Under the pieces are notes generated by a model. That model was not told the DNA's origin. It was given only the letters and a program-made list of their open reading frames with translations, and did not search any database. The translations under genes and the position numbers were made by a program. A stretch of 45,362 nucleotides of DNA, taken from contig CAUYTY010000144.1 in NCBI GenBank assembly GCA_963575655.1, positions 1 through 45,362 of the forward strand, read 5' to 3'. Below, piece by piece: positions 1 through 45,362 of this stretch. The first letter of the stretch is position 1. Every line of letters starts with the position of its first letter. Origin of the DNA: Gammaproteobacteria bacterium. GTDB lineage: Bacteria; Pseudomonadota; Gammaproteobacteria; CAIRSR01.

Positions 1-1
1 G

Positions 2-124
2 GACGCCTTTCAAGAAGGTGAAATCTATATTGCTAGAACGGACCGAGCGCCTCCGATTGAGACTGTCCAACCAGGACTCCAGTTGCAGGCCGACAAACCT
101 ATCAACGGAGGGAGAAATATCTAA
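2..124 (+). CDS. C-terminal end of an unidentified protein (5' truncated by window edge)
   Basis: An open frame enters from the window edge and runs 40 codons to TAA at 122-124, ending in NGGRNI. It has no start codon here, so it is either the tail of a longer gene or chance. The residue mix (TDRAPPIETVQPGLQLQADK) looks like real protein sequence, but I do not recognise the family. It reads on the plus strand, converging on the minus-strand cold-shock gene, with the terminator at 204-233 between them. Confidence 0.35.
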   Translation, partial: DAFQEGEIYIARTDRAPPIETVQPGLQLQADKPINGGRNI

Positions 125-203
125 AAATCTGGATCGCCAAGTTTGTCCGGGTTTTCAGAAGCAGGAAGGAACGGATAAGTTGCTAGTTCTCAGTGTGGTA
201 CGC

Positions 204-233
204 AAAAAAAACCCCGCATCAGAGATACGGGGT
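204..233 (-). terminator. Rho-independent terminator of the cold-shock gene
   Basis: On the minus strand a 10-bp stem is formed by 224-233 and 211-220 (ACCCCGTATC against GATGCGGGGT) around a 3-nt loop. It is followed directly by seven T residues (204-210 on the plus strand are A). It lies about 70 bp past the stop of the cold-shock gene. Confidence 0.85.
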
Positions 234-301
234 CTTAGCCAGACGGTGCTGGCTTCTAATCCACGCCCGCCGAAAACAGACGGGCGTAAGAAGGTCAGAG
301 G

Positions 302-505
302 TTAGGCGGCCTCAACGTTGCGCGCCTGAAGGCCCTTTGGCCCTTTTTCAACATCGAACTTCACTGTCTGACCCTCTGCTAGGGTACGGAACCCTGAGCC
401 CTTGATGGCAGAAAAGTGTACGAACACGTCCGCACCACCATCATGAGGAGAGATAAAGCCGAACCCCTTGGATTCGTTGAACCACTTCACAGTACCGACT
501 GGCAT
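302..505 (-). CDS. Cold-shock protein, CspA family
   Basis: A 67-residue single cold-shock domain, the normal length for the family. It starts [19 protein letters not shown] and contains the two nucleic-acid-binding motifs, RNP1 (KGFGFIS) and RNP2 (VFVHFS). Such proteins bind single-stranded RNA and DNA in the cytoplasm and act as RNA chaperones; which paralogue this is (cold-induced or constitutive) cannot be told. It is followed by a strong terminator, so it is probably monocistronic. A gap of about 195 bp separates it from tamA, room for the long leader that cold-inducible csp genes often have. Confidence 0.93.
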
Positions 506-649
506 AACAACCTCGTTTGTTTCAATCCACGCCTCCTCTCATAGAGGTAGGCGAAATCCACCAAAAAAATTACGTTGTAAATGGGTTCTCACGCTTGCAT
601 GCCCAACCCACCTTCCACGAACGTACTGTGGGAACACCACAGCCCTGCC

Positions 650-678
650 AGTATACTCGGGTCTTAAAAAAAATAAAC
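650..678 (-). promoter_or_regulatory. Possible promoter of the cold-shock gene
   Basis: The minus strand reads TATACT at 655-650, a near-consensus -10 box. The -35 region 17 bp upstream (678-673, GTTTAT) is weak. Transcription from here would give a leader of roughly 140 nt, which contains a short hairpin (CTGTGG/CCACAG near 626-642). This rests on pattern only. Confidence 0.3.
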
Positions 679-700
679 TATCTTGGGCATCGATTGCAGG

Positions 701-2584
701 TTATAGATCGGGTCCAAGATTAAAATGGAGTCGCCACGGCGTACCGGGCTCATCTAACGCGAAGCCCAAGTCTACCCGTACAGGTCCTACCGGAGACTGC
801 CAGCGCACCCCCATTCCTACCCCTGGGCGCAGGCGCGCGTTGAAGCTATCGAAGGCATTGCCTAGGTCATAGAAGGTTGCCACACTCCAATTCGTACGAA
901 TCTGTTGTTCGTATTCAACACTAACCACCGCTAGGTGACGACCTCCTACCACTTGGCCACTGCTGTCCTGCGGGCCAAGCTCCCGGTAGCCATAGCCACG
1001 CACGCTGTTATCACCACCCGCGAAGAAACGTAGGCTGGGCGGTAAACTGCCGAAGCCCTTCACCCACGTCCCCCCCAGATCGAAACGTCCGAGCAAACGC
1101 CCCCCCTCTCCTAAGGTCGCGATCCCTTTGCCATTGAGGGAGGTTTGTATAAAACGGGTAGAAGAAACGAGGGGGCTTGGGCTGCCCTTCAGATCCAGGC
1201 TTACCCGATATCCATGGCGTGGCCGTAGATCCTTGGTGTTTGTGGTGTAGAGCCAGGTCATGCCTGGATAGAGCAGACGCGGGGTATTGTTCAGCGTACC
1301 TGCGTGATAACTCTCAATGAGCTCATCCAGGTAGAAGGTGCGCACCCAGCCGCTAGGGAATTTCTTGATGCGATTCACCCCGAGTAGCAGAGAGTGGCTA
1401 GCCGTATCGCCCGAGCGATCATCCAAGTAGGCGGCACTGAAGGCTAGGTGATCGGTACGGGGCTGTGCCAGGGGGATGAGATACTCCGCACTCAGACTGT
1501 CCTTAACCTGAGACAGGCGAAAGTCGGTACGTAGCCGATGACCATCCCGGTTGATCAAGCGTTCTTCCCAGGAGACGTTACTGCGGACGCCTGTATCGGT
1601 ACCGTAGCCCAACCCCAGGGCATAACGCCGACGTGGACGAGGTTCAAGAGTCACGTCGATGGGTACTTCCTGGTCTTGGGCCTGATCCAAACGTGGGCGG
1701 AGCGCAATGTTGGCGAAGTAGTCGCTGTCGGTAAGGGCCTCTTGCAATTCTTGTAGGTGTGCTGCGGTATAGGGCATCCCGCGCGTGAAGGGAATGTAAC
1801 GACGCAACAGACCTTCATCCAGTGCATTTTGTTGGAAACGCACCTCCCCGAATCGGTAATGGGGTCCGCTAGCAAGAATGAGGGTTACTTCGGCACTGTG
1901 CTGGGTGGGGTCTACCTGTACCCGATGTTGTACCAAGGACACGTCGAGGTAGCCCTGCGCAAGGGCAGCGTCCATAAGTGCCTTCTTACCCTTCTCGTAA
2001 CGGGCGTGTTCAAAGACATCTCCGAGGACTAAAGGGAAACGCGCCAGAGTGGCGGCAAGCTGTGGGTCGTCACTGCCAGGGCCGGTCCAGGTTACCTCCA
2101 GGTGGGTAACCAACACTGGTCCCCCTGGATCGATGCGATACTCGATTAGCCAATTCTCTCCCTGCTGTTCGAGGTGAGGCTGTACCGTCGCCTGGTAATA
2201 GCCAAGAGGTTCCAGGGCTTGAGTGATATCCACTGCGGCGCGGTCGTGGAGACGCTGAAGAGTAGGCAGATCCGACTCGTTGCAGCACGGTGGTGTGTCC
2301 CTATTAACCAACGTCGCTACTCCGAGAGACTGCAGGACATTACTACGTAATGTCTCCCCCAGCCCCTCGACACGCATCGTTACCCGTATCCTGGTCGTGC
2401 TTTCCGTTGGGATTTCCAGACTTGCAGGATTCTGGGAGGGGTGTGCAACCGCATATTCTGTGGGATATGCCATTACGGCAACCTCCTCCCCTCCCGCTCT
2501 CCAGCAGAGAAGAAGGAGGGATATACCCAACCACAGGGTGGTTGCCACTCCCGCGTTCAATCGTATGCACCGCTGGGTTTCCAT
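701..2584 (-). CDS. tamA: Outer-membrane translocation and assembly protein TamA-like (Omp85 family)
   Basis: A 627-residue protein, close to the usual size of TamA. A hydrophobic segment near residues 12-30 acts as signal peptide. Residues about 65-320 resemble tandem POTRA domains, including a GYYQATVQ stretch typical of TamA POTRA units. The C-terminal half is an Omp85 beta barrel with the signature VRGYGYRELGP. The family inserts autotransporter-type proteins in the outer membrane, normally with the inner-membrane-anchored partner TamB. No tamB lies in the window: the next minus-strand gene downstream is the cold-shock gene. The start overlaps the end of the upstream adenosyltransferase gene by 28 bp, suggesting co-transcription, although a slightly later start is possible. 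Confidence 0.85.
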   Translation of the reverse strand: METQRCIRLNAGVATTLWLGISLLLLCWRAGGEEVAVMAYPTEYAVAHPSQNPASLEIPTESTTRIRVTMRVEGLGETLRSNVLQSLGVATLVNRDTPPCCNESDLPTLQRLHDRAAVDITQALEPLGYYQATVQPHLEQQGENWLIEYRIDPGGPVLVTHLEVTWTGPGSDDPQLAATLARFPLVLGDVFEHARYEKGKKALMDAALAQGYLDVSLVQHRVQVDPTQHSAEVTLILASGPHYRFGEVRFQQNALDEGLLRRYIPFTRGMPYTAAHLQELQEALTDSDYFANIALRPRLDQAQDQEVPIDVTLEPRPRRRYALGLGYGTDTGVRSNVSWEERLINRDGHRLRTDFRLSQVKDSLSAEYLIPLAQPRTDHLAFSAAYLDDRSGDTASHSLLLGVNRIKKFPSGWVRTFYLDELIESYHAGTLNNTPRLLYPGMTWLYTTNTKDLRPRHGYRVSLDLKGSPSPLVSSTRFIQTSLNGKGIATLGEGGRLLGRFDLGGTWVKGFGSLPPSLRFFAGGDNSVRGYGYRELGPQDSSGQVVGGRHLAVVSVEYEQQIRTNWSVATFYDLGNAFDSFNARLRPGVGMGVRWQSPVGPVRVDLGFALDEPGTPWRLHFNLGPDL

Positions 2585-3123
2585 AACACATCGGTTCGAC
2601 CAGTGCTGTGGTTGAGTGTTCGCGCCATGACGAATAACAAGTCAGATAGGCGATTCAGATAGCACACGCCCCTCGGATTAACCGCCTCGATTTGGGCAAG
2701 GGAGACCAAAGAACGTTCGGCACGCCGACACACCGCCCGAGCGAGGTGACAGGTTGCCGCCGCGAAGCTCCCTCCAGGCAAGATGAATTCCTGTAGCGGG
2801 GGTAGATCGGCATTGAGCCTTTCTAACACCTGTTCCAGATAGGCCACTCGTAACTCTGTAATGCAGGTCTGACCCGGTAGTGCGAGCTCGGCCCCCAGGC
2901 CAAAGAGGTCGTGCTGGACAGCAGTGAGGGGTGGCTCAAGGACCTCCACCAAAGGATTGGGTAACTGGAACGCGAGAAGGATCCCAAGGACGCAATTCAA
3001 CTCATCAACTTCCCCCAAGGCTTGGACCCGTTGGGCATCCTTGGGGACACGACTACCATCCGCAAGACCGGTGATGCCTTGGTCGCCGTTGCGAGTGTAG
3101 ATCTTGGTGAGGCGGTAACCCAT
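2557..3123 (-). CDS. Corrinoid adenosyltransferase, PduO type
   Basis: A 188-residue protein that matches the PduO-type ATP:cob(I)alamin adenosyltransferases over its full length. The N terminus has the ATP-binding motif YTRNGDQGITGLADGSRV, and the C-terminal half has CRRAERSL and YLNRLSDLLFVMAR, both family hallmarks. The enzyme transfers the adenosyl group of ATP to reduced corrinoid to make adenosylcobalamin. No other cobalamin gene is in the window. Its stop lies inside the first codons of tamA, so the two appear translationally coupled. Confidence 0.92.
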   Translation of the reverse strand: MGYRLTKIYTRNGDQGITGLADGSRVPKDAQRVQALGEVDELNCVLGILLAFQLPNPLVEVLEPPLTAVQHDLFGLGAELALPGQTCITELRVAYLEQVLERLNADLPPLQEFILPGGSFAAATCHLARAVCRRAERSLVSLAQIEAVNPRGVCYLNRLSDLLFVMARTLNHSTGRTDVLWKPSGAYD

Positions 3124-3175
3124 GGGTGGGCATCATAGCTCAAAGGTGGGGATTTAAGTATGAGGAGCGGGTGAT

Positions 3176-3367
3176 TTATCGCTCGGCTGAACGAGAACAG
3201 TCACCATCTAAACACTCAGGGAAGACCAGACGGATACGGATCTGCTCGCGTAAGTGCAGAATTGCCTTCATTTTGGTAGGACCGTGTCCCAACAGATCGG
3301 GGAAGTTAGTGGTATCGGCGATCCAGCCCTCGCCCTGCACGGCAGGATGGATGTTCAAGTGGATCAT
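3176..3367 (-). CDS. Small HicB-like protein (orphan, possibly a remnant)
   Basis: A 63-residue ORF starting MIHLNIHPAVQGEGWIADTT, preceded by AGGA about 8 nt upstream. The pattern GWIADTTNFPDLLGHGPT followed by a helix with LREQIRIRL resembles the small HicB-type antitoxin fold (strand, 'W-A-P-G' turn, then a helix). HicB antitoxins usually pair with a HicA toxin; no HicA-like ORF is beside it, so it may be a leftover half or an unrelated protein. A longer in-frame start at 3430 exists but has no ribosome site. Confidence 0.4.
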   Translation of the reverse strand: MIHLNIHPAVQGEGWIADTTNFPDLLGHGPTKMKAILHLREQIRIRLVFPECLDGDCSRSAER

Positions 3368-3627
3368 GTCGTTATTCCTAAAAGGGAAGGGAATACTCTG
3401 GCCGGTTAGGATAGCATCCCCCCCCCCCACTAGGGATAGTGCTGAAAACCGTAACGCAGGGCGAGATCCCAGGAGGAGACCTTGGTCATCGTTTCGTCAG
3501 TGTGTAGGGTGGGCAAACGGCCTTACTGTTTGCCCACGTAGCGGGACGAGCGTAAGCGTGTACGCAAGCCCAAAGACGCCAGTCTACCCTGCCACTCCCA
3601 TTTCGTAACCATCTAATTATAAGTAGG

Positions 3628-3831
3628 TTACATCGTTCCCACGCTCCGCGTGGAACGCATCCCGCGACGCTCCCGCGTCGCGTGTCTCGAAACACGGCAC
3701 ATCCATTGTGGTGATTGCGTTCCATACGGTCATATAGCGCGATGACTTCCGGCTTGTTCGTGATCCCCACCAATACGCGACGCAGGAGCGTCGCGGGATA
3801 CATTCCCACGCGGAGCGTGGGAACGATGTAA
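3628..3831. repeat. Large inverted repeat of GC-rich palindromes
   Basis: The left arm (about 3628-3673) and right arm (about 3785-3831) are near-perfect reverse complements. Each contains a shorter palindrome (CCCACGCTCCGCGTGG) and a second module with GCGACGCTCC. About 110 bp of unrelated sequence separates them. Flanking this, two diverged copies of a roughly 35-bp direct repeat (around 3590-3622 and 3894-3925, both containing CGTAACCAT and TGATTA-like text) suggest a repeat cluster. No gene is visible from 3368 to 3996 apart from these repeats. Confidence 0.75.
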
Positions 3832-3996
3832 TAGAATTGGTAACTGTTTGTTAGAAAACAGGATTCCTTAACTTAATGGCAGTGCAGCCCACCCTACCAC
3901 TTCCAGTTCGTAACCATTTGATTACAAAGAGATGTGATGTAGTATTGCCAGGTTGCCATGCCACCCTTTGTTTTGATTCTATCTGAGGAGTATTTC

Positions 3997-4710
3997 GTGA
4001 CTGTACTGCGGAGTAACGTGGACCCAGCAGAACTAGCCAAATTCGAGGCATTGGCGACGCGCTGGTGGGACCCCGAAAGTGAATTTCGCCCCCTGCATCA
4101 GATTAATCCACTGCGTCTGGATTTTATTGACACACGTGTTCGATTGGCTGGTAAGCGCGTATTAGATGTAGGGTGCGGTGGAGGGATTCTATCGGAGGCC
4201 ATGGCCGCGAGCGGGGCGGAGGTAGTAGGTATTGACCTGGGCCATGCGCCATTGTCGGTGGCGAAGCTTCATTTATTGGAATCGGGCCTATCCGTGGATT
4301 ATCGTGAGATAGCGGCGGAGGATTTGGCCGTAACCGAACCGGCAACCTTTGATATTGTGACCTGCATGGAGGTTTTGGAACATGTCCCTGATCCGGCCTC
4401 GACGATTGCCGCATGTGCGACTTTGGTCAAACCGGGTGGGCATTGTTTTTTTGCCACCCTTAACCGTACCCCCAAGTCTTATCTTTTTGCCATCATCGGG
4501 GCCGAGTATATTCTCAATCTTTTGCCTCGTGGCACTCATGACTACGCCAAGTTTGTGCGCCCGGCCGAATTAGCGACCTGGACGCGGGCGGCGGGATTGA
4601 CGCTGCGAGAGCTTGCTGGAATGAGTTATAACCCTTTCACCCACGCCTATTCCCTGGGGCGAGACCTGAATGTAAATTTCCTTGCCCATGTTGAGCGGGA
4701 GGTATTGTGA
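3997..4710 (+). CDS. ubiG: Ubiquinone biosynthesis O-methyltransferase
   Basis: A 237-residue SAM-dependent methyltransferase. The start NVDPAELAKFEALATRWWDPESEFRPLHQINPLRL is the classic UbiG N terminus, and VLDVGCGGGILSEAMA is SAM motif I. It carries out the two O-methylation steps of ubiquinone synthesis at the inner membrane. I chose GTG at 3997 because GAGGAG lies 6 nt upstream; the longer frame from ATG 3958 has no ribosome site and adds 13 residues absent from the family. The stop overlaps the GTG start of the next gene (GTGA), so the pair is translationally coupled. Confidence 0.95.
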   Translation: MTVLRSNVDPAELAKFEALATRWWDPESEFRPLHQINPLRLDFIDTRVRLAGKRVLDVGCGGGILSEAMAASGAEVVGIDLGHAPLSVAKLHLLESGLSVDYREIAAEDLAVTEPATFDIVTCMEVLEHVPDPASTIAACATLVKPGGHCFFATLNRTPKSYLFAIIGAEYILNLLPRGTHDYAKFVRPAELATWTRAAGLTLRELAGMSYNPFTHAYSLGRDLNVNFLAHVEREVL

Positions 4711-5378
4711 CGGTTGTGCCCCGCTTGCGTACCGTACTTTTCGATTTAGATGGGACTCTACTCGACACCGCGCCCGATCTCATTTGGGCGGTCAATGCCC
4801 TGCGCGCCGAACAAGGCCTAGCGGCATTGCCCCATGATGTTATTCGCCCCACGGTCTCGCACGGCACGCCGAGTATGCTGCAAGTGGCGTTAGATGTTGG
4901 TCCCGACCATCCCAACTTTCCCGTTTTACGTAAACAGCTGCTGGACATTTACCAAACTCACCTAGTCCAGGAGACCACGCTATTTCACGGTATGGCGGAG
5001 GTTTTGACCATCCTTGAGGAAATTGGCATGAATTGGGGGGTGGTCACCAATAAGCCGGCCTTTCTCACCGACCCCATTATGACGCAACTCGGACTTATGG
5101 AACGTGCGGCGACGGTGGTAAGTGGTGACACTACTCCTTTTGCCAAACCACACCCCGCGCCTTTGCTCCACGCCTGTGCGGTGGCGGGTAGTCTTCCGCA
5201 GGAATGTGTTTTTGTGGGGGATGCCGAACGTGATATAGCGGCCGGTCGTGCTGCGGGTATGGCTACCCTGGTGGCCCTATTCGGTTATCTGGCGGAGGAT
5301 GATCGGCCCCACGAATGGGGCGCCGACGCCATGGTAGAAAGTCCAGCGACCATGCTTGCCTGGATCCGTGCCCAGTGA
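4707..5378 (+). CDS. HAD-family phosphatase, phosphoglycolate phosphatase or MupP type
   Basis: A 223-residue HAD hydrolase. Motif I is FDLDGTLLDTAPDL (nucleophile Asp), motif II is VVTNKP, the conserved Lys is in FAKPHP, and motif III is FVGDAERD. The GTG start overlaps the ubiG stop, with GGGAGG just upstream. The family includes Gph (2-phosphoglycolate phosphatase) and MupP (MurNAc-6-phosphate phosphatase of the cell-wall recycling route). The position directly after ubiG is that of mupP in Pseudomonas, so MupP is a real alternative; sequence alone does not decide. Confidence 0.88.
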   Translation: MTVVPRLRTVLFDLDGTLLDTAPDLIWAVNALRAEQGLAALPHDVIRPTVSHGTPSMLQVALDVGPDHPNFPVLRKQLLDIYQTHLVQETTLFHGMAEVLTILEEIGMNWGVVTNKPAFLTDPIMTQLGLMERAATVVSGDTTPFAKPHPAPLLHACAVAGSLPQECVFVGDAERDIAAGRAAGMATLVALFGYLAEDDRPHEWGADAMVESPATMLAWIRAQ

Positions 5379-5497
5379 AAAGTAGGCCGTCTTTTATTTA
5401 TAGGGGCGCCGGTTACCAGGTATCTTGCAATCCCATACGCGTAGTTTCTCCACATACGGTTTTTCGGTGATATTCGCCTTTGTGTATGGGTGATGCA

Positions 5498-5660
5498 GCC
5501 TGCGTAGGATGCGGTGAGGAACGAACCGCATCATTCGCGTTGTCCACTTTTACACCTATTTCGACGCGACGTATGTTGCCCGGATTGGGTGTACAACTCT
5601 GAGATAATTGTTGACGGTTGGAAATAACGCGCACGAATGATGCGGTTCGTTCCTCATAAG
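5498..5660. repeat. Dispersed repeat R1, copy A (inverted arms)
   Basis: The left arm (about 5504-5546) contains GATGCGGTGAGGAACGAACC followed by GCATCATTCGCG; the right arm (about 5627-5657) is its reverse complement. Inside each arm GATGCGG and CCGCATC can pair as a 7-bp stem. The centre differs from the other two copies. It lies in the gene-free stretch 5379-5778 between the phosphatase gene and the IS4-type element; I see nothing else there. Confidence 0.8.
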
Positions 5661-5778
5661 CTTCCCGTATAAAAAGGAAAGACCCGACCCACACGCATCT
5701 GCAGTACCGTCTCCACCACCATAGAGACATATTACTATGTGTAGGCCTGGCAGGAATATCGTTATTCCTCGATAAAAA

Positions 5779-7184
5779 CAATACCTTCGCCATTAAACTA
5801 CGGGCTCTGGCAAGTTAACGCGGCCAAGAGAGGCCACCTGCCTGACGATGGCGTCAATGGAAATTGGCTCAGGGATTTGCGGAAGCCATTTTAAAGTTTC
5901 GCGGACATACTTTCCCGCGCGGAACCAAGCCTTGAGGTCAATGATGCTCATGCCGACGAACTTGGTTTGTCGCCTCAAGAGATGCGAAACATTGACCATG
6001 AAGAAGGCAAGGTTGGCAGCATTGATGGCAGGGCGTTCGTTGACGGACATGAAGTCGTCGAGCCCCCAGAACTGCTTGGCGTCACGAAAGTTGAACTCGA
6101 TTTGGAAGCGAAGCGAGTAATAGTCCATCAGCTCATTCCAGGCGAGGGCGAGATCGGAACTGAAGAGTAGAACATGGGCAGACTTGAGGGTTTTTAGGTT
6201 CGTTTTGATGATGATGACGACGTTGAGCAGTTCCGTGAATTTCTTGTGGCGCAAGCTCATCTGGTAGATGTCGGTACGGAGGTTGTCTTCGACCACGGAG
6301 AATTTACGGAAATGCTCGGGAAGCTGGCCGTAGTCGAGGCGAGCGCCATACTTTTTGCGTGGTCCCCGGCCGGATTGAAGACCCTCGTAGGGGAAATAAA
6401 GCGCGGAATCGTGGCGTAGCTTGGAAATGAGATGGAGACCACAGTGTCGGACCAATTGGACCCCGGCGTTGTGGCCGAGAGCCCCGTCATAGACGAAGTA
6501 GAGCAGCGGGAGGTCGGCGCCGACCAAAACCTGCAGGGCTTGGATCGCGTCCCGTAAGAATCGCTGGAATGCCGTCAGTTCTACTTCAGTGCGGACTTGG
6601 TTGCGGCTCCCCTTGGGGCGGCCGCGTCCCCGTTTGACGGTTGGCCGGGATGGAGCCGTCGGAGGTTTTTCCGGAGGGATTACCGGTAGCGTCATCACGG
6701 GATAGGACACACGGTCGTTGACCGAGGTCAGCGAGAGGCACAAATGGCATAGGCTGGGAAGCGGCTTACCGTAAATGGAGGAGAAGAACCGGCCTATCCC
6801 ATGGGTATGGCGGCCCGCCTTGGGTGTCACCACTTCGTCTGCGGTGAGCAATATCACGCAGGGAACTCGCATCAGGTGGCGACGGATGAGGTGCCACTGT
6901 ACTTTTTCCCACGGTATCAGGGTGTTGAAGAAACGCTGGACCGTGCGATAACTGCCGCCGGCTTCCGTCCAGCGTGAAATACCCAGCATGGTGACCCGCC
7001 CCGTCATGGTCAGAAGCGCGGCCACTACACGGGCTAGACGGCGCAAAGTGGTAGCGTTGAGGCAAGGAGCCAAACACGCCAGAAAAAATAAAAGGTCCAT
7101 CGGCTCCCCTGCGAGCAGCTGGATTAGTGGCCGCTAAGTATACCCTCTAACTTCCTGTGGTCATCAAATTTGGCGAACGTATTG
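5779..7184 (-). mobile_element. Intact IS4-family insertion sequence, 1406 bp
   Basis: The ends are imperfect inverted repeats, CAATACCTTCGCC at the left and the complement of CAATACGTTCGCC at the right. The element is flanked by the 6-bp direct repeat TAAAAA (5773-5778 and 7185-7190), which is A-rich and so less decisive alone. The assignment is backed by the second copy, which has the same ends and a different 6-bp duplication. It holds one transposase gene on the minus strand. Confidence 0.9.
5793..7100 (-). CDS. IS4-family transposase (intact copy)
   Basis: A 435-residue DDE transposase. The first catalytic Asp is probably in LLTADEVVTPKAG, the second in YFVYDGALGHNAG, and the catalytic Glu lies in YYSLRFQIEFNFRDAK. 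That last stretch fits the IS4-family signature Y-x2-R-x3-E-x6-K exactly. A Lys/Arg-rich linker with KRGRGRPKGSRN (an AT-hook-like motif) lies near residue 160. The start is preceded by AGGGGAGCC. The gene fills most of its element. The second copy at 23630 is identical up to its truncation, so the duplication is recent. Confidence 0.95.
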   Translation of the reverse strand: MDLLFFLACLAPCLNATTLRRLARVVAALLTMTGRVTMLGISRWTEAGGSYRTVQRFFNTLIPWEKVQWHLIRRHLMRVPCVILLTADEVVTPKAGRHTHGIGRFFSSIYGKPLPSLCHLCLSLTSVNDRVSYPVMTLPVIPPEKPPTAPSRPTVKRGRGRPKGSRNQVRTEVELTAFQRFLRDAIQALQVLVGADLPLLYFVYDGALGHNAGVQLVRHCGLHLISKLRHDSALYFPYEGLQSGRGPRKKYGARLDYGQLPEHFRKFSVVEDNLRTDIYQMSLRHKKFTELLNVVIIIKTNLKTLKSAHVLLFSSDLALAWNELMDYYSLRFQIEFNFRDAKQFWGLDDFMSVNERPAINAANLAFFMVNVSHLLRRQTKFVGMSIIDLKAWFRAGKYVRETLKWLPQIPEPISIDAIVRQVASLGRVNLPEPVV

Positions 7185-7230
7185 TAAAAAAAGACGATGT
7201 TATACGATGAAATCATACGAGATTGATATT

Positions 7231-7398
7231 AGCCTGCGTAGGGTACGTTGAGAAACGAACCGAATTATTCGTGTTATTCCCCACTCTCGATAATTATCTC
7301 AGGGTCACACGCCCAATTCAGACAACACACACCGTGTCGAACATAGGCGTGGAGATTGGACGACGCGAATGATGCGGTTCGTTCCTCACCGCATCCTT
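7231..7398. repeat. Dispersed repeat R1, copy B (unoccupied relative)
   Basis: A diverged left arm (about 7231-7272, GCCTGCGTAGGGTACGTTG) and a well-kept right arm (about 7362-7398, ACGCGAATGATGCGGTTCG). The centre contains GATAATTATCTCAGGG at about 7289-7304. Copy C has the same text with a different repeat inserted at exactly this point, so copy B shows the empty site. Confidence 0.85.
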
Positions 7399-7825
7399 GT
7401 ATCTACGAGGGCTGGACCAATTCCGAAAAGTCATTTCTTAGGAATGCGCATGATATGTTGTGATGGCTTCCTACTCTTCGTTAATCCTTCAAACTGGAGT
7501 CTTCGCAACATTCGGGAGTTCAGAACATCGAGATTTAGGGTAACATTGCGTCCTGGCCCAATCAGTACCAACTACTGCACAGGTTGGGTTATTGGCGGCA
7601 AACGGACGAGAGCCCCTCAGGTGACGACCTAGACGACTACCGTACCTGGCTCGCCCAAGACCGTCACACCTCCGACCCAACAACAAATGCCACGAACAAC
7701 ACCATCTCGATAGCAAGACGTAGCAAACATATCGAGTTCTCCCTCTGGCTTCCCTTTCGCAACACGCACCAAAATTGCGATTGCCACGCTAGTGAATGAG
7801 CAATACCTTTTCGAGGAGATTACCT
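7399..7825. other. Gene-free spacer before the PilZ chemoreceptor gene
   Basis: About 430 bp without a convincing coding region: the open frames here are short, lack ribosome sites and have no recognisable motifs. The last 15 bases hold the GAGGAG ribosome site (7813-7818) of the next gene. A promoter for it should be here, but I could not pick one confidently. Confidence 0.5.
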
Positions 7826-7828
7826 GTG

Positions 7829-9919
7829 ATGGTAAAATTAATGTCTATCCGGAAATTTATGGCCATCTTTACCATCTCGATTACCTTATTGCTGGGAATC
7901 GGGAATCTAATCGTTTGGGAAAGAAATAGCGTCGCCTTACAAGCTGCGGAAGCGGAGAAACAACGCTTATCAGATGCTGTCCTTGCATTTAAGGATGTCC
8001 GCTATCACGTCGTACAGATTCAACAATTTCTCACTGATGCCTCGGTGGTTGGTCAAGAGGATTACCATGAATCACAACCACAGCGTGATGTGGCCAAGAC
8101 GATACTCACCGACCTCGCTAAATTAGTACCCAACCTCCAAAATATGCTCCATGATCTGGATAATTCCTTAGATACGCTGTATGCCACCGGAGTCCGTATG
8201 GTCCAGGCTTATGTTCACCAAGGACGCGAAGCGGGTAATGCCATCATGAAGGCCCCGGAAGATGGTTTTGACAGTGCCACCGAAACTATTGATCAATACC
8301 TCGAACGCCTGGCCAGGACCATCGATACGCAATTGGGTGTCGCTGCCGAAAGGAAACAGAAAACGATCGCAAAGATATTCGCTAGCAATGCCCTCCTCGC
8401 GATTCTCACCCTGGCTATCATCATCATTTCTAATCTGTGGTTGGCCCGATTACTTATGCGAGTACTCGGCGGTGAACCTTCCTACGCGGCAACTATCGCC
8501 CACCAAGTCGCTGCCGGAGATCTAACTGTTGAAATTCAAGATCGTAGCAAATTCTCCGATAGTTTGCTCGGTTCTATGAACGAGATGGTCTTCCAACTCC
8601 GTCAGAACCTCCGTGAAATCGAGCAGGTGAGTAAACAAATTGGTCAATCGTCCTACCAGATTACCAAGATTGCCCAGATCATCGACGAATCCAATCAGGC
8701 CGAGCAACAGCATTCAGGAGAGGTAACCAACGCCACAGCGGAATTACGTACCGCATCAGATGCTGTTATGCGTCTTGCGGAGACCGCCCGCGACCGTGCC
8801 AATCAAAATCGGGCGAGTACCGAGCGAGCAATATCTGCGGTGCAGGATAATATCGAGCAAATGCGGCGGATTATGGAGGAGGTACACCACGCTTCCAGCA
8901 AAATGGAGGAATTGGATCGCGCTAGTACGCGCATTCAAGTTATTACCACCACGATTACCGCCATCACCGAGCAAACCAACCTGTTGGCCCTAAATGCCGC
9001 CATTGAGGCCGCCCGTGCAGGGGAACATGGTCGAGGTTTTTCCGTAGTTGCCGAGGAGGTTCGTCATCTTGCGCAACGAGCAGCAGATTCTACGGCCGAG
9101 ATTAACAGCATTACCGGTGAATTTAGCAAGCTCGTTAAAGAAAATGCGAGCGCCATGCACGACATTATTCAGCGCACCCAAGAAGGCATGTCACAATCTC
9201 ATGATACCGGCGCGGTCATAAAAGACATTGCCCAAGATATCGTCGAAAATGCGACGACTTCACAACAAATCTCCACCCTCAGCACCGAACAAATGGAAAG
9301 GCTGTCGCATCTCCAAATCCGCCTGGAAGACCTATTCCGTACCCTAGCCGAGAGTAGCGACCGGGTTCATATCACCAATACCGTTACCCGTGACCTCTAT
9401 CAGGTGACGGGAAAATTATCGGAAATGCTCCAAAACTTCCACTTTGACCGCCAGTGGACGAGCCAGCCTATCGTTAATGACCATCGCAAAACACCGCGAG
9501 CCCCCAATAACTTATTGGTCCATATCGATGTTGGCGACCGACTCTGTGAATCCATTACCGCCGATTTCAGTCTTACCGGAATGCGTCTACGTACCACAGA
9601 TATGACGCTCGAAAAGGGTAAGATCTTTACCATGCAACTGATGATCCCTCACGAGAACATCAAGGAATATACCAACCAAACCCCTCTGACCTTGAAAGGG
9701 AAGATCGTTTGGCATCGCATCGAACAGGGCCAACAATATTATGGGGTGGAGTTTGTCGACACCACCAGAGAACAAAAGATACAACTTCACCGCTGCTTTG
9801 AATTCTTCAACCGTACAGCAGAATATACCGAAACCGAAGTGCCCTCTTCTCGTTCCGGGCATAGCAACGATACGGACAGGAATCGTGGATATTCAGACTA
9901 TTCGCCGACGTTTGCCTAA
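7829..9919 (+). CDS. Methyl-accepting chemotaxis protein with C-terminal PilZ domain
   Basis: About 696 residues. A first membrane helix near residues 10-30, a periplasmic helical sensor of roughly 160 residues, a second membrane helix ([20 protein letters not shown]) near 190, HAMP ([19 protein letters not shown]), then the cytoplasmic signalling hairpin with the tip sequence [20 protein letters not shown]. After it, near residues 550-670, comes a PilZ domain with RKTPR (RxxxR) and DFSLTG (DxSxxG), the c-di-GMP-binding residues of that family. This suggests a receptor whose output is tuned by c-di-GMP. The GAGGAG site is 10 nt from this ATG and 7 nt from GTG 7826, which is an equally good start. 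It is not adjacent to the main chemosensory cluster. Confidence 0.93.
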
Positions 9920-10022
9920 CGCCCTGTAACGTTTATTCCCTGCCTCCCTTGGTAACCGTTCACCTCTTCTCACAACGGGAGGGGGTGGACCGTGGTGACT
10001 ATCTCTTTCTGTTGCTGCTCCT

Positions 10023-11162
10023 ATGCGCCTATCTGACGACACCCTACAAATCATCAAACGCCTTCAGCGTATTACCGACGAGATCAAATCTCGTTTTGCG
10101 CGACGCGATACCGCAGTAGATCTTATTGCATTGGCCTTAGTCTGTCGTGAACCGCTGCTGCTTCTCGGCCCACCGGGTACCGGCAAGTCCGAGTTGGTGG
10201 CGCGCTTCGCGGCTGCGGTCCATTGTGAGGCATTCAAATATCTACTTACCCAGATCACCGACCCCAGCGAACTATTTGGGCCACCCGACCTTGAGCAATT
10301 TCACCAAGGCTGCTACCACATACGTACCGAAGGGATGTTACCCACCGCTCGTATTTCCTTTCTGGATGAAGTCTTCCAGGTTAGTTCAGTAATCCTTAAT
10401 ACTCTCATTACCTTGATCCAGGATCGGAACTTTCACAACGGTACTGAGCGCCAAACCGCACCCCTTATTACTCTCTTCGCCGCCGCACACCATATCCCCG
10501 ATGATCCAACATTGCGCGCATTCTCCGACCGTTTTACCCTACGCCTCACCATGGCGCCGACCCCTGATACCTCCCTGGGTGAACTATTGGACAAAGGCTG
10601 GGCATTGGAATTGGAGCCCCCGGAAGCCATTAGCATTGATTCATCCTTTACCCCCGATCACCTAGATCAGCTCTATCAGGCCCTGCCCGAGGTAGCGGTG
10701 GACGAAGTTTCTCTCCTCTATCAAAATCTGCTGCGCCATCTGAGAACCGAGGGACTCATTCTTTCGGATCGACGTATGATAAAAGGTCTCAAGCTAATTC
10801 GCGCCGCAGCCTTGCTAGACCGCCGCGACCGTGCAAATGCCCGCGACCTTTGGCCCTTGGTCCACCTTTGGAACAATCCGGAAGAAGCCGAAATCCTACG
10901 TGAAATAATTCAACCAATCGTGGAAGAGGCCGGCGGTCCCACCTTAGAAAGCTACCGTCCCTTCGAGGATCTACGCGAGGATTTACAACTGCTCGCCAGC
11001 CGTACCCCCAATCTACACGGCGACGGAGTTTTCACCGCACACCTCACCGCCTTCGGTCAACTCCGCCGTGAATTGATGCTCCACTACCCTGATGCGGTTG
11101 AATTATTGTCCCAACTGGACGCAGAGGTCTCACGAGCACTCGAGGCCATGACAAAGAAATAG
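10023..11162 (+). CDS. MoxR-type AAA+ ATPase (RavA-like)
   Basis: A 379-residue protein with Walker A GPPGTGKS (about residues 49-56), Walker B ISFLDEVF, and the arginine-rich AFSDRFTLRL segment of MoxR ATPases, followed by a helical lid with SDRRMIKGLKLIRAAAL. These proteins remodel or activate partner complexes using ATP, usually with a von Willebrand factor A (VWA) protein encoded next door. No VWA gene follows: the next gene is rsfS on the other strand. No clear ribosome site precedes the ATG. Confidence 0.88.
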   Translation: MRLSDDTLQIIKRLQRITDEIKSRFARRDTAVDLIALALVCREPLLLLGPPGTGKSELVARFAAAVHCEAFKYLLTQITDPSELFGPPDLEQFHQGCYHIRTEGMLPTARISFLDEVFQVSSVILNTLITLIQDRNFHNGTERQTAPLITLFAAAHHIPDDPTLRAFSDRFTLRLTMAPTPDTSLGELLDKGWALELEPPEAISIDSSFTPDHLDQLYQALPEVAVDEVSLLYQNLLRHLRTEGLILSDRRMIKGLKLIRAAALLDRRDRANARDLWPLVHLWNNPEEAEILREIIQPIVEEAGGPTLESYRPFEDLREDLQLLASRTPNLHGDGVFTAHLTAFGQLRRELMLHYPDAVELLSQLDAEVSRALEAMTKK

Positions 11163-11175
11163 ACGCCCGCCACGC

Positions 11176-11204
11176 AGGTTGGGTTGATTGCGTCAACCCA
11201 ACCT
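11176..11204. terminator. Perfect hairpin between convergent genes
   Basis: AGGTTGGGTTGA (11176-11187) pairs perfectly with TCAACCCAACCT (11193-11204) around a 5-nt loop. It lies 14 bp after the MoxR-type ATPase stop, between that gene and convergent rsfS. There is no T run, so it may be a dispersed palindrome used as a barrier rather than a classical terminator. Similar text (CAACCCAAC) occurs in other spacers of the window. Confidence 0.5.
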
Positions 11205-11261
11205 ACAACAATGGTGACAATAATCAACGCTAGAGGTTTTCGGTAACCTCTATTCATGCAA

Positions 11262-11624
11262 TTAATGTGCTAAAGAACTTCCTCCCAAGGGTCGTAATAA
11301 CTCACCCTCCCCCCAAAGCTTTTCTAGGTTATAAAAGGCGCGCACGTGGGGTTGCATAACGTGAACCACCACATCCCCCAGATCTACCAAGATCCACTCC
11401 CCTACTCGCTCGCCTTCCACTCCTAAGGGTTGGATGCCTTTTTCCTTGGCCTTGTGGACCAGGTGATTGGCTAGGCCTTTCACTTGACGATCAGAGCTTC
11501 CACTCGCCATCACCATAAAGTCGGTTATGGTGCTGTTACCACGAACATCGAGTACCTTAATCTCTTTTCCCTTGAGGTCGTCGAGGGCATCGACGGCCAA
11601 ATCTTTCAATCGTTCGGCCTGCAT
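11262..11624 (-). CDS. rsfS: Ribosomal silencing factor RsfS
   Basis: A 120-residue protein of the RsfS/YbeB/iojap family, full length. Family hallmarks are KVLDVRGNSTITDFMVMASGSSDRQVKGLANHL and GVEGERVGEWILVDLGDVVVHVM. It binds ribosomal protein uL14 and blocks joining of the subunits when nutrients are scarce. The ATG at 11624 is preceded by GGAG, 6 nt upstream. The frame stays open to a TTG at 11678, but that reaches into repeat R2 copy 1, so the shorter form is right. The usual neighbours nadD and rlmH are absent. Confidence 0.95.
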   Translation of the reverse strand: MQAERLKDLAVDALDDLKGKEIKVLDVRGNSTITDFMVMASGSSDRQVKGLANHLVHKAKEKGIQPLGVEGERVGEWILVDLGDVVVHVMQPHVRAFYNLEKLWGEGELLRPLGGSSLAH

Positions 11625-11672
11625 TCGTTCTCCGCTCAGAGGCACGGCACCAGTGGCCGAGCCAATTAAGTA

Positions 11673-11840
11673 ACCCAAGTTGCTACCTATAGCGCGCTTT
11701 TCTCCCCTCTTCCTCCGGGAAAGGGGCCGGGGATGAGGGCGTGATGCTGACGAATCAACAAATTCGCGCCCTCACCCCAACCCCTCTCCCGGGGGGAGAG
11801 GAGCTTTTTCGTTTCTCACCGCATAGGTAGCAACTTGGGT
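11673..11840 (+). repeat. MITE-like repeat R2, copy 1 (168 bp) with 6-bp target duplication
   Basis: Terminal inverted repeats ACCCAAGTTGCTACCTAT and its complement, flanked on both sides by TAAGTA (11667-11672 and 11841-11846). The interior has no ORF. It contains GC-rich arms and, near its right end, a hairpin followed by GCTTTTTCG that resembles an intrinsic terminator. It sits just upstream of rsfS. Confidence 0.9.
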
Positions 11841-12045
11841 TAAGTAACACTAAGTTAAGGCCAGACAGCATAAAGTCGAGTAGAGGGAGTGTTATTGTCT
11901 TTTAGACCGCCAACAGCGACGACTCACCCCATCCGCACAATCTGATACTGCGGACCCAAGTTAAAGACAGTAAACAGCCTCTTCATTATATCTGCCCGTA
12001 GCGGGTTAAGTGGGCGGCCGACATTCTCCAGGTAGTCAGTTGCGC

Positions 12046-12765
12046 TTATTCGGTCTCCACTTCGCTACGAAACCACTCTCCCAAGATATGAGCTGCAGCC
12101 AATTTCACCTCGGGTAGCGGACGCGAGGCATCTATTACTCGAAAACGCTTCGGCTGCGCAGCCGCCAATGTCAAATAGGCATTCCTCACTCGCTGGTGAA
12201 ATAACGCCTCCTCGCGTTCGAAACGATCCAGAATCGAACGCTGCCCCGCCCGAGAGATCCCGGTATCGACCGAAAGATCCAGCAGCAAGGTCAGATCAGG
12301 ACGTAGATTCTCTTGAGTCCAGAATTCCAGGTCCGCGATTCTCTCTGCCGCGATACCTCGCCCAGCGCCTTGGTAGGCATAAGTGGCATCGGTGAAACGG
12401 TCACACAAGACCCAGGTCCCCGCCGCCAGGGCCGGACGAATCACCCTTGCCAGGTGTTCAGCACGGGCCGCAAACAACAACAGCAATTCTGCATCCACTG
12501 CCATGCCATCTTCCCGATGGCCCAACAACAGACCGCGCACCTCTTCTCCCAGTTTGGTCCCCCCTGGTTCACGCGTCACAATTACCCGACACCCCGCCGT
12601 TTCGAATAAACGCTGAAGATGGGTCAGTAGCGTTGTTTTACCACTCCCCTCAATCCCCTCAACGGTGATAAATCGTCCCCGCGTTACTGCGCTTCCCTGA
12701 TTTTCCGCCAACCTCACCATGAAGCCATCGGGCTCTTCAATTTTCAGCACGCGAATTTTCCCCAC
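12046..12765 (-). CDS. tmk: Thymidylate kinase
   Basis: A P-loop kinase with FITVEGIEGSGKTTLL (Walker A), the DR(F/Y) motif in WVLCDRFTDATYAYQGAGRG, and a lid with RAGQRSILDRFE. It phosphorylates dTMP to dTDP. The frame from GTG 12765 gives 239 residues, about 25 more than usual; this GTG has GGGAG 5 nt upstream. The ATG at 12720 would give 224 residues and fit the family better, but has no good ribosome site. The start is therefore uncertain. The common neighbours mltG and holB are not here. Confidence 0.93.
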   Translation of the reverse strand: MGKIRVLKIEEPDGFMVRLAENQGSAVTRGRFITVEGIEGSGKTTLLTHLQRLFETAGCRVIVTREPGGTKLGEEVRGLLLGHREDGMAVDAELLLLFAARAEHLARVIRPALAAGTWVLCDRFTDATYAYQGAGRGIAAERIADLEFWTQENLRPDLTLLLDLSVDTGISRAGQRSILDRFEREEALFHQRVRNAYLTLAAAQPKRFRVIDASRPLPEVKLAAAHILGEWFRSEVETE

Positions 12766-12865
12766 GTTGCTCCCAAGGGCTTTGGAATGCAGCTCAAGCG
12801 GCCGTTCTTTCTCCTCCTAACAAAAGCGCGCACAGCTTCTTTCGTCAGCCCAACCCACGCGCCTT

Positions 12866-12892
12866 ATCTCCCTCTCCTATTAAGGAGAGGGG
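12866..12892. repeat. Pyrimidine-rich palindrome
   Basis: CCCTCTCCT and AGGAGAGGG pair around a 4-base centre, between tmk and the first chemoreceptor gene. The same kind of CTCTCC/GGAGAG palindrome lies inside repeats R2 and R3, so this is probably a related fragment. It sits 70 bp past the stop of the minus-strand chemoreceptor gene and might slow transcription, but there is no T run. Confidence 0.45.
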
Positions 12893-12963
12893 GTTAGGGA
12901 GTAGGGTTGGGGGAGGAAACGATGATTACAACGCAACTGACGAAACGACGACCGAAGCCGATT

Positions 12964-15567
12964 TCAATAACGTTCGAAACCAACGTCGTCGTTATCACCG
13001 TGGGGGTGGTGGCCATCTAATTTTAGGGTGAAGCCTTTATTGCCGGATTGTCCGGTCATAGCGGGTGCTGTACCAGTGGCTTTAGCGGTCGCGGTACTTG
13101 CGGTTTTCTGATAACGTCGCGCACCGGTAATGGGTGGACGCTGTGGTGCGGTGATATGACCAGCATGACCAATATGACTGGCATGATTTGATGATTCTGT
13201 CCTGAGATGTTGCCGAGTATTACCCAGAGAGAAAAACGCAATGGTAGATTGTAATTGCTGGGCCTGGGCAGAGAGTTCTTCAGAGGTGGACGACATCTCT
13301 TCGGCGGCACTGGCGTTTTGTTGGGTCACCTGGTCGAGTTGCTGAATCGCTACGTTGATTTGTCCAGCCCCGGAATTCTGCTCGCGAGAGGCGACACTAA
13401 TCTCGGCAACAAGACTGGCAGTACGTTGAATATCCGGTACGAGTTTAGCCAACATCTGCCCAGCCACCTCCGAGGCGCCGACAGTTTGGGTTGAGAGCAG
13501 ACTAATCTCAGCCGCTGCGGTTTGGCTTCGTTCTGCGAGTTTGCGCACCTCGCTCGCGACTACCGCAAAACCTTTTCCATGTTCGCCAGCACGAGCGGCC
13601 TCGATTGCGGCATTCAAGGCAAGCAGATCGGTTTGGCGGGCAATCTCCTGAACGATGGTGATCTTCTGGGCGATAGTCTTCATGGCCGCTACCGCGTTAT
13701 TTACCGCCTCGCCACTGGTCGCAGCATCAGTAGCAGATTGACGGGCTATTTTCTCGGTTTCGGTGGCGTTGTCGGCGTTCTGACGAATATTGGCGGCCAT
13801 TTCCTCCATGGAAGATGACGCCTCCTCGGATGATGCAGCCTGTTCAGAAACTCCTTGCGAGAGTGTTTCGGCACTGGCACTCAATTGTGCGCTACCGGTA
13901 GCAACATTGGTGGCGGCGGTCGAGACATCAGTGACCACTTCGCGTAAACGTTCGACCATATTTTCGAGGGCAATACCTAATATGTCTTGCTCGGAGAGCC
14001 GTTTGGGTTGAACGCTAAGATCTCCCCGTGAGATCTGTTCGGCAATTCCCGCAGTGGTGCGTAGATTGGTGATCATATTTTCCAGGGCAATACCCAACAT
14101 GTCTTGATCGGACAACCGCTTGGCCTGAACGCTCAAATTCCCCCGAGAGATCTGTTCGGCAATCCCGGCCGTGGTACGCAGATTGGCGATCATACCCTCT
14201 AGGGCAATCCCCAACACATCCTTTTCCGATAACCGTTTAGCCTGAACCGTAAGATTGCCCCGTGAAATCTCACTGGCGATAGTAGCTGTGGCACGGAGAT
14301 TGGCGATCATTCCCTCCATGGCGATCCCTAGTAGGTCTTTTTCCGAGAGGCGCCTGGCTTGAACTGTCAGATCACCCTTGGCGATCTCCTCAGCAACCCC
14401 AGCAGTAGCACGCAGATTGGTACACATGCGATTCATTGCCGCGATTAGATCACCGATCTCTTCGCGGCCTCGGTACTCAATAGTCTGATTTAGGTCCCCT
14501 TCTGCTACTGCCAAGGCAAGCCCTCCCGCCTGCCGTAGCCCGCGCTGGATGGTGAATGAAATCCAAAACGCCACGGTGATGCTAATGAGGATTAGAGCCA
14601 CCGCAATCGTGATCAGCTCTTCACGAGAATTATCAAAGATGACATCGGCCAGTTTGGTGGCTACGGTCATTTCGTCCTTATTTTGTGCAACCACATCGCT
14701 AATCGTCGTGTTTAATTTTTCCATCAAATCGTTATTCTTCCCGAGAGTCAGGGCGGTGGACATAGCTTGGCCATTCTCAAGTACCGTGTCTCGAACCTTG
14801 TGGTGGATAGCAAGATAGGACTCCCAGGCGGTGATTAACCGTTGGATATCCGCTTGTTGGTTAGCAGTCGCACGCTCCCGTAGCGAAGTGATTAGCGTCT
14901 GAATATTTTGGAGGCGCGTATCAACCCCCTTCAAGAATTCCCGCATCTTGGGGATATCGTCAAACAGGATGAGCGCAGTTTCGTCGCGCTGAATATGCAT
15001 CATCTCCGTTGTGAGACGCCCGCGCGACCAAGTATTTGCCGCGGGGGTATTCCCGGTGGTGGCAGTAGTGGTGGCGTTCTCGATATCAGTCGCCGCCCTC
15101 ATGGCTGTTTCAAATGCCTCATTCCCCTTCCCGAGGCTGAGAGCAATGGCCGTGGCCGTTGAACTCAACATTGCTAGTCGAAGGGTCTCATCCTGGGACT
15201 TACTGAGTTCGTCAAGAGTCAAAATAAAGCTCTCGATCTTTTTCTTTTCTTCCGCGCTGGCCAGCGCTCGCCATTCTTCAACGGCGGCCTTGACATGATT
15301 TTGCTGGTTCTTGATATGGACAACAATCTGTTTGAGCTTTCCTGGGTCAGTCTCAATAATGGCATCTTTCTCGAGACCATCCAAATTCGCTAGTTCATTG
15401 TCCAAGATGAGTACTTGCCTAGTTTTTGCAACCGGTCCACCGACCACACCATCCTGGGTGTCGTTGAGGAAACGGAGATTGCTAATCCCTAGATAAGCTG
15501 AAATTGAGCTGAGGATCAGAATAATTGTAAAGGCGGTTACCAACCGGGCCTTAATGGTGAAACGCAT
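12964..15567 (-). CDS. Methyl-accepting chemotaxis protein with tandem HAMP repeats
   Basis: 867 residues. It starts [13 protein letters not shown], with a first membrane helix to about residue 32, a helical-bundle sensor of about 280 residues, a second membrane helix near 315-335, and a canonical HAMP ([20 protein letters not shown]). Four 39-residue HAMP-like units follow, each with the pattern [25 protein letters not shown]. The signalling hairpin has the tip [23 protein letters not shown]. The C-terminal linker ends in DDVGFERY. I chose ATG 15567 by match with the paralogue at 19026 and a GGAG site upstream; the frame is open 38 codons further. It is the last gene of the cluster on this strand. 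Confidence 0.93.
13939..14406 (-). repeat. Four tandem 117-bp in-frame repeats coding HAMP-like units
   Basis: Units at 14406-14290, 14289-14173, 14172-14056 and 14055-13939 each encode 39 residues beginning T-A-(G/T)-(I/V)-A. The last two are the most alike ([11 protein letters not shown] in both). The paralogous receptor at 16771-19026 has only one such unit at the same place, so three units were gained here or lost there. Confidence 0.9.
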
Positions 15568-15715
15568 AGTGGTGAACTCCAAAGCTGTAATCATTCGCCC
15601 CTTACCATTGGGAGGGGAGTGAACGGTTACCCAAAGTTTATGAACATGGATGGGGCAGAAGGTAATAACTTTCACATCCATCGAGAACGATGCGTTTCCT
15701 TAAGTTAATGCGTCT

Positions 15716-16249
15716 TCAGGACAACGATCGAAATCCAGTCACTAATGGTTGTCCAACCATCAAATCATCCATGGTAAATACTTTATTAAGGTTGAGCACG
15801 ATCACGAATCGTCCGTGGCGTCGCCCGATACCACGAATGATCTCAGAACGCCAGCGAGTACCAATCTCCGGTGGTGGGGCAACATCGCTGGAATCGAGGG
15901 CGGTCACCTCAAAAACGCGGTCGGTGAGTGCGCCAATTACGAGTGATCGTGACCCGACCACTACCTCAAGCACCATAATTCGGGTGCTGTCGGTTGGGTC
16001 CGTTAGTGGCATTCCGAATTTGACCCGCAGGTCAATTACCGGCACCGCTTGGCCACGCACGTCGATCATACCGCGTACAAATGGCGGCATATTCGGTACC
16101 TTGCTAAACGGGCAGAGATCGAGTACCTCACGCACCTGAACGACATTAAGCGCGAAGGTCTCATCACCAACGCCACAGGTCAGATATTGAATCGACTCAT
16201 CTAATGCCCGGTGCTCGGTGCGTCGTTGCGCTGCGGTTGAATGAGACAT
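15716..16249 (-). CDS. cheW: CheW coupling protein (second of two)
   Basis: A 177-residue CheW-domain protein. Recognisable stretches are [52 protein letters not shown] and GALTDRVFEV, covering both five-stranded subdomains. CheW links CheA to receptors at the cytoplasmic membrane. GAGGAGG lies about 7 nt before the ATG. It sits between the other cheW and the poly-HAMP receptor gene, so it probably serves that receptor. It is clearly diverged from its neighbour paralogue. Confidence 0.95.
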   Translation of the reverse strand: MSHSTAAQRRTEHRALDESIQYLTCGVGDETFALNVVQVREVLDLCPFSKVPNMPPFVRGMIDVRGQAVPVIDLRVKFGMPLTDPTDSTRIMVLEVVVGSRSLVIGALTDRVFEVTALDSSDVAPPPEIGTRWRSEIIRGIGRRHGRFVIVLNLNKVFTMDDLMVGQPLVTGFRSLS

Positions 16250-16292
16250 TAGAGTACCTCCTCGTTTGGTAATCAGGTTGCCAGTTCGGTAT

Positions 16293-16793
16293 TTAAGTGG
16301 CGTTTGATACTACAACGTCCTCAGAGGCAAATACCTGATCGATATCGGCAACGATGATAAATTCGTCGCCGCGTTTACCAATCGCCCGGATGAATTCGGG
16401 TCGCCAGCGCATACCAATTCTCGGCACATCCTCTATCGAAGTACCTGGTAATTCTGTCACCTCGTAGACTTTATCGGCGAGTGCCCCCACCAAAACGGTC
16501 TCGCCCTCGATTCGTATCTCGATAACAACGATGCGCGTATCTGGTGTTGGAAGAATGGGGGGCATACCGAACTTGACGCGCAGGTCAGTAACCGAGACGA
16601 CCTTTCCACGCACATTGATCAGTCCCTTGATAAAGGGTCGGCTATTGGGGATGCGAGTAATCGGTACTCGATCGAGCACTTCATGGACTCGTTCCGTTTC
16701 AATAGCAAAGATCTCCCCGGCCAATCCCAGAGTTAGGACTTGAATCGCATTGCGATTGTTTTCTCCGGCATTAGTAACGTTCGAAGCTGACAT
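16293..16793 (-). CDS. cheW: CheW coupling protein (first of two)
   Basis: A 166-residue CheW-domain protein with [55 protein letters not shown] and [12 protein letters not shown] chose ATG 16793 ([10 protein letters not shown]) because AGGGG is 9 nt upstream. This start lies inside the end of the preceding chemoreceptor gene, overlapping it by 23 bp in another frame, which indicates translational coupling. The frame is open further upstream to 16886, but that part is the shadow of the receptor gene. Confidence 0.93.
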
Positions 16794-19026
16794 CGTCGCC
16801 ATCCCCTTGCAGGTGTTGATGATCGTCAAGCTTAAAGGTGTAGCCCCGGCCATTCTGATGCGTCTTAGGGGGGGCATGTTTGCCAATTGATTCTTGCTTG
16901 GTTGAGTCCGCTGGGCGTTGTTTTACCGATACGACCGACAATTTCGCCGATGCGGACCTCGCGGTGGTACGGTGAGGGCGAGGAGCGGGGGATGATTCTG
17001 AGATATTGCGGTTATAGGTAACCTTCGCCAGGGTAAAGAAGGCAATCGTCTCCTGAAGTTGCTGGGATTGCGCAGACAATTCCTCAGAGGTGGACGACAT
17101 TTCTTCGGCTGCGCTGGCGTTCTGTTGCGTTACCTGGTCGAGTTGTTGGATCGCGACGTTAATCTGTTCGGCACCGGAATTTTGTTCACGAGAGGCAGAA
17201 CTAATTTCAGTGACCAGGGCAGCGGTACGCTGGATATCAGGTACTAATTTTGCCAACATTTGCCCCGCTTCTTCCGAGACGACTACGGTTTGGGCCGAGA
17301 GCGTACTAATTTCCGTGGCGGCGGTTTGACTGCGTTCGGCGAGTTTACGAACCTCACTCGCTACGACCGCAAATCCTTTGCCGTGTTCACCCGCGCGCGC
17401 GGCTTCAATTGCAGCGTTGAGGGCGAGTAGATCGGTCTGACGTGCGATCTCTTGGATGATGGTAATTTTCTGGGCGATAGTCTTCATCGCTGCAACTGTT
17501 TTACCAACGGCCTCGCCGCTCTTGGCCGCATCGGTTGCGGATTGACGAGCTATTTTTTCGGTTTCGGTGGCGTTGTTGGCATTCTGACGAATATTGGCAC
17601 TCATCTCCTCCATGGAAGACGAGGCCTCCTCACTCGACGCTGCTTGTTCGGAGACCCCTTGAGATAGCGTTTCGGCACTGGCGCTCAATTGTTCGCTGCC
17701 GGTGGCGACATTGGTGGCGGCGGTAGATACGTCGGTCACCACCTCGCGCAGGCGCTCGACCATAGTCTCTAGGGCAATACCGAGAGCATCCTTATCAGAG
17801 AGCCGCTTGGTCTGAACGGTTAGATTGCCTTTTGCGATCTCCTCGGCAATCCCTGCGGTGGCACGAAGATTAGCGCACATACAATTCATTGCGTTGATCA
17901 AATCGCCAATCTCTTCACGGCCTCGGTATTCGATAGTTTTGGTCAGATCCCCTTCGGCCACGGCTTGGGCAAGCTCTCCTGCCTGTTGCAAGCCACGGCG
18001 GATAATAAATAGGATCCACAATGCCGCCATAATGCCGAGGAGGAGCGAAAAACCGGTAGCAATCATTAGTTCGCCACGGGCGTCATCATAGATATTATCT
18101 GCTTGTTTGGTTGCAGCGACCATTGCGTCCTTATTTTGTGTCACAATATCCGCGACGATGGTATTTAACCGCTCAAGCAATTCATGGTTCTTGCCCAGCG
18201 CCAGAGAAATAGCAAAGGCCTTACTGTTATCGAGTACGACCTCACGGATCTTATGATGAATGGTTAGATAGCTGTCCCAGGCCGTCATTAACCGCTGCAC
18301 CTCCGCTAATTGTCCAGAGGCGACTCGTTCACGTAGGGAGGTAAACAAAGTTTGGATATTTCTAAGGCGTTCATCGACCCCCTTCAGAAACTCGTGCATC
18401 TTTGGGATTTCGTCGAGCAGGATGAGGTAGGTTTCGTCGTGTTGGACACGCGCCATTTCGGTGGTAATGCGTCCAAGGGTAGCGATAACGCGGGTATCGT
18501 TATTAGTGGTAGCGGGGGGGGCGGTAGTAATGGATCGATCAAGGTCGGCAGCCACTTTCATAGCCACTTCGAATGCCTCACTGGCCTTTCCGGTACTAAG
18601 TGCAGTGACGGTTAAGACTGAATTTAACATAGCCAAGCGTAGCGTTTCCTCCTGAGACTTGGTTAGTTCATTCAGGATGGAGACAAACTTTTCGATCTTT
18701 TTCTTTTCATCAGGATTTGCCAACGCTTGCCATTCCTCAATAATTTCCTTTATTCTGGACTGTTGATTCTTGATGTCGAGAACGATCTGTTTGATTTTTC
18801 CGTTATCCGTTTCAATAATAGCATTTTTCTCAAGACCTTCCAGGTCAGATAGTATGGCGTCGAGGGTTAGGATGAGCCGGGTTTTAACAACAGGTCCCTC
18901 CACCACGCTATCTTGGGTTTCGTTGAGAAGTCGGAGGTTGCTAATTCCGAAAAAAGCCGAAATGCTCGTCAGCACTAAGATTGATGCAAAGGCAGCAACC
19001 AATCGAGCTTTGATGGTGAAACGCAT
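16771..19026 (-). CDS. Methyl-accepting chemotaxis protein (paralogue with one extra HAMP unit)
   Basis: 751 residues, homologous along its length to the receptor at 12964-15567. Two membrane helices (about 10-32 and 315-335) frame a helical-bundle sensor. Then come a canonical HAMP ([20 protein letters not shown]), one HAMP-like unit ([20 protein letters not shown]) and the signalling hairpin with [23 protein letters not shown]. The tail is a long polar linker ending DDVSFERY, nearly the same final residues as the paralogue. AGGAG lies 8 nt before the ATG. It overlaps cheW downstream. The upstream gap to cheA is filled by repeats R1 and R2. Confidence 0.95.
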
Positions 19027-19067
19027 AATATTTCTCCTAGTAAGAGTTTCGACTTAATCTAACCTAA

Positions 19068-19406
19068 GCCCGTAGGATGCGGTGAGGAACGAATCGCATC
19101 ATTCGCGTTATTTTCCACCTTGATAACTAACCCAAGTTGCTACCTTAGCACGCCTTTCTCCCCTCTCCCTTCGGGAGAGGGGCCGGGAGCGAGGGCGTGA
19201 TGCTAACGAATCAATAAATTCTCACCCTCACCCCAACCCCTTTCCCGAAGGGAGGGGGCTTTTTCGTTTCTCATCGCATGGGTGGCAACTTGGGTTAACT
19301 ATCTCAGGGTTACACGCCCAATCCAGGCAATACACACCGCGTCGAACATAGGCGTAGAGGTTGGACGACGCGAATGATGCGGTTTGTTCCTCACCGCATC
19401 CTACGT
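19068..19406. repeat. Dispersed repeat R1, copy C (split by an R2 element)
   Basis: The left arm (19069-19110, GTAGGATGCGGTGAGGAACG) and right arm (19369-19405) are reverse complements and match copies A and B. Between them the R1 centre reads GATAACTA, then the R2 insertion, then TAACTATCTCAGGG. Removing R2 and one TAACTA restores the text seen uninterrupted in copy B. It occupies nearly all of the 383-bp gap between cheA and the receptor gene. Confidence 0.9.
19130..19295 (+). repeat. MITE-like repeat R2, copy 2 (166 bp), nested in R1
   Basis: The ends are ACCCAAGTTGCTACC and GGTGGCAACTTGGGT, flanked by TAACTA at 19124-19129 and 19296-19301. Near the right end a GC-rich hairpin is followed by GCTTTTTCG. 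The terminator-like feature points along the plus strand, opposite to the chemotaxis genes, so it should not stop cheA-to-receptor transcription. Confidence 0.92.
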
Positions 19407-19409
19407 GGG

Positions 19410-21542
19410 CTATTGCCGAACGGGTGTTTGGGGAACCGCTCCCATTCTAAGCGTAGTTTCACGTTCGCGGGCGAATTGGATCAGGTGAGGAATGTCGAGA
19501 ATTAGGGAAACCCCGCCATCGCCAAGAATAGTCGCGCCGGAGAAGCCTTCCAAGTCACGATGCAGACGGGAGAGCGACTTGATCACCGTCTGATGCTGGC
19601 CAATTACCTGATCAACCACCAACCCGATGCGCGATTCGCCGAATGCGACAATAACCACCTTTTGGATATCGGGGACAGTTCCCGGCATGTTGAATAACTG
19701 CCGAAGACGAATGAAAGCGACAATCTCGCCGCGAATATTGAGAAAGCTTCGACCATCAGAGCGATCATTCTCTTGGCGGGTAAGTTCCACACACTCCTCA
19801 ACGGCAGTGAGCGGAATGACATAACGCTCGTCACCCATTCGTACCAATAGCCCATCGATAATAGCCAAGGTCAGCGGTAGTTTGAGCGTAATTGCAGTAC
19901 CTCGACCAATAGTGCTGCTAATATCGATACTGCCACGCAGGCTGTCGATAGTGCGTTTAACAACATCCATACCCACGCCACGACCGGACATATTGGTTAC
20001 CGTGGTGGCGGTCGATAGACCAGGTTGAAAGATACAGGCAAATAACTCTGCCTCGCTGACCTCTTGGCCGGATTGAAGCAAGCCGCGCTCCTCTGCTTTG
20101 GCACGAATGGCGGTGCGATCCAGCCCGCGCCCATCGTCCTCAATGGTGATCAATACCTGAGCGCCCGAATGAATCGCGGACAGATGGAGTTTTCCCGATA
20201 CGGGTTTATCGTGGGCCTGTCGTTGCGCTTTATCCTCAATGCCATGATCAATGGAATTGCGGATCAGGTGAACCAAGGGATCGTTTAGATTCTCGATGAC
20301 GGTCTTGTCGAGTTCGGTTTCTTCGCCAGAAGTGGTCAATTCGACCGATTTACCGAGTTCGTGCGACAGATCATGGACTACTCGACGAAATCGACCAAAG
20401 AGAGTGCCAATCGGTAACATGCGTACGCTCATGGTCGTATCGCGTAATCCGGCGGCCAGGCGTTCGATATCTTCAGCAATGGATTTAAGGAGGGGGCTAT
20501 TCTCGGTTGCGGCAACCTGTTGGAGTCGAGCCTGGGCAATGACTAATTCTCCAACCTGATCCATTAGACTATCGAGACGCTCGGCGGGGACGCGAATAGT
20601 GCTCCCCGAGGTTGCACTTTCCCGCGCTTTGGCGGCCTGCGCGAGGTGATTTTGTTCACTGAGTGCGGCGGCCAGGTGATCTTTCGAGACTTTACCCGAC
20701 TGCACCAACATCGTTCCGAGTCGTTGCTGTCGTTGGAGTTCTTCTTCAACGTCGGCGGGGGCAATATCCCCGCGCTTGACAAGAATTTCACCAAGCCGTG
20801 GCGGTGATGCGTCCTTTTCGAACGGGAGTTCGTCGATGACCAATTCCGAACGGTCGGCAACAAAGATGAAAATATCATCAAGCGTCGCACGATTCGCCCG
20901 GGTGGTTAGCATTAGATCCCAACCCAGGTAACACTTCGTGGATTCCAAATTGGGAAGCAAAGGCACCCGATCGGTCATTGGCACTACGGTACAGGGGCCA
21001 AGTGCGCGTAATTCGTCCAAGAGCAGGAGCGGATTGCCTCCAAATTCCAACATATCACGGCTGGGGTACCAACGGATATGAAAGATACGTTCCAGATTGG
21101 GAAGCGGGGTAGGGCTAGCGGGGGATGGAGTAGGCGTAAGAGATTTCTGTGAGGAGGAATGACCGGTACCAGCGGTGAGATCGGCAAACGCGGCCAGAAG
21201 TGCCCCACCGCGTACCCGGTCGGCCTGCTCGGGGTGCTCCAATAATATTCGTAGGTGGTCGAGTGCCGCGAGGGTGAGTGATACCAGATCGGCGCTTGCC
21301 GCAAGGGTACCATCGCGTACCTTTTGAAAGGCGCTTTCGATATGGTGGGTAAATGAGGCAAGCGCATCCCACCCAAACATTGCGCCAGAACCTTTGATCG
21401 TATGCAGGGCACGAAACGCCTGATCGACCAATTCGAGATTATCGGGGGAGTTTTCCAGGTCGAGCAGGCTGGTCTCAAGCTGGATGAGAAGGTCCGCTGC
21501 CTCCTGCTTGAAGATTTCCGACGGATTCGCCGTGTGTGCCAT
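19410..21542 (-). CDS. cheA: Chemotaxis histidine kinase CheA
   Basis: 710 residues. P1 (HPt) with phospho-acceptor His47 in RALHTIKGSGAMFG; a Pro/Ser-rich linker; a middle region at about 150-310 unlike the usual P2; the P3 dimerisation helix (LDSLMDQVGELVIAQARLQQ); the P4 ATPase with HLIRNSIDHGIE (N box), DDGRGLD (G1) and SGRGVGMDVVK (G2); and a P5 CheW-like domain at the end. It phosphorylates CheY in response to receptors. The middle region holds two copies of an LGEILVKRG/LGTMLVQSG-type motif resembling the N domains of type II secretion and pilus ATPases. The start has AAGG 6 nt upstream. It follows cheY by about 134 bp. Confidence 0.95.
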   Translation of the reverse strand: MAHTANPSEIFKQEAADLLIQLETSLLDLENSPDNLELVDQAFRALHTIKGSGAMFGWDALASFTHHIESAFQKVRDGTLAASADLVSLTLAALDHLRILLEHPEQADRVRGGALLAAFADLTAGTGHSSSQKSLTPTPSPASPTPLPNLERIFHIRWYPSRDMLEFGGNPLLLLDELRALGPCTVVPMTDRVPLLPNLESTKCYLGWDLMLTTRANRATLDDIFIFVADRSELVIDELPFEKDASPPRLGEILVKRGDIAPADVEEELQRQQRLGTMLVQSGKVSKDHLAAALSEQNHLAQAAKARESATSGSTIRVPAERLDSLMDQVGELVIAQARLQQVAATENSPLLKSIAEDIERLAAGLRDTTMSVRMLPIGTLFGRFRRVVHDLSHELGKSVELTTSGEETELDKTVIENLNDPLVHLIRNSIDHGIEDKAQRQAHDKPVSGKLHLSAIHSGAQVLITIEDDGRGLDRTAIRAKAEERGLLQSGQEVSEAELFACIFQPGLSTATTVTNMSGRGVGMDVVKRTIDSLRGSIDISSTIGRGTAITLKLPLTLAIIDGLLVRMGDERYVIPLTAVEECVELTRQENDRSDGRSFLNIRGEIVAFIRLRQLFNMPGTVPDIQKVVIVAFGESRIGLVVDQVIGQHQTVIKSLSRLHRDLEGFSGATILGDGGVSLILDIPHLIQFARERETTLRMGAVPQTPVRQ

Positions 21543-21676
21543 GCTACCTTTTCCGTGAGATGAGATTTAAAGGGAGAATCGGTCAATAAGGATCGCAATT
21601 TAGTTGCGGTTCAGGGAATAAAGTTTTTATAGCAAGAAAACGCCGTTGGCCCCAACCCGAAACCCGATCTAGTCTT

Positions 21677-22045
21677 TTAACCCAACACTTTCTTGACCAC
21701 GCTACGTAATTGTTCAGGGGTAAACGGTTTGGTGATCCATGCGGTGGCACCAACGGCGCGCCCTTCTTGTTTTTTCGCCTCATCGGTGACCGTGGTGAGT
21801 AAAACAATGGGAGTGAATTTGTAACCAGGCGTGGTCCGTACCTGCCTGATCAATTCAATGCCGTTGAGATTGGGCATGTTGATATCGGTAATAATCATAT
21901 CGACGGCCGTGGTCTTGAGTTGTACCAATGCCTCTTGGCCATCGGAGGCCTGAACTACTCCATAACCAGCCGACTCCAACGTAATAGTGACCACCTGGCG
22001 GACACTGGCGGAGTCATCAACGGTCAGTATTGTCTTCTTGGTCAT
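21677..22045 (-). CDS. cheY: CheY-type chemotaxis response regulator
   Basis: A 122-residue single receiver domain. The acidic pair is D10-D11, the phospho-acceptor Asp54 lies in IITDINMP, the Thr switch in VLLTTVTDE, and Lys106 in WITKPF. There is no output domain, so it should signal by diffusion to the motor or to another partner. The gene starts 12 bp after the STAS gene and precedes cheA, the expected order for a chemosensory operon. Confidence 0.95.
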   Translation of the reverse strand: MTKKTILTVDDSASVRQVVTITLESAGYGVVQASDGQEALVQLKTTAVDMIITDINMPNLNGIELIRQVRTTPGYKFTPIVLLTTVTDEAKKQEGRAVGATAWITKPFTPEQLRSVVKKVLG

Positions 22046-22057
22046 TATTTTGTCCTC

Positions 22058-22453
22058 TCAATTCTTGCCACACCAAAACGGGTCATCACCAAGATTGGGT
22101 GGTCCCTCATGGGTCGTGGTCAGAGCGCTGGAGACCAGGACGGTGCGTAACGTACCCCTCGGGGCGGTCCCCCACCGTAGGGTCTTGCCCGCCTGAGCGG
22201 CACTGGCGCGTAACGCAACCAGTAACTGAACACCCGCCATGTCTACCGCATCAAGGTTAGAGGGGTCAAGGACAAGGTGATCGGATTGAGCCAAGGCGTT
22301 GATAAGTTCGGGTTGCCAGGATTCAACCTCGTTGATGGTGAGGCGTCCGTCGAGGGAAATCGTTAGCCAGCCTTCCGCTGAAATAGACCCAAGCAGAGCC
22401 CCTGTACTCGGGGATGATTGGTTAACTGACTGTTCAGCCAGAGTATTTGTCAT
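22058..22453 (-). CDS. STAS-domain protein of the chemosensory cluster
   Basis: A 131-residue protein with a single STAS fold: GWLTISLDGRLTINEVESW at the start, then LDPSNLDAVDMAGVQLLVALRASA. In anti-sigma-antagonist STAS proteins the regulated Ser lies in a D-S-(S/A)-G motif; here the equivalent reads D-M-A-G, so that phosphorylation site appears to be missing. It is the first gene of the che cluster, suggesting a scaffolding or sensory role with CheA. The last 25 residues are a polar tail beyond the fold. Confidence 0.85.
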   Translation of the reverse strand: MTNTLAEQSVNQSSPSTGALLGSISAEGWLTISLDGRLTINEVESWQPELINALAQSDHLVLDPSNLDAVDMAGVQLLVALRASAAQAGKTLRWGTAPRGTLRTVLVSSALTTTHEGPPNLGDDPFWCGKN

Positions 22454-22840
22454 GTTGATCCCCCGTTTTAGGTCTGTTCGTGAAACTGATTAGGGAGGAA
22501 GCTATCACAGCTATGTGGGAGTAGGACCCAACGATCACCCGCTATAGACCAGGCCTGATCACTGAACGGCAAAGGGTCCATTTTTCCGTGAAATCCGCGA
22601 GATTGTACTCTCCGTCTGTTGTAGAAACCTAGGGTTTGGATTTTGAGTGATCGTAGGATCGGCCACTGAGGGAGGGAAGAAAGAAGAATGGCGTGCCAAG
22701 TAGTTGTTTAAGTGGGACAACTAAGGTGTCGCGGCTTAGACGGATAGCCCCGTGGTTATCCCCATAGTTCTTCGTGGGGTTCTGGTTTAGACTGCGGCCC
22801 ATTTTTTGATGATAAATCCATACCATAATGAGGAGATTCT
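22454..22840. other. Divergent spacer between the che cluster and the DUF302 gene
   Basis: 387 bp without a convincing ORF. It must hold the promoters for both the minus-strand chemosensory cluster and the plus-strand DUF302 gene, but I cannot name boxes with confidence. A hairpin AGTTGT/ACAACT occurs near 22700-22722, and CCCCA/TGGGG pair near 22757-22778. GAGGAG just before 22841 is the ribosome site of the next gene. Confidence 0.45.
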
Positions 22841-23230
22841 ATGTACGGTTTTGACATCGCGGTCTCTGGTTCGTTGGACGAGGCGCTCCTGCGCGTGCGT
22901 GAGGCATTGGCCCGTGAGGGTTTTGGCGTCCTTTTCGATATTGATGTTCAATCAATCTTCAAGACAAAACTTGGTGTGGATTCTCGACCCTATCGCATCC
23001 TGGGAGCATGTAATCCCGGTTATGCCCATCGTGCATTGGGAGTAGACCCCGACATTGGACTGCTATTACCCTGTAACGTAATTGTACGAGAGGAAGAAGA
23101 CGGTCGATTCACCGTAGCCTTCATGGACCCGAATGCATTGCTAACCTTGGTCGGACGCCCCGGGATAGCCCCTATCGCTGAACAGGTACGTACCTCTCTC
23201 ATGAAGGCGCGCAATTCTCTCGATGCCTAG
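22841..23230 (+). CDS. DUF302 family protein
   Basis: A 129-residue protein of the DUF302 family, full length. The N terminus [37 protein letters not shown] and the middle [32 protein letters not shown] are characteristic. The biochemical role of the family is not established. It has no signal peptide and should be cytoplasmic. GAGGAG precedes the ATG. It is followed by a repeat and the mobile-element block, so it is probably monocistronic. Confidence 0.9.
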   Translation: [129 protein letters not shown]

Positions 23231-23299
23231 AAGAAGTTAGGCGTCGGAATCGTTTTTGGTATAGTCGGCTTCGTCGAAATCAAGAAACGAGAATTTATT

Positions 23300-23378
23300 A
23301 GATATTATCGGAAACTCTAACCTCACCCCGCCCCCTCTCCTTGCCAAGAGAGGGGGTGGAAAGTTTCCGGTAATATTT
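23300..23378. repeat. MITE-like repeat R3, copy 1 (79 bp)
   Basis: Ends AGATATTATCGGAAAC and GTTTCCGGTAATATTT are imperfect inverted repeats, flanked by the 3-bp direct repeat ATT (23297-23299 and 23379-23381). The centre holds a CCCCCTCTCC/GAGAGGGGG-type palindrome. No coding capacity. Confidence 0.75.
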
Positions 23379-23427
23379 ATTAACTTGTGTGGTTGTGGAA
23401 ACGCCAACGGCACGATTTCATGAGACA

Positions 23428-23460
23428 TACTAACCGGCGCGTTGGTTAGGGGCAGGTACA
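23428..23460 (+). repeat. Solitary diverged IS630-type terminal repeat
   Basis: TA followed by CTAACCGGCGCGTTGGTTAG then GGGC and CAGGTACAAAATAAT. This matches the left end of the 1144-bp IS630-type element (CTAACCTGCGCGTTGGTTAG, then GGGGACAAGCAAGTAAAAATAAT) with few changes. No matching right end or transposase lies next to it, so it is a remnant or the end of a related, decayed element. Confidence 0.75.
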
Positions 23461-23629
23461 AAATAATAGAAGCCATCGTTGAACAATGATACTGGCATAG
23501 AATATCCTCTATATGTTCTTGGTAATATTACCATTGTCGTCAGAACAATACGTTCGCCAAATTTGATGACCACAGGAAGTTAGAGGGTATACTTAGCGGC
23601 CACTAATCCAGCTGCTCGCAGGGGAGCCG

Positions 23630-24801
23630 ATGGACCTTTTATTTTTTCTGGCGTGTTTGGCTCCTTGCCTCAACGCTACCACTTTGCGCCGTCTAGCCCG
23701 TGTAGTGGCCGCGCTTCTGACCATGACGGGGCGGGTCACCATGCTGGGTATTTCACGCTGGACGGAAGCCGGCGGCAGTTATCGCACGGTCCAGCGTTTC
23801 TTCAACACCCTGATACCGTGGGAAAAAGTACAGTGGCACCTCATCCGTCGCCACCTGATGCGAGTTCCCTGCGTGATATTGCTCACCGCAGACGAAGTGG
23901 TGACACCCAAGGCGGGCCGCCATACCCATGGGATAGGCCGGTTCTTCTCCTCCATTTACGGTAAGCCGCTTCCCAGCCTATGCCATTTGTGCCTCTCGCT
24001 GACCTCGGTCAACGACCGTGTGTCCTATCCCGTGATGACGCTACCGGTAATCCCTCCGGAAAAACCTCCGACGGCTCCATCCCGGCCAACCGTCAAACGG
24101 GGACGCGGCCGCCCCAAGGGGAGCCGCAACCAAGTCCGCACTGAAGTAGAACTGACGGCATTCCAGCGATTCTTACGGGACGCGATCCAAGCCCTGCAGG
24201 TTTTGGTCGGCGCCGACCTCCCGCTGCTCTACTTCGTCTATGACGGGGCTCTCGGCCACAACGCCGGGGTCCAATTGGTCCGACACTGTGGTCTCCATCT
24301 CATTTCCAAGCTACGCCACGATTCCGCGCTTTATTTCCCCTACGAGGGTCTTCAATCCGGCCGGGGACCACGCAAAAAGTATGGCGCTCGCCTCGACTAC
24401 GGCCAGCTTCCCGAGCATTTCCGTAAATTCTCCGTGGTCGAAGACAACCTCCGTACCGACATCTACCAGATGAGCTTGCGCCACAAGAAATTCACGGAAC
24501 TGCTCAACGTCGTCATCATCATCAAAACGAACCTAAAAACCCTCAAGTCTGCCCATGTTCTACTCTTCAGTTCCGATCTCGCCCTCGCCTGGAATGAGCT
24601 GATGGACTATTACTCGCTTCGCTTCCAAATCGAGTTCAACTTTCGTGACGCCAAGCAGTTCTGGGGGCTCGACGACTTCATGTCCGTCAACGAACGCCCT
24701 GCCATCAATGCTGCCAACCTTGCCTTCTTCATGGTCAATGTTTCGCATCTCTTGAGGCGACAAACCAAGTTCGTCGGCATGAGCATCATTGACCTCAAGG
24801 C
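23630..24801 (+). pseudogene. IS4-family transposase, 3' end lost
   Basis: Identical to the 435-residue transposase at 5793-7100 up to residue 391 (MSIIDLKA), including the DDE region and the Y-x2-R-x3-E-x6-K signature. It then runs into an IS1-type end and stops at 24880 after 25 foreign residues. It lacks the last 44 residues. Because the catalytic core remains it could in theory retain some activity, but I expect it to be dead. Confidence 0.93.
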
Positions 24802-25005
24802 GGTGGTGTTCCAGACCTGGATATGGCCAGTAATGTTCCATAATTTAGATATTTTTCAGACTAAGACGCCAAATTCATAGCGATTTATGAAGAGACCAAT
24901 CACAATATCATGCATTTTCTCAAGTTTGGAGAAGCAAATGGTTTTCCGGGCAAGCCGTTTGATAGGCACTGGTCTATTTTGATTCTTGCTATAATCGATT
25001 GAAAA
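24802..25005 (-). pseudogene. IS1-family remnant: right end and transposase C terminus
   Basis: The sequence switches from IS4-type at 24802 with GGTGGTGTTCCAGACC, which has the form of an IS1-family terminus (GGTGrTG...). On the minus strand a fragment ending at the stop 24856-24858 reads IKRLARKTICFSKLEKMHDI followed by VIGLFINRYEFG, the typical C terminus of IS1-family InsB transposases. It covers only about 50 codons (to about 25005); upstream of that the frame is closed. Confidence 0.8.
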
Positions 25006-25068
25006 TTATACGCTATTCTATCTTAAGCTAAAATCATCCCATTTCCTGATAATTTGAAGAAGCTCTTA

Positions 25069-25224
25069 ATGTTGACCACAATCCGCTGCCTTCATTGCAA
25101 TTCTGAAGACTGCCGTATCTCCAAAACTTATAATACATCCAGCAACGGCAGCAGAAATCTTTATGAATGCAATAGCTGTCGGAATGTTTTTTCAGAAACA
25201 AAAGGAACATTTATGGAGAATATA
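25069..25224 (+). pseudogene. IS1-type InsA-like N-terminal fragment, cut by the IS630-type element
   Basis: About 52 codons starting MLTTIRCLHCNSEDCRISKT, with a zinc-finger pattern C-x2-C...C-x2-C and the ending FSETKGTFMEN seen in IS1-type InsA proteins. It points in the opposite direction to the C-terminal IS1 fragment next to it, so it comes from a second IS1 copy or from an inversion. It ends at the TA where the IS630-type element is inserted. Confidence 0.7.
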
Positions 25225-26368
25225 CTAACCTGCGCGTTGGTTAGGGGACAAGCAAGTAAAAATAATCTATTATTAGTCCAACCAAAAAATAAGACATGAA
25301 ATTGCTAAAATTATGAAAAATTCTGATGGACGTTCTCTCGATCACTCTACCCTTGAGTATATAAGGCTTCAAGCAGTAAAAGCTGTACGTAAAGGAATGT
25401 CTCCTAGGGAGGTGGGCGAGATTTTCGGTATGCACCGATCGAAGGTGTACGAATGGGTGAAGAAGGCAAAAGAGATGGGTCTAGCTACGTTAAATGCGAA
25501 ACCTGTCCCTGGAAGAAAATCCTTCATCAATGAACAGCAAGAAGGAATACTCGTATTCTGGCTGTGCGCATTTACCCCATTGGATTTTGAATTCTCGACA
25601 GTCTTATGGACAACTGAAATGATAAAGACATTAATAGAGAGGAAATTTTCTATTTACATGAGTCGTTCCGCGGTGGGCCGTTTTTTGCGCCGCATTAATT
25701 TAACTCCACAACGGCCAGTATATCGTGCGATAGAGAGGGACCAATTTTCAGTAGATAATTGGATTAACAAAGAGTTTCCTAGAATCAAAGAGTTGGCAAG
25801 TAATGAGGGTGCTATAATCTATTTTCTTGATGAGGCTGGGGCGCGCACCGATTATCACGCGGGTACAACTTGGGGGCTAGAAGGTTTAACTCCCATAATT
25901 CCCTCCACTGGTGGACGTTATCGCATAAATATGATCGCTGCGATAACTTCTGAAGGAAAGATGCATTTCCAAATAGGTCCCTCATCGCTCAATGGTGGTG
26001 CGTTTGTTGAATATCTAAAAATTTTGGCTCAAGAGAATTCATGCCCCATCTATATTGTAACAGACGGGTATTCTGCCCATCATGCAAAAGTAGTTAAGGA
26101 ATATCTGGAGACGACAAATGGAAAGGTTAAAATATTCTTTCTTCCCACCTATTCTCCACACCTTAATCCTGTCGAGCTAGTATGGAGCAATATTAAGACA
26201 CAAGGAATTGCGCGTCACCTTATTCGTAATGTGGAGGAGTTAAAAAATAAAGCTACTCAACTTTTAGAGGATTTAAAAAAATCGCCAGAGAAAGTCAGAG
26301 AACTTTTTAAAGAAGAATCCGTCCAATATGCTATTTAGCTGGAGTCCCCTAACCAACGCGCAGGTTAG
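25225..26368 (+). mobile_element. Intact IS630-family insertion sequence, copy 1 (1144 bp)
   Basis: Perfect 25-bp terminal inverted repeats beginning CTAACCTGCGCGTTGGTTAG, flanked by TA on both sides (25223-25224 and 26369-26370). TA duplication is typical of IS630/Tc1/mariner elements. Each terminal repeat is itself partly palindromic (CTAACC/GGTTAG). It carries one transposase gene. It is AT-richer than the host genes around it. A second full copy of exactly the same length lies at 41750-42893. Confidence 0.97.
25313..26338 (+). CDS. IS630-family transposase, copy 1
   Basis: 341 residues. The N terminus has a helix-turn-helix of Tc1/IS630 type (MSPREVGEIFGMHRSKVYEWVKK) followed by a GRKSF linker. 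The catalytic DDE residues lie in IYFLDEAGARTD, IYIVTDGYSAHHAK and PTYSPHLNPVELVWSNIK. The gene starts 88 bp inside the left terminal repeat and stops 30 bp before the right end. The protein is identical to the copy at 41780-42805, so transposition was recent. Confidence 0.97.
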   Translation: MKNSDGRSLDHSTLEYIRLQAVKAVRKGMSPREVGEIFGMHRSKVYEWVKKAKEMGLATLNAKPVPGRKSFINEQQEGILVFWLCAFTPLDFEFSTVLWTTEMIKTLIERKFSIYMSRSAVGRFLRRINLTPQRPVYRAIERDQFSVDNWINKEFPRIKELASNEGAIIYFLDEAGARTDYHAGTTWGLEGLTPIIPSTGGRYRINMIAAITSEGKMHFQIGPSSLNGGAFVEYLKILAQENSCPIYIVTDGYSAHHAKVVKEYLETTNGKVKIFFLPTYSPHLNPVELVWSNIKTQGIARHLIRNVEELKNKATQLLEDLKKSPEKVRELFKEESVQYAI

Positions 26369-26400
26369 TAATGGCGAAGGTATTGTCAGAACACACAATA

Positions 26401-26450
26401 TTTTACTATTACCTACCGACACTGATTTTATAGGTAATATATAGTAAAAT
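26401..26450. promoter_or_regulatory. Inverted repeat upstream of the receiver gene
   Basis: TTTTACTA-TTACCTA on the left and TAGGTAAT-ATA-TAGTAAAA on the right form an imperfect dyad, with a perfect core ATTACCTA (26408-26415) / TAGGTAAT (26431-26438). It ends at the start codon 26449 and could be an operator or an mRNA hairpin. A related perfect palindrome GGTAATATTACC (23521-23532) lies just before the IS block, about 70 bp away in the pre-insertion sequence. Confidence 0.5.
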
Positions 26451-26826
26451 GAACATCCTGTTTTTAGATGATAGCGATGAGCGTTGGCTAATTTTCAACA
26501 AATTCACGCAAGGATTCAAAAGGGTTGATTTTATAACAACCTCATCCGGGGCTATACAACTACTACAGTCAGAACAATACGACGCGATTTTCCTTGATTA
26601 CGACCTTGGAAAAGATGGTATTGAGGCTAACGAAGAGAACGGCTTGAAAGTTGCCGAGTGGATTTCCGCTAACCTAAGTTATCAGCCAAAAATAGTTTTA
26701 CATACTGGGGATTTGAATGGTGCGGAGAAAATGTGCCACACCTTGAAACAGGGAGGATTTAAAAGTAACCATACTCCATTTATGGAGTTAGTTGCTACTT
26801 TGCATCATATAGAGTCGTTACGATAA
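26449..26826 (+). CDS. Stand-alone receiver-like protein (cyclic-phosphate-processing receiver type)
   Basis: A 125-residue receiver-like protein: the acidic pair D7-D8 in [11 protein letters not shown], the likely acceptor Asp50 in [12 protein letters not shown], and a late [14 protein letters not shown] stretch in place of the usual Thr/Lys switch. This form (FLD-x-D-LG, then (V/I)-H-x-x-x-x-GA-x-M) is the one I associate with the cPPR_rec family. It is AT-rich with no clear ribosome site. The kinase gene follows after 25 bp, so the two are likely to work together, although the missing Lys switch makes classical phosphotransfer uncertain. Confidence 0.75.
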
Positions 26827-26851
26827 TTGTTGCGCAAGGGATGATATTAGT

Positions 26852-29800
26852 ATGAATGCAGCAGGCTCTTTTTCTCAGTGGCGACTGGTTATTTACACAA
26901 CGATCTTTATTACACTATTGGGCGGCGCCATCCTATTCTATCGCGCACAGGAACGGCTTTTCCGCCACGAGGTCGAAGTCAATCTACTCGCCATCGCCAA
27001 TCTCAAGATTGAGCAGATTGTGCAATGGAGGACTGAGCGACTGGACGATGCCGCTGCAGTCAGCGATAGCGTATTTCTGATCGATGCGGTTACTCGTTGG
27101 CTGTCCCAGCCCGAACCTGAGCTGACAGCTAACCTACAAGATCGCCTGAATAGCATGGGACGGAGAAAACATTATCAGGATGTCATCCTGGTTGATGTGC
27201 AAGGCCAGATGCGCCTCCATGCCGATGACCGACCCCTTACCGTGCTCAACACCATGGAAATGGCCATCGTAAAGCAGGCGTTGCGCGATCAGCATTCAGT
27301 GATGACTGACCTACATATTGATAACGACAACGATTCGTTTATCCATATCAATGTCGTGGCCCCACTATTTACCAAAGGGGAAGGGTCCACAACTATTCCG
27401 CTCGGCGCACTGATCTTGCGTACTAACGCGGACCATTTCTTCTACTCAATGCTCCAATCCTGGCCAACGCAGAGCAACACTGCCGAAACATTACTGGTAC
27501 GACGGGACGGGGATAACGCGCTGTTTCTCAATAACCTGCGCCACCAGGCCGATACTGCCCTGAAATTGCGCATCCCTCTGACCACGCGAGAGGTGCCAAC
27601 CGTCATGGCCATCAATGGGCGTGAAGGTTTCGCGGAGGGGATCGATTATCGCGATGTCGCGGTCATGTCGGTACTGAAAGCTATCCCCAATACCCCCTGG
27701 TTCATAGTCACCAAGATCGATACCGCAGAGGCTTTGGCCGATTGGCAGAGGCAATCGGTGACGATCTTGCTCTTGATCGGATTACTGCTGGTAGCCGCAG
27801 CCAGCACAGCAATTAGGCAGCACAATGCCTCTACCCAATACCGCGTATTGTTCCAGGTCGAGGCGGCACGGCGCGAAAGCGAAAGCCGCTATCACGTTAC
27901 GCTGATGAGCGTCGGCGATGCCGTGATCGCCACCGATGGCCAGGGTCGTATCATCATCATGAATCCGATTGCGGAAACGCTGACCGGCTGGCGTGAGGTG
28001 GAAGCCATCGGGCGACCGCTCGATGAGGTGTTTGTCATCATCAATGAAGAGACGCGGCAGCCGATCGAGAGTTCAGTAACGCGTGTATTGCGCACCGGCA
28101 TCGTCGTTGGCCTGGCCAACCACACCCTCCTGATTGCGCGCAACGGTAGCGAATCGCCCATCGCCGACAATGGTGCTCCACTCCGCGATGCGAATGGCAC
28201 GATCATCGGTGTGGTACTGGTCTTCCGCGACCAAACCGAGGAACGCCGTGCCCAAAACGAACTCGAACACCACCGCCAGCATCTCGAAGATCTCGTCATC
28301 ACCCGCACCGACGAATTGATCAAGGCCAAGGAAATGGCCGAGGCTGCGAATGAGGCCAAGAGTGTCTTTCTCGCCAATATGAGCCACGAGATCCGAACAC
28401 CGATGAACGCCATCATGGGCTTTACCGATCGTCTGCGCCGCCATACGCAGGATACCGAACAGCGGGACAAGTTGGATAAGATGGACACCGCCGCCCGCCA
28501 TCTGCTCTCCATCATCAACAAAGTCCTTGACCTTTCCAAAATCGAGGCAGGCAAACTGGTACTCGAAAAATCGGATTTCGAGTTTGAAAAGGTAGTGAAG
28601 GATGTCTGCGCCCTAGTCCATGACGAAAGCCAAGCACGCGGGCTTGAACTCACGGTGGATATCGATCCTTCCTTGTCGAGACCGCTACGCGGCGACCCGA
28701 CTCGACTGAGCCAGGTATTGCTGAATTACCTGGGAAATGCCCTCAAGTTCACAGAACGCGGCAGAATTTCCATCCATGCCATTGTCATTGATGAGTGTGA
28801 TAGCAACATCAATGTACTCTTCAAAGTTCGGGACACCGGCATCGGTATCGAGCCGAAAGATCAAGCGCGATTGTTCGCAGCATTCGAGCAGGCCAATGGA
28901 TCCACCACGCGCAAATACGGTGGCACGGGATTAGGGCTCACCATTACACGACATCTAGTACAGCTCATGGGGGGAGAGGTTGGCGTCGAAAGTCAACCTG
29001 GGATTGGCAGCACTTTTTGGTTTACCGCCCGTTTAGAGAAACTCGGGCAGTCGAATGATAACGCCTCAGCGGACGAATACCGAAAATCCACTGCGCAGTG
29101 GGCGCTCCGACATGAATATCGCGGTGTCCGCATCTTGGTGGCCGATGATAATGAGAACAATCAGGAGGTGATGCTCGGTTTGCTGAACGAGGCGGGACTA
29201 ACGGCTGATCTCGCCGCCAATGGCGTCGAAGCGGTGAAAATGGCACAGCGGACCAGCTACGACCTGATCCTGATGGATGTCCAGATGCCAATGATGGACG
29301 GCTTGGCAGCGACACGAGAAATCCGCGCCTTGCCTCAGGGCCGAACCGTACCCATCCTCGCCACCACCGCCAACGCTTTCGATATGGATTGCAAAAATTG
29401 CCTAACGGCGGGGATGAACGCCCATGTTGCCAAACCGATCAATCCCGACAAGCTGTTCGCTGCCCTGTTGACTTGGCTTCCCAAGCCAGTATTACCTGGA
29501 GAAGTAGACAACAGGTTACGAAAGCACTCCGAGTCCAGGGAAAGCGACGACGCTGAACAAATCCTGCGGCGCGAGTATCACGATGCACGGCTACTGTTGG
29601 TCGAGGATGAACCGTTTAACCAGGAAATCGCCTTGGAAATGCTGGGGGAGGCGGGACTAACCGCCGATCTCGCCGCCAATGGCGTCGAAGCGGTGGAAAT
29701 GGCGCGGCAGGGTACCTATGACTTGATCCTGATGGATATGCAACTGCCAGTGATGAACGGTATCGTAGCAACTAGAATGATCCGGCGGCTGCCAGGCCGC

Positions 29801-29968
29801 GAGCACATTCCAATCGTAGCAATGACGGCCTCTGCCTTTTCCGAGGACAGGCAGCGTTGCTTAGAAGCCGGGATGAATGATCACATCACCAAGCCGATAG
29901 AAGCTCATCAAATATTTGGGACGATTCTGAAGTGGTTGGACGGTGTCGTAGATGGACATAATCATTAG
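26852..29968 (+). CDS. Hybrid sensor histidine kinase with two receiver domains
   Basis: 1038 residues. Membrane helices at about 12-30 and 302-320 enclose a periplasmic Cache-like sensor. A PAS domain follows (about 345-465), then a coiled coil, the HisKA domain with His512 in [14 protein letters not shown], the ATPase with N and G boxes (NALKFT, DTGIGI, GTGLGL), and two receivers with acceptor Asp in LILMDVQMP and LILMDMQLP. The two receivers are strikingly alike. No HPt domain follows. The TAG stop uses the first two bases of repeat R3 copy 2, so the original C terminus may have been longer. AAGGG precedes the ATG. Confidence 0.95.
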
Positions 29969-30066
29969 ACCTTATCGGGAACCCCCTACCCAGCCCCTGC
30001 CTGACAACGCAACCTCATGATTTATATTGACTGTAGTGGGTGATGGGGAGGTTTCCGATAAGGTCT
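29967..30066. repeat. MITE-like repeat R3, copy 2 (100 bp)
   Basis: Ends AGACCTTATCGGGAACC and GGTTTCCGATAAGGTCT are inverted repeats flanked by ATT (29964-29966 and 30067-30069). It abuts the hybrid kinase gene: the stop codon TAG is formed by the last T of ATT and the first two bases of the element. Confidence 0.85.
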
Positions 30067-30094
30067 ATTGATTGAACACGTTGTAACTTAGTTA

Positions 30095-30181
30095 ACCCAA
30101 GTTGCCACCTTGCGCACTTTTCCCCTCTCCCTCCGGGAGAGGGGCTTTTTCGTTTCTCTCCGCATAGGTGGCAACCTGAGT
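30095..30181 (+). repeat. MITE-like repeat R2, copy 3 (87 bp), with a terminator-like hairpin
   Basis: Left end ACCCAAGTTGCCACC, right end GGTGGCAACCTGAGT. The flanks (TAGTTA and TGAGCT) do not match, so the duplication has decayed or the right end is rearranged. Inside, CCCCTCTC and GAGAGGGG pair and are followed by CTTTTTCG on the plus strand. Lying after the plus-strand kinase gene, this is well placed to end its transcript. Confidence 0.8.
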
Positions 30182-30210
30182 TGAGCTTTCTTCGTCAGAT
30201 CAACCTACAA

Positions 30211-31410
30211 CTACTCACCACCCGCATTACTCATCCGACATTCTCGTTCGGCCTCGCCCCCTGATCCTGGAATCCCCGTGTCTTTCACCACCACGCGAGC
30301 GGGTTCACGTTCAAAGTGTACTCGTCGCTGCATCTCCGGGGTCATGTAGACCGTTCCTTTATCGTCCACCAATAACACGCTGGTTAGACCCATCTTGCCA
30401 GCAATATGAGACCAACAGCGTTCCCCTCCGACCACCATACCTTTGGTGGATGCGTCGCTCCAGATTCCGTCTGGATGGATCACGGTTGCGGAGACAATAC
30501 CATCTACCGGCATTCCGGTACGCGGGTCAATAATGTGCTGATAACGTTTTCCTGAATACTCCCGAAACCTTTCGTAATTACCAGAGGTGTGCATCCCCTC
30601 GGATGTTGGCCCCAATTCCACCGAGGCCAATATTCCATTTCCCTGAGGATGGCGGATACCAATCCGCCAGGGTCGATCGCCACGACGCCCAATAACCTCT
30701 AGGCCACCCCCGGCATTAAAAATAGCATTGTTAATACCCATCTCTCCCAATTTATTTATCACCAGATCGCCGGCATAGCCTTTGGCAATTCCGCCAAAGT
30801 CTAATTCCACCGCAGGATTACGCGAGCGAACCACATCGCCCTCGATGGTCAAGTCGAGCGTGGAGGGGTGTTGAGCGACCAATAGGGCCACCTCGGCACG
30901 AGTAGGAGGCGGTCCCGTGGGGGGAAGGTCTTGATGAAAACCCCACAACCCGATGAGATGCCCAACGGCGGGGTTGAACATGCCCTCGCTACGTCGTTCA
31001 GCCTCCTGGGAGGTACGGATGAGGGTAAGCAGACGGGGACTCGCCCGGAACGGTTCACCCCGTGTAATGGCCTGGTTGAGACGAGTTACCTCACTCGGCT
31101 GCCAGGCGTGCCAATCGTGGTGCATCGTCTGGAGATCGGCCTCTACCGCCGCTGCCGCCTCCTGCGCCCGTTCCTTGGATACCCCCCACAAAGTGAGATT
31201 CACCATGGTTCCAAAAATGTAGAACGTTTGTTCAAAAAGGGGCTCCGGCGCTGGTGAACAACCCGCCACCAAAAACAATACCCAGACTCTCAGAAAAACA
31301 AAATTTGCTCTACGCAAAGAATACAATCCACTCGTTGGTGGTATCACGAGTTCATTCGCCCTGTTAAGATGCCTCGTACCGAGACAATTTTGATTCGACC
31401 TATCGTTCAT
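30211..31410 (-). CDS. apbE: FAD:protein FMN transferase, lipoprotein
   Basis: 399 residues from ATG 31410. The lipobox LVAGC places the lipidated Cys at residue 51, so the true start is probably later, near TTG 31326 or GTG 31344, giving a normal-length signal peptide. The mature part has the ApbE motifs ELDFGGIAKGYAGD, NAGGGLEVIG, HIIDPRTGMPVDG and the metal-binding region around DASTKGMVVGG. ApbE enzymes attach FMN from FAD to Thr residues of periplasmic or membrane flavoproteins such as Nqr/Rnf subunits; no such target is in the window. It diverges from the exchanger gene with only 14 bp between the nominal starts. Confidence 0.9.
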   Translation of the reverse strand: MNDRSNQNCLGTRHLNRANELVIPPTSGLYSLRRANFVFLRVWVLFLVAGCSPAPEPLFEQTFYIFGTMVNLTLWGVSKERAQEAAAAVEADLQTMHHDWHAWQPSEVTRLNQAITRGEPFRASPRLLTLIRTSQEAERRSEGMFNPAVGHLIGLWGFHQDLPPTGPPPTRAEVALLVAQHPSTLDLTIEGDVVRSRNPAVELDFGGIAKGYAGDLVINKLGEMGINNAIFNAGGGLEVIGRRGDRPWRIGIRHPQGNGILASVELGPTSEGMHTSGNYERFREYSGKRYQHIIDPRTGMPVDGIVSATVIHPDGIWSDASTKGMVVGGERCWSHIAGKMGLTSVLLVDDKGTVYMTPEMQRRVHFEREPARVVVKDTGIPGSGGEAERECRMSNAGGE

Positions 31411-31424
31411 CCGGGATTATACCT

Positions 31425-32429
31425 ATGCTAATTTTTTTCCAGCTTCTCTCAATGCTCATCGTCATTTTGATCGCGGCGGAGATATTTACCAACGCCCTCG
31501 AACACCTTGGAGAAAAGCTGGGGATTTCAGAAGGTGTCACTGGGTCTCTATTCGCAGCGGTGGGCACCGCACTCCCCGAAACAATGGTACCACTCGTTGC
31601 CCTGCTGGCCGGTACCGCTAATATCAAAGTCAACGAGGAAATTGGTATAGGCGCCATATTAGGTGCGCCGCTGATGCTCTCTACCCTTTCCATATCGCTC
31701 ATGTCCTTCGCAGTGTTACGCCAGCGCGGTATCCATGGAACTTTCACACCGGAACTCACCGGACTAACTCGAGACCTCAATACATTTTTATTGGCCTTTG
31801 CCCTGGCAACTTTGGCGCTATATATCCCCCACGATCACACAGTCATCCATGCAACGCTGGCCATTAGTCTGGTCCTTATTTATTTCATCTACATCCTACT
31901 CACGATTCGTGCCTCCGAAGACCTCGTAGCCGAGGGTCATGGCACTGAGGCCGAGGGTCCCATGCTATTGGCTCGGATAGGGCTTCCTCAGAATATTGCA
32001 GTCATCGTAGTCCAACTGATCCTCGGGGTTGCAATGTTAGTGGGAGGGGTCAAGGGATTCATCCTGGGGGTAGAAGCCGGCGCAAAAATGCTGGGAATCT
32101 CCGCTTTGTTATTATCGCTCTTGATCATCCCAATCGCCACCGAGTTGCCCGAAAAAGTCAACAGTATTCTCTGGATACGCCGCCGCAAGGATACCCTAGC
32201 CTTTGGCAATATCACTGGCGCGATGGTATTCCAAGGTACCCTGCTACCCGCCATTGGAATTACCCTTACCTCCTGGGAACCACGCACCGAGATATTGACC
32301 GGCGTAGTTTTGACCTTAGTCGGCACCTTATGGATACGTATCCTCCTGTTGCGCAGCGAGATTAAGATCTGGCACCTGTGGTTTAATAGTGCGCTGTATA
32401 TTATCTATCTGACCATTTCATTGTCGTAA
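31425..32429 (+). CDS. Na+/Ca2+ exchanger-type membrane protein (CaCA family)
   Basis: 334 residues, about ten hydrophobic helices. The two alpha repeats of the CaCA family are visible: GTALPETMVPLVALLAGT-NEEIGIGAILGAPLML in the first half and ATELPEKVNSILWIRRRKDT-FGNITGAMVFQGTLLP in the second, each with the acidic residue after the (A/T)-L-P motif. It probably exchanges cations across the inner membrane; the ion is not determined. It has no partner genes nearby and ends before a strong terminator. Confidence 0.88.
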   Translation: MLIFFQLLSMLIVILIAAEIFTNALEHLGEKLGISEGVTGSLFAAVGTALPETMVPLVALLAGTANIKVNEEIGIGAILGAPLMLSTLSISLMSFAVLRQRGIHGTFTPELTGLTRDLNTFLLAFALATLALYIPHDHTVIHATLAISLVLIYFIYILLTIRASEDLVAEGHGTEAEGPMLLARIGLPQNIAVIVVQLILGVAMLVGGVKGFILGVEAGAKMLGISALLLSLLIIPIATELPEKVNSILWIRRRKDTLAFGNITGAMVFQGTLLPAIGITLTSWEPRTEILTGVVLTLVGTLWIRILLLRSEIKIWHLWFNSALYIIYLTISLS

Positions 32430-32464
32430 AGTAACCAATAGTTTTAAGTTCAGCGACTAGCCAT

Positions 32465-32510
32465 CAATAAAATACCCGCATGATTCGGCAATCATGCGGG
32501 TATTTTATTG
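32465..32510. terminator. Strong bidirectional terminator
   Basis: A perfect 21-bp stem (32465-32485 and 32490-32510) around the loop CGGC. The GC-rich core ACCCGCAT is flanked by AT-rich outer arms (ATAAAAT/ATTTTAT), so T-rich tracts follow the core in both directions. It separates the convergent exchanger gene and dnaJ. Confidence 0.95.
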
Positions 32511-32541
32511 GATGGCAGGTTATCGAATCCTGGGCAATCCG

Positions 32542-33714
32542 CTATCCCCCACCAAATTTCATATCCTCGAAAAACCGCTTAACACCATCGAACCAGGAAT
32601 TGGCGCGGGGATTATGCTTCTCGTCACTGGTGCGCAGGCTGTTCTCGAATTCCTGGAGGATATCTTTCTGCTTACGGTTGAGGTTCACCGGGGTTTCGAT
32701 CACCACCCGACACAAGAGGTCACCCGGTGGTCCACCATGAACCGAACGCACCCCCTTACTGCGTAAGCGGAAGACCTTACCACTTTGAGTCTCGGGAGGA
32801 ACCTTGAGTTTCACACGACCGTCCAAGGTCGGCACGTCCAATTCTCCGCCGAGGGTTGCTACGACGAAACTGATCGGGACCTCGCAATGCAGGTCATTCT
32901 CTTCACGCGAGAAAATGGGGTGTTCCTTGACCTGAATTTGAACATAAAGGTCACCCGAAGAACCACCGTGCTCACCCGATTCGCCTTCTCCAGCGAGACG
33001 AATCCGATCACCGGTATCTACTCCCGACGGAACCTTAACGGAAAGGGTCTTCTGATCCTGGACCCGCCCACGACCACTACAAGTCGGGCAAGGGTCCGTA
33101 ATTACTTGGCCACGACCATGACAACGCGGGCAGGTCTGCTGGACCGAGAAAAATCCTTGCTGCATCCGTACTGCCCCACGTCCATTACAAGTAGCGCAAG
33201 CCGTTGGAGAGGTACCACGCTTAGCGCCGACTCCACTGCACGCTTCGCAGGGAAGCATGGTAGGCACACGAATCTTGACGGTGGTTCCAAAGACTGCTTC
33301 TTCCAGGGACAGGTCCAAGGTGTAGCGCAGATCAGCCCCTCGGAAAGAACGGGATCCACCTCCCCCACCGCCACCTCCACCACCGCGACTCCCCCCGAAG
33401 ATGTCGCCGAAGACATCACCGAAGATCTCGGAGAAATTCGCTCCCGCCCCAAAACCCGCTCCCGGACCCGCTCCGGCCCCCACAGAGGAATCTACCCCAG
33501 CGTGACCGAATTGGTCATAAGCCGCCCGCTTGCGAGGGTCGGTGAGCATTTCATATGCCTCCTTGCATTCTTTGAACTTTTCCTCAGAGTCCTTATCCCC
33601 CGGATTACGGTCGGGATGGAATTTCATAGCGAGACGCCGGTAGGCCTTCTTGATGTCGGCCTCGGCGGCATTTTTCGCTACTCCTAGTACCTCGTAATAA
33701 TCTCGCTTGGCCAT
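32542..33714 (-). CDS. dnaJ: Co-chaperone DnaJ
   Basis: A 390-residue full-length DnaJ. The J domain [20 protein letters not shown] has the HPD triad at HPDRNPG. A Gly/Phe-rich stretch is followed by a run of about ten Gly. Four CxxCxGxG-type zinc motifs occur ([32 protein letters not shown]), then the C-terminal substrate domains. It stimulates DnaK's ATPase and delivers substrates. I start at ATG 33714 on family similarity; the frame is open to ATG 33741, with no ribosome site at either. It is last in the chaperone cluster and ends before the bidirectional terminator. Confidence 0.97.
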
Positions 33715-33882
33715 TGCAGTCGCCGGACGGGCATCGCCCATGGTCGTCTAAAAGGTAAGCGTCCCGCTTGAGAAACGAATGAAGCATGGCGAGCGCACCC
33801 AAACAACACGCTGTTACCAATTCTCACCCGTTGCTCGAGAAGAACGAATGGATATAACCGTTGCTGCTCTCCCAACACAACG

Positions 33883-33910
33883 ATGCGTGCGTCCTCACAG
33901 ACGCACGCAT
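33883..33910 (-). terminator. Hairpin between dnaK and dnaJ
   Basis: ATGCGTGCGTC (33883-33893) pairs perfectly with GACGCACGCAT (33900-33910), loop of 6. It lies 42 bp after the dnaK stop and is not followed by a T run, so it is more likely an attenuator or an mRNA-stabilising or processing hairpin that sets the dnaK:dnaJ ratio than a full terminator. Confidence 0.6.
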
Positions 33911-33951
33911 AGTCGATGGGATCAACTCTCTTTTATATTTTCACACATTTA

Positions 33952-35955
33952 TTATTTCTTGCCACGGCCAACTTCCTCGAATTCGGCATCTACTACATCG
34001 CCATCCCCTCCCCTGCCGCCGCCAGCCTCGTAGCCGCTCGGTCCATGACCACCACCGGGGCCACCAGGACCGCCAGGACCACCGAAACCACCAGGGCCTC
34101 CGAAACCACCCGGACCACCGGGACCACCGGCACCGCCACCGGATTGGGCGTAGATCTGCTCGGCCATCTTACCCGCCGCCTCGGAGAGGATACGTGCCTT
34201 GGCCTCAATGACACCCTTATCTTCGCTCTTAAGCACTTGCTCCAGGTCGCGTATCGCCGCCTCGATGCTGGCGCGCTCCGTCCCGCTCACCTTCTCGCCC
34301 AGGTCAGAGAGAGACTTCTTGGTGGCATGGACCAAGGCATCGGCTTGGTTGCGAGTATTGATCAATTCCTGGAACTTGCGATCCTCAGCGGCGTGAGCCT
34401 CCGCATCCTTAACCATGCGGCTGATCTCATCCTCGGAGAGTCCGCTGGAGGCACGGATAACAATTGATTGCTCGCGGCTGGTGGCCTTGTCTTTGGCGGA
34501 AACATTGAGGATACCGTTGGCATCGATATCGAAGGTAACCTCGATCTGCGGTACCCCACGCGGTGCGGGGGGAATACCACTTAGGTCGAAGCGGCCGAGC
34601 GACTTGTTGGCCCCGGCCATCTGACGTTCGCCTTGGAGGACGTGGACCGTCACTGCAGTCTGACCATCTTCTGCTGTGGAGAAGACTTGGTTGGCACGGG
34701 TCGGGATGGTGGTGTTCTTATCGATCAGCTTGGTCATGACACCGCCCAGCGTCTCGATCCCCAGCGACAGCGGGGTCACGTCGAGTAACAAAACATCTTT
34801 AACTTCGCCACCCAACACACCTGCCTGGATAGCCGCCCCCACTGCTACCGCTTCGTCAGGGTTAACATCACGGCGTGGGTCACGACCAAAGATACGCTTG
34901 ACCAGCTCTTGGACCTTAGGCATCCGGGTCTGACCGCCCACCAGGATAACTTCATCGATGGCTGAGGCTTGCAACCCCGCATCCTTGAGAGCGATACGGC
35001 ATGGCTCCACGGTCTTCTCGACCAGGTCATCTACCAGAGATTCGAGTTTGGCCCGCGTCAGTTTGTAATTGAGATGCTTGGGACCGCTGGCGTCGGCGGT
35101 GATGTAGGGCAGATTGATATCGGTCTGCTGACTCGACGAAAGCTCGATCTTGGATTTCTCCGCTGCTTCCTTGAGACGTTGCAGGGCGAGAGGGTCACTA
35201 CGCAGATTGATACCCGTCTCCCGCTGAAATTGCTCGACCAAGTGGTCAATGACGCGCTTGTCAAAATCCTCACCGCCCAGGAAGGTATCCCCGTTGGTGG
35301 AAAGCACCTCGAACTGGTGTTCACCTTCTACCTCAGCAATCTCGATGATGGACACGTCGAAGGTGCCGCCACCAAGGTCGTAAACCGCGATCTTGGAGTC
35401 ACCGCGCTTCTTGTCCATGCCGTAGGCAAGTGCTGCAGCGGTGGGCTCGTTGATAATGCGTTTGACCTCAAGCCCAGCGATGCGCCCAGCCGCCTTAGTC
35501 GCCTGCCGCTGCGAATCGTTGAAGTAGGCCGGCACGGTGATGACCGCCTCGGTGACGGCCTCCCCTAGATAGTCCTCAGCGGTCTTCTTCATCTTCATCA
35601 AGACCCGCGCCGAAATCTCGGGCGGCGCCATTTTCTTACCGCTGACATCAATCCACGCGTCACCATTGTCAGCACGCGCAATGCCGTAGGGCACCATACC
35701 CATGTCACGCTTGACCACATCATCCTCAAAACGACGACCAATCAGACGCTTGATGGCAAATAGGGTGTTCTTGGGATTGGTCACAGCCTGACGCTTAGCA
35801 CTCTGACCTACCAAGACCTCATCACCGCTAAAAGCGACGATGGAAGGGGTAGTACGGTCCCCCTCGCTGTTCTCAATGACCCTGGGCTTAGTACCCTCCA
35901 TGACTGCTACACAGGAGTTGGTGGTTCCCAGGTCGATACCAATAATTTTTCCCAT
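33952..35955 (-). CDS. dnaK: Molecular chaperone DnaK (Hsp70)
   Basis: 667 residues, somewhat longer than the usual 635-640. The N terminus [20 protein letters not shown], the ATPase motifs ([24 protein letters not shown]) and the substrate-binding domain ([15 protein letters not shown]) are all present. The extra length is in the tail: before the conserved end VVDAEFEEV lies a Gly/Pro-rich stretch of about 45 residues made of GGPGG and GFGGPG repeats. GGAGAAAGAA precedes the ATG. A sigma-32-like promoter lies about 175 bp upstream. Confidence 0.98.
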
Positions 35956-36129
35956 TTCTTTCTCCAGTTACGATGTGCGTCGGGGGTAAAAGTCCGCCGC
36001 TTGGGGGGTAGTTAGGTCGTTGTAGTTAGGTTGTAGAGAACTGCCACGTTCCACCGAAGGACAACTTCATTGAGAGTCGCTTCTAAATTACAATTGGTGA
36101 AAATAGAACAGGTTAATCGTTGGTTTGTG

Positions 36130-36158
36130 GTATGGGGGTGCCCACTACCTATTTCAAG
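36130..36158 (-). promoter_or_regulatory. Sigma-32-type heat-shock promoter before dnaK
   Basis: On the minus strand CTTGAAA (36158-36152), a 14-bp spacer, then CCCCATAC (36137-36130). This matches the sigma-32 (RpoH) consensus CTTGAAA-N11-16-CCCCATnT at all but one position. It overlaps the region just after the grpE stop and would give dnaK a leader of about 165 nt and transcription independent of hrcA-grpE. Confidence 0.85.
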
Positions 36159-36169
36159 CGGACTCACCC

Positions 36170-36826
36170 TTATTGAGCCTCACCCACCCCGCCACTCCCT
36201 GAGGGAGACGTGTTCTGCGAAACAATTACCAAGGCCGGACGGATGAGCCGTTCGTTGAGGATATAGCCCTTTTGGTACACCATTAGAACAGTATTGTGGG
36301 GTACAGCGGCATTCGGCTGAACGGTCATGGCCTGGTGCCACTCGGGATTGAAGCGTTCGTTGGTCGGGTTGATCTCACGGACACCAAATTTGGTCATGGC
36401 GCTGGCCAGCATCTTGAGGGTAAGTTCCATACCCTCACGTAGCTTGGCCACATCTGCGGAAGTCCCCTCGGGCACACTAGAGAGCCCAAGCTCCAGACTG
36501 TCCCTGACCGATAGCAACTCCGCAGAGAAACGCTCCAGGGCAAACTTATGGGCACTCTCTACGTCGCGCTCGGCCCGACGGCGCACGTTATCCATCTCGG
36601 CGCGGGCACGCAGTAGGTCGTTCCAGTGGGCATCCGCCTTGGCACGAAGCTCATCGTTCAACCGCCGCAACTCTGCGGTACTTAACTCCCACTTATTATT
36701 TTCTCCACCTCTTTCGTTCTCCCCCACTGTAGGGGAAGGAGTACCGGCACTCGCCGCTTCGACGGTCGCGGATGCAGGGTGTGGTTCCTGATCGTCGCGC
36801 AAGGTAGCACTCTGCTCTGTTTCCAT
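36170..36826 (-). CDS. grpE: Nucleotide exchange factor GrpE
   Basis: 218 residues. An acidic, low-complexity N terminus is followed by the long coiled coil (ELRRLNDELRAKADAHWNDLLRARAEMDNVRRRAERDVE) and the beta domain with NERFNPEWHQAMTV and VYQKGYILNERLIRPALVIV, the GrpE signature. It releases ADP from DnaK. GGAG lies 5 nt before ATG 36826, so I prefer this to ATG 36841. It follows hrcA and precedes dnaK. Confidence 0.97.
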   Translation of the reverse strand: METEQSATLRDDQEPHPASATVEAASAGTPSPTVGENERGGENNKWELSTAELRRLNDELRAKADAHWNDLLRARAEMDNVRRRAERDVESAHKFALERFSAELLSVRDSLELGLSSVPEGTSADVAKLREGMELTLKMLASAMTKFGVREINPTNERFNPEWHQAMTVQPNAAVPHNTVLMVYQKGYILNERLIRPALVIVSQNTSPSGSGGVGEAQ

Positions 36827-36843
36827 AGGATCTCCAGACATGG

Positions 36844-36880
36844 CCGCCCCCCGCGATAGAGAGCAAAGAGCGGGGGGCGG
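36844..36880 (-). promoter_or_regulatory. GC-rich hairpin just before the grpE ribosome site
   Basis: CCGCCCCCCGC (36844-36854) pairs perfectly with GCGGGGGGCGG (36870-36880), loop of 15. All 11 pairs are G:C. It ends about 8 nt upstream of the grpE ribosome site, in the short gap after hrcA. It could be a transcription attenuator, an RNA processing site or a structure that limits grpE translation. Confidence 0.6.
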
Positions 36881-36916
36881 GTCGACTAACGGTTAGGAAT
36901 GCAGGGATGTGGGGAC

Positions 36917-37948
36917 TCAAGCGTGGTGATTCAAGGCCGAGCCAAGAAGTGCCGCCGCCAGTTCAACGATGGGTAGTACCCGCTCGTAGGGCATACGAGT
37001 GGGACCGATGACCGCAACCACTCCCAAAATCTGACCATCGGCGGTATAGGGGGAGGCAACGACGCTGCACTGCTCCAGAAGATGGCAGCCCGACTCGGCC
37101 CCAATGAAGACCTGGGTCCCCTCCCCGGCCAGACATTGGTCCAACAGGTGGAGGATGTCGCGTTTACGACTAAACGCCTCAAAGAGTCGACGTAGCTCCT
37201 CTCGACCCTCAATATCCAGACAACCGAGCAGATTCTCCTCCCCCACCAACACATAGTCGTCAGGGGCAGGCGGGGCATCAAAGATTACCCTCCCCACGGC
37301 CATCAAGGCGCTGTCCATACACTGACGGTCTTCCTGCATCTCCCGTAACAGCCGCGCACGCACCGCTTCCAAGGTCTGACCGGCAAAGGTTTCGTTGAGA
37401 TAACCAGCAGCCCGATCGAGTTCGGTGGTGGTATAGCCACGTTCGGTGTGGATAACGCGATTACGCACCTCGCGTTCATTCACCACCAGGATGACCAATA
37501 CCCGCCGCTCGGACAGCGACAAGAAGGCTACTTGGCGCAGCACCATGGCATCCTGGCGCGGAACCATCACCAAACCCGCAAAACGGGTCAGCCCTGACAA
37601 CAACGCCGAGGTGGAGGCCACTAATTCGCCAATGCTTTGATCAGGACCTAGATGACTACGCCAACGCTGCAATTCGCGCCCCTGAGGCGGTTGCAGAGTC
37701 ATCAGGTGGTCCACAAAATAGCGATAGCCTAAAACGGTGGGCACACGTCCCGAGGAGGTATGACGCGAGGCCAACAATCCCATTTCTTCCAGGTCGGCCA
37801 TAACGTTACGGATGGTTGCCGGACTCAACTCGGCCGCCAGATCCCGTGCCAGAATCCGCGATCCAACCGCCTTACCTTCGCGGATATAACGCTCCACCAT
37901 CACCTTGAGCAGGTGACTGGCACGTTCATTGAGTACAATCTCGGTCAC
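36917..37948 (-). CDS. hrcA: Heat-inducible transcription repressor HrcA
   Basis: 343 residues, the usual length. It starts VTEIVLNERASHLLKVMVERYIREG, with the winged-helix region LSPATIRNVMADLEEMGLLASRHTSSGRVPT, and the later VLVGEENLL and VAVIGPTRMPYERVLPIVELAA stretches shared by HrcA proteins. HrcA represses chaperone genes by binding CIRCE elements (TTAGCACTC-N9-GAGTGCTAA). I found no such element in this window. I chose GTG 37948 because the sigma-70-like promoter at 37992-38020 would overlap any longer form. No strong ribosome site is visible. Confidence 0.95.
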   Translation of the reverse strand: MTEIVLNERASHLLKVMVERYIREGKAVGSRILARDLAAELSPATIRNVMADLEEMGLLASRHTSSGRVPTVLGYRYFVDHLMTLQPPQGRELQRWRSHLGPDQSIGELVASTSALLSGLTRFAGLVMVPRQDAMVLRQVAFLSLSERRVLVILVVNEREVRNRVIHTERGYTTTELDRAAGYLNETFAGQTLEAVRARLLREMQEDRQCMDSALMAVGRVIFDAPPAPDDYVLVGEENLLGCLDIEGREELRRLFEAFSRKRDILHLLDQCLAGEGTQVFIGAESGCHLLEQCSVVASPYTADGQILGVVAVIGPTRMPYERVLPIVELAAALLGSALNHHA

Positions 37949-37991
37949 GATGGGGAGGTAACAACCTGAGCAGTAGCTTTGGGTGACGTGG

Positions 37992-38020
37992 AAAGTACCC
38001 AGGAGATGGGTTCGTGTCAA
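37992..38020 (-). promoter_or_regulatory. Sigma-70-like promoter of hrcA
   Basis: On the minus strand, consensus TTGACA (38020-38015), a 17-bp spacer, then TACTTT (37997-37992). The predicted start point lies about 35 nt before GTG 37948. Confidence 0.6.
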
Positions 38021-38195
38021 GGGTTAAACAGACACTTTTAGAAGGTTTATGCCTAACCACCGAATCAAGCTTTCCCGCGAATGGACCAGTCACGCACATA
38101 CCGCCATAATCCTCCATGCGGGTGCAGCCGCTCCATGCTGACGGTATCGCCCCCCCAACCTTCAGTATCTCAGTACCTCAATCTAGATCCTTTCC

Positions 38196-39104
38196 ATGGA
38201 TACCCCCTCCAATACTCTGTTCCACAACATTGGGCTGCTTACCAGGTACGCCGATCCAGTGCTCCGTGAGACCATGGGTGCCTTGGTCGCCATCCTCAAG
38301 AATCGGGGATGTAACCTCTTTCTGGACGAGCGTGGTGCTCAGCTTACGGATTACCACGAGGCACAGACCAGCACCCTCCAAACCATTGGTGAGACCTGCG
38401 ACCTAGTGATTGTGGTAGGTGGCGACGGGACACTGCTCAACGCTGCTCGTAGCTTGGCGAGCTACAACGTCCCCATACTCGGAGTAAATCTCGGACATCT
38501 AGGTTTTCTGGCGGATGTCCCCCCCCAAACCATGGAGGAAATCCTGAGCGCCGTCCTGATCGGCCACTACGAATCGGAAGAACGCCATCTATTACACGCG
38601 ACCGTCTTACGAAACGGTGAGACTATTAGTGATAACGATGCGTTTAATGATGTTGTGATTCATCGCTGGAATGTGCCACGGATGATCGAATTTGAGGTCT
38701 ATGTCAACAATCGTTTTGTCTACACCCAACGTGCCGACGGCCTCATCATTTCGACGACTACAGGCGCCACCGCCCACGCCCTATCTGCTGGCGGACCTCT
38801 CATCTATCCCTCCTTACCCGTCACCCTGATTGTCCCAATCTGCCCACACACGGTAAGTACCCGTCCATTAGTCATACCCAGCGAGGCTATCGTTGAAGTA
38901 GTAATAACAGATAGTAATTACGAACACGCTCAAATGACCTGCGATGGGCAGATTAATCTCGGCCTCACCTCTAGTGACCACGTCATCATCCGCAAACGCG
39001 ATGGCCATGTTCGCTTAATTCATCCTGAGGGTTACGACTATTTCCGAATCCTACGGGAGAAGCTTCATTGGAGCAAAAAGATCACCACCTCTCGAGGGAT
39101 TTGA
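38196..39104 (+). CDS. nadK: NAD kinase
   Basis: 302 residues. The catalytic GGDGT motif is in VIVVGGDGTLLNAARSLA, followed by PILGVNLGHLGFLADV, NDVVIHR, the Gly-rich loop STTTGATAHALSAGGPLI and the C-terminal PICPHTVSTRPLVIP, all characteristic of bacterial NAD kinases. It phosphorylates NAD to NADP in the cytosol. It is transcribed away from hrcA. The loop residues differ slightly from the common STPTGSTAYALSAGGP form (T for P, A for S, H for Y). No strong ribosome site is visible. Confidence 0.97.
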   Translation: MDTPSNTLFHNIGLLTRYADPVLRETMGALVAILKNRGCNLFLDERGAQLTDYHEAQTSTLQTIGETCDLVIVVGGDGTLLNAARSLASYNVPILGVNLGHLGFLADVPPQTMEEILSAVLIGHYESEERHLLHATVLRNGETISDNDAFNDVVIHRWNVPRMIEFEVYVNNRFVYTQRADGLIISTTTGATAHALSAGGPLIYPSLPVTLIVPICPHTVSTRPLVIPSEAIVEVVITDSNYEHAQMTCDGQINLGLTSSDHVIIRKRDGHVRLIHPEGYDYFRILREKLHWSKKITTSRGI

Positions 39105-39151
39105 TCACAAAGGGTGACCGTTCAAAATTAGACGACCTAAGTTATTATCTA

Positions 39152-39240
39152 GTCCAAGTTGCTACCTATGCGGTGAGAAACGAAAAAGCCCCTCTCCAGG
39201 AGGAAGAGAGGAGAAAAGCGCGCTAGGTAGCAACTTGGGT
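39152..39240 (-). repeat. MITE-like repeat R2, copy 4 (89 bp) with 6-bp target duplication
   Basis: Reverse orientation to the other three copies. Ends GTCCAAGTTGCTACC and GGTAGCAACTTGGGT, flanked by TATCTA (39146-39151 and 39241-39246). The terminator-like hairpin with its T run (seen as CGAAAAAGC on the plus strand) faces the minus strand, so it should not stop nadK transcription. A solitary R2-like end (GCTAGCAACTCAAGT followed by TATCTA) lies nearby at about 39297-39317. Confidence 0.88.
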
Positions 39241-39318
39241 TATCTATTTTTCTATTCTGGCAGGAATGCTCGAACGGTGATTGAATTTAGCCATAGCTAG
39301 CAACTCAAGTTATCTATT

Positions 39319-39483
39319 AGACATTATCGGAAACCTCACCCCCCAACCCCCTCTCCTTAACAGGAGGGGGGAGAATTATTCCGTTGTTATGCTTAACTCC
39401 TGGACGGAACAGGCAAAAAATCTCCCCCTCTCCTGTTAAGGAGAGGGGGGCGGGGGTGAGGTTTTGGGTTTCCGATAATGTCT
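39319..39483. repeat. MITE-like repeat R3, copy 3 (165 bp)
   Basis: Ends AGACATTATCGGAAACC and GGTTTCCGATAATGTCT, perfect inverted repeats flanked by ATT (39316-39318 and 39484-39486). The interior holds pyrimidine-rich palindromes (CTCTCCTTAACAGGAG and CTCTCCTGTTAAGGAG). It lies just upstream of the SCO-like gene, so that gene's promoter is either inside the element or in the remaining 55 bp. Confidence 0.9.
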
Positions 39484-39540
39484 ATTATCTGCACCAAGAA
39501 AATATATGCGTGTAACCCGTCTATAGAAATGGAGCCAGCG

Positions 39541-40179
39541 ATGTCACGATGGTTACAGAATACCCTACCGATTCTCGCTGTAGTGGCTTTATTATTAATT
39601 CTCACTATGGTTCAACGTGATGAATCACCAGCCCCCCCGAGTGTCCCCGGAGCAACGCTGCTGGATCCGCCCCGACCATTGGCCCCATTCTATCTCGTCG
39701 ACCAACATGGAGTGGTAATCGACCGCGCCCGCCTCGAAGGACGCTGGACATTATTGTTCTTTGGTTATACCCACTGCCTCGACCTCTGCCTGGCAACTTT
39801 AGCCGCGCTCGCGGCTACTCAAGAACAATTATCGGTCACCGAAGCGGGTAGCGAGGAAGTCCAAGTAATATTCGTATCGATAGACCCAGCGCGAGATACC
39901 TCCGACGCCATAGATCAGTACCTAAGCCGTTTTAATTCTGCCTTCGTGGGGGCTGTGGCCGAACCTGAGGCCCTGGCTGGGCTTGCTAATCAATTTGGGG
40001 TGACCTGGCGACGCGGCTCGAACCATCAAACCGGAGACCATCATCCGATAGAACATAACAGAACGGTCTTCGTCATCAACCCAGAAGTGCAGTGGTACGC
40101 ATCACTCACGCCTCCTCTGGAAGCTGCCCGACTTACCGAAACGATACGGATAATTCGAATCCAAGATGTCCACAACTAG
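39541..40179 (+). CDS. SCO1/SenC-type copper chaperone-like protein
   Basis: 212 residues with an N-terminal membrane anchor (LPILAVVALLLILTMV) and a thioredoxin fold outside it. The CxxxC copper site is in GYTHCLDLCLATL and the distal His in HHPIEHNRTVFVINP. The family delivers copper to the CuA site of cytochrome oxidase or acts as a thiol reductase. The Pro usually after the first Cys is Leu here. GGAG lies 6 nt before ATG 39541. No oxidase genes are near, so the target is unknown. The GC-rich sequence from 40180 to 40330 holds no gene that I can see. Confidence 0.9.
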   Translation: MSRWLQNTLPILAVVALLLILTMVQRDESPAPPSVPGATLLDPPRPLAPFYLVDQHGVVIDRARLEGRWTLLFFGYTHCLDLCLATLAALAATQEQLSVTEAGSEEVQVIFVSIDPARDTSDAIDQYLSRFNSAFVGAVAEPEALAGLANQFGVTWRRGSNHQTGDHHPIEHNRTVFVINPEVQWYASLTPPLEAARLTETIRIIRIQDVHN

Positions 40180-40337
40180 AATAATTCCCGAGAAATCAGG
40201 CAAGTGCCCGCATAAGCCCTAACTGGGCCATAAACCGTTGATTGCCCGCTCCGCTACGCGCTATACACCCTAATCCCATGGTTAAACATGATCCACGACC
40301 TCAGAAGATCTGATGTTGCAGTACTGGCTTTGCTTGC

Positions 40338-40395
40338 GTATAGTTACGATGCACAATATGTACTATGTACTATGTAATACGAACCGTAACTATAC
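40338..40395. promoter_or_regulatory. Operator-like inverted repeat before the KfrA-like gene
   Basis: GTATAGTTACG (40338-40348) and CGTAACTATAC (40385-40395) are perfect 11-bp inverted repeats. Between them lie short direct repeats (ATGTACTATGTACTATGTAA). The dyad ends 9 bp before the ribosome site of the KfrA-like gene, as expected for an autorepressor site. Confidence 0.75.
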
Positions 40396-40415
40396 ACAAC
40401 TTTAGGAGACACATC

Positions 40416-40868
40416 ATGGCCAGAGGTATCACACAAGAACAGGTTTTTGCGGCCGCTCAGGCACTGTCTAGCCGAGGCGAATCCGTCACTATTGCCAATG
40501 TTCGCCGTGAGTTGGGCGATACTGGTAGTTTCTCTACCATTCACGAGTCGTTGCGCACTTGGCGCGAGGAGCATCGCCCCGAGCAACCGCCCGCAATCTC
40601 CGAGGCCCTGGATGCTGTGGGTGGGGCAATGCGCAAAGTCTGGTCGGCAGCTTGGGGGGCGGCCCAGTCGGCACTGAGCAGCGAGCGGGAGAGTCTAGAA
40701 GCAGCGCGCGTCCAAATGGCGACGGAGCGCACCGAACTGTTGGCGGAGATCGGACGTCTGGAGGCCGAGCTGGAGACCTGCACCGAGGCAACCAAGACCA
40801 AAACCAAAGAAACATCACCTGCTGAATCAACCCCTTCCCCCGCTACGCCTTCCGCAGCGGCAGGATGA
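40416..40868 (+). CDS. KfrA-like DNA-binding protein
   Basis: 150 residues. The N terminus MARGITQEQVFAAAQALSSR followed by GESVTIANVRRELGDTGSFSTIHESLRTWR is the KfrA N-terminal helix-turn-helix domain. Then come a long alpha-helical coiled coil (about residues 65-125) and a Thr/Ser/Pro-rich tail. KfrA of plasmid RK2 is an autorepressor that forms filaments; chromosomal relatives are short like this one. AGGAG lies 7 nt before ATG 40416. The operator-like dyad upstream fits autoregulation. It opens the accessory region that follows. Confidence 0.88.
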   Translation: MARGITQEQVFAAAQALSSRGESVTIANVRRELGDTGSFSTIHESLRTWREEHRPEQPPAISEALDAVGGAMRKVWSAAWGAAQSALSSERESLEAARVQMATERTELLAEIGRLEAELETCTEATKTKTKETSPAESTPSPATPSAAAG

Positions 40869-41070
40869 GCGCACCAGAAAGTCCACACAAATAGAAAACT
40901 GTTAGAGCGGGATATAGGAGCAGATTGACCATTATCCACTCAGAAAAGTTGCCGCTATTCGTTTGAATCATCACAACTTTCGATACGAAAGCGGTTTCCC
41001 GTAGCTTGCAAGCGTTCTGTAATAAAACTGTAACTTACCTATGTTGTACTGATCGTCACTTCCTCAACCT

Positions 41071-41100
41071 CATGCCCCATCGATTTCAAGGTGGGGCATG
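41071..41100. promoter_or_regulatory. Hairpin upstream of the DUF5132-like gene
   Basis: CATGCCCCA (41071-41079) pairs with TGGGGCATG (41092-41100), 34 bp before the start codon at 41134. There is no T run, so it is more likely a leader structure or protein-binding dyad than a terminator. The rest of the spacer 40869-41133 shows nothing further. Confidence 0.5.
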
Positions 41101-41133
41101 GGGTGTGGATCGACGGCTTTTAAGAGGTTCCAA

Positions 41134-41415
41134 ATGGCAGTCCTAGACGACATTTTGAAAAGCGACACAGTTATTAACTTGGCTATCGGGATTGGGGCGA
41201 TGGTCGTAGTCCCTATGGTGCTTCCCGTCCTTGTCGGTCTTGCCAGGCCGACGACCAAAGCCGCCATCAAGGTGGGGATCGTCACCTACGAAAAGGGGAT
41301 GGAAGCGATGGCTGAGATCGGTGAGATCATCGAAGACCTAGTAGCTGAGGCGAAGGCAGAACTGAGCCCTACAGCCTTGGCAAACACAGCAGTCAACCAT
41401 CCCCCGGTACCGTGA
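41134..41415 (+). CDS. Small membrane protein, DUF5132-like
   Basis: 93 residues with one or two hydrophobic stretches (NLAIGIGAMVVVPMVLPVLVGLA) and a following amphipathic part (KVGIVTYEKGMEAMAEIGEIIEDLVAEAKAEL). This resembles DUF5132 proteins, which I recall being found next to HMA-domain proteins and heavy-metal P-type ATPases. AGAGG lies 6 nt before the ATG. The next gene begins one base after its stop, so the two should be co-translated. Confidence 0.7.
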   Translation: MAVLDDILKSDTVINLAIGIGAMVVVPMVLPVLVGLARPTTKAAIKVGIVTYEKGMEAMAEIGEIIEDLVAEAKAELSPTALANTAVNHPPVP

Positions 41416-41749
41416 AATGACCCCGCTCGCACTTGTCACCCATAGCTCACCAGGGCGGCTACGCCTCAAAGTTCCCAGTGTGCGGGGCGAGGAAGAATGG
41501 TTTCTAGCGGCACAAACACAACTTGCGACCTGTGCCGAGGTTCGAGAGGTGGAGGTCAATTCCCACACGGCAAGTATCCTCGTACACCACAACGGTAATG
41601 CGGATGTAGTATTCAATTGGGCTCAGACACAAGGCCTATTTGAGATGGAGGATCCGTCTAAGGGGCCACCAGCATCCGTCGCCGCCACGGTACGTCAGGG
41701 TCTCAACCGTTTCGATAACATGTTGGCCGCAGTGAGCAACGGCGCATTA

Positions 41750-42893
41750 CTAACCTGCGCGTTGGTTAGGGGACTCCAGCTAAATAGCATATTGGACGGA
41801 TTCTTCTTTAAAAAGTTCTCTGACTTTCTCTGGCGATTTTTTTAAATCCTCTAAAAGTTGAGTAGCTTTATTTTTTAACTCCTCCACATTACGAATAAGG
41901 TGACGCGCAATTCCTTGTGTCTTAATATTGCTCCATACTAGCTCGACAGGATTAAGGTGTGGAGAATAGGTGGGAAGAAAGAATATTTTAACCTTTCCAT
42001 TTGTCGTCTCCAGATATTCCTTAACTACTTTTGCATGATGGGCAGAATACCCGTCTGTTACAATATAGATGGGGCATGAATTCTCTTGAGCCAAAATTTT
42101 TAGATATTCAACAAACGCACCACCATTGAGCGATGAGGGACCTATTTGGAAATGCATCTTTCCTTCAGAAGTTATCGCAGCGATCATATTTATGCGATAA
42201 CGTCCACCAGTGGAGGGAATTATGGGAGTTAAACCTTCTAGCCCCCAAGTTGTACCCGCGTGATAATCGGTGCGCGCCCCAGCCTCATCAAGAAAATAGA
42301 TTATAGCACCCTCATTACTTGCCAACTCTTTGATTCTAGGAAACTCTTTGTTAATCCAATTATCTACTGAAAATTGGTCCCTCTCTATCGCACGATATAC
42401 TGGCCGTTGTGGAGTTAAATTAATGCGGCGCAAAAAACGGCCCACCGCGGAACGACTCATGTAAATAGAAAATTTCCTCTCTATTAATGTCTTTATCATT
42501 TCAGTTGTCCATAAGACTGTCGAGAATTCAAAATCCAATGGGGTAAATGCGCACAGCCAGAATACGAGTATTCCTTCTTGCTGTTCATTGATGAAGGATT
42601 TTCTTCCAGGGACAGGTTTCGCATTTAACGTAGCTAGACCCATCTCTTTTGCCTTCTTCACCCATTCGTACACCTTCGATCGGTGCATACCGAAAATCTC
42701 GCCCACCTCCCTAGGAGACATTCCTTTACGTACAGCTTTTACTGCTTGAAGCCTTATATACTCAAGGGTAGAGTGATCGAGAGAACGTCCATCAGAATTT
42801 TTCATAATTTTAGCAATTTCATGTCTTATTTTTTGGTTGGACTAATAATAGATTATTTTTACTTGCTTGTCCCCTAACCAACGCGCAGGTTAG
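41750..42893 (-). mobile_element. Intact IS630-family insertion sequence, copy 2 (1144 bp)
   Basis: Reverse orientation. The same terminal repeats as copy 1 and the same length. TA lies on both sides (41748-41749 and 42894-42895). It is inserted in the HMA-like gene. Confidence 0.97.
41780..42805 (-). CDS. IS630-family transposase, copy 2
   Basis: 341 residues, identical to the copy at 25313-26338: helix-turn-helix at the N terminus and DDE catalytic core (LDEAG, TDGYSAHH, LNPVELVW). Because both copies are full length and have perfect ends, either could be the active source. Confidence 0.97.
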   Translation of the reverse strand: MKNSDGRSLDHSTLEYIRLQAVKAVRKGMSPREVGEIFGMHRSKVYEWVKKAKEMGLATLNAKPVPGRKSFINEQQEGILVFWLCAFTPLDFEFSTVLWTTEMIKTLIERKFSIYMSRSAVGRFLRRINLTPQRPVYRAIERDQFSVDNWINKEFPRIKELASNEGAIIYFLDEAGARTDYHAGTTWGLEGLTPIIPSTGGRYRINMIAAITSEGKMHFQIGPSSLNGGAFVEYLKILAQENSCPIYIVTDGYSAHHAKVVKEYLETTNGKVKIFFLPTYSPHLNPVELVWSNIKTQGIARHLIRNVEELKNKATQLLEDLKKSPEKVRELFKEESVQYAI

Positions 42894-43313
42894 TAGACAT
42901 CAATAGCTTATTGTTCGTAACCTTCTCAACGGCGGTTGTGGTTCAGTTTCTACGGGGACAGTACGTAGGCCCAGTGACAACTCTAATGGAGCAAGCATTG
43001 CGAAGCCTGTTTTTTGTAGTGTCGAGCCCCCCTAAGTAGACCTCCAATCCTGTCATTGCTTACCTTACCATGTTGCTGCGCTTTGCCAAATTGATTACCG
43101 AGAATTTTCCTGCCGTCGTCACCCACTCTTGGCTTATTTCCTCGCGATGCGAATCAAACGCAATCGCGCCCCCCCCAGGGAAAGTGGGCGTCTCGCCCAC
43201 TCTTATGCGGCCAAGATGGCCACGCTCCCAAAAGGATCTAAACGATTATCGCCAGATTTGCAGCTTTACGCCTTTTTATCTACTACCGGTAATTCCTGAA
43301 GGTCAACCGACCA

Positions 43314-44849
43314 ATGTCGATTTGGTTTCAAATTCTGCTCATCTTCCTACTCATATTGCTCAATGGCTTCTTTGCCATGTCCGAGCTTTCGCTGATGTTG
43401 GCGCGCAAAGTGCGCCTCGAGAGCATGGCCAAGAATGGCAGCCGCGGTGCCAGAACGGCGCTAATTCTAGCGGCGAAACCCGCCCGTTTTCTGTCCACGG
43501 TGCAAGCCGGAATCACTATCGTGGGAATCTATACCGGGGCCATTTCCGGGGACGCCCTGGCCGAACAGGCGGGACACTGGCTTGCCTCCGAGGTACCGGC
43601 ACTAGAGCATCTAGCCGTACCTCTAATGCTGACTGTGGTAATCGCAACGGTTGGCTACCTGTCACTGGTTAGCGAACTGGTGCCCAAACAGCTTGCCATC
43701 GCCAACCCCGAGGCCATCGCAATCGCCGTAGCTTGGCCGATGCGCGTGCTGTCGGTAGTAGCCGCCCCTATGGTGTGGCTGTTGGAGACGTCCATTCACC
43801 TGGTACTGCGGCTGATCGGCCGCCATGATGCAACGCCGCAGAGCGTTACCGAGGAGGAAGTACGGGCCTCCATTGCAGAAGGGGCGCGCTCGGGAGCGCT
43901 CAAACCCGCAGAGGGAGACATGATGGCAGGGGTCATGCGCCTCGCCGATCGGCGAGTACGATCCTTTATGACACCACGACCGAATATCCACTGGCTGAAT
44001 ATCGATGACGATCCTCAGACAGTGCTGCGCAAGTTGCGAGAGAGTGGCTATTCCCGACTTCCGGTCGCCAGGGGGGACCTGGACGAACTGCTAGGGATCG
44101 TACAGGCCAAAGATCTCTTTAATCAGATTCTGGAAGGTCGCCCTTTGGATATCCATGCGGCGTTGCACGGGGCCGTAGTAATTCATGACAACAGCCCAGC
44201 ACTGGGGGTATTGGAGATGTTGCGTAGCTCCCCCTTGCATTTGGCAGTAGTAGTGAACGAGTACGGCAGCGTCCAAGGCATCATTACCGCTACCGACATC
44301 CTTCAAGCCATCGTAGGCAACCTAGCCAAGCCCGATAAAGCGCCTTACCCGGAAACGATCCAAAGCAAGGATGGGAATTGGCTAATAGATGGTAACCTGG
44401 CCTTCGACATAGCCCAAGATCTGATAGGGATCAAGGATCTACCCTCCAGCGAGGGGAAGTACACCACCGTAGCCGGTTTTGTCCTTGCTCACTTAGATCA
44501 CATCCCTACCGCTGGAGAATATTTCGACTGGGAGCACTATCGCTTTCAGGTTCTCGATATGGATGGCCTGCGCATCAATAAGTTATCAATATCAAATCAT
44601 AACAACCAAACAATGCACGAGGAACAGAGAAATACACCCGGTAATCTCGATGCTACGGAATTCTCGGTCACTCTGGGCGATAACCATGGACGAATACGAC
44701 AACATCCGAGACATCATCACCGCCATCGACATCCTCCAAACCATCGTGGACAGTCAAACCAAGTCCGACGTGGAACCAAGTTTGGGAGCGATTCGTTGAA
44801 AGTGCTAGACCTGGCAGTTGGATGGTCAGTAAGCGCTACATCACCATGA
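43314..44849 (+). CDS. CNNM/CBS transporter-like protein (CorC/HlyC family) with scrambled 3' end
   Basis: The open frame has 511 codons. Residues 1-190 are a CNNM (DUF21) membrane domain (FLLILLNGFFAMSELSLMLARK, STVQAGITIVGIYTGA, SELVPKQLAI). Two CBS domains follow (about 215-335, with RSFMTPR and VVVNEYGSVQGIITATDIL), then a CorC_HlyC domain ending about residue 424 (FQVLDMDGLRINKLSIS). The family is linked to Mg/Co or other cation export. The last 85 residues (His/Arg-rich) are not part of any such protein: they come from reading a duplicated CBS segment out of frame. The normal protein would end near 44600. The first 270 bp upstream (43040-43313) hold no gene. Confidence 0.9.
   Translation: MSIWFQILLIFLLILLNGFFAMSELSLMLARKVRLESMAKNGSRGARTALILAAKPARFLSTVQAGITIVGIYTGAISGDALAEQAGHWLASEVPALEHLAVPLMLTVVIATVGYLSLVSELVPKQLAIANPEAIAIAVAWPMRVLSVVAAPMVWLLETSIHLVLRLIGRHDATPQSVTEEEVRASIAEGARSGALKPAEGDMMAGVMRLADRRVRSFMTPRPNIHWLNIDDDPQTVLRKLRESGYSRLPVARGDLDELLGIVQAKDLFNQILEGRPLDIHAALHGAVVIHDNSPALGVLEMLRSSPLHLAVVVNEYGSVQGIITATDILQAIVGNLAKPDKAPYPETIQSKDGNWLIDGNLAFDIAQDLIGIKDLPSSEGKYTTVAGFVLAHLDHIPTAGEYFDWEHYRFQVLDMDGLRINKLSISNHNNQTMHEEQRNTPGNLDATEFSVTLGDNHGRIRQHPRHHHRHRHPPNHRGQSNQVRRGTKFGSDSLKVLDLAVGWSVSATSP
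44635..44799 (+). pseudogene. Out-of-frame duplicated CBS-domain fragment
   Basis: In the +1 frame relative to the gene it overlaps, this stretch reads MLRNSRSLWAITMDEYDNIR followed by DIITAIDILQTIVD. It aligns with the second CBS domain of the same gene (MLRSSPLHLAVVVNEYGSVQ, then GIITATDILQAIVG). It is clearly diverged, so it comes from a related paralogue or an old duplication, joined to this gene in the wrong frame. Confidence 0.8.
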
Positions 44850-44958
44850 TAAATAATCTGCCAACAGCCCGAATAGTCATAAAAATGTAACATTAACCTG
44901 CTGTAATAGCCCTCTATTAGTAAGAAACTTGTATCCCTTTTAGCGCGTAGGGTGAAGA

Positions 44959-45312
44959 GTGAGCGACCACATCCATCATGTCCCCGGCCGGTTGCGGGTA
45001 CGTAATCCGGCTCTAAAAAATAATGCAGAGCGGTTCAAGTCAGTGGAGGAAAGTCTGGCGGGAATGACCGGTATTCAAGCCCTGCGGTTGAACTCTCTGA
45101 CCGGAAGTATCGTGGTCAATTACGATATTCACCATATTGACGGAGCCGCTATCCTCATGCGGCTCAAGGAACACCGCCATGTAGACCATCACTTGGAGAT
45201 GAACGAGCCTCTTCCGGTTCCAGAAGAATGGTCGTGGGGTAGCCTTGCCGTCAATGCTGGCCAAATCGTCGGCAAGGCTGTCCTGGGCACCCTCCTAGAA
45301 AAAGCCTTTCTA
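44959..45312 (+). pseudogene. Second HMA-like protein gene, interrupted by IS630-type copy 3
   Basis: About 118 codons from GTG 44959 (AGGG about 5 nt upstream) to the insertion at TA 45311-45312. It starts VSDHIHHVPGRLRVRNPALK, with the same PGRLR(L/V) motif as the first HMA-like gene, then LNSLTGSIVVNYDIHHIDGA. A hydrophobic part begins at the end (VNAGQIVGKAVLGTLLEKAF). It lacks a CxxC metal site. Whether the gene resumes beyond the element cannot be seen. Between it and the preceding gene (44850-44958) lies only a short spacer. Confidence 0.82.
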
Positions 45313-45362
45313 CTAACCTGCGCGTTGGTTAGGGGACAAGCAAGTAAAAATAATCTATTATT
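45313..45362 (+). mobile_element. IS630-family element, copy 3 (left end only, window edge)
   Basis: The first 50 bp match the left end of copy 1 exactly, including the terminal repeat and AAGCAAGTAAAAATAATCTA. It is preceded by TA (45311-45312). The rest lies outside the window. Confidence 0.93.

Follow-up and report, generated by a model that had tools for sequence, protein, structure and literature searches.

Variable numbers of 39-residue HAMP units in a chemoreceptor family: a four-unit receptor, its one-unit sister, and relay length as a probable consequence

Consecutive HAMP domains within one chain are known from Aer2 of Pseudomonas aeruginosa (PDB 3LNR, 4I3M, and 4I44), in which adjacent HAMPs can adopt opposite conformers with opposite outputs (PMC3570549). 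Divergent HAMPs of such poly-HAMP chains are distinguished by loss of the DExG motif and retention of a single glycine at the connector–AS2 junction (PMC3570549). Tandem HAMPs are also present in FrzCD of Myxococcus xanthus, where they influence array formation (PMC12077210), and a report on Azospirillum brasilense describes 36H receptors with three HAMPs as well as two 38H receptors that carry an additional HAMP (PMC6759762). Serial divergent HAMPs occur in the fungal group III kinases Nik1 and Bos1 (PMC3418262), which are likened to the present case by description.

The window discussed here is a 45,362-nucleotide stretch of gammaproteobacterial DNA. It carries a minus-strand chemotaxis group composed of cheA, receptor B, two cheW genes, and receptor A (Table 1). 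Both receptors match the MCP signaling domain (PF00015, at 9.8e-28 and 8.4e-31), and CheA and two CheW proteins adjoin them. In receptor A, a 4HB sensor is followed by the canonical HAMP, four 39-residue units, and the MCP signaling domain; receptor B has the same domain order with one 39-residue unit. The start of A is ambiguous, and the downstream option (beginning MRFTIK) matches the start of B. The true start of the second CheW is probably downstream of the listed TTG, since the latter overlaps B. Both receptor tails end in FERY (12964-12981 and 16771-16788), with EFERY, DFERF, and, in Rhizobium, F[RK]ESA in relatives; these tails are possibly docking peptides for adaptation enzymes. Elsewhere in the window, the gene at 7796-9919 encodes an MCP signaling domain with a C-terminal PilZ domain, and its product is a chemoreceptor that likely binds c-di-GMP. 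Palindromic elements of 23 bp, rich in G+C (CCCCTCTCCCGAAGGGAGAGGGG and variant forms; seven matches against zero expected), are located at 11704-11803, 19160-19259, and 30122-30144. They look like dispersed repeats of the REP/MITE type, and one pair is situated between cheA and receptor B.

Table 1. Positions of the chemotaxis genes, HAMP units, and related loci discussed in the text
Feature	Position	Strand	Remarks
Receptor A (MCP)	12964..15681	-	905 aa; P0001; alternative start 15567; tail GFERY
Canonical membrane-proximal HAMP of A	14410..14562	-	Pfam HAMP, residues 374-424
Unit 1 of A	14308..14424	-	P0001 residues 420-458
Unit 2 of A	14191..14307	-	P0001 residues 459-497
Unit 3 of A	14074..14190	-	P0001 residues 498-536; 83% nucleotide identity to unit 4
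Unit 4 of A	13957..14073	-	P0001 residues 537-575; AS2 continues into the signaling helix
MCP signaling domain of A	13273..13749	-	Pfam core, residues 645-803
CheW	15716..16249	-	Pfam CheW, 1.3e-32
Second CheW	16293..16886	-	Listed TTG start overlaps B
Receptor B (MCP)	16771..19026	-	751 aa; P0002; tail SFERY
Canonical HAMP of B	17863..18003	-	Residues 342-388
Single unit of B	17761..17877	-	P0002 residues 384-422
CheA	19410..21542	-	Hpt, dimerization, HATPase, and CheW domains
GAF-HisKA kinase loci with 39-residue units	L105:1-2940; L094:1-2640; L096:793-3252; L092:673-3252		
Rhizobium chimeras	L026, L035, L032, L036		One-unit genes, start near 8100

The repeat structure was recovered independently of the original prediction, which had described a canonical HAMP followed by four exact 39-residue units in A and one in B. 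The program TRF returned the 117-bp period unprompted (score 346), and a repeat search gave spacings of 117, 117, and 117 in A and a fifth copy in B at 17757-17893. The layout thus stands. The array occupies 13957-14424, and the interval originally given (13939-14406) is the same 468 bp shifted by 18 bp, an offset that is immaterial because the register of a repeat is arbitrary. Nucleotide identity among the four units of A is 64-83%, units 3 and 4 being the only close pair and the others ranging from 64 to 72%, and third-position identity is 0.36-0.62.

That the units are HAMP-like, as had been proposed, is borne out by profile, Pfam, and structure-model matches to Af1503 of Archaeoglobus fulgidus and to Aer2. 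The Pfam HAMP model (PF00672) matches 17 of 17 two-unit segments of the family at E<=1 (best 2.9e-7); the first two-unit segment of the window scores 18.5 bits, below the gathering score of 25, and a Pfam HAMP search with the whole protein made no separate call for individual units. When a two-unit profile was compared with all PDB sequences, the Af1503 HAMP chains ranked first, albeit weakly (E 0.015), with the DxLG of the unit opposite the Af1503 DExG. A single-sequence PDB search with the array gave no match. Moreover, AlphaFold2 models of the region from TM2 to the signaling domain (pLDDT 84) and of an isolated three-unit segment (pLDDT 89, pTM 0.71) both show 24-residue helices and 15-residue connectors repeating with a period of 39. 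The units-only monomer model matches Aer2 (4i44) with Z 7.6 and Af1503 (2y20) with Z 7.6 over 53 residues at 1.6 Å. HAMP-containing chains were the top structure matches, the best non-HAMP chain reaching Z 3.0, and Foldseek by itself returned no E-value under 0.001.

Five positions, G17, S27, D30, G33, and M39, are invariant in 273 of 273 units. The modeled helices and connectors, with G17 and G33 flanking, give the AS1–connector–AS2 arrangement. The motif D30-x-L-G33, with invariant D and G and no conserved E at position 31, has the character of a divergent HAMP, and the uninterrupted 24-residue helix between connectors corresponds to Aer2-like concatenation. Collectively, sequence profiles and models indicate that the 39-residue units are compact HAMP domains. 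In the models, one 24-residue helix would close one HAMP as its AS2 and open the following HAMP as its AS1. Given that a HAMP spans approximately 53 residues and the period is 39, neighboring HAMPs would overlap by approximately 14 helix residues (two heptads). This sharing accounts for the short period, and the doubt whether 39 residues could be reconciled with any HAMP fold is thereby answered.

Aer2 is the top fold match of the array, and its HAMP2 and HAMP3 share a helix, as the array units do. However, its connector glycines are spaced by 55 and 46 residues, compared with 39 in the array, its HAMPs are mutually unlike whereas the array units are of one class, and it is a soluble PAS receptor, unlike A and B. 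Af1503 resembles the array in fold and in sequence profile, but it has a single canonical HAMP, and the array unit is without the glutamate of DExG. The FrzCD HAMPs (31-83 and 84-136) are joined by a helical linker rather than overlapping, and FrzCD is a cytoplasmic DNA-bound receptor, unlike A and B (PMC12077210). The A. brasilense receptors are similar by description: they are alphaproteobacterial MCPs in which additional HAMPs follow the canonical one, and the report on them discusses array heights (PMC6759762).

To survey the family, 78 loci were retrieved by similarity to the four-unit query from the genomes of 84,980 species, and a unit HMM was run on these loci and the window. It identified 149 receptors with 273 units, and adjacent units are spaced by exactly 39 residues in 124 of 124 cases. 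One unit is present in 64 receptors, two in 55, three in 26, four in one (receptor A), five in one, and six in two. The hosts are mostly Alphaproteobacteria; a Desulfobacterales contig carries receptors with three and five units. With counts from one to six this common, the A/B pair is not the unusual case it had been taken for. Rather, A and B are real, well-formed, but ordinary poly-HAMP receptors of a known kind. More distant 39-residue HAMP arrays, of up to four units, precede GAF-HisKA in kinases of the window's class (Table 1). An apparent tendency of cluster neighbors to avoid equal counts (three of 88 pairs equal, shuffled mean 30.5) was considered and dropped. After collapsing to sensor families it gave P = 0.04 at one threshold and 0.44 at another, and it is not claimed because a four-unit query favors high-count loci beside unselected neighbors.

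Within the genus, family, and order of the window, strong unit matches are confined to the source genome, and the other matches across 369 genomes from its class show 29-48% identity. The best matches of the window receptors are Rhodospirillales receptors (L007), and the second CheW is 63% identical to the CheW adjoining these. The dTMP kinase gene next to A is native, with 63-66% identity to the host family, and the contig is therefore not evidently misbinned. On the best reading of these similarities, the receptor–cheW part appears to have been acquired horizontally from an alphaproteobacterium. DDE_5 transposase genes flank the chemotaxis group on both sides, and a DDE_3 transposase gene adjoins the second of them (5793-7100, 23630-24880, and 25313-26338 in all). 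This arrangement fits a horizontal gain, though native genes also lie between the transposases.

The sensor, signaling, and combined trees all group A with B as sisters, and the difference in unit number between the two therefore arose after their own duplication. They had been presented as close paralogues set apart chiefly by HAMP count, a description that does not hold. The sensors are 60-62% identical and the signaling domains 87%, while codon identity at identical residues (0.31-0.60) is little above the random expectation of 0.35, with synonymous sites near saturation. By this measure, A and B are old duplicates. Recent gene conversion between them was considered and rejected, as synonymous divergence shows no drop along the gene. 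The exact phase and the 83% identity of units 3 and 4 might suggest that the array in A is the recent product of unequal crossing-over between A and B. Against this, the remaining units are more diverged, the codons of identical residues agree at 0.34-0.55 in the units and about 0.47 elsewhere, and the unit of B does not nest with any single unit of A, which makes such an event very improbable. The possibility that the array is an assembly error deserves mention in that the source genome is a 261-contig draft. It can be practically dismissed, as the four copies have diverged while staying in one open frame, and one to six units are found in independent genomes.

How the count changes is better seen in the family. 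On receptor trees built with the units removed, at least 34-35 count changes are required. The count is nevertheless constant inside orthologue groups, for example two units throughout an 18-row Rhizobium group. All units belong to one sequence class, with no alternating types, and first, middle, and last units hold distinct sequences. The lone unit of one-unit receptors most resembles the last unit of longer arrays in 44 of 64 cases. In one locus (L063), identity between units 3 and 4 is 97%, the mark of a recent amplification. Moreover, some Rhizobium species have one-unit genes in which the sensor shares 74-83% identity with that of a three-unit receptor of other species (Table 1). At its start the unit of these genes resembles unit 1, and at its end it resembles unit 3 or the unit of the neighboring gene. 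The downstream flank is 84-96% identical to that of the neighboring one-unit gene and gave no match to the flank of the three-unit gene. These flanks speak against a deletion within one array and are most simply explained by homologous recombination in the HAMP region that fused two neighboring receptor genes. The chimeras provide direct evidence for recombination, and the order of genes in related species suggests that the change went from three units to one. Hence, the proposal that unequal recombination alters unit number is supported within the family, whereas for the window it is only plausible, the event being too old to trace.

What, then, would a change in unit number do? We consider it probable, though by no means settled, that the array acts as an in-phase poly-HAMP relay in which unit number alters length, and hence array height and compliance, rather than strictly the sign of the signal. 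Units would join in perfect helical phase, each with the same two interfaces, so that the relay would still work after the gain or loss of a unit. Physically, an added unit would above all lengthen the relay, and a longer relay would shift both how far the receptor stands above the CheA/CheW baseplate and how compliant the relay is. Taking a HAMP length of 35 Å (PMC6628036) and the modeled overlap, the rise would be approximately 1.4 nm (14 Å) per unit, or approximately 4 nm for A relative to B. The hairpin-tip motif lies 116 residues from the last unit in 144 of 144 motif-bearing receptors, whatever the count. Extra units are therefore not offset below the array, and total length must grow. 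Receptors of differing length are also reported to sort into separate arrays (PMC6628036), and the A. brasilense report states that a 14-residue insertion is enough for such segregation (PMC6759762). In A. fabrum the receptors are all 36H (PMC12654446), and the signaling class is thus uniform there.

The original prediction pointed instead to the reversal of signal sign by poly-HAMP chains in some sensors and proposed that unit number could change the output; in a strict form of this idea, with every HAMP inverting the signal, four units versus one would set opposite outputs. The Aer2 HAMP1 and HAMP2 conformers do yield opposite outputs in chimeras (PMC3570549), and both parities occur in sister receptors. 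A parity test lent the claim no support. Odd copy-number steps account for 21 of 30 and 21 of 31 independent contrasts, with an expected odd fraction of 0.74. The parity of the unit count is thus not conserved, odd steps being as frequent as chance predicts, which speaks against each unit simply reversing the sign, as does the uniform class of the units. This result is evidence rather than proof against strict inversion, because sign flips might be tolerated; per-unit inversion nevertheless seems to us distinctly improbable. A stronger competitor, though still an unlikely one, is that the count is near-neutral, any whole number of in-phase units transmitting equally while recombination makes the number drift. 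The exact period makes each recombinant likely functional, and the frequent changes and the near-identical copies in L063 fit such drift. The stable numbers within orthologue groups and the distinct first, middle, and last units speak against it. The relay-length reading has its own difficulties: hinges may absorb differences in height, neutral variation would equally allow odd and even changes, and, by analogy, the opposite conformers of Aer2 leave effects on sign possible.

It is an open question in the field whether a series of HAMPs inverts, damps, or simply lengthens the signal path. For effects of relay length, the present family offers a graded natural series, with a single unit repeated one to six times in exact phase. 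In Rhizobium, it adds orthologous sensors that a traceable fusion has placed on three-unit and one-unit outputs. Together these receptors are a direct natural test and a better one than the window pair. More speculatively, and with a somewhat smaller chance than neutral drift, unit number may be an evolvable ruler. Stepwise membrane-to-baseplate height would then sort otherwise equivalent receptors of a cluster into separate arrays, and recombination between neighbors would move sensors from one height to another.

Follow-up and report, generated by a model that had tools for sequence, protein, structure and literature searches.

The described element most similar in kind to the one considered here is MITECca01 of Cardinium cOegib, which is about 240 bp long, is derived from ISCca4 of the IS982 family and, in the part of its published account that we draw on, is thought to be mobilised by the transposase of its parent (PMC9769881). 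R2, an element in the window (the whole stretch of 45,362 nucleotides that was analysed, a contig of a gammaproteobacterial draft genome), shares with MITECca01 that it is short, free of coding sequence, present in many copies and bounded by ends that closely resemble those found in an IS982-family element (PMC9769881). With the IS982 family itself (NF033520, PF13612) it has in common the terminal inverted repeats and the kind of flanking duplication, but it carries no transposase gene and its interior is unrelated to those elements as far as compared. Set against the same account of MITECca01 (PMC9769881), differences are also evident: intact parent copies are reported from the Cardinium genome, whereas only a remnant was found for R2; the R2 family falls into several size classes (about 88, 145, 164-168 and 215-221 bp); and one R2 copy has been caught inside another repeat of which empty sites survive. 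The likeness is one of kind. Since an IS982-derived MITE has already been described in Cardinium (PMC9769881), R2 belongs to a kind already known; our search of open-licence literature found no paper that names the R2 element or these genomes.

The repeat that received R2, called R1, resembles another described group. In the portion of PMC3733652 on which we rely, GTAG-tagged REP sequences form head-to-head dimers, and R1 has the same design, with inverted GTAG and GATGCGG...CCGCATC motifs, GTAG to the outside and a conserved spacer; as in the GTAG-tagged REPs, its arms also occur singly (PMC3733652). REPINs, as far as the relevant part of PMC3116915 describes them, are structurally close as well. 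Unlike REP dimers and REPINs, R1 has arms that are absent from the fetched flanks of six Y1 loci, and its copy number is modest (51 arms). We consider it highly probable that R2 is a MITE with IS982-group ends, served by an IS982-type transposase in trans, which inserted into an already existing, REP-dimer-like copy of R1. The features on which this reading is built are as follows.

19068-19406, plus strand: R1 copy C, interrupted by R2; both sides of R2 align with R1 copies A and B
19072-19108, plus strand: left GTAG-headed palindrome (REP-like arm) of copy C, one substitution from the reference arm, supported by folding
19124-19129, no strand: left copy of the target duplication TAACTA, read from the sequence
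19130-19295, plus strand: R2, a 166-bp MITE with ends ACCCAAGTTGC...GCAACTTGGGT, from sequence, paired ends and folding
19296-19301, no strand: right copy of the target duplication TAACTA, read from the sequence
19368-19404, minus strand: right GTAG-headed palindrome (REP-like arm) of copy C, inverted; the 38-bp arms are 95% complementary
7231-7398, plus strand: R1 copy B, uninterrupted, with the empty site GATAATTATC, from alignment
5506-5656, minus strand: R1 copy A, centre uninterrupted and one arm altered, from alignment

The R2 family and IS982 transposases

R2 has the ends ACCCAAGTTGCYACC of its family, and its predicted fold is one long hairpin over nearly the whole length. At 166 bp it is far below the size of a transposase gene and has no coding capacity, in keeping with a MITE. 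It is also multicopy and dispersed: with at most one mismatch, the end pattern AACCCAAGTTGCNACC occurs 510 times in the genome, a 4.2 Mb draft in 261 contigs (259 and 251 per strand, with none for the reversed-pattern control), 63 matches were returned with R2 as query, and 46 paired copies were examined. By length, the elements with paired ends fall into classes of about 87-90, 143-147, 162-169 and 215-221 bp, whose interiors differ from class to class; R2 is 90.9% identical to the consensus of its own size class, among the more diverged of 19 copies. Further members lie elsewhere in the window, each recognised by its paired ends.

11673-11840, plus strand: second MITE of R2 size, 168 bp, flanked by TAAGTA (positions 1507-1674 of locus L008)
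30095-30181, plus strand: 87-bp MITE of the same superfamily, with no exact target duplication left
39152-39240, minus strand: 89-bp MITE of the same superfamily, flanked by TATCTA

Target duplications were assessed in the 46 paired R2-type copies within the fetched sequence of this genome. In 29 of them the flanks repeat each other exactly over 6-8 bp (6 bp in 19, 7 bp in eight and 8 bp in two); when flanks were paired by shuffling (1000 trials), on average 2.0 copies and at most eight had a repeat of at least 6 bp. The last base of the duplication is A in all 29, and the first is T in 27. One copy has a 5-bp repeat and 16 have no exact duplication; we tentatively ascribe these 17 copies to decay or recombination.

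Other features of the family concern its arrangement. MITEs of different size classes may lie almost end to end (locus L079 at 287-525, and loci L075, L081 and L057), and these abutting elements share or adjoin TTAATTA-type target sites, as if the duplication made by one were the target of the next. Many contigs end about 35 bp inside a ACCCAAGTTGC end, for example C13, C20, C47 and C87 (loci L062, L063, L065 and L066), and the fragmentation of the assembly is thus likely to have near-identical MITE copies among its causes. Across the whole window Rfam gave no match at the gathering threshold; 28 weak matches, mostly to microRNA-type hairpins, all scored below it and were taken as chance.

The link to IS982 comes from other genomes. 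A scan of named bacterial genomes with the end sequence yielded at least 117 loci, and the matches listed include Poribacteria, Chloroflexi, Armatimonadetes, cyanobacteria, relatives of Thermus and sulphur bacteria, with the ACCCAAGTTGC-type end also found, among those listed, in records of Candidatus Contendobacter, Chromatium and Thiotrichales. Short end pairs of 60-400 bp number 44, in 41 of the 117 loci listed, and 23 of the pairs are flanked by a duplication of at least 6 bp, against a shuffled mean of 1.4. The loci had been chosen by end sequence alone, and 24 of the 117 listed contain an IS982-like coding stretch, as detected with a same-genus transposase protein as query; in all 24 the distance from this stretch to an end sequence is no more than about 100 bp, and in many a contig end leaves just the final 25-35 residues. 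Complete elements were also recovered. End pairs and flanking repeats enclose a transposase frame in Calidithermus (895 bp, L086), Rhabdochromatium (959 bp, L111) and a Rubrobacter MAG (925 bp, L173); a same-genus genome (G001) has an element of 1205 bp with both ends, a frame of 275 aa and the flanks TAAAATTA (L230); and a Pseudanabaena plasmid carries one of 907 bp whose gene is annotated as an IS982 family transposase, flanked by TACGTA (L255). Two proteins were run against the NCBIfam IS982 model (cut-off 130 bits), with scores of 189 for G001 and 166 for Rhabdochromatium, and the PF13612 cut-off was passed by those of Calidithermus, Rhabdochromatium and Rubrobacter. In an alignment of four long proteins, conserved acidic positions fit what we take to be the motif of a DDE enzyme. 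R2 has only its ends in common with the full-length IS982 elements, its interior being unrelated to theirs as far as compared, which lends no support to an origin from one of them by internal deletion. Among plasmid and phage records, the R2-type repeat was matched by a single plasmid record, over 42 bases, and by no phage record.

Within its own genome, no intact matching IS982 transposase gene was found in the 261-contig draft. The search found a remnant at a contig end (C250:67442-67756) of about 105 residues, which in a protein search is 48% identical to a transposase of Rhabdochromatium. Its start codon lies about 100 bp inside a ACCCAAGTTGCCACC end preceded by ATATCTA, and the coding stretch breaks off close to what is presumed to be the first catalytic aspartate, at the start of an end of a third MITE family, R3. 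Four further IS982 matches are present in the genome, and the one whose ends were read has ACCTGAGTTCGACG ends and a TAGGTA duplication, again of the T...A form. An IS982 gene with other ends, at positions 1247-2310 of locus L084, is flanked by two 145-bp MITEs, one truncated and fused to its left end, the other complete and located at its right end. The matching source is therefore either represented here by the remnant, or is an intact copy missing from the assembly or collapsed in it, and it is for this reason that movement of R2 by an IS982-type transposase acting in trans, the most likely course, is something that we infer.

On this reading an IS982-family DDE transposase, made elsewhere, would bind the two ACCCAAGTTGC ends of R2 and either cut the element out or copy it. 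The element would then be joined into a T...A target rich in A+T that had been cut in a staggered way, the two cuts being about 6-8 bp apart, and repair of the gaps would leave the TAACTA duplication. R1 was already present before R2 arrived.

The alternative that R2 was moved by another transposase family of the genome, such as the IS701-like or IS630-like elements of the window, draws on the fact that these have apparently intact copies in the window and that no intact matching IS982 gene was found in the genome. The IS630-like copies, however, have other ends (TACTAACCTGCGCG...), and in other genomes pairs of ACCCAAGTTGC ends flank IS982 genes with the same T...A duplications, so that we regard this alternative as very unlikely and retain an IS982-type transposase as the most likely agent, with the IS701-like element as a minor candidate.

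The junction and its empty sites

Positions 19124-19301 consist of TAACTA, the 166 bp from ACCCAAGTTGC to GCAACTTGGGT, and TAACTA once more; the R1 sequence runs up to ...CACCTTGATAACTA at 19129 on the left and resumes with TAACTATCTCAGGG from 19296 on the right. The preliminary description had proposed that R2 entered an R1 copy and duplicated TAACTA, and that removing 19130-19301 would restore an R1 centre matching that of copy B. This span is exactly R2 plus one TAACTA duplication. After its removal, 19068-19406 aligns with 7231-7398 at 143 of 164 positions (87.2%), with seven gap columns, none of them at the junction, and the R1 centres match on both sides of the insertion (45 of 56 positions identical on the left, 98 of 108 on the right). 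A second aligner gave 84.8% for the same pair of copies.

The comparison was extended to an R1 alignment of 15 rows, made up of the three window copies (A, B and C) and 12 of 30 loci. The centre GATAA(C/T)TATC, or a close variant, is uninterrupted on both sides in 11 of the 14 rows other than copy C (A, B, L033, L035, L036, L037, L038, L039, L043, L044 and L046). Two of the 14 show it on one side (L041 on the right, L047 on the left), and row L042 stops in another inserted element before the centre is reached. The target TAACTA itself occurs in several rows, for example L033, L038 and L044, which indicates that the single-base difference in copy B (TAATTA) is ordinary variation among R1 copies. 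These empty sites are paralogous R1 copies and not the orthologous site. For the latter no empty counterpart was found: the intergenic stretch outside the repeats had no match in 55 other genomes, some of which do match short segments of the kinase coding sequence, and in the same-genus genome all 11 matches lie within its own R2-type copies (71-77%) and none in the flanking genes.

An uninterrupted centre could formally also arise in the opposite direction, if copy C were the original composite with R2 ancestral and the other R1 copies had lost R2 by precise excision together with one duplication, which would leave the same empty sequence. This would require an independent precise loss in every one of the 11 rows that are uninterrupted on both sides, and it sits poorly with the presence of R2-size copies at many unrelated places, each with a different duplication of its own; we give it hardly any credence. 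Many copies of these repeats coincide with breaks in the draft, yet a junction made by recombination or by an assembly join of two repeats is most improbable given that the R1 halves, the R2 ends and a perfect duplication stand in order within one 339-bp stretch between two chemotaxis genes; the duplication would not be expected from a chance join.

Junctions, duplication and the many uninterrupted R1 copies are concordant with the entry of R2 into a pre-existing R1 copy, and to this extent the preliminary description is upheld. It assigned neither repeat to a known type, and had further taken the locus as proof of mobility. The past insertion of R2 is demonstrated, but the same evidence does not cover present activity.

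Repeat R1, R3 and relative age

R1 is about 167 bp long and consists of an arm (GTAGGATGCGGTGAGGAACGAACCGCATC...), the same arm inverted and, between them, a spacer that varies little in sequence; in the predicted fold the arms pair over about 39 bp. Allowing at most three mismatches, the arm occurs 51 times in the genome, paired and single. Inverted GTAG-headed palindromes around a conserved spacer are the hallmark of a REP dimer or REPIN, and R1 has both. An association with a RAYT (Y1) gene was not seen, as the six Y1 matches in the genome have no R1 arm with up to eight substitutions in their fetched flanks. No agent that moves R1 was found, and no target duplication was seen by eye at the ends of R1 in the aligned rows.

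R1 copies are also associated with R3, a third MITE family, which has ends AGACATTATCGGAAACC and occurs in forms of 165-167 bp and 99-100 bp, with 3-bp flanks of ATT or AAT at most complete copies. R3 is found inside two other R1 copies (loci L042 and L233), where it has entered the spacer at an identical base. The R3 copies are as follows.

39319-39483 of the window: R3 copy
1575-1741 of locus L042: R3 copy
554-720 of locus L233: R3 copy
2521-2619 of locus L084: R3 copy
2599-2765 of locus L004: R3 copy

It is conceivable, and in our view unlikely, that R1 is a recurrent landing site for several unrelated transposases, with an accessible, A+T-rich target offered by a cruciform extruded from the long palindrome. 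With the non-coding share of the DNA taken as about 15% and the number of R1 copies as about 25, a rough estimate gives between one and two expected R2-type insertions in R1; one was seen, so that there is no sign of a preference of R2 for R1.

The insertion also orders the two repeats in time, and the preliminary description had concluded that R1 is older than this R2 copy. For the two copies concerned this stands, this R1 copy being older than this R2 copy, but the order should not be transferred to the families. Within the genome, mean pairwise identity is 81.6% for R1 (eight copies) and 90.4% for copies of R2 size (19 copies). The count of R2-type ends is 147 for the same-genus genome G001 and 144 for the same-family genome G002 (reversed-pattern controls 0 and 2, respectively) and none were found in G003, whereas R1 had no match in G001 or G003 and a single one, of 23 bp, in G002. 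The picture for family ages is mixed, R1 being more diverged within the genome and the R2 family more widespread across relatives, and because R2-type ends are abundant in G001 and G002 where R1 is nearly absent, the order of the copy pair cannot be read as an order of the families.

Surroundings and significance

The genes on either side of the nest of R1 and R2 are both on the minus strand, a methyl-accepting chemotaxis gene at 16771-19026 and a gene for a CheA-type histidine kinase at 19410-21542; the nest begins about 40 bp upstream of the first ATG of the former. Within R2 a terminator-like hairpin followed by a T run is predicted on the plus strand at 19237-19258. The prediction gives three terminator-like sites between 18900 and 19500, compared with 0.7 expected, and two of the three are overlapping forms of this same hairpin; on the strand of the two chemotaxis genes, the prediction places no such site within R2. 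An effect of R2 on the expression of neighbouring genes is possible.

Elsewhere in the window, two IS701-like copies (5929-7185 and 23545-24801) form an inverted pair with 100% identity, and score below the NCBIfam cut-offs and above the Pfam cut-off for DDE_5. Two IS630-family copies (25223-26373 and 41745-42895) likewise form an inverted pair with 100% identity, and the contig ends with a further 52-54 bp of an IS630-family element (45309-45362). A tandem repeat with a unit of 117 nt (39 codons) occupies 13953-14440 within a methyl-accepting chemotaxis gene (12964-15681), and a unit related to it is present at 17757-17893 in the neighbouring gene (16771-19026).

The locus presents a clean, base-exact MITE insertion with preserved empty sites. 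It is an ordinary case, and the general view of transposition is unchanged by it. Were R1 indeed a landing site, mobile elements would accumulate in R1 rather than in genes. For this genome, the comparison points to the transposase family most likely responsible for small repeats that are very abundant (about 250 copies, provided that all ends are paired), allows several repeat copies to be ordered in time, and offers a likely explanation for part of the fragmentation of the draft assembly.
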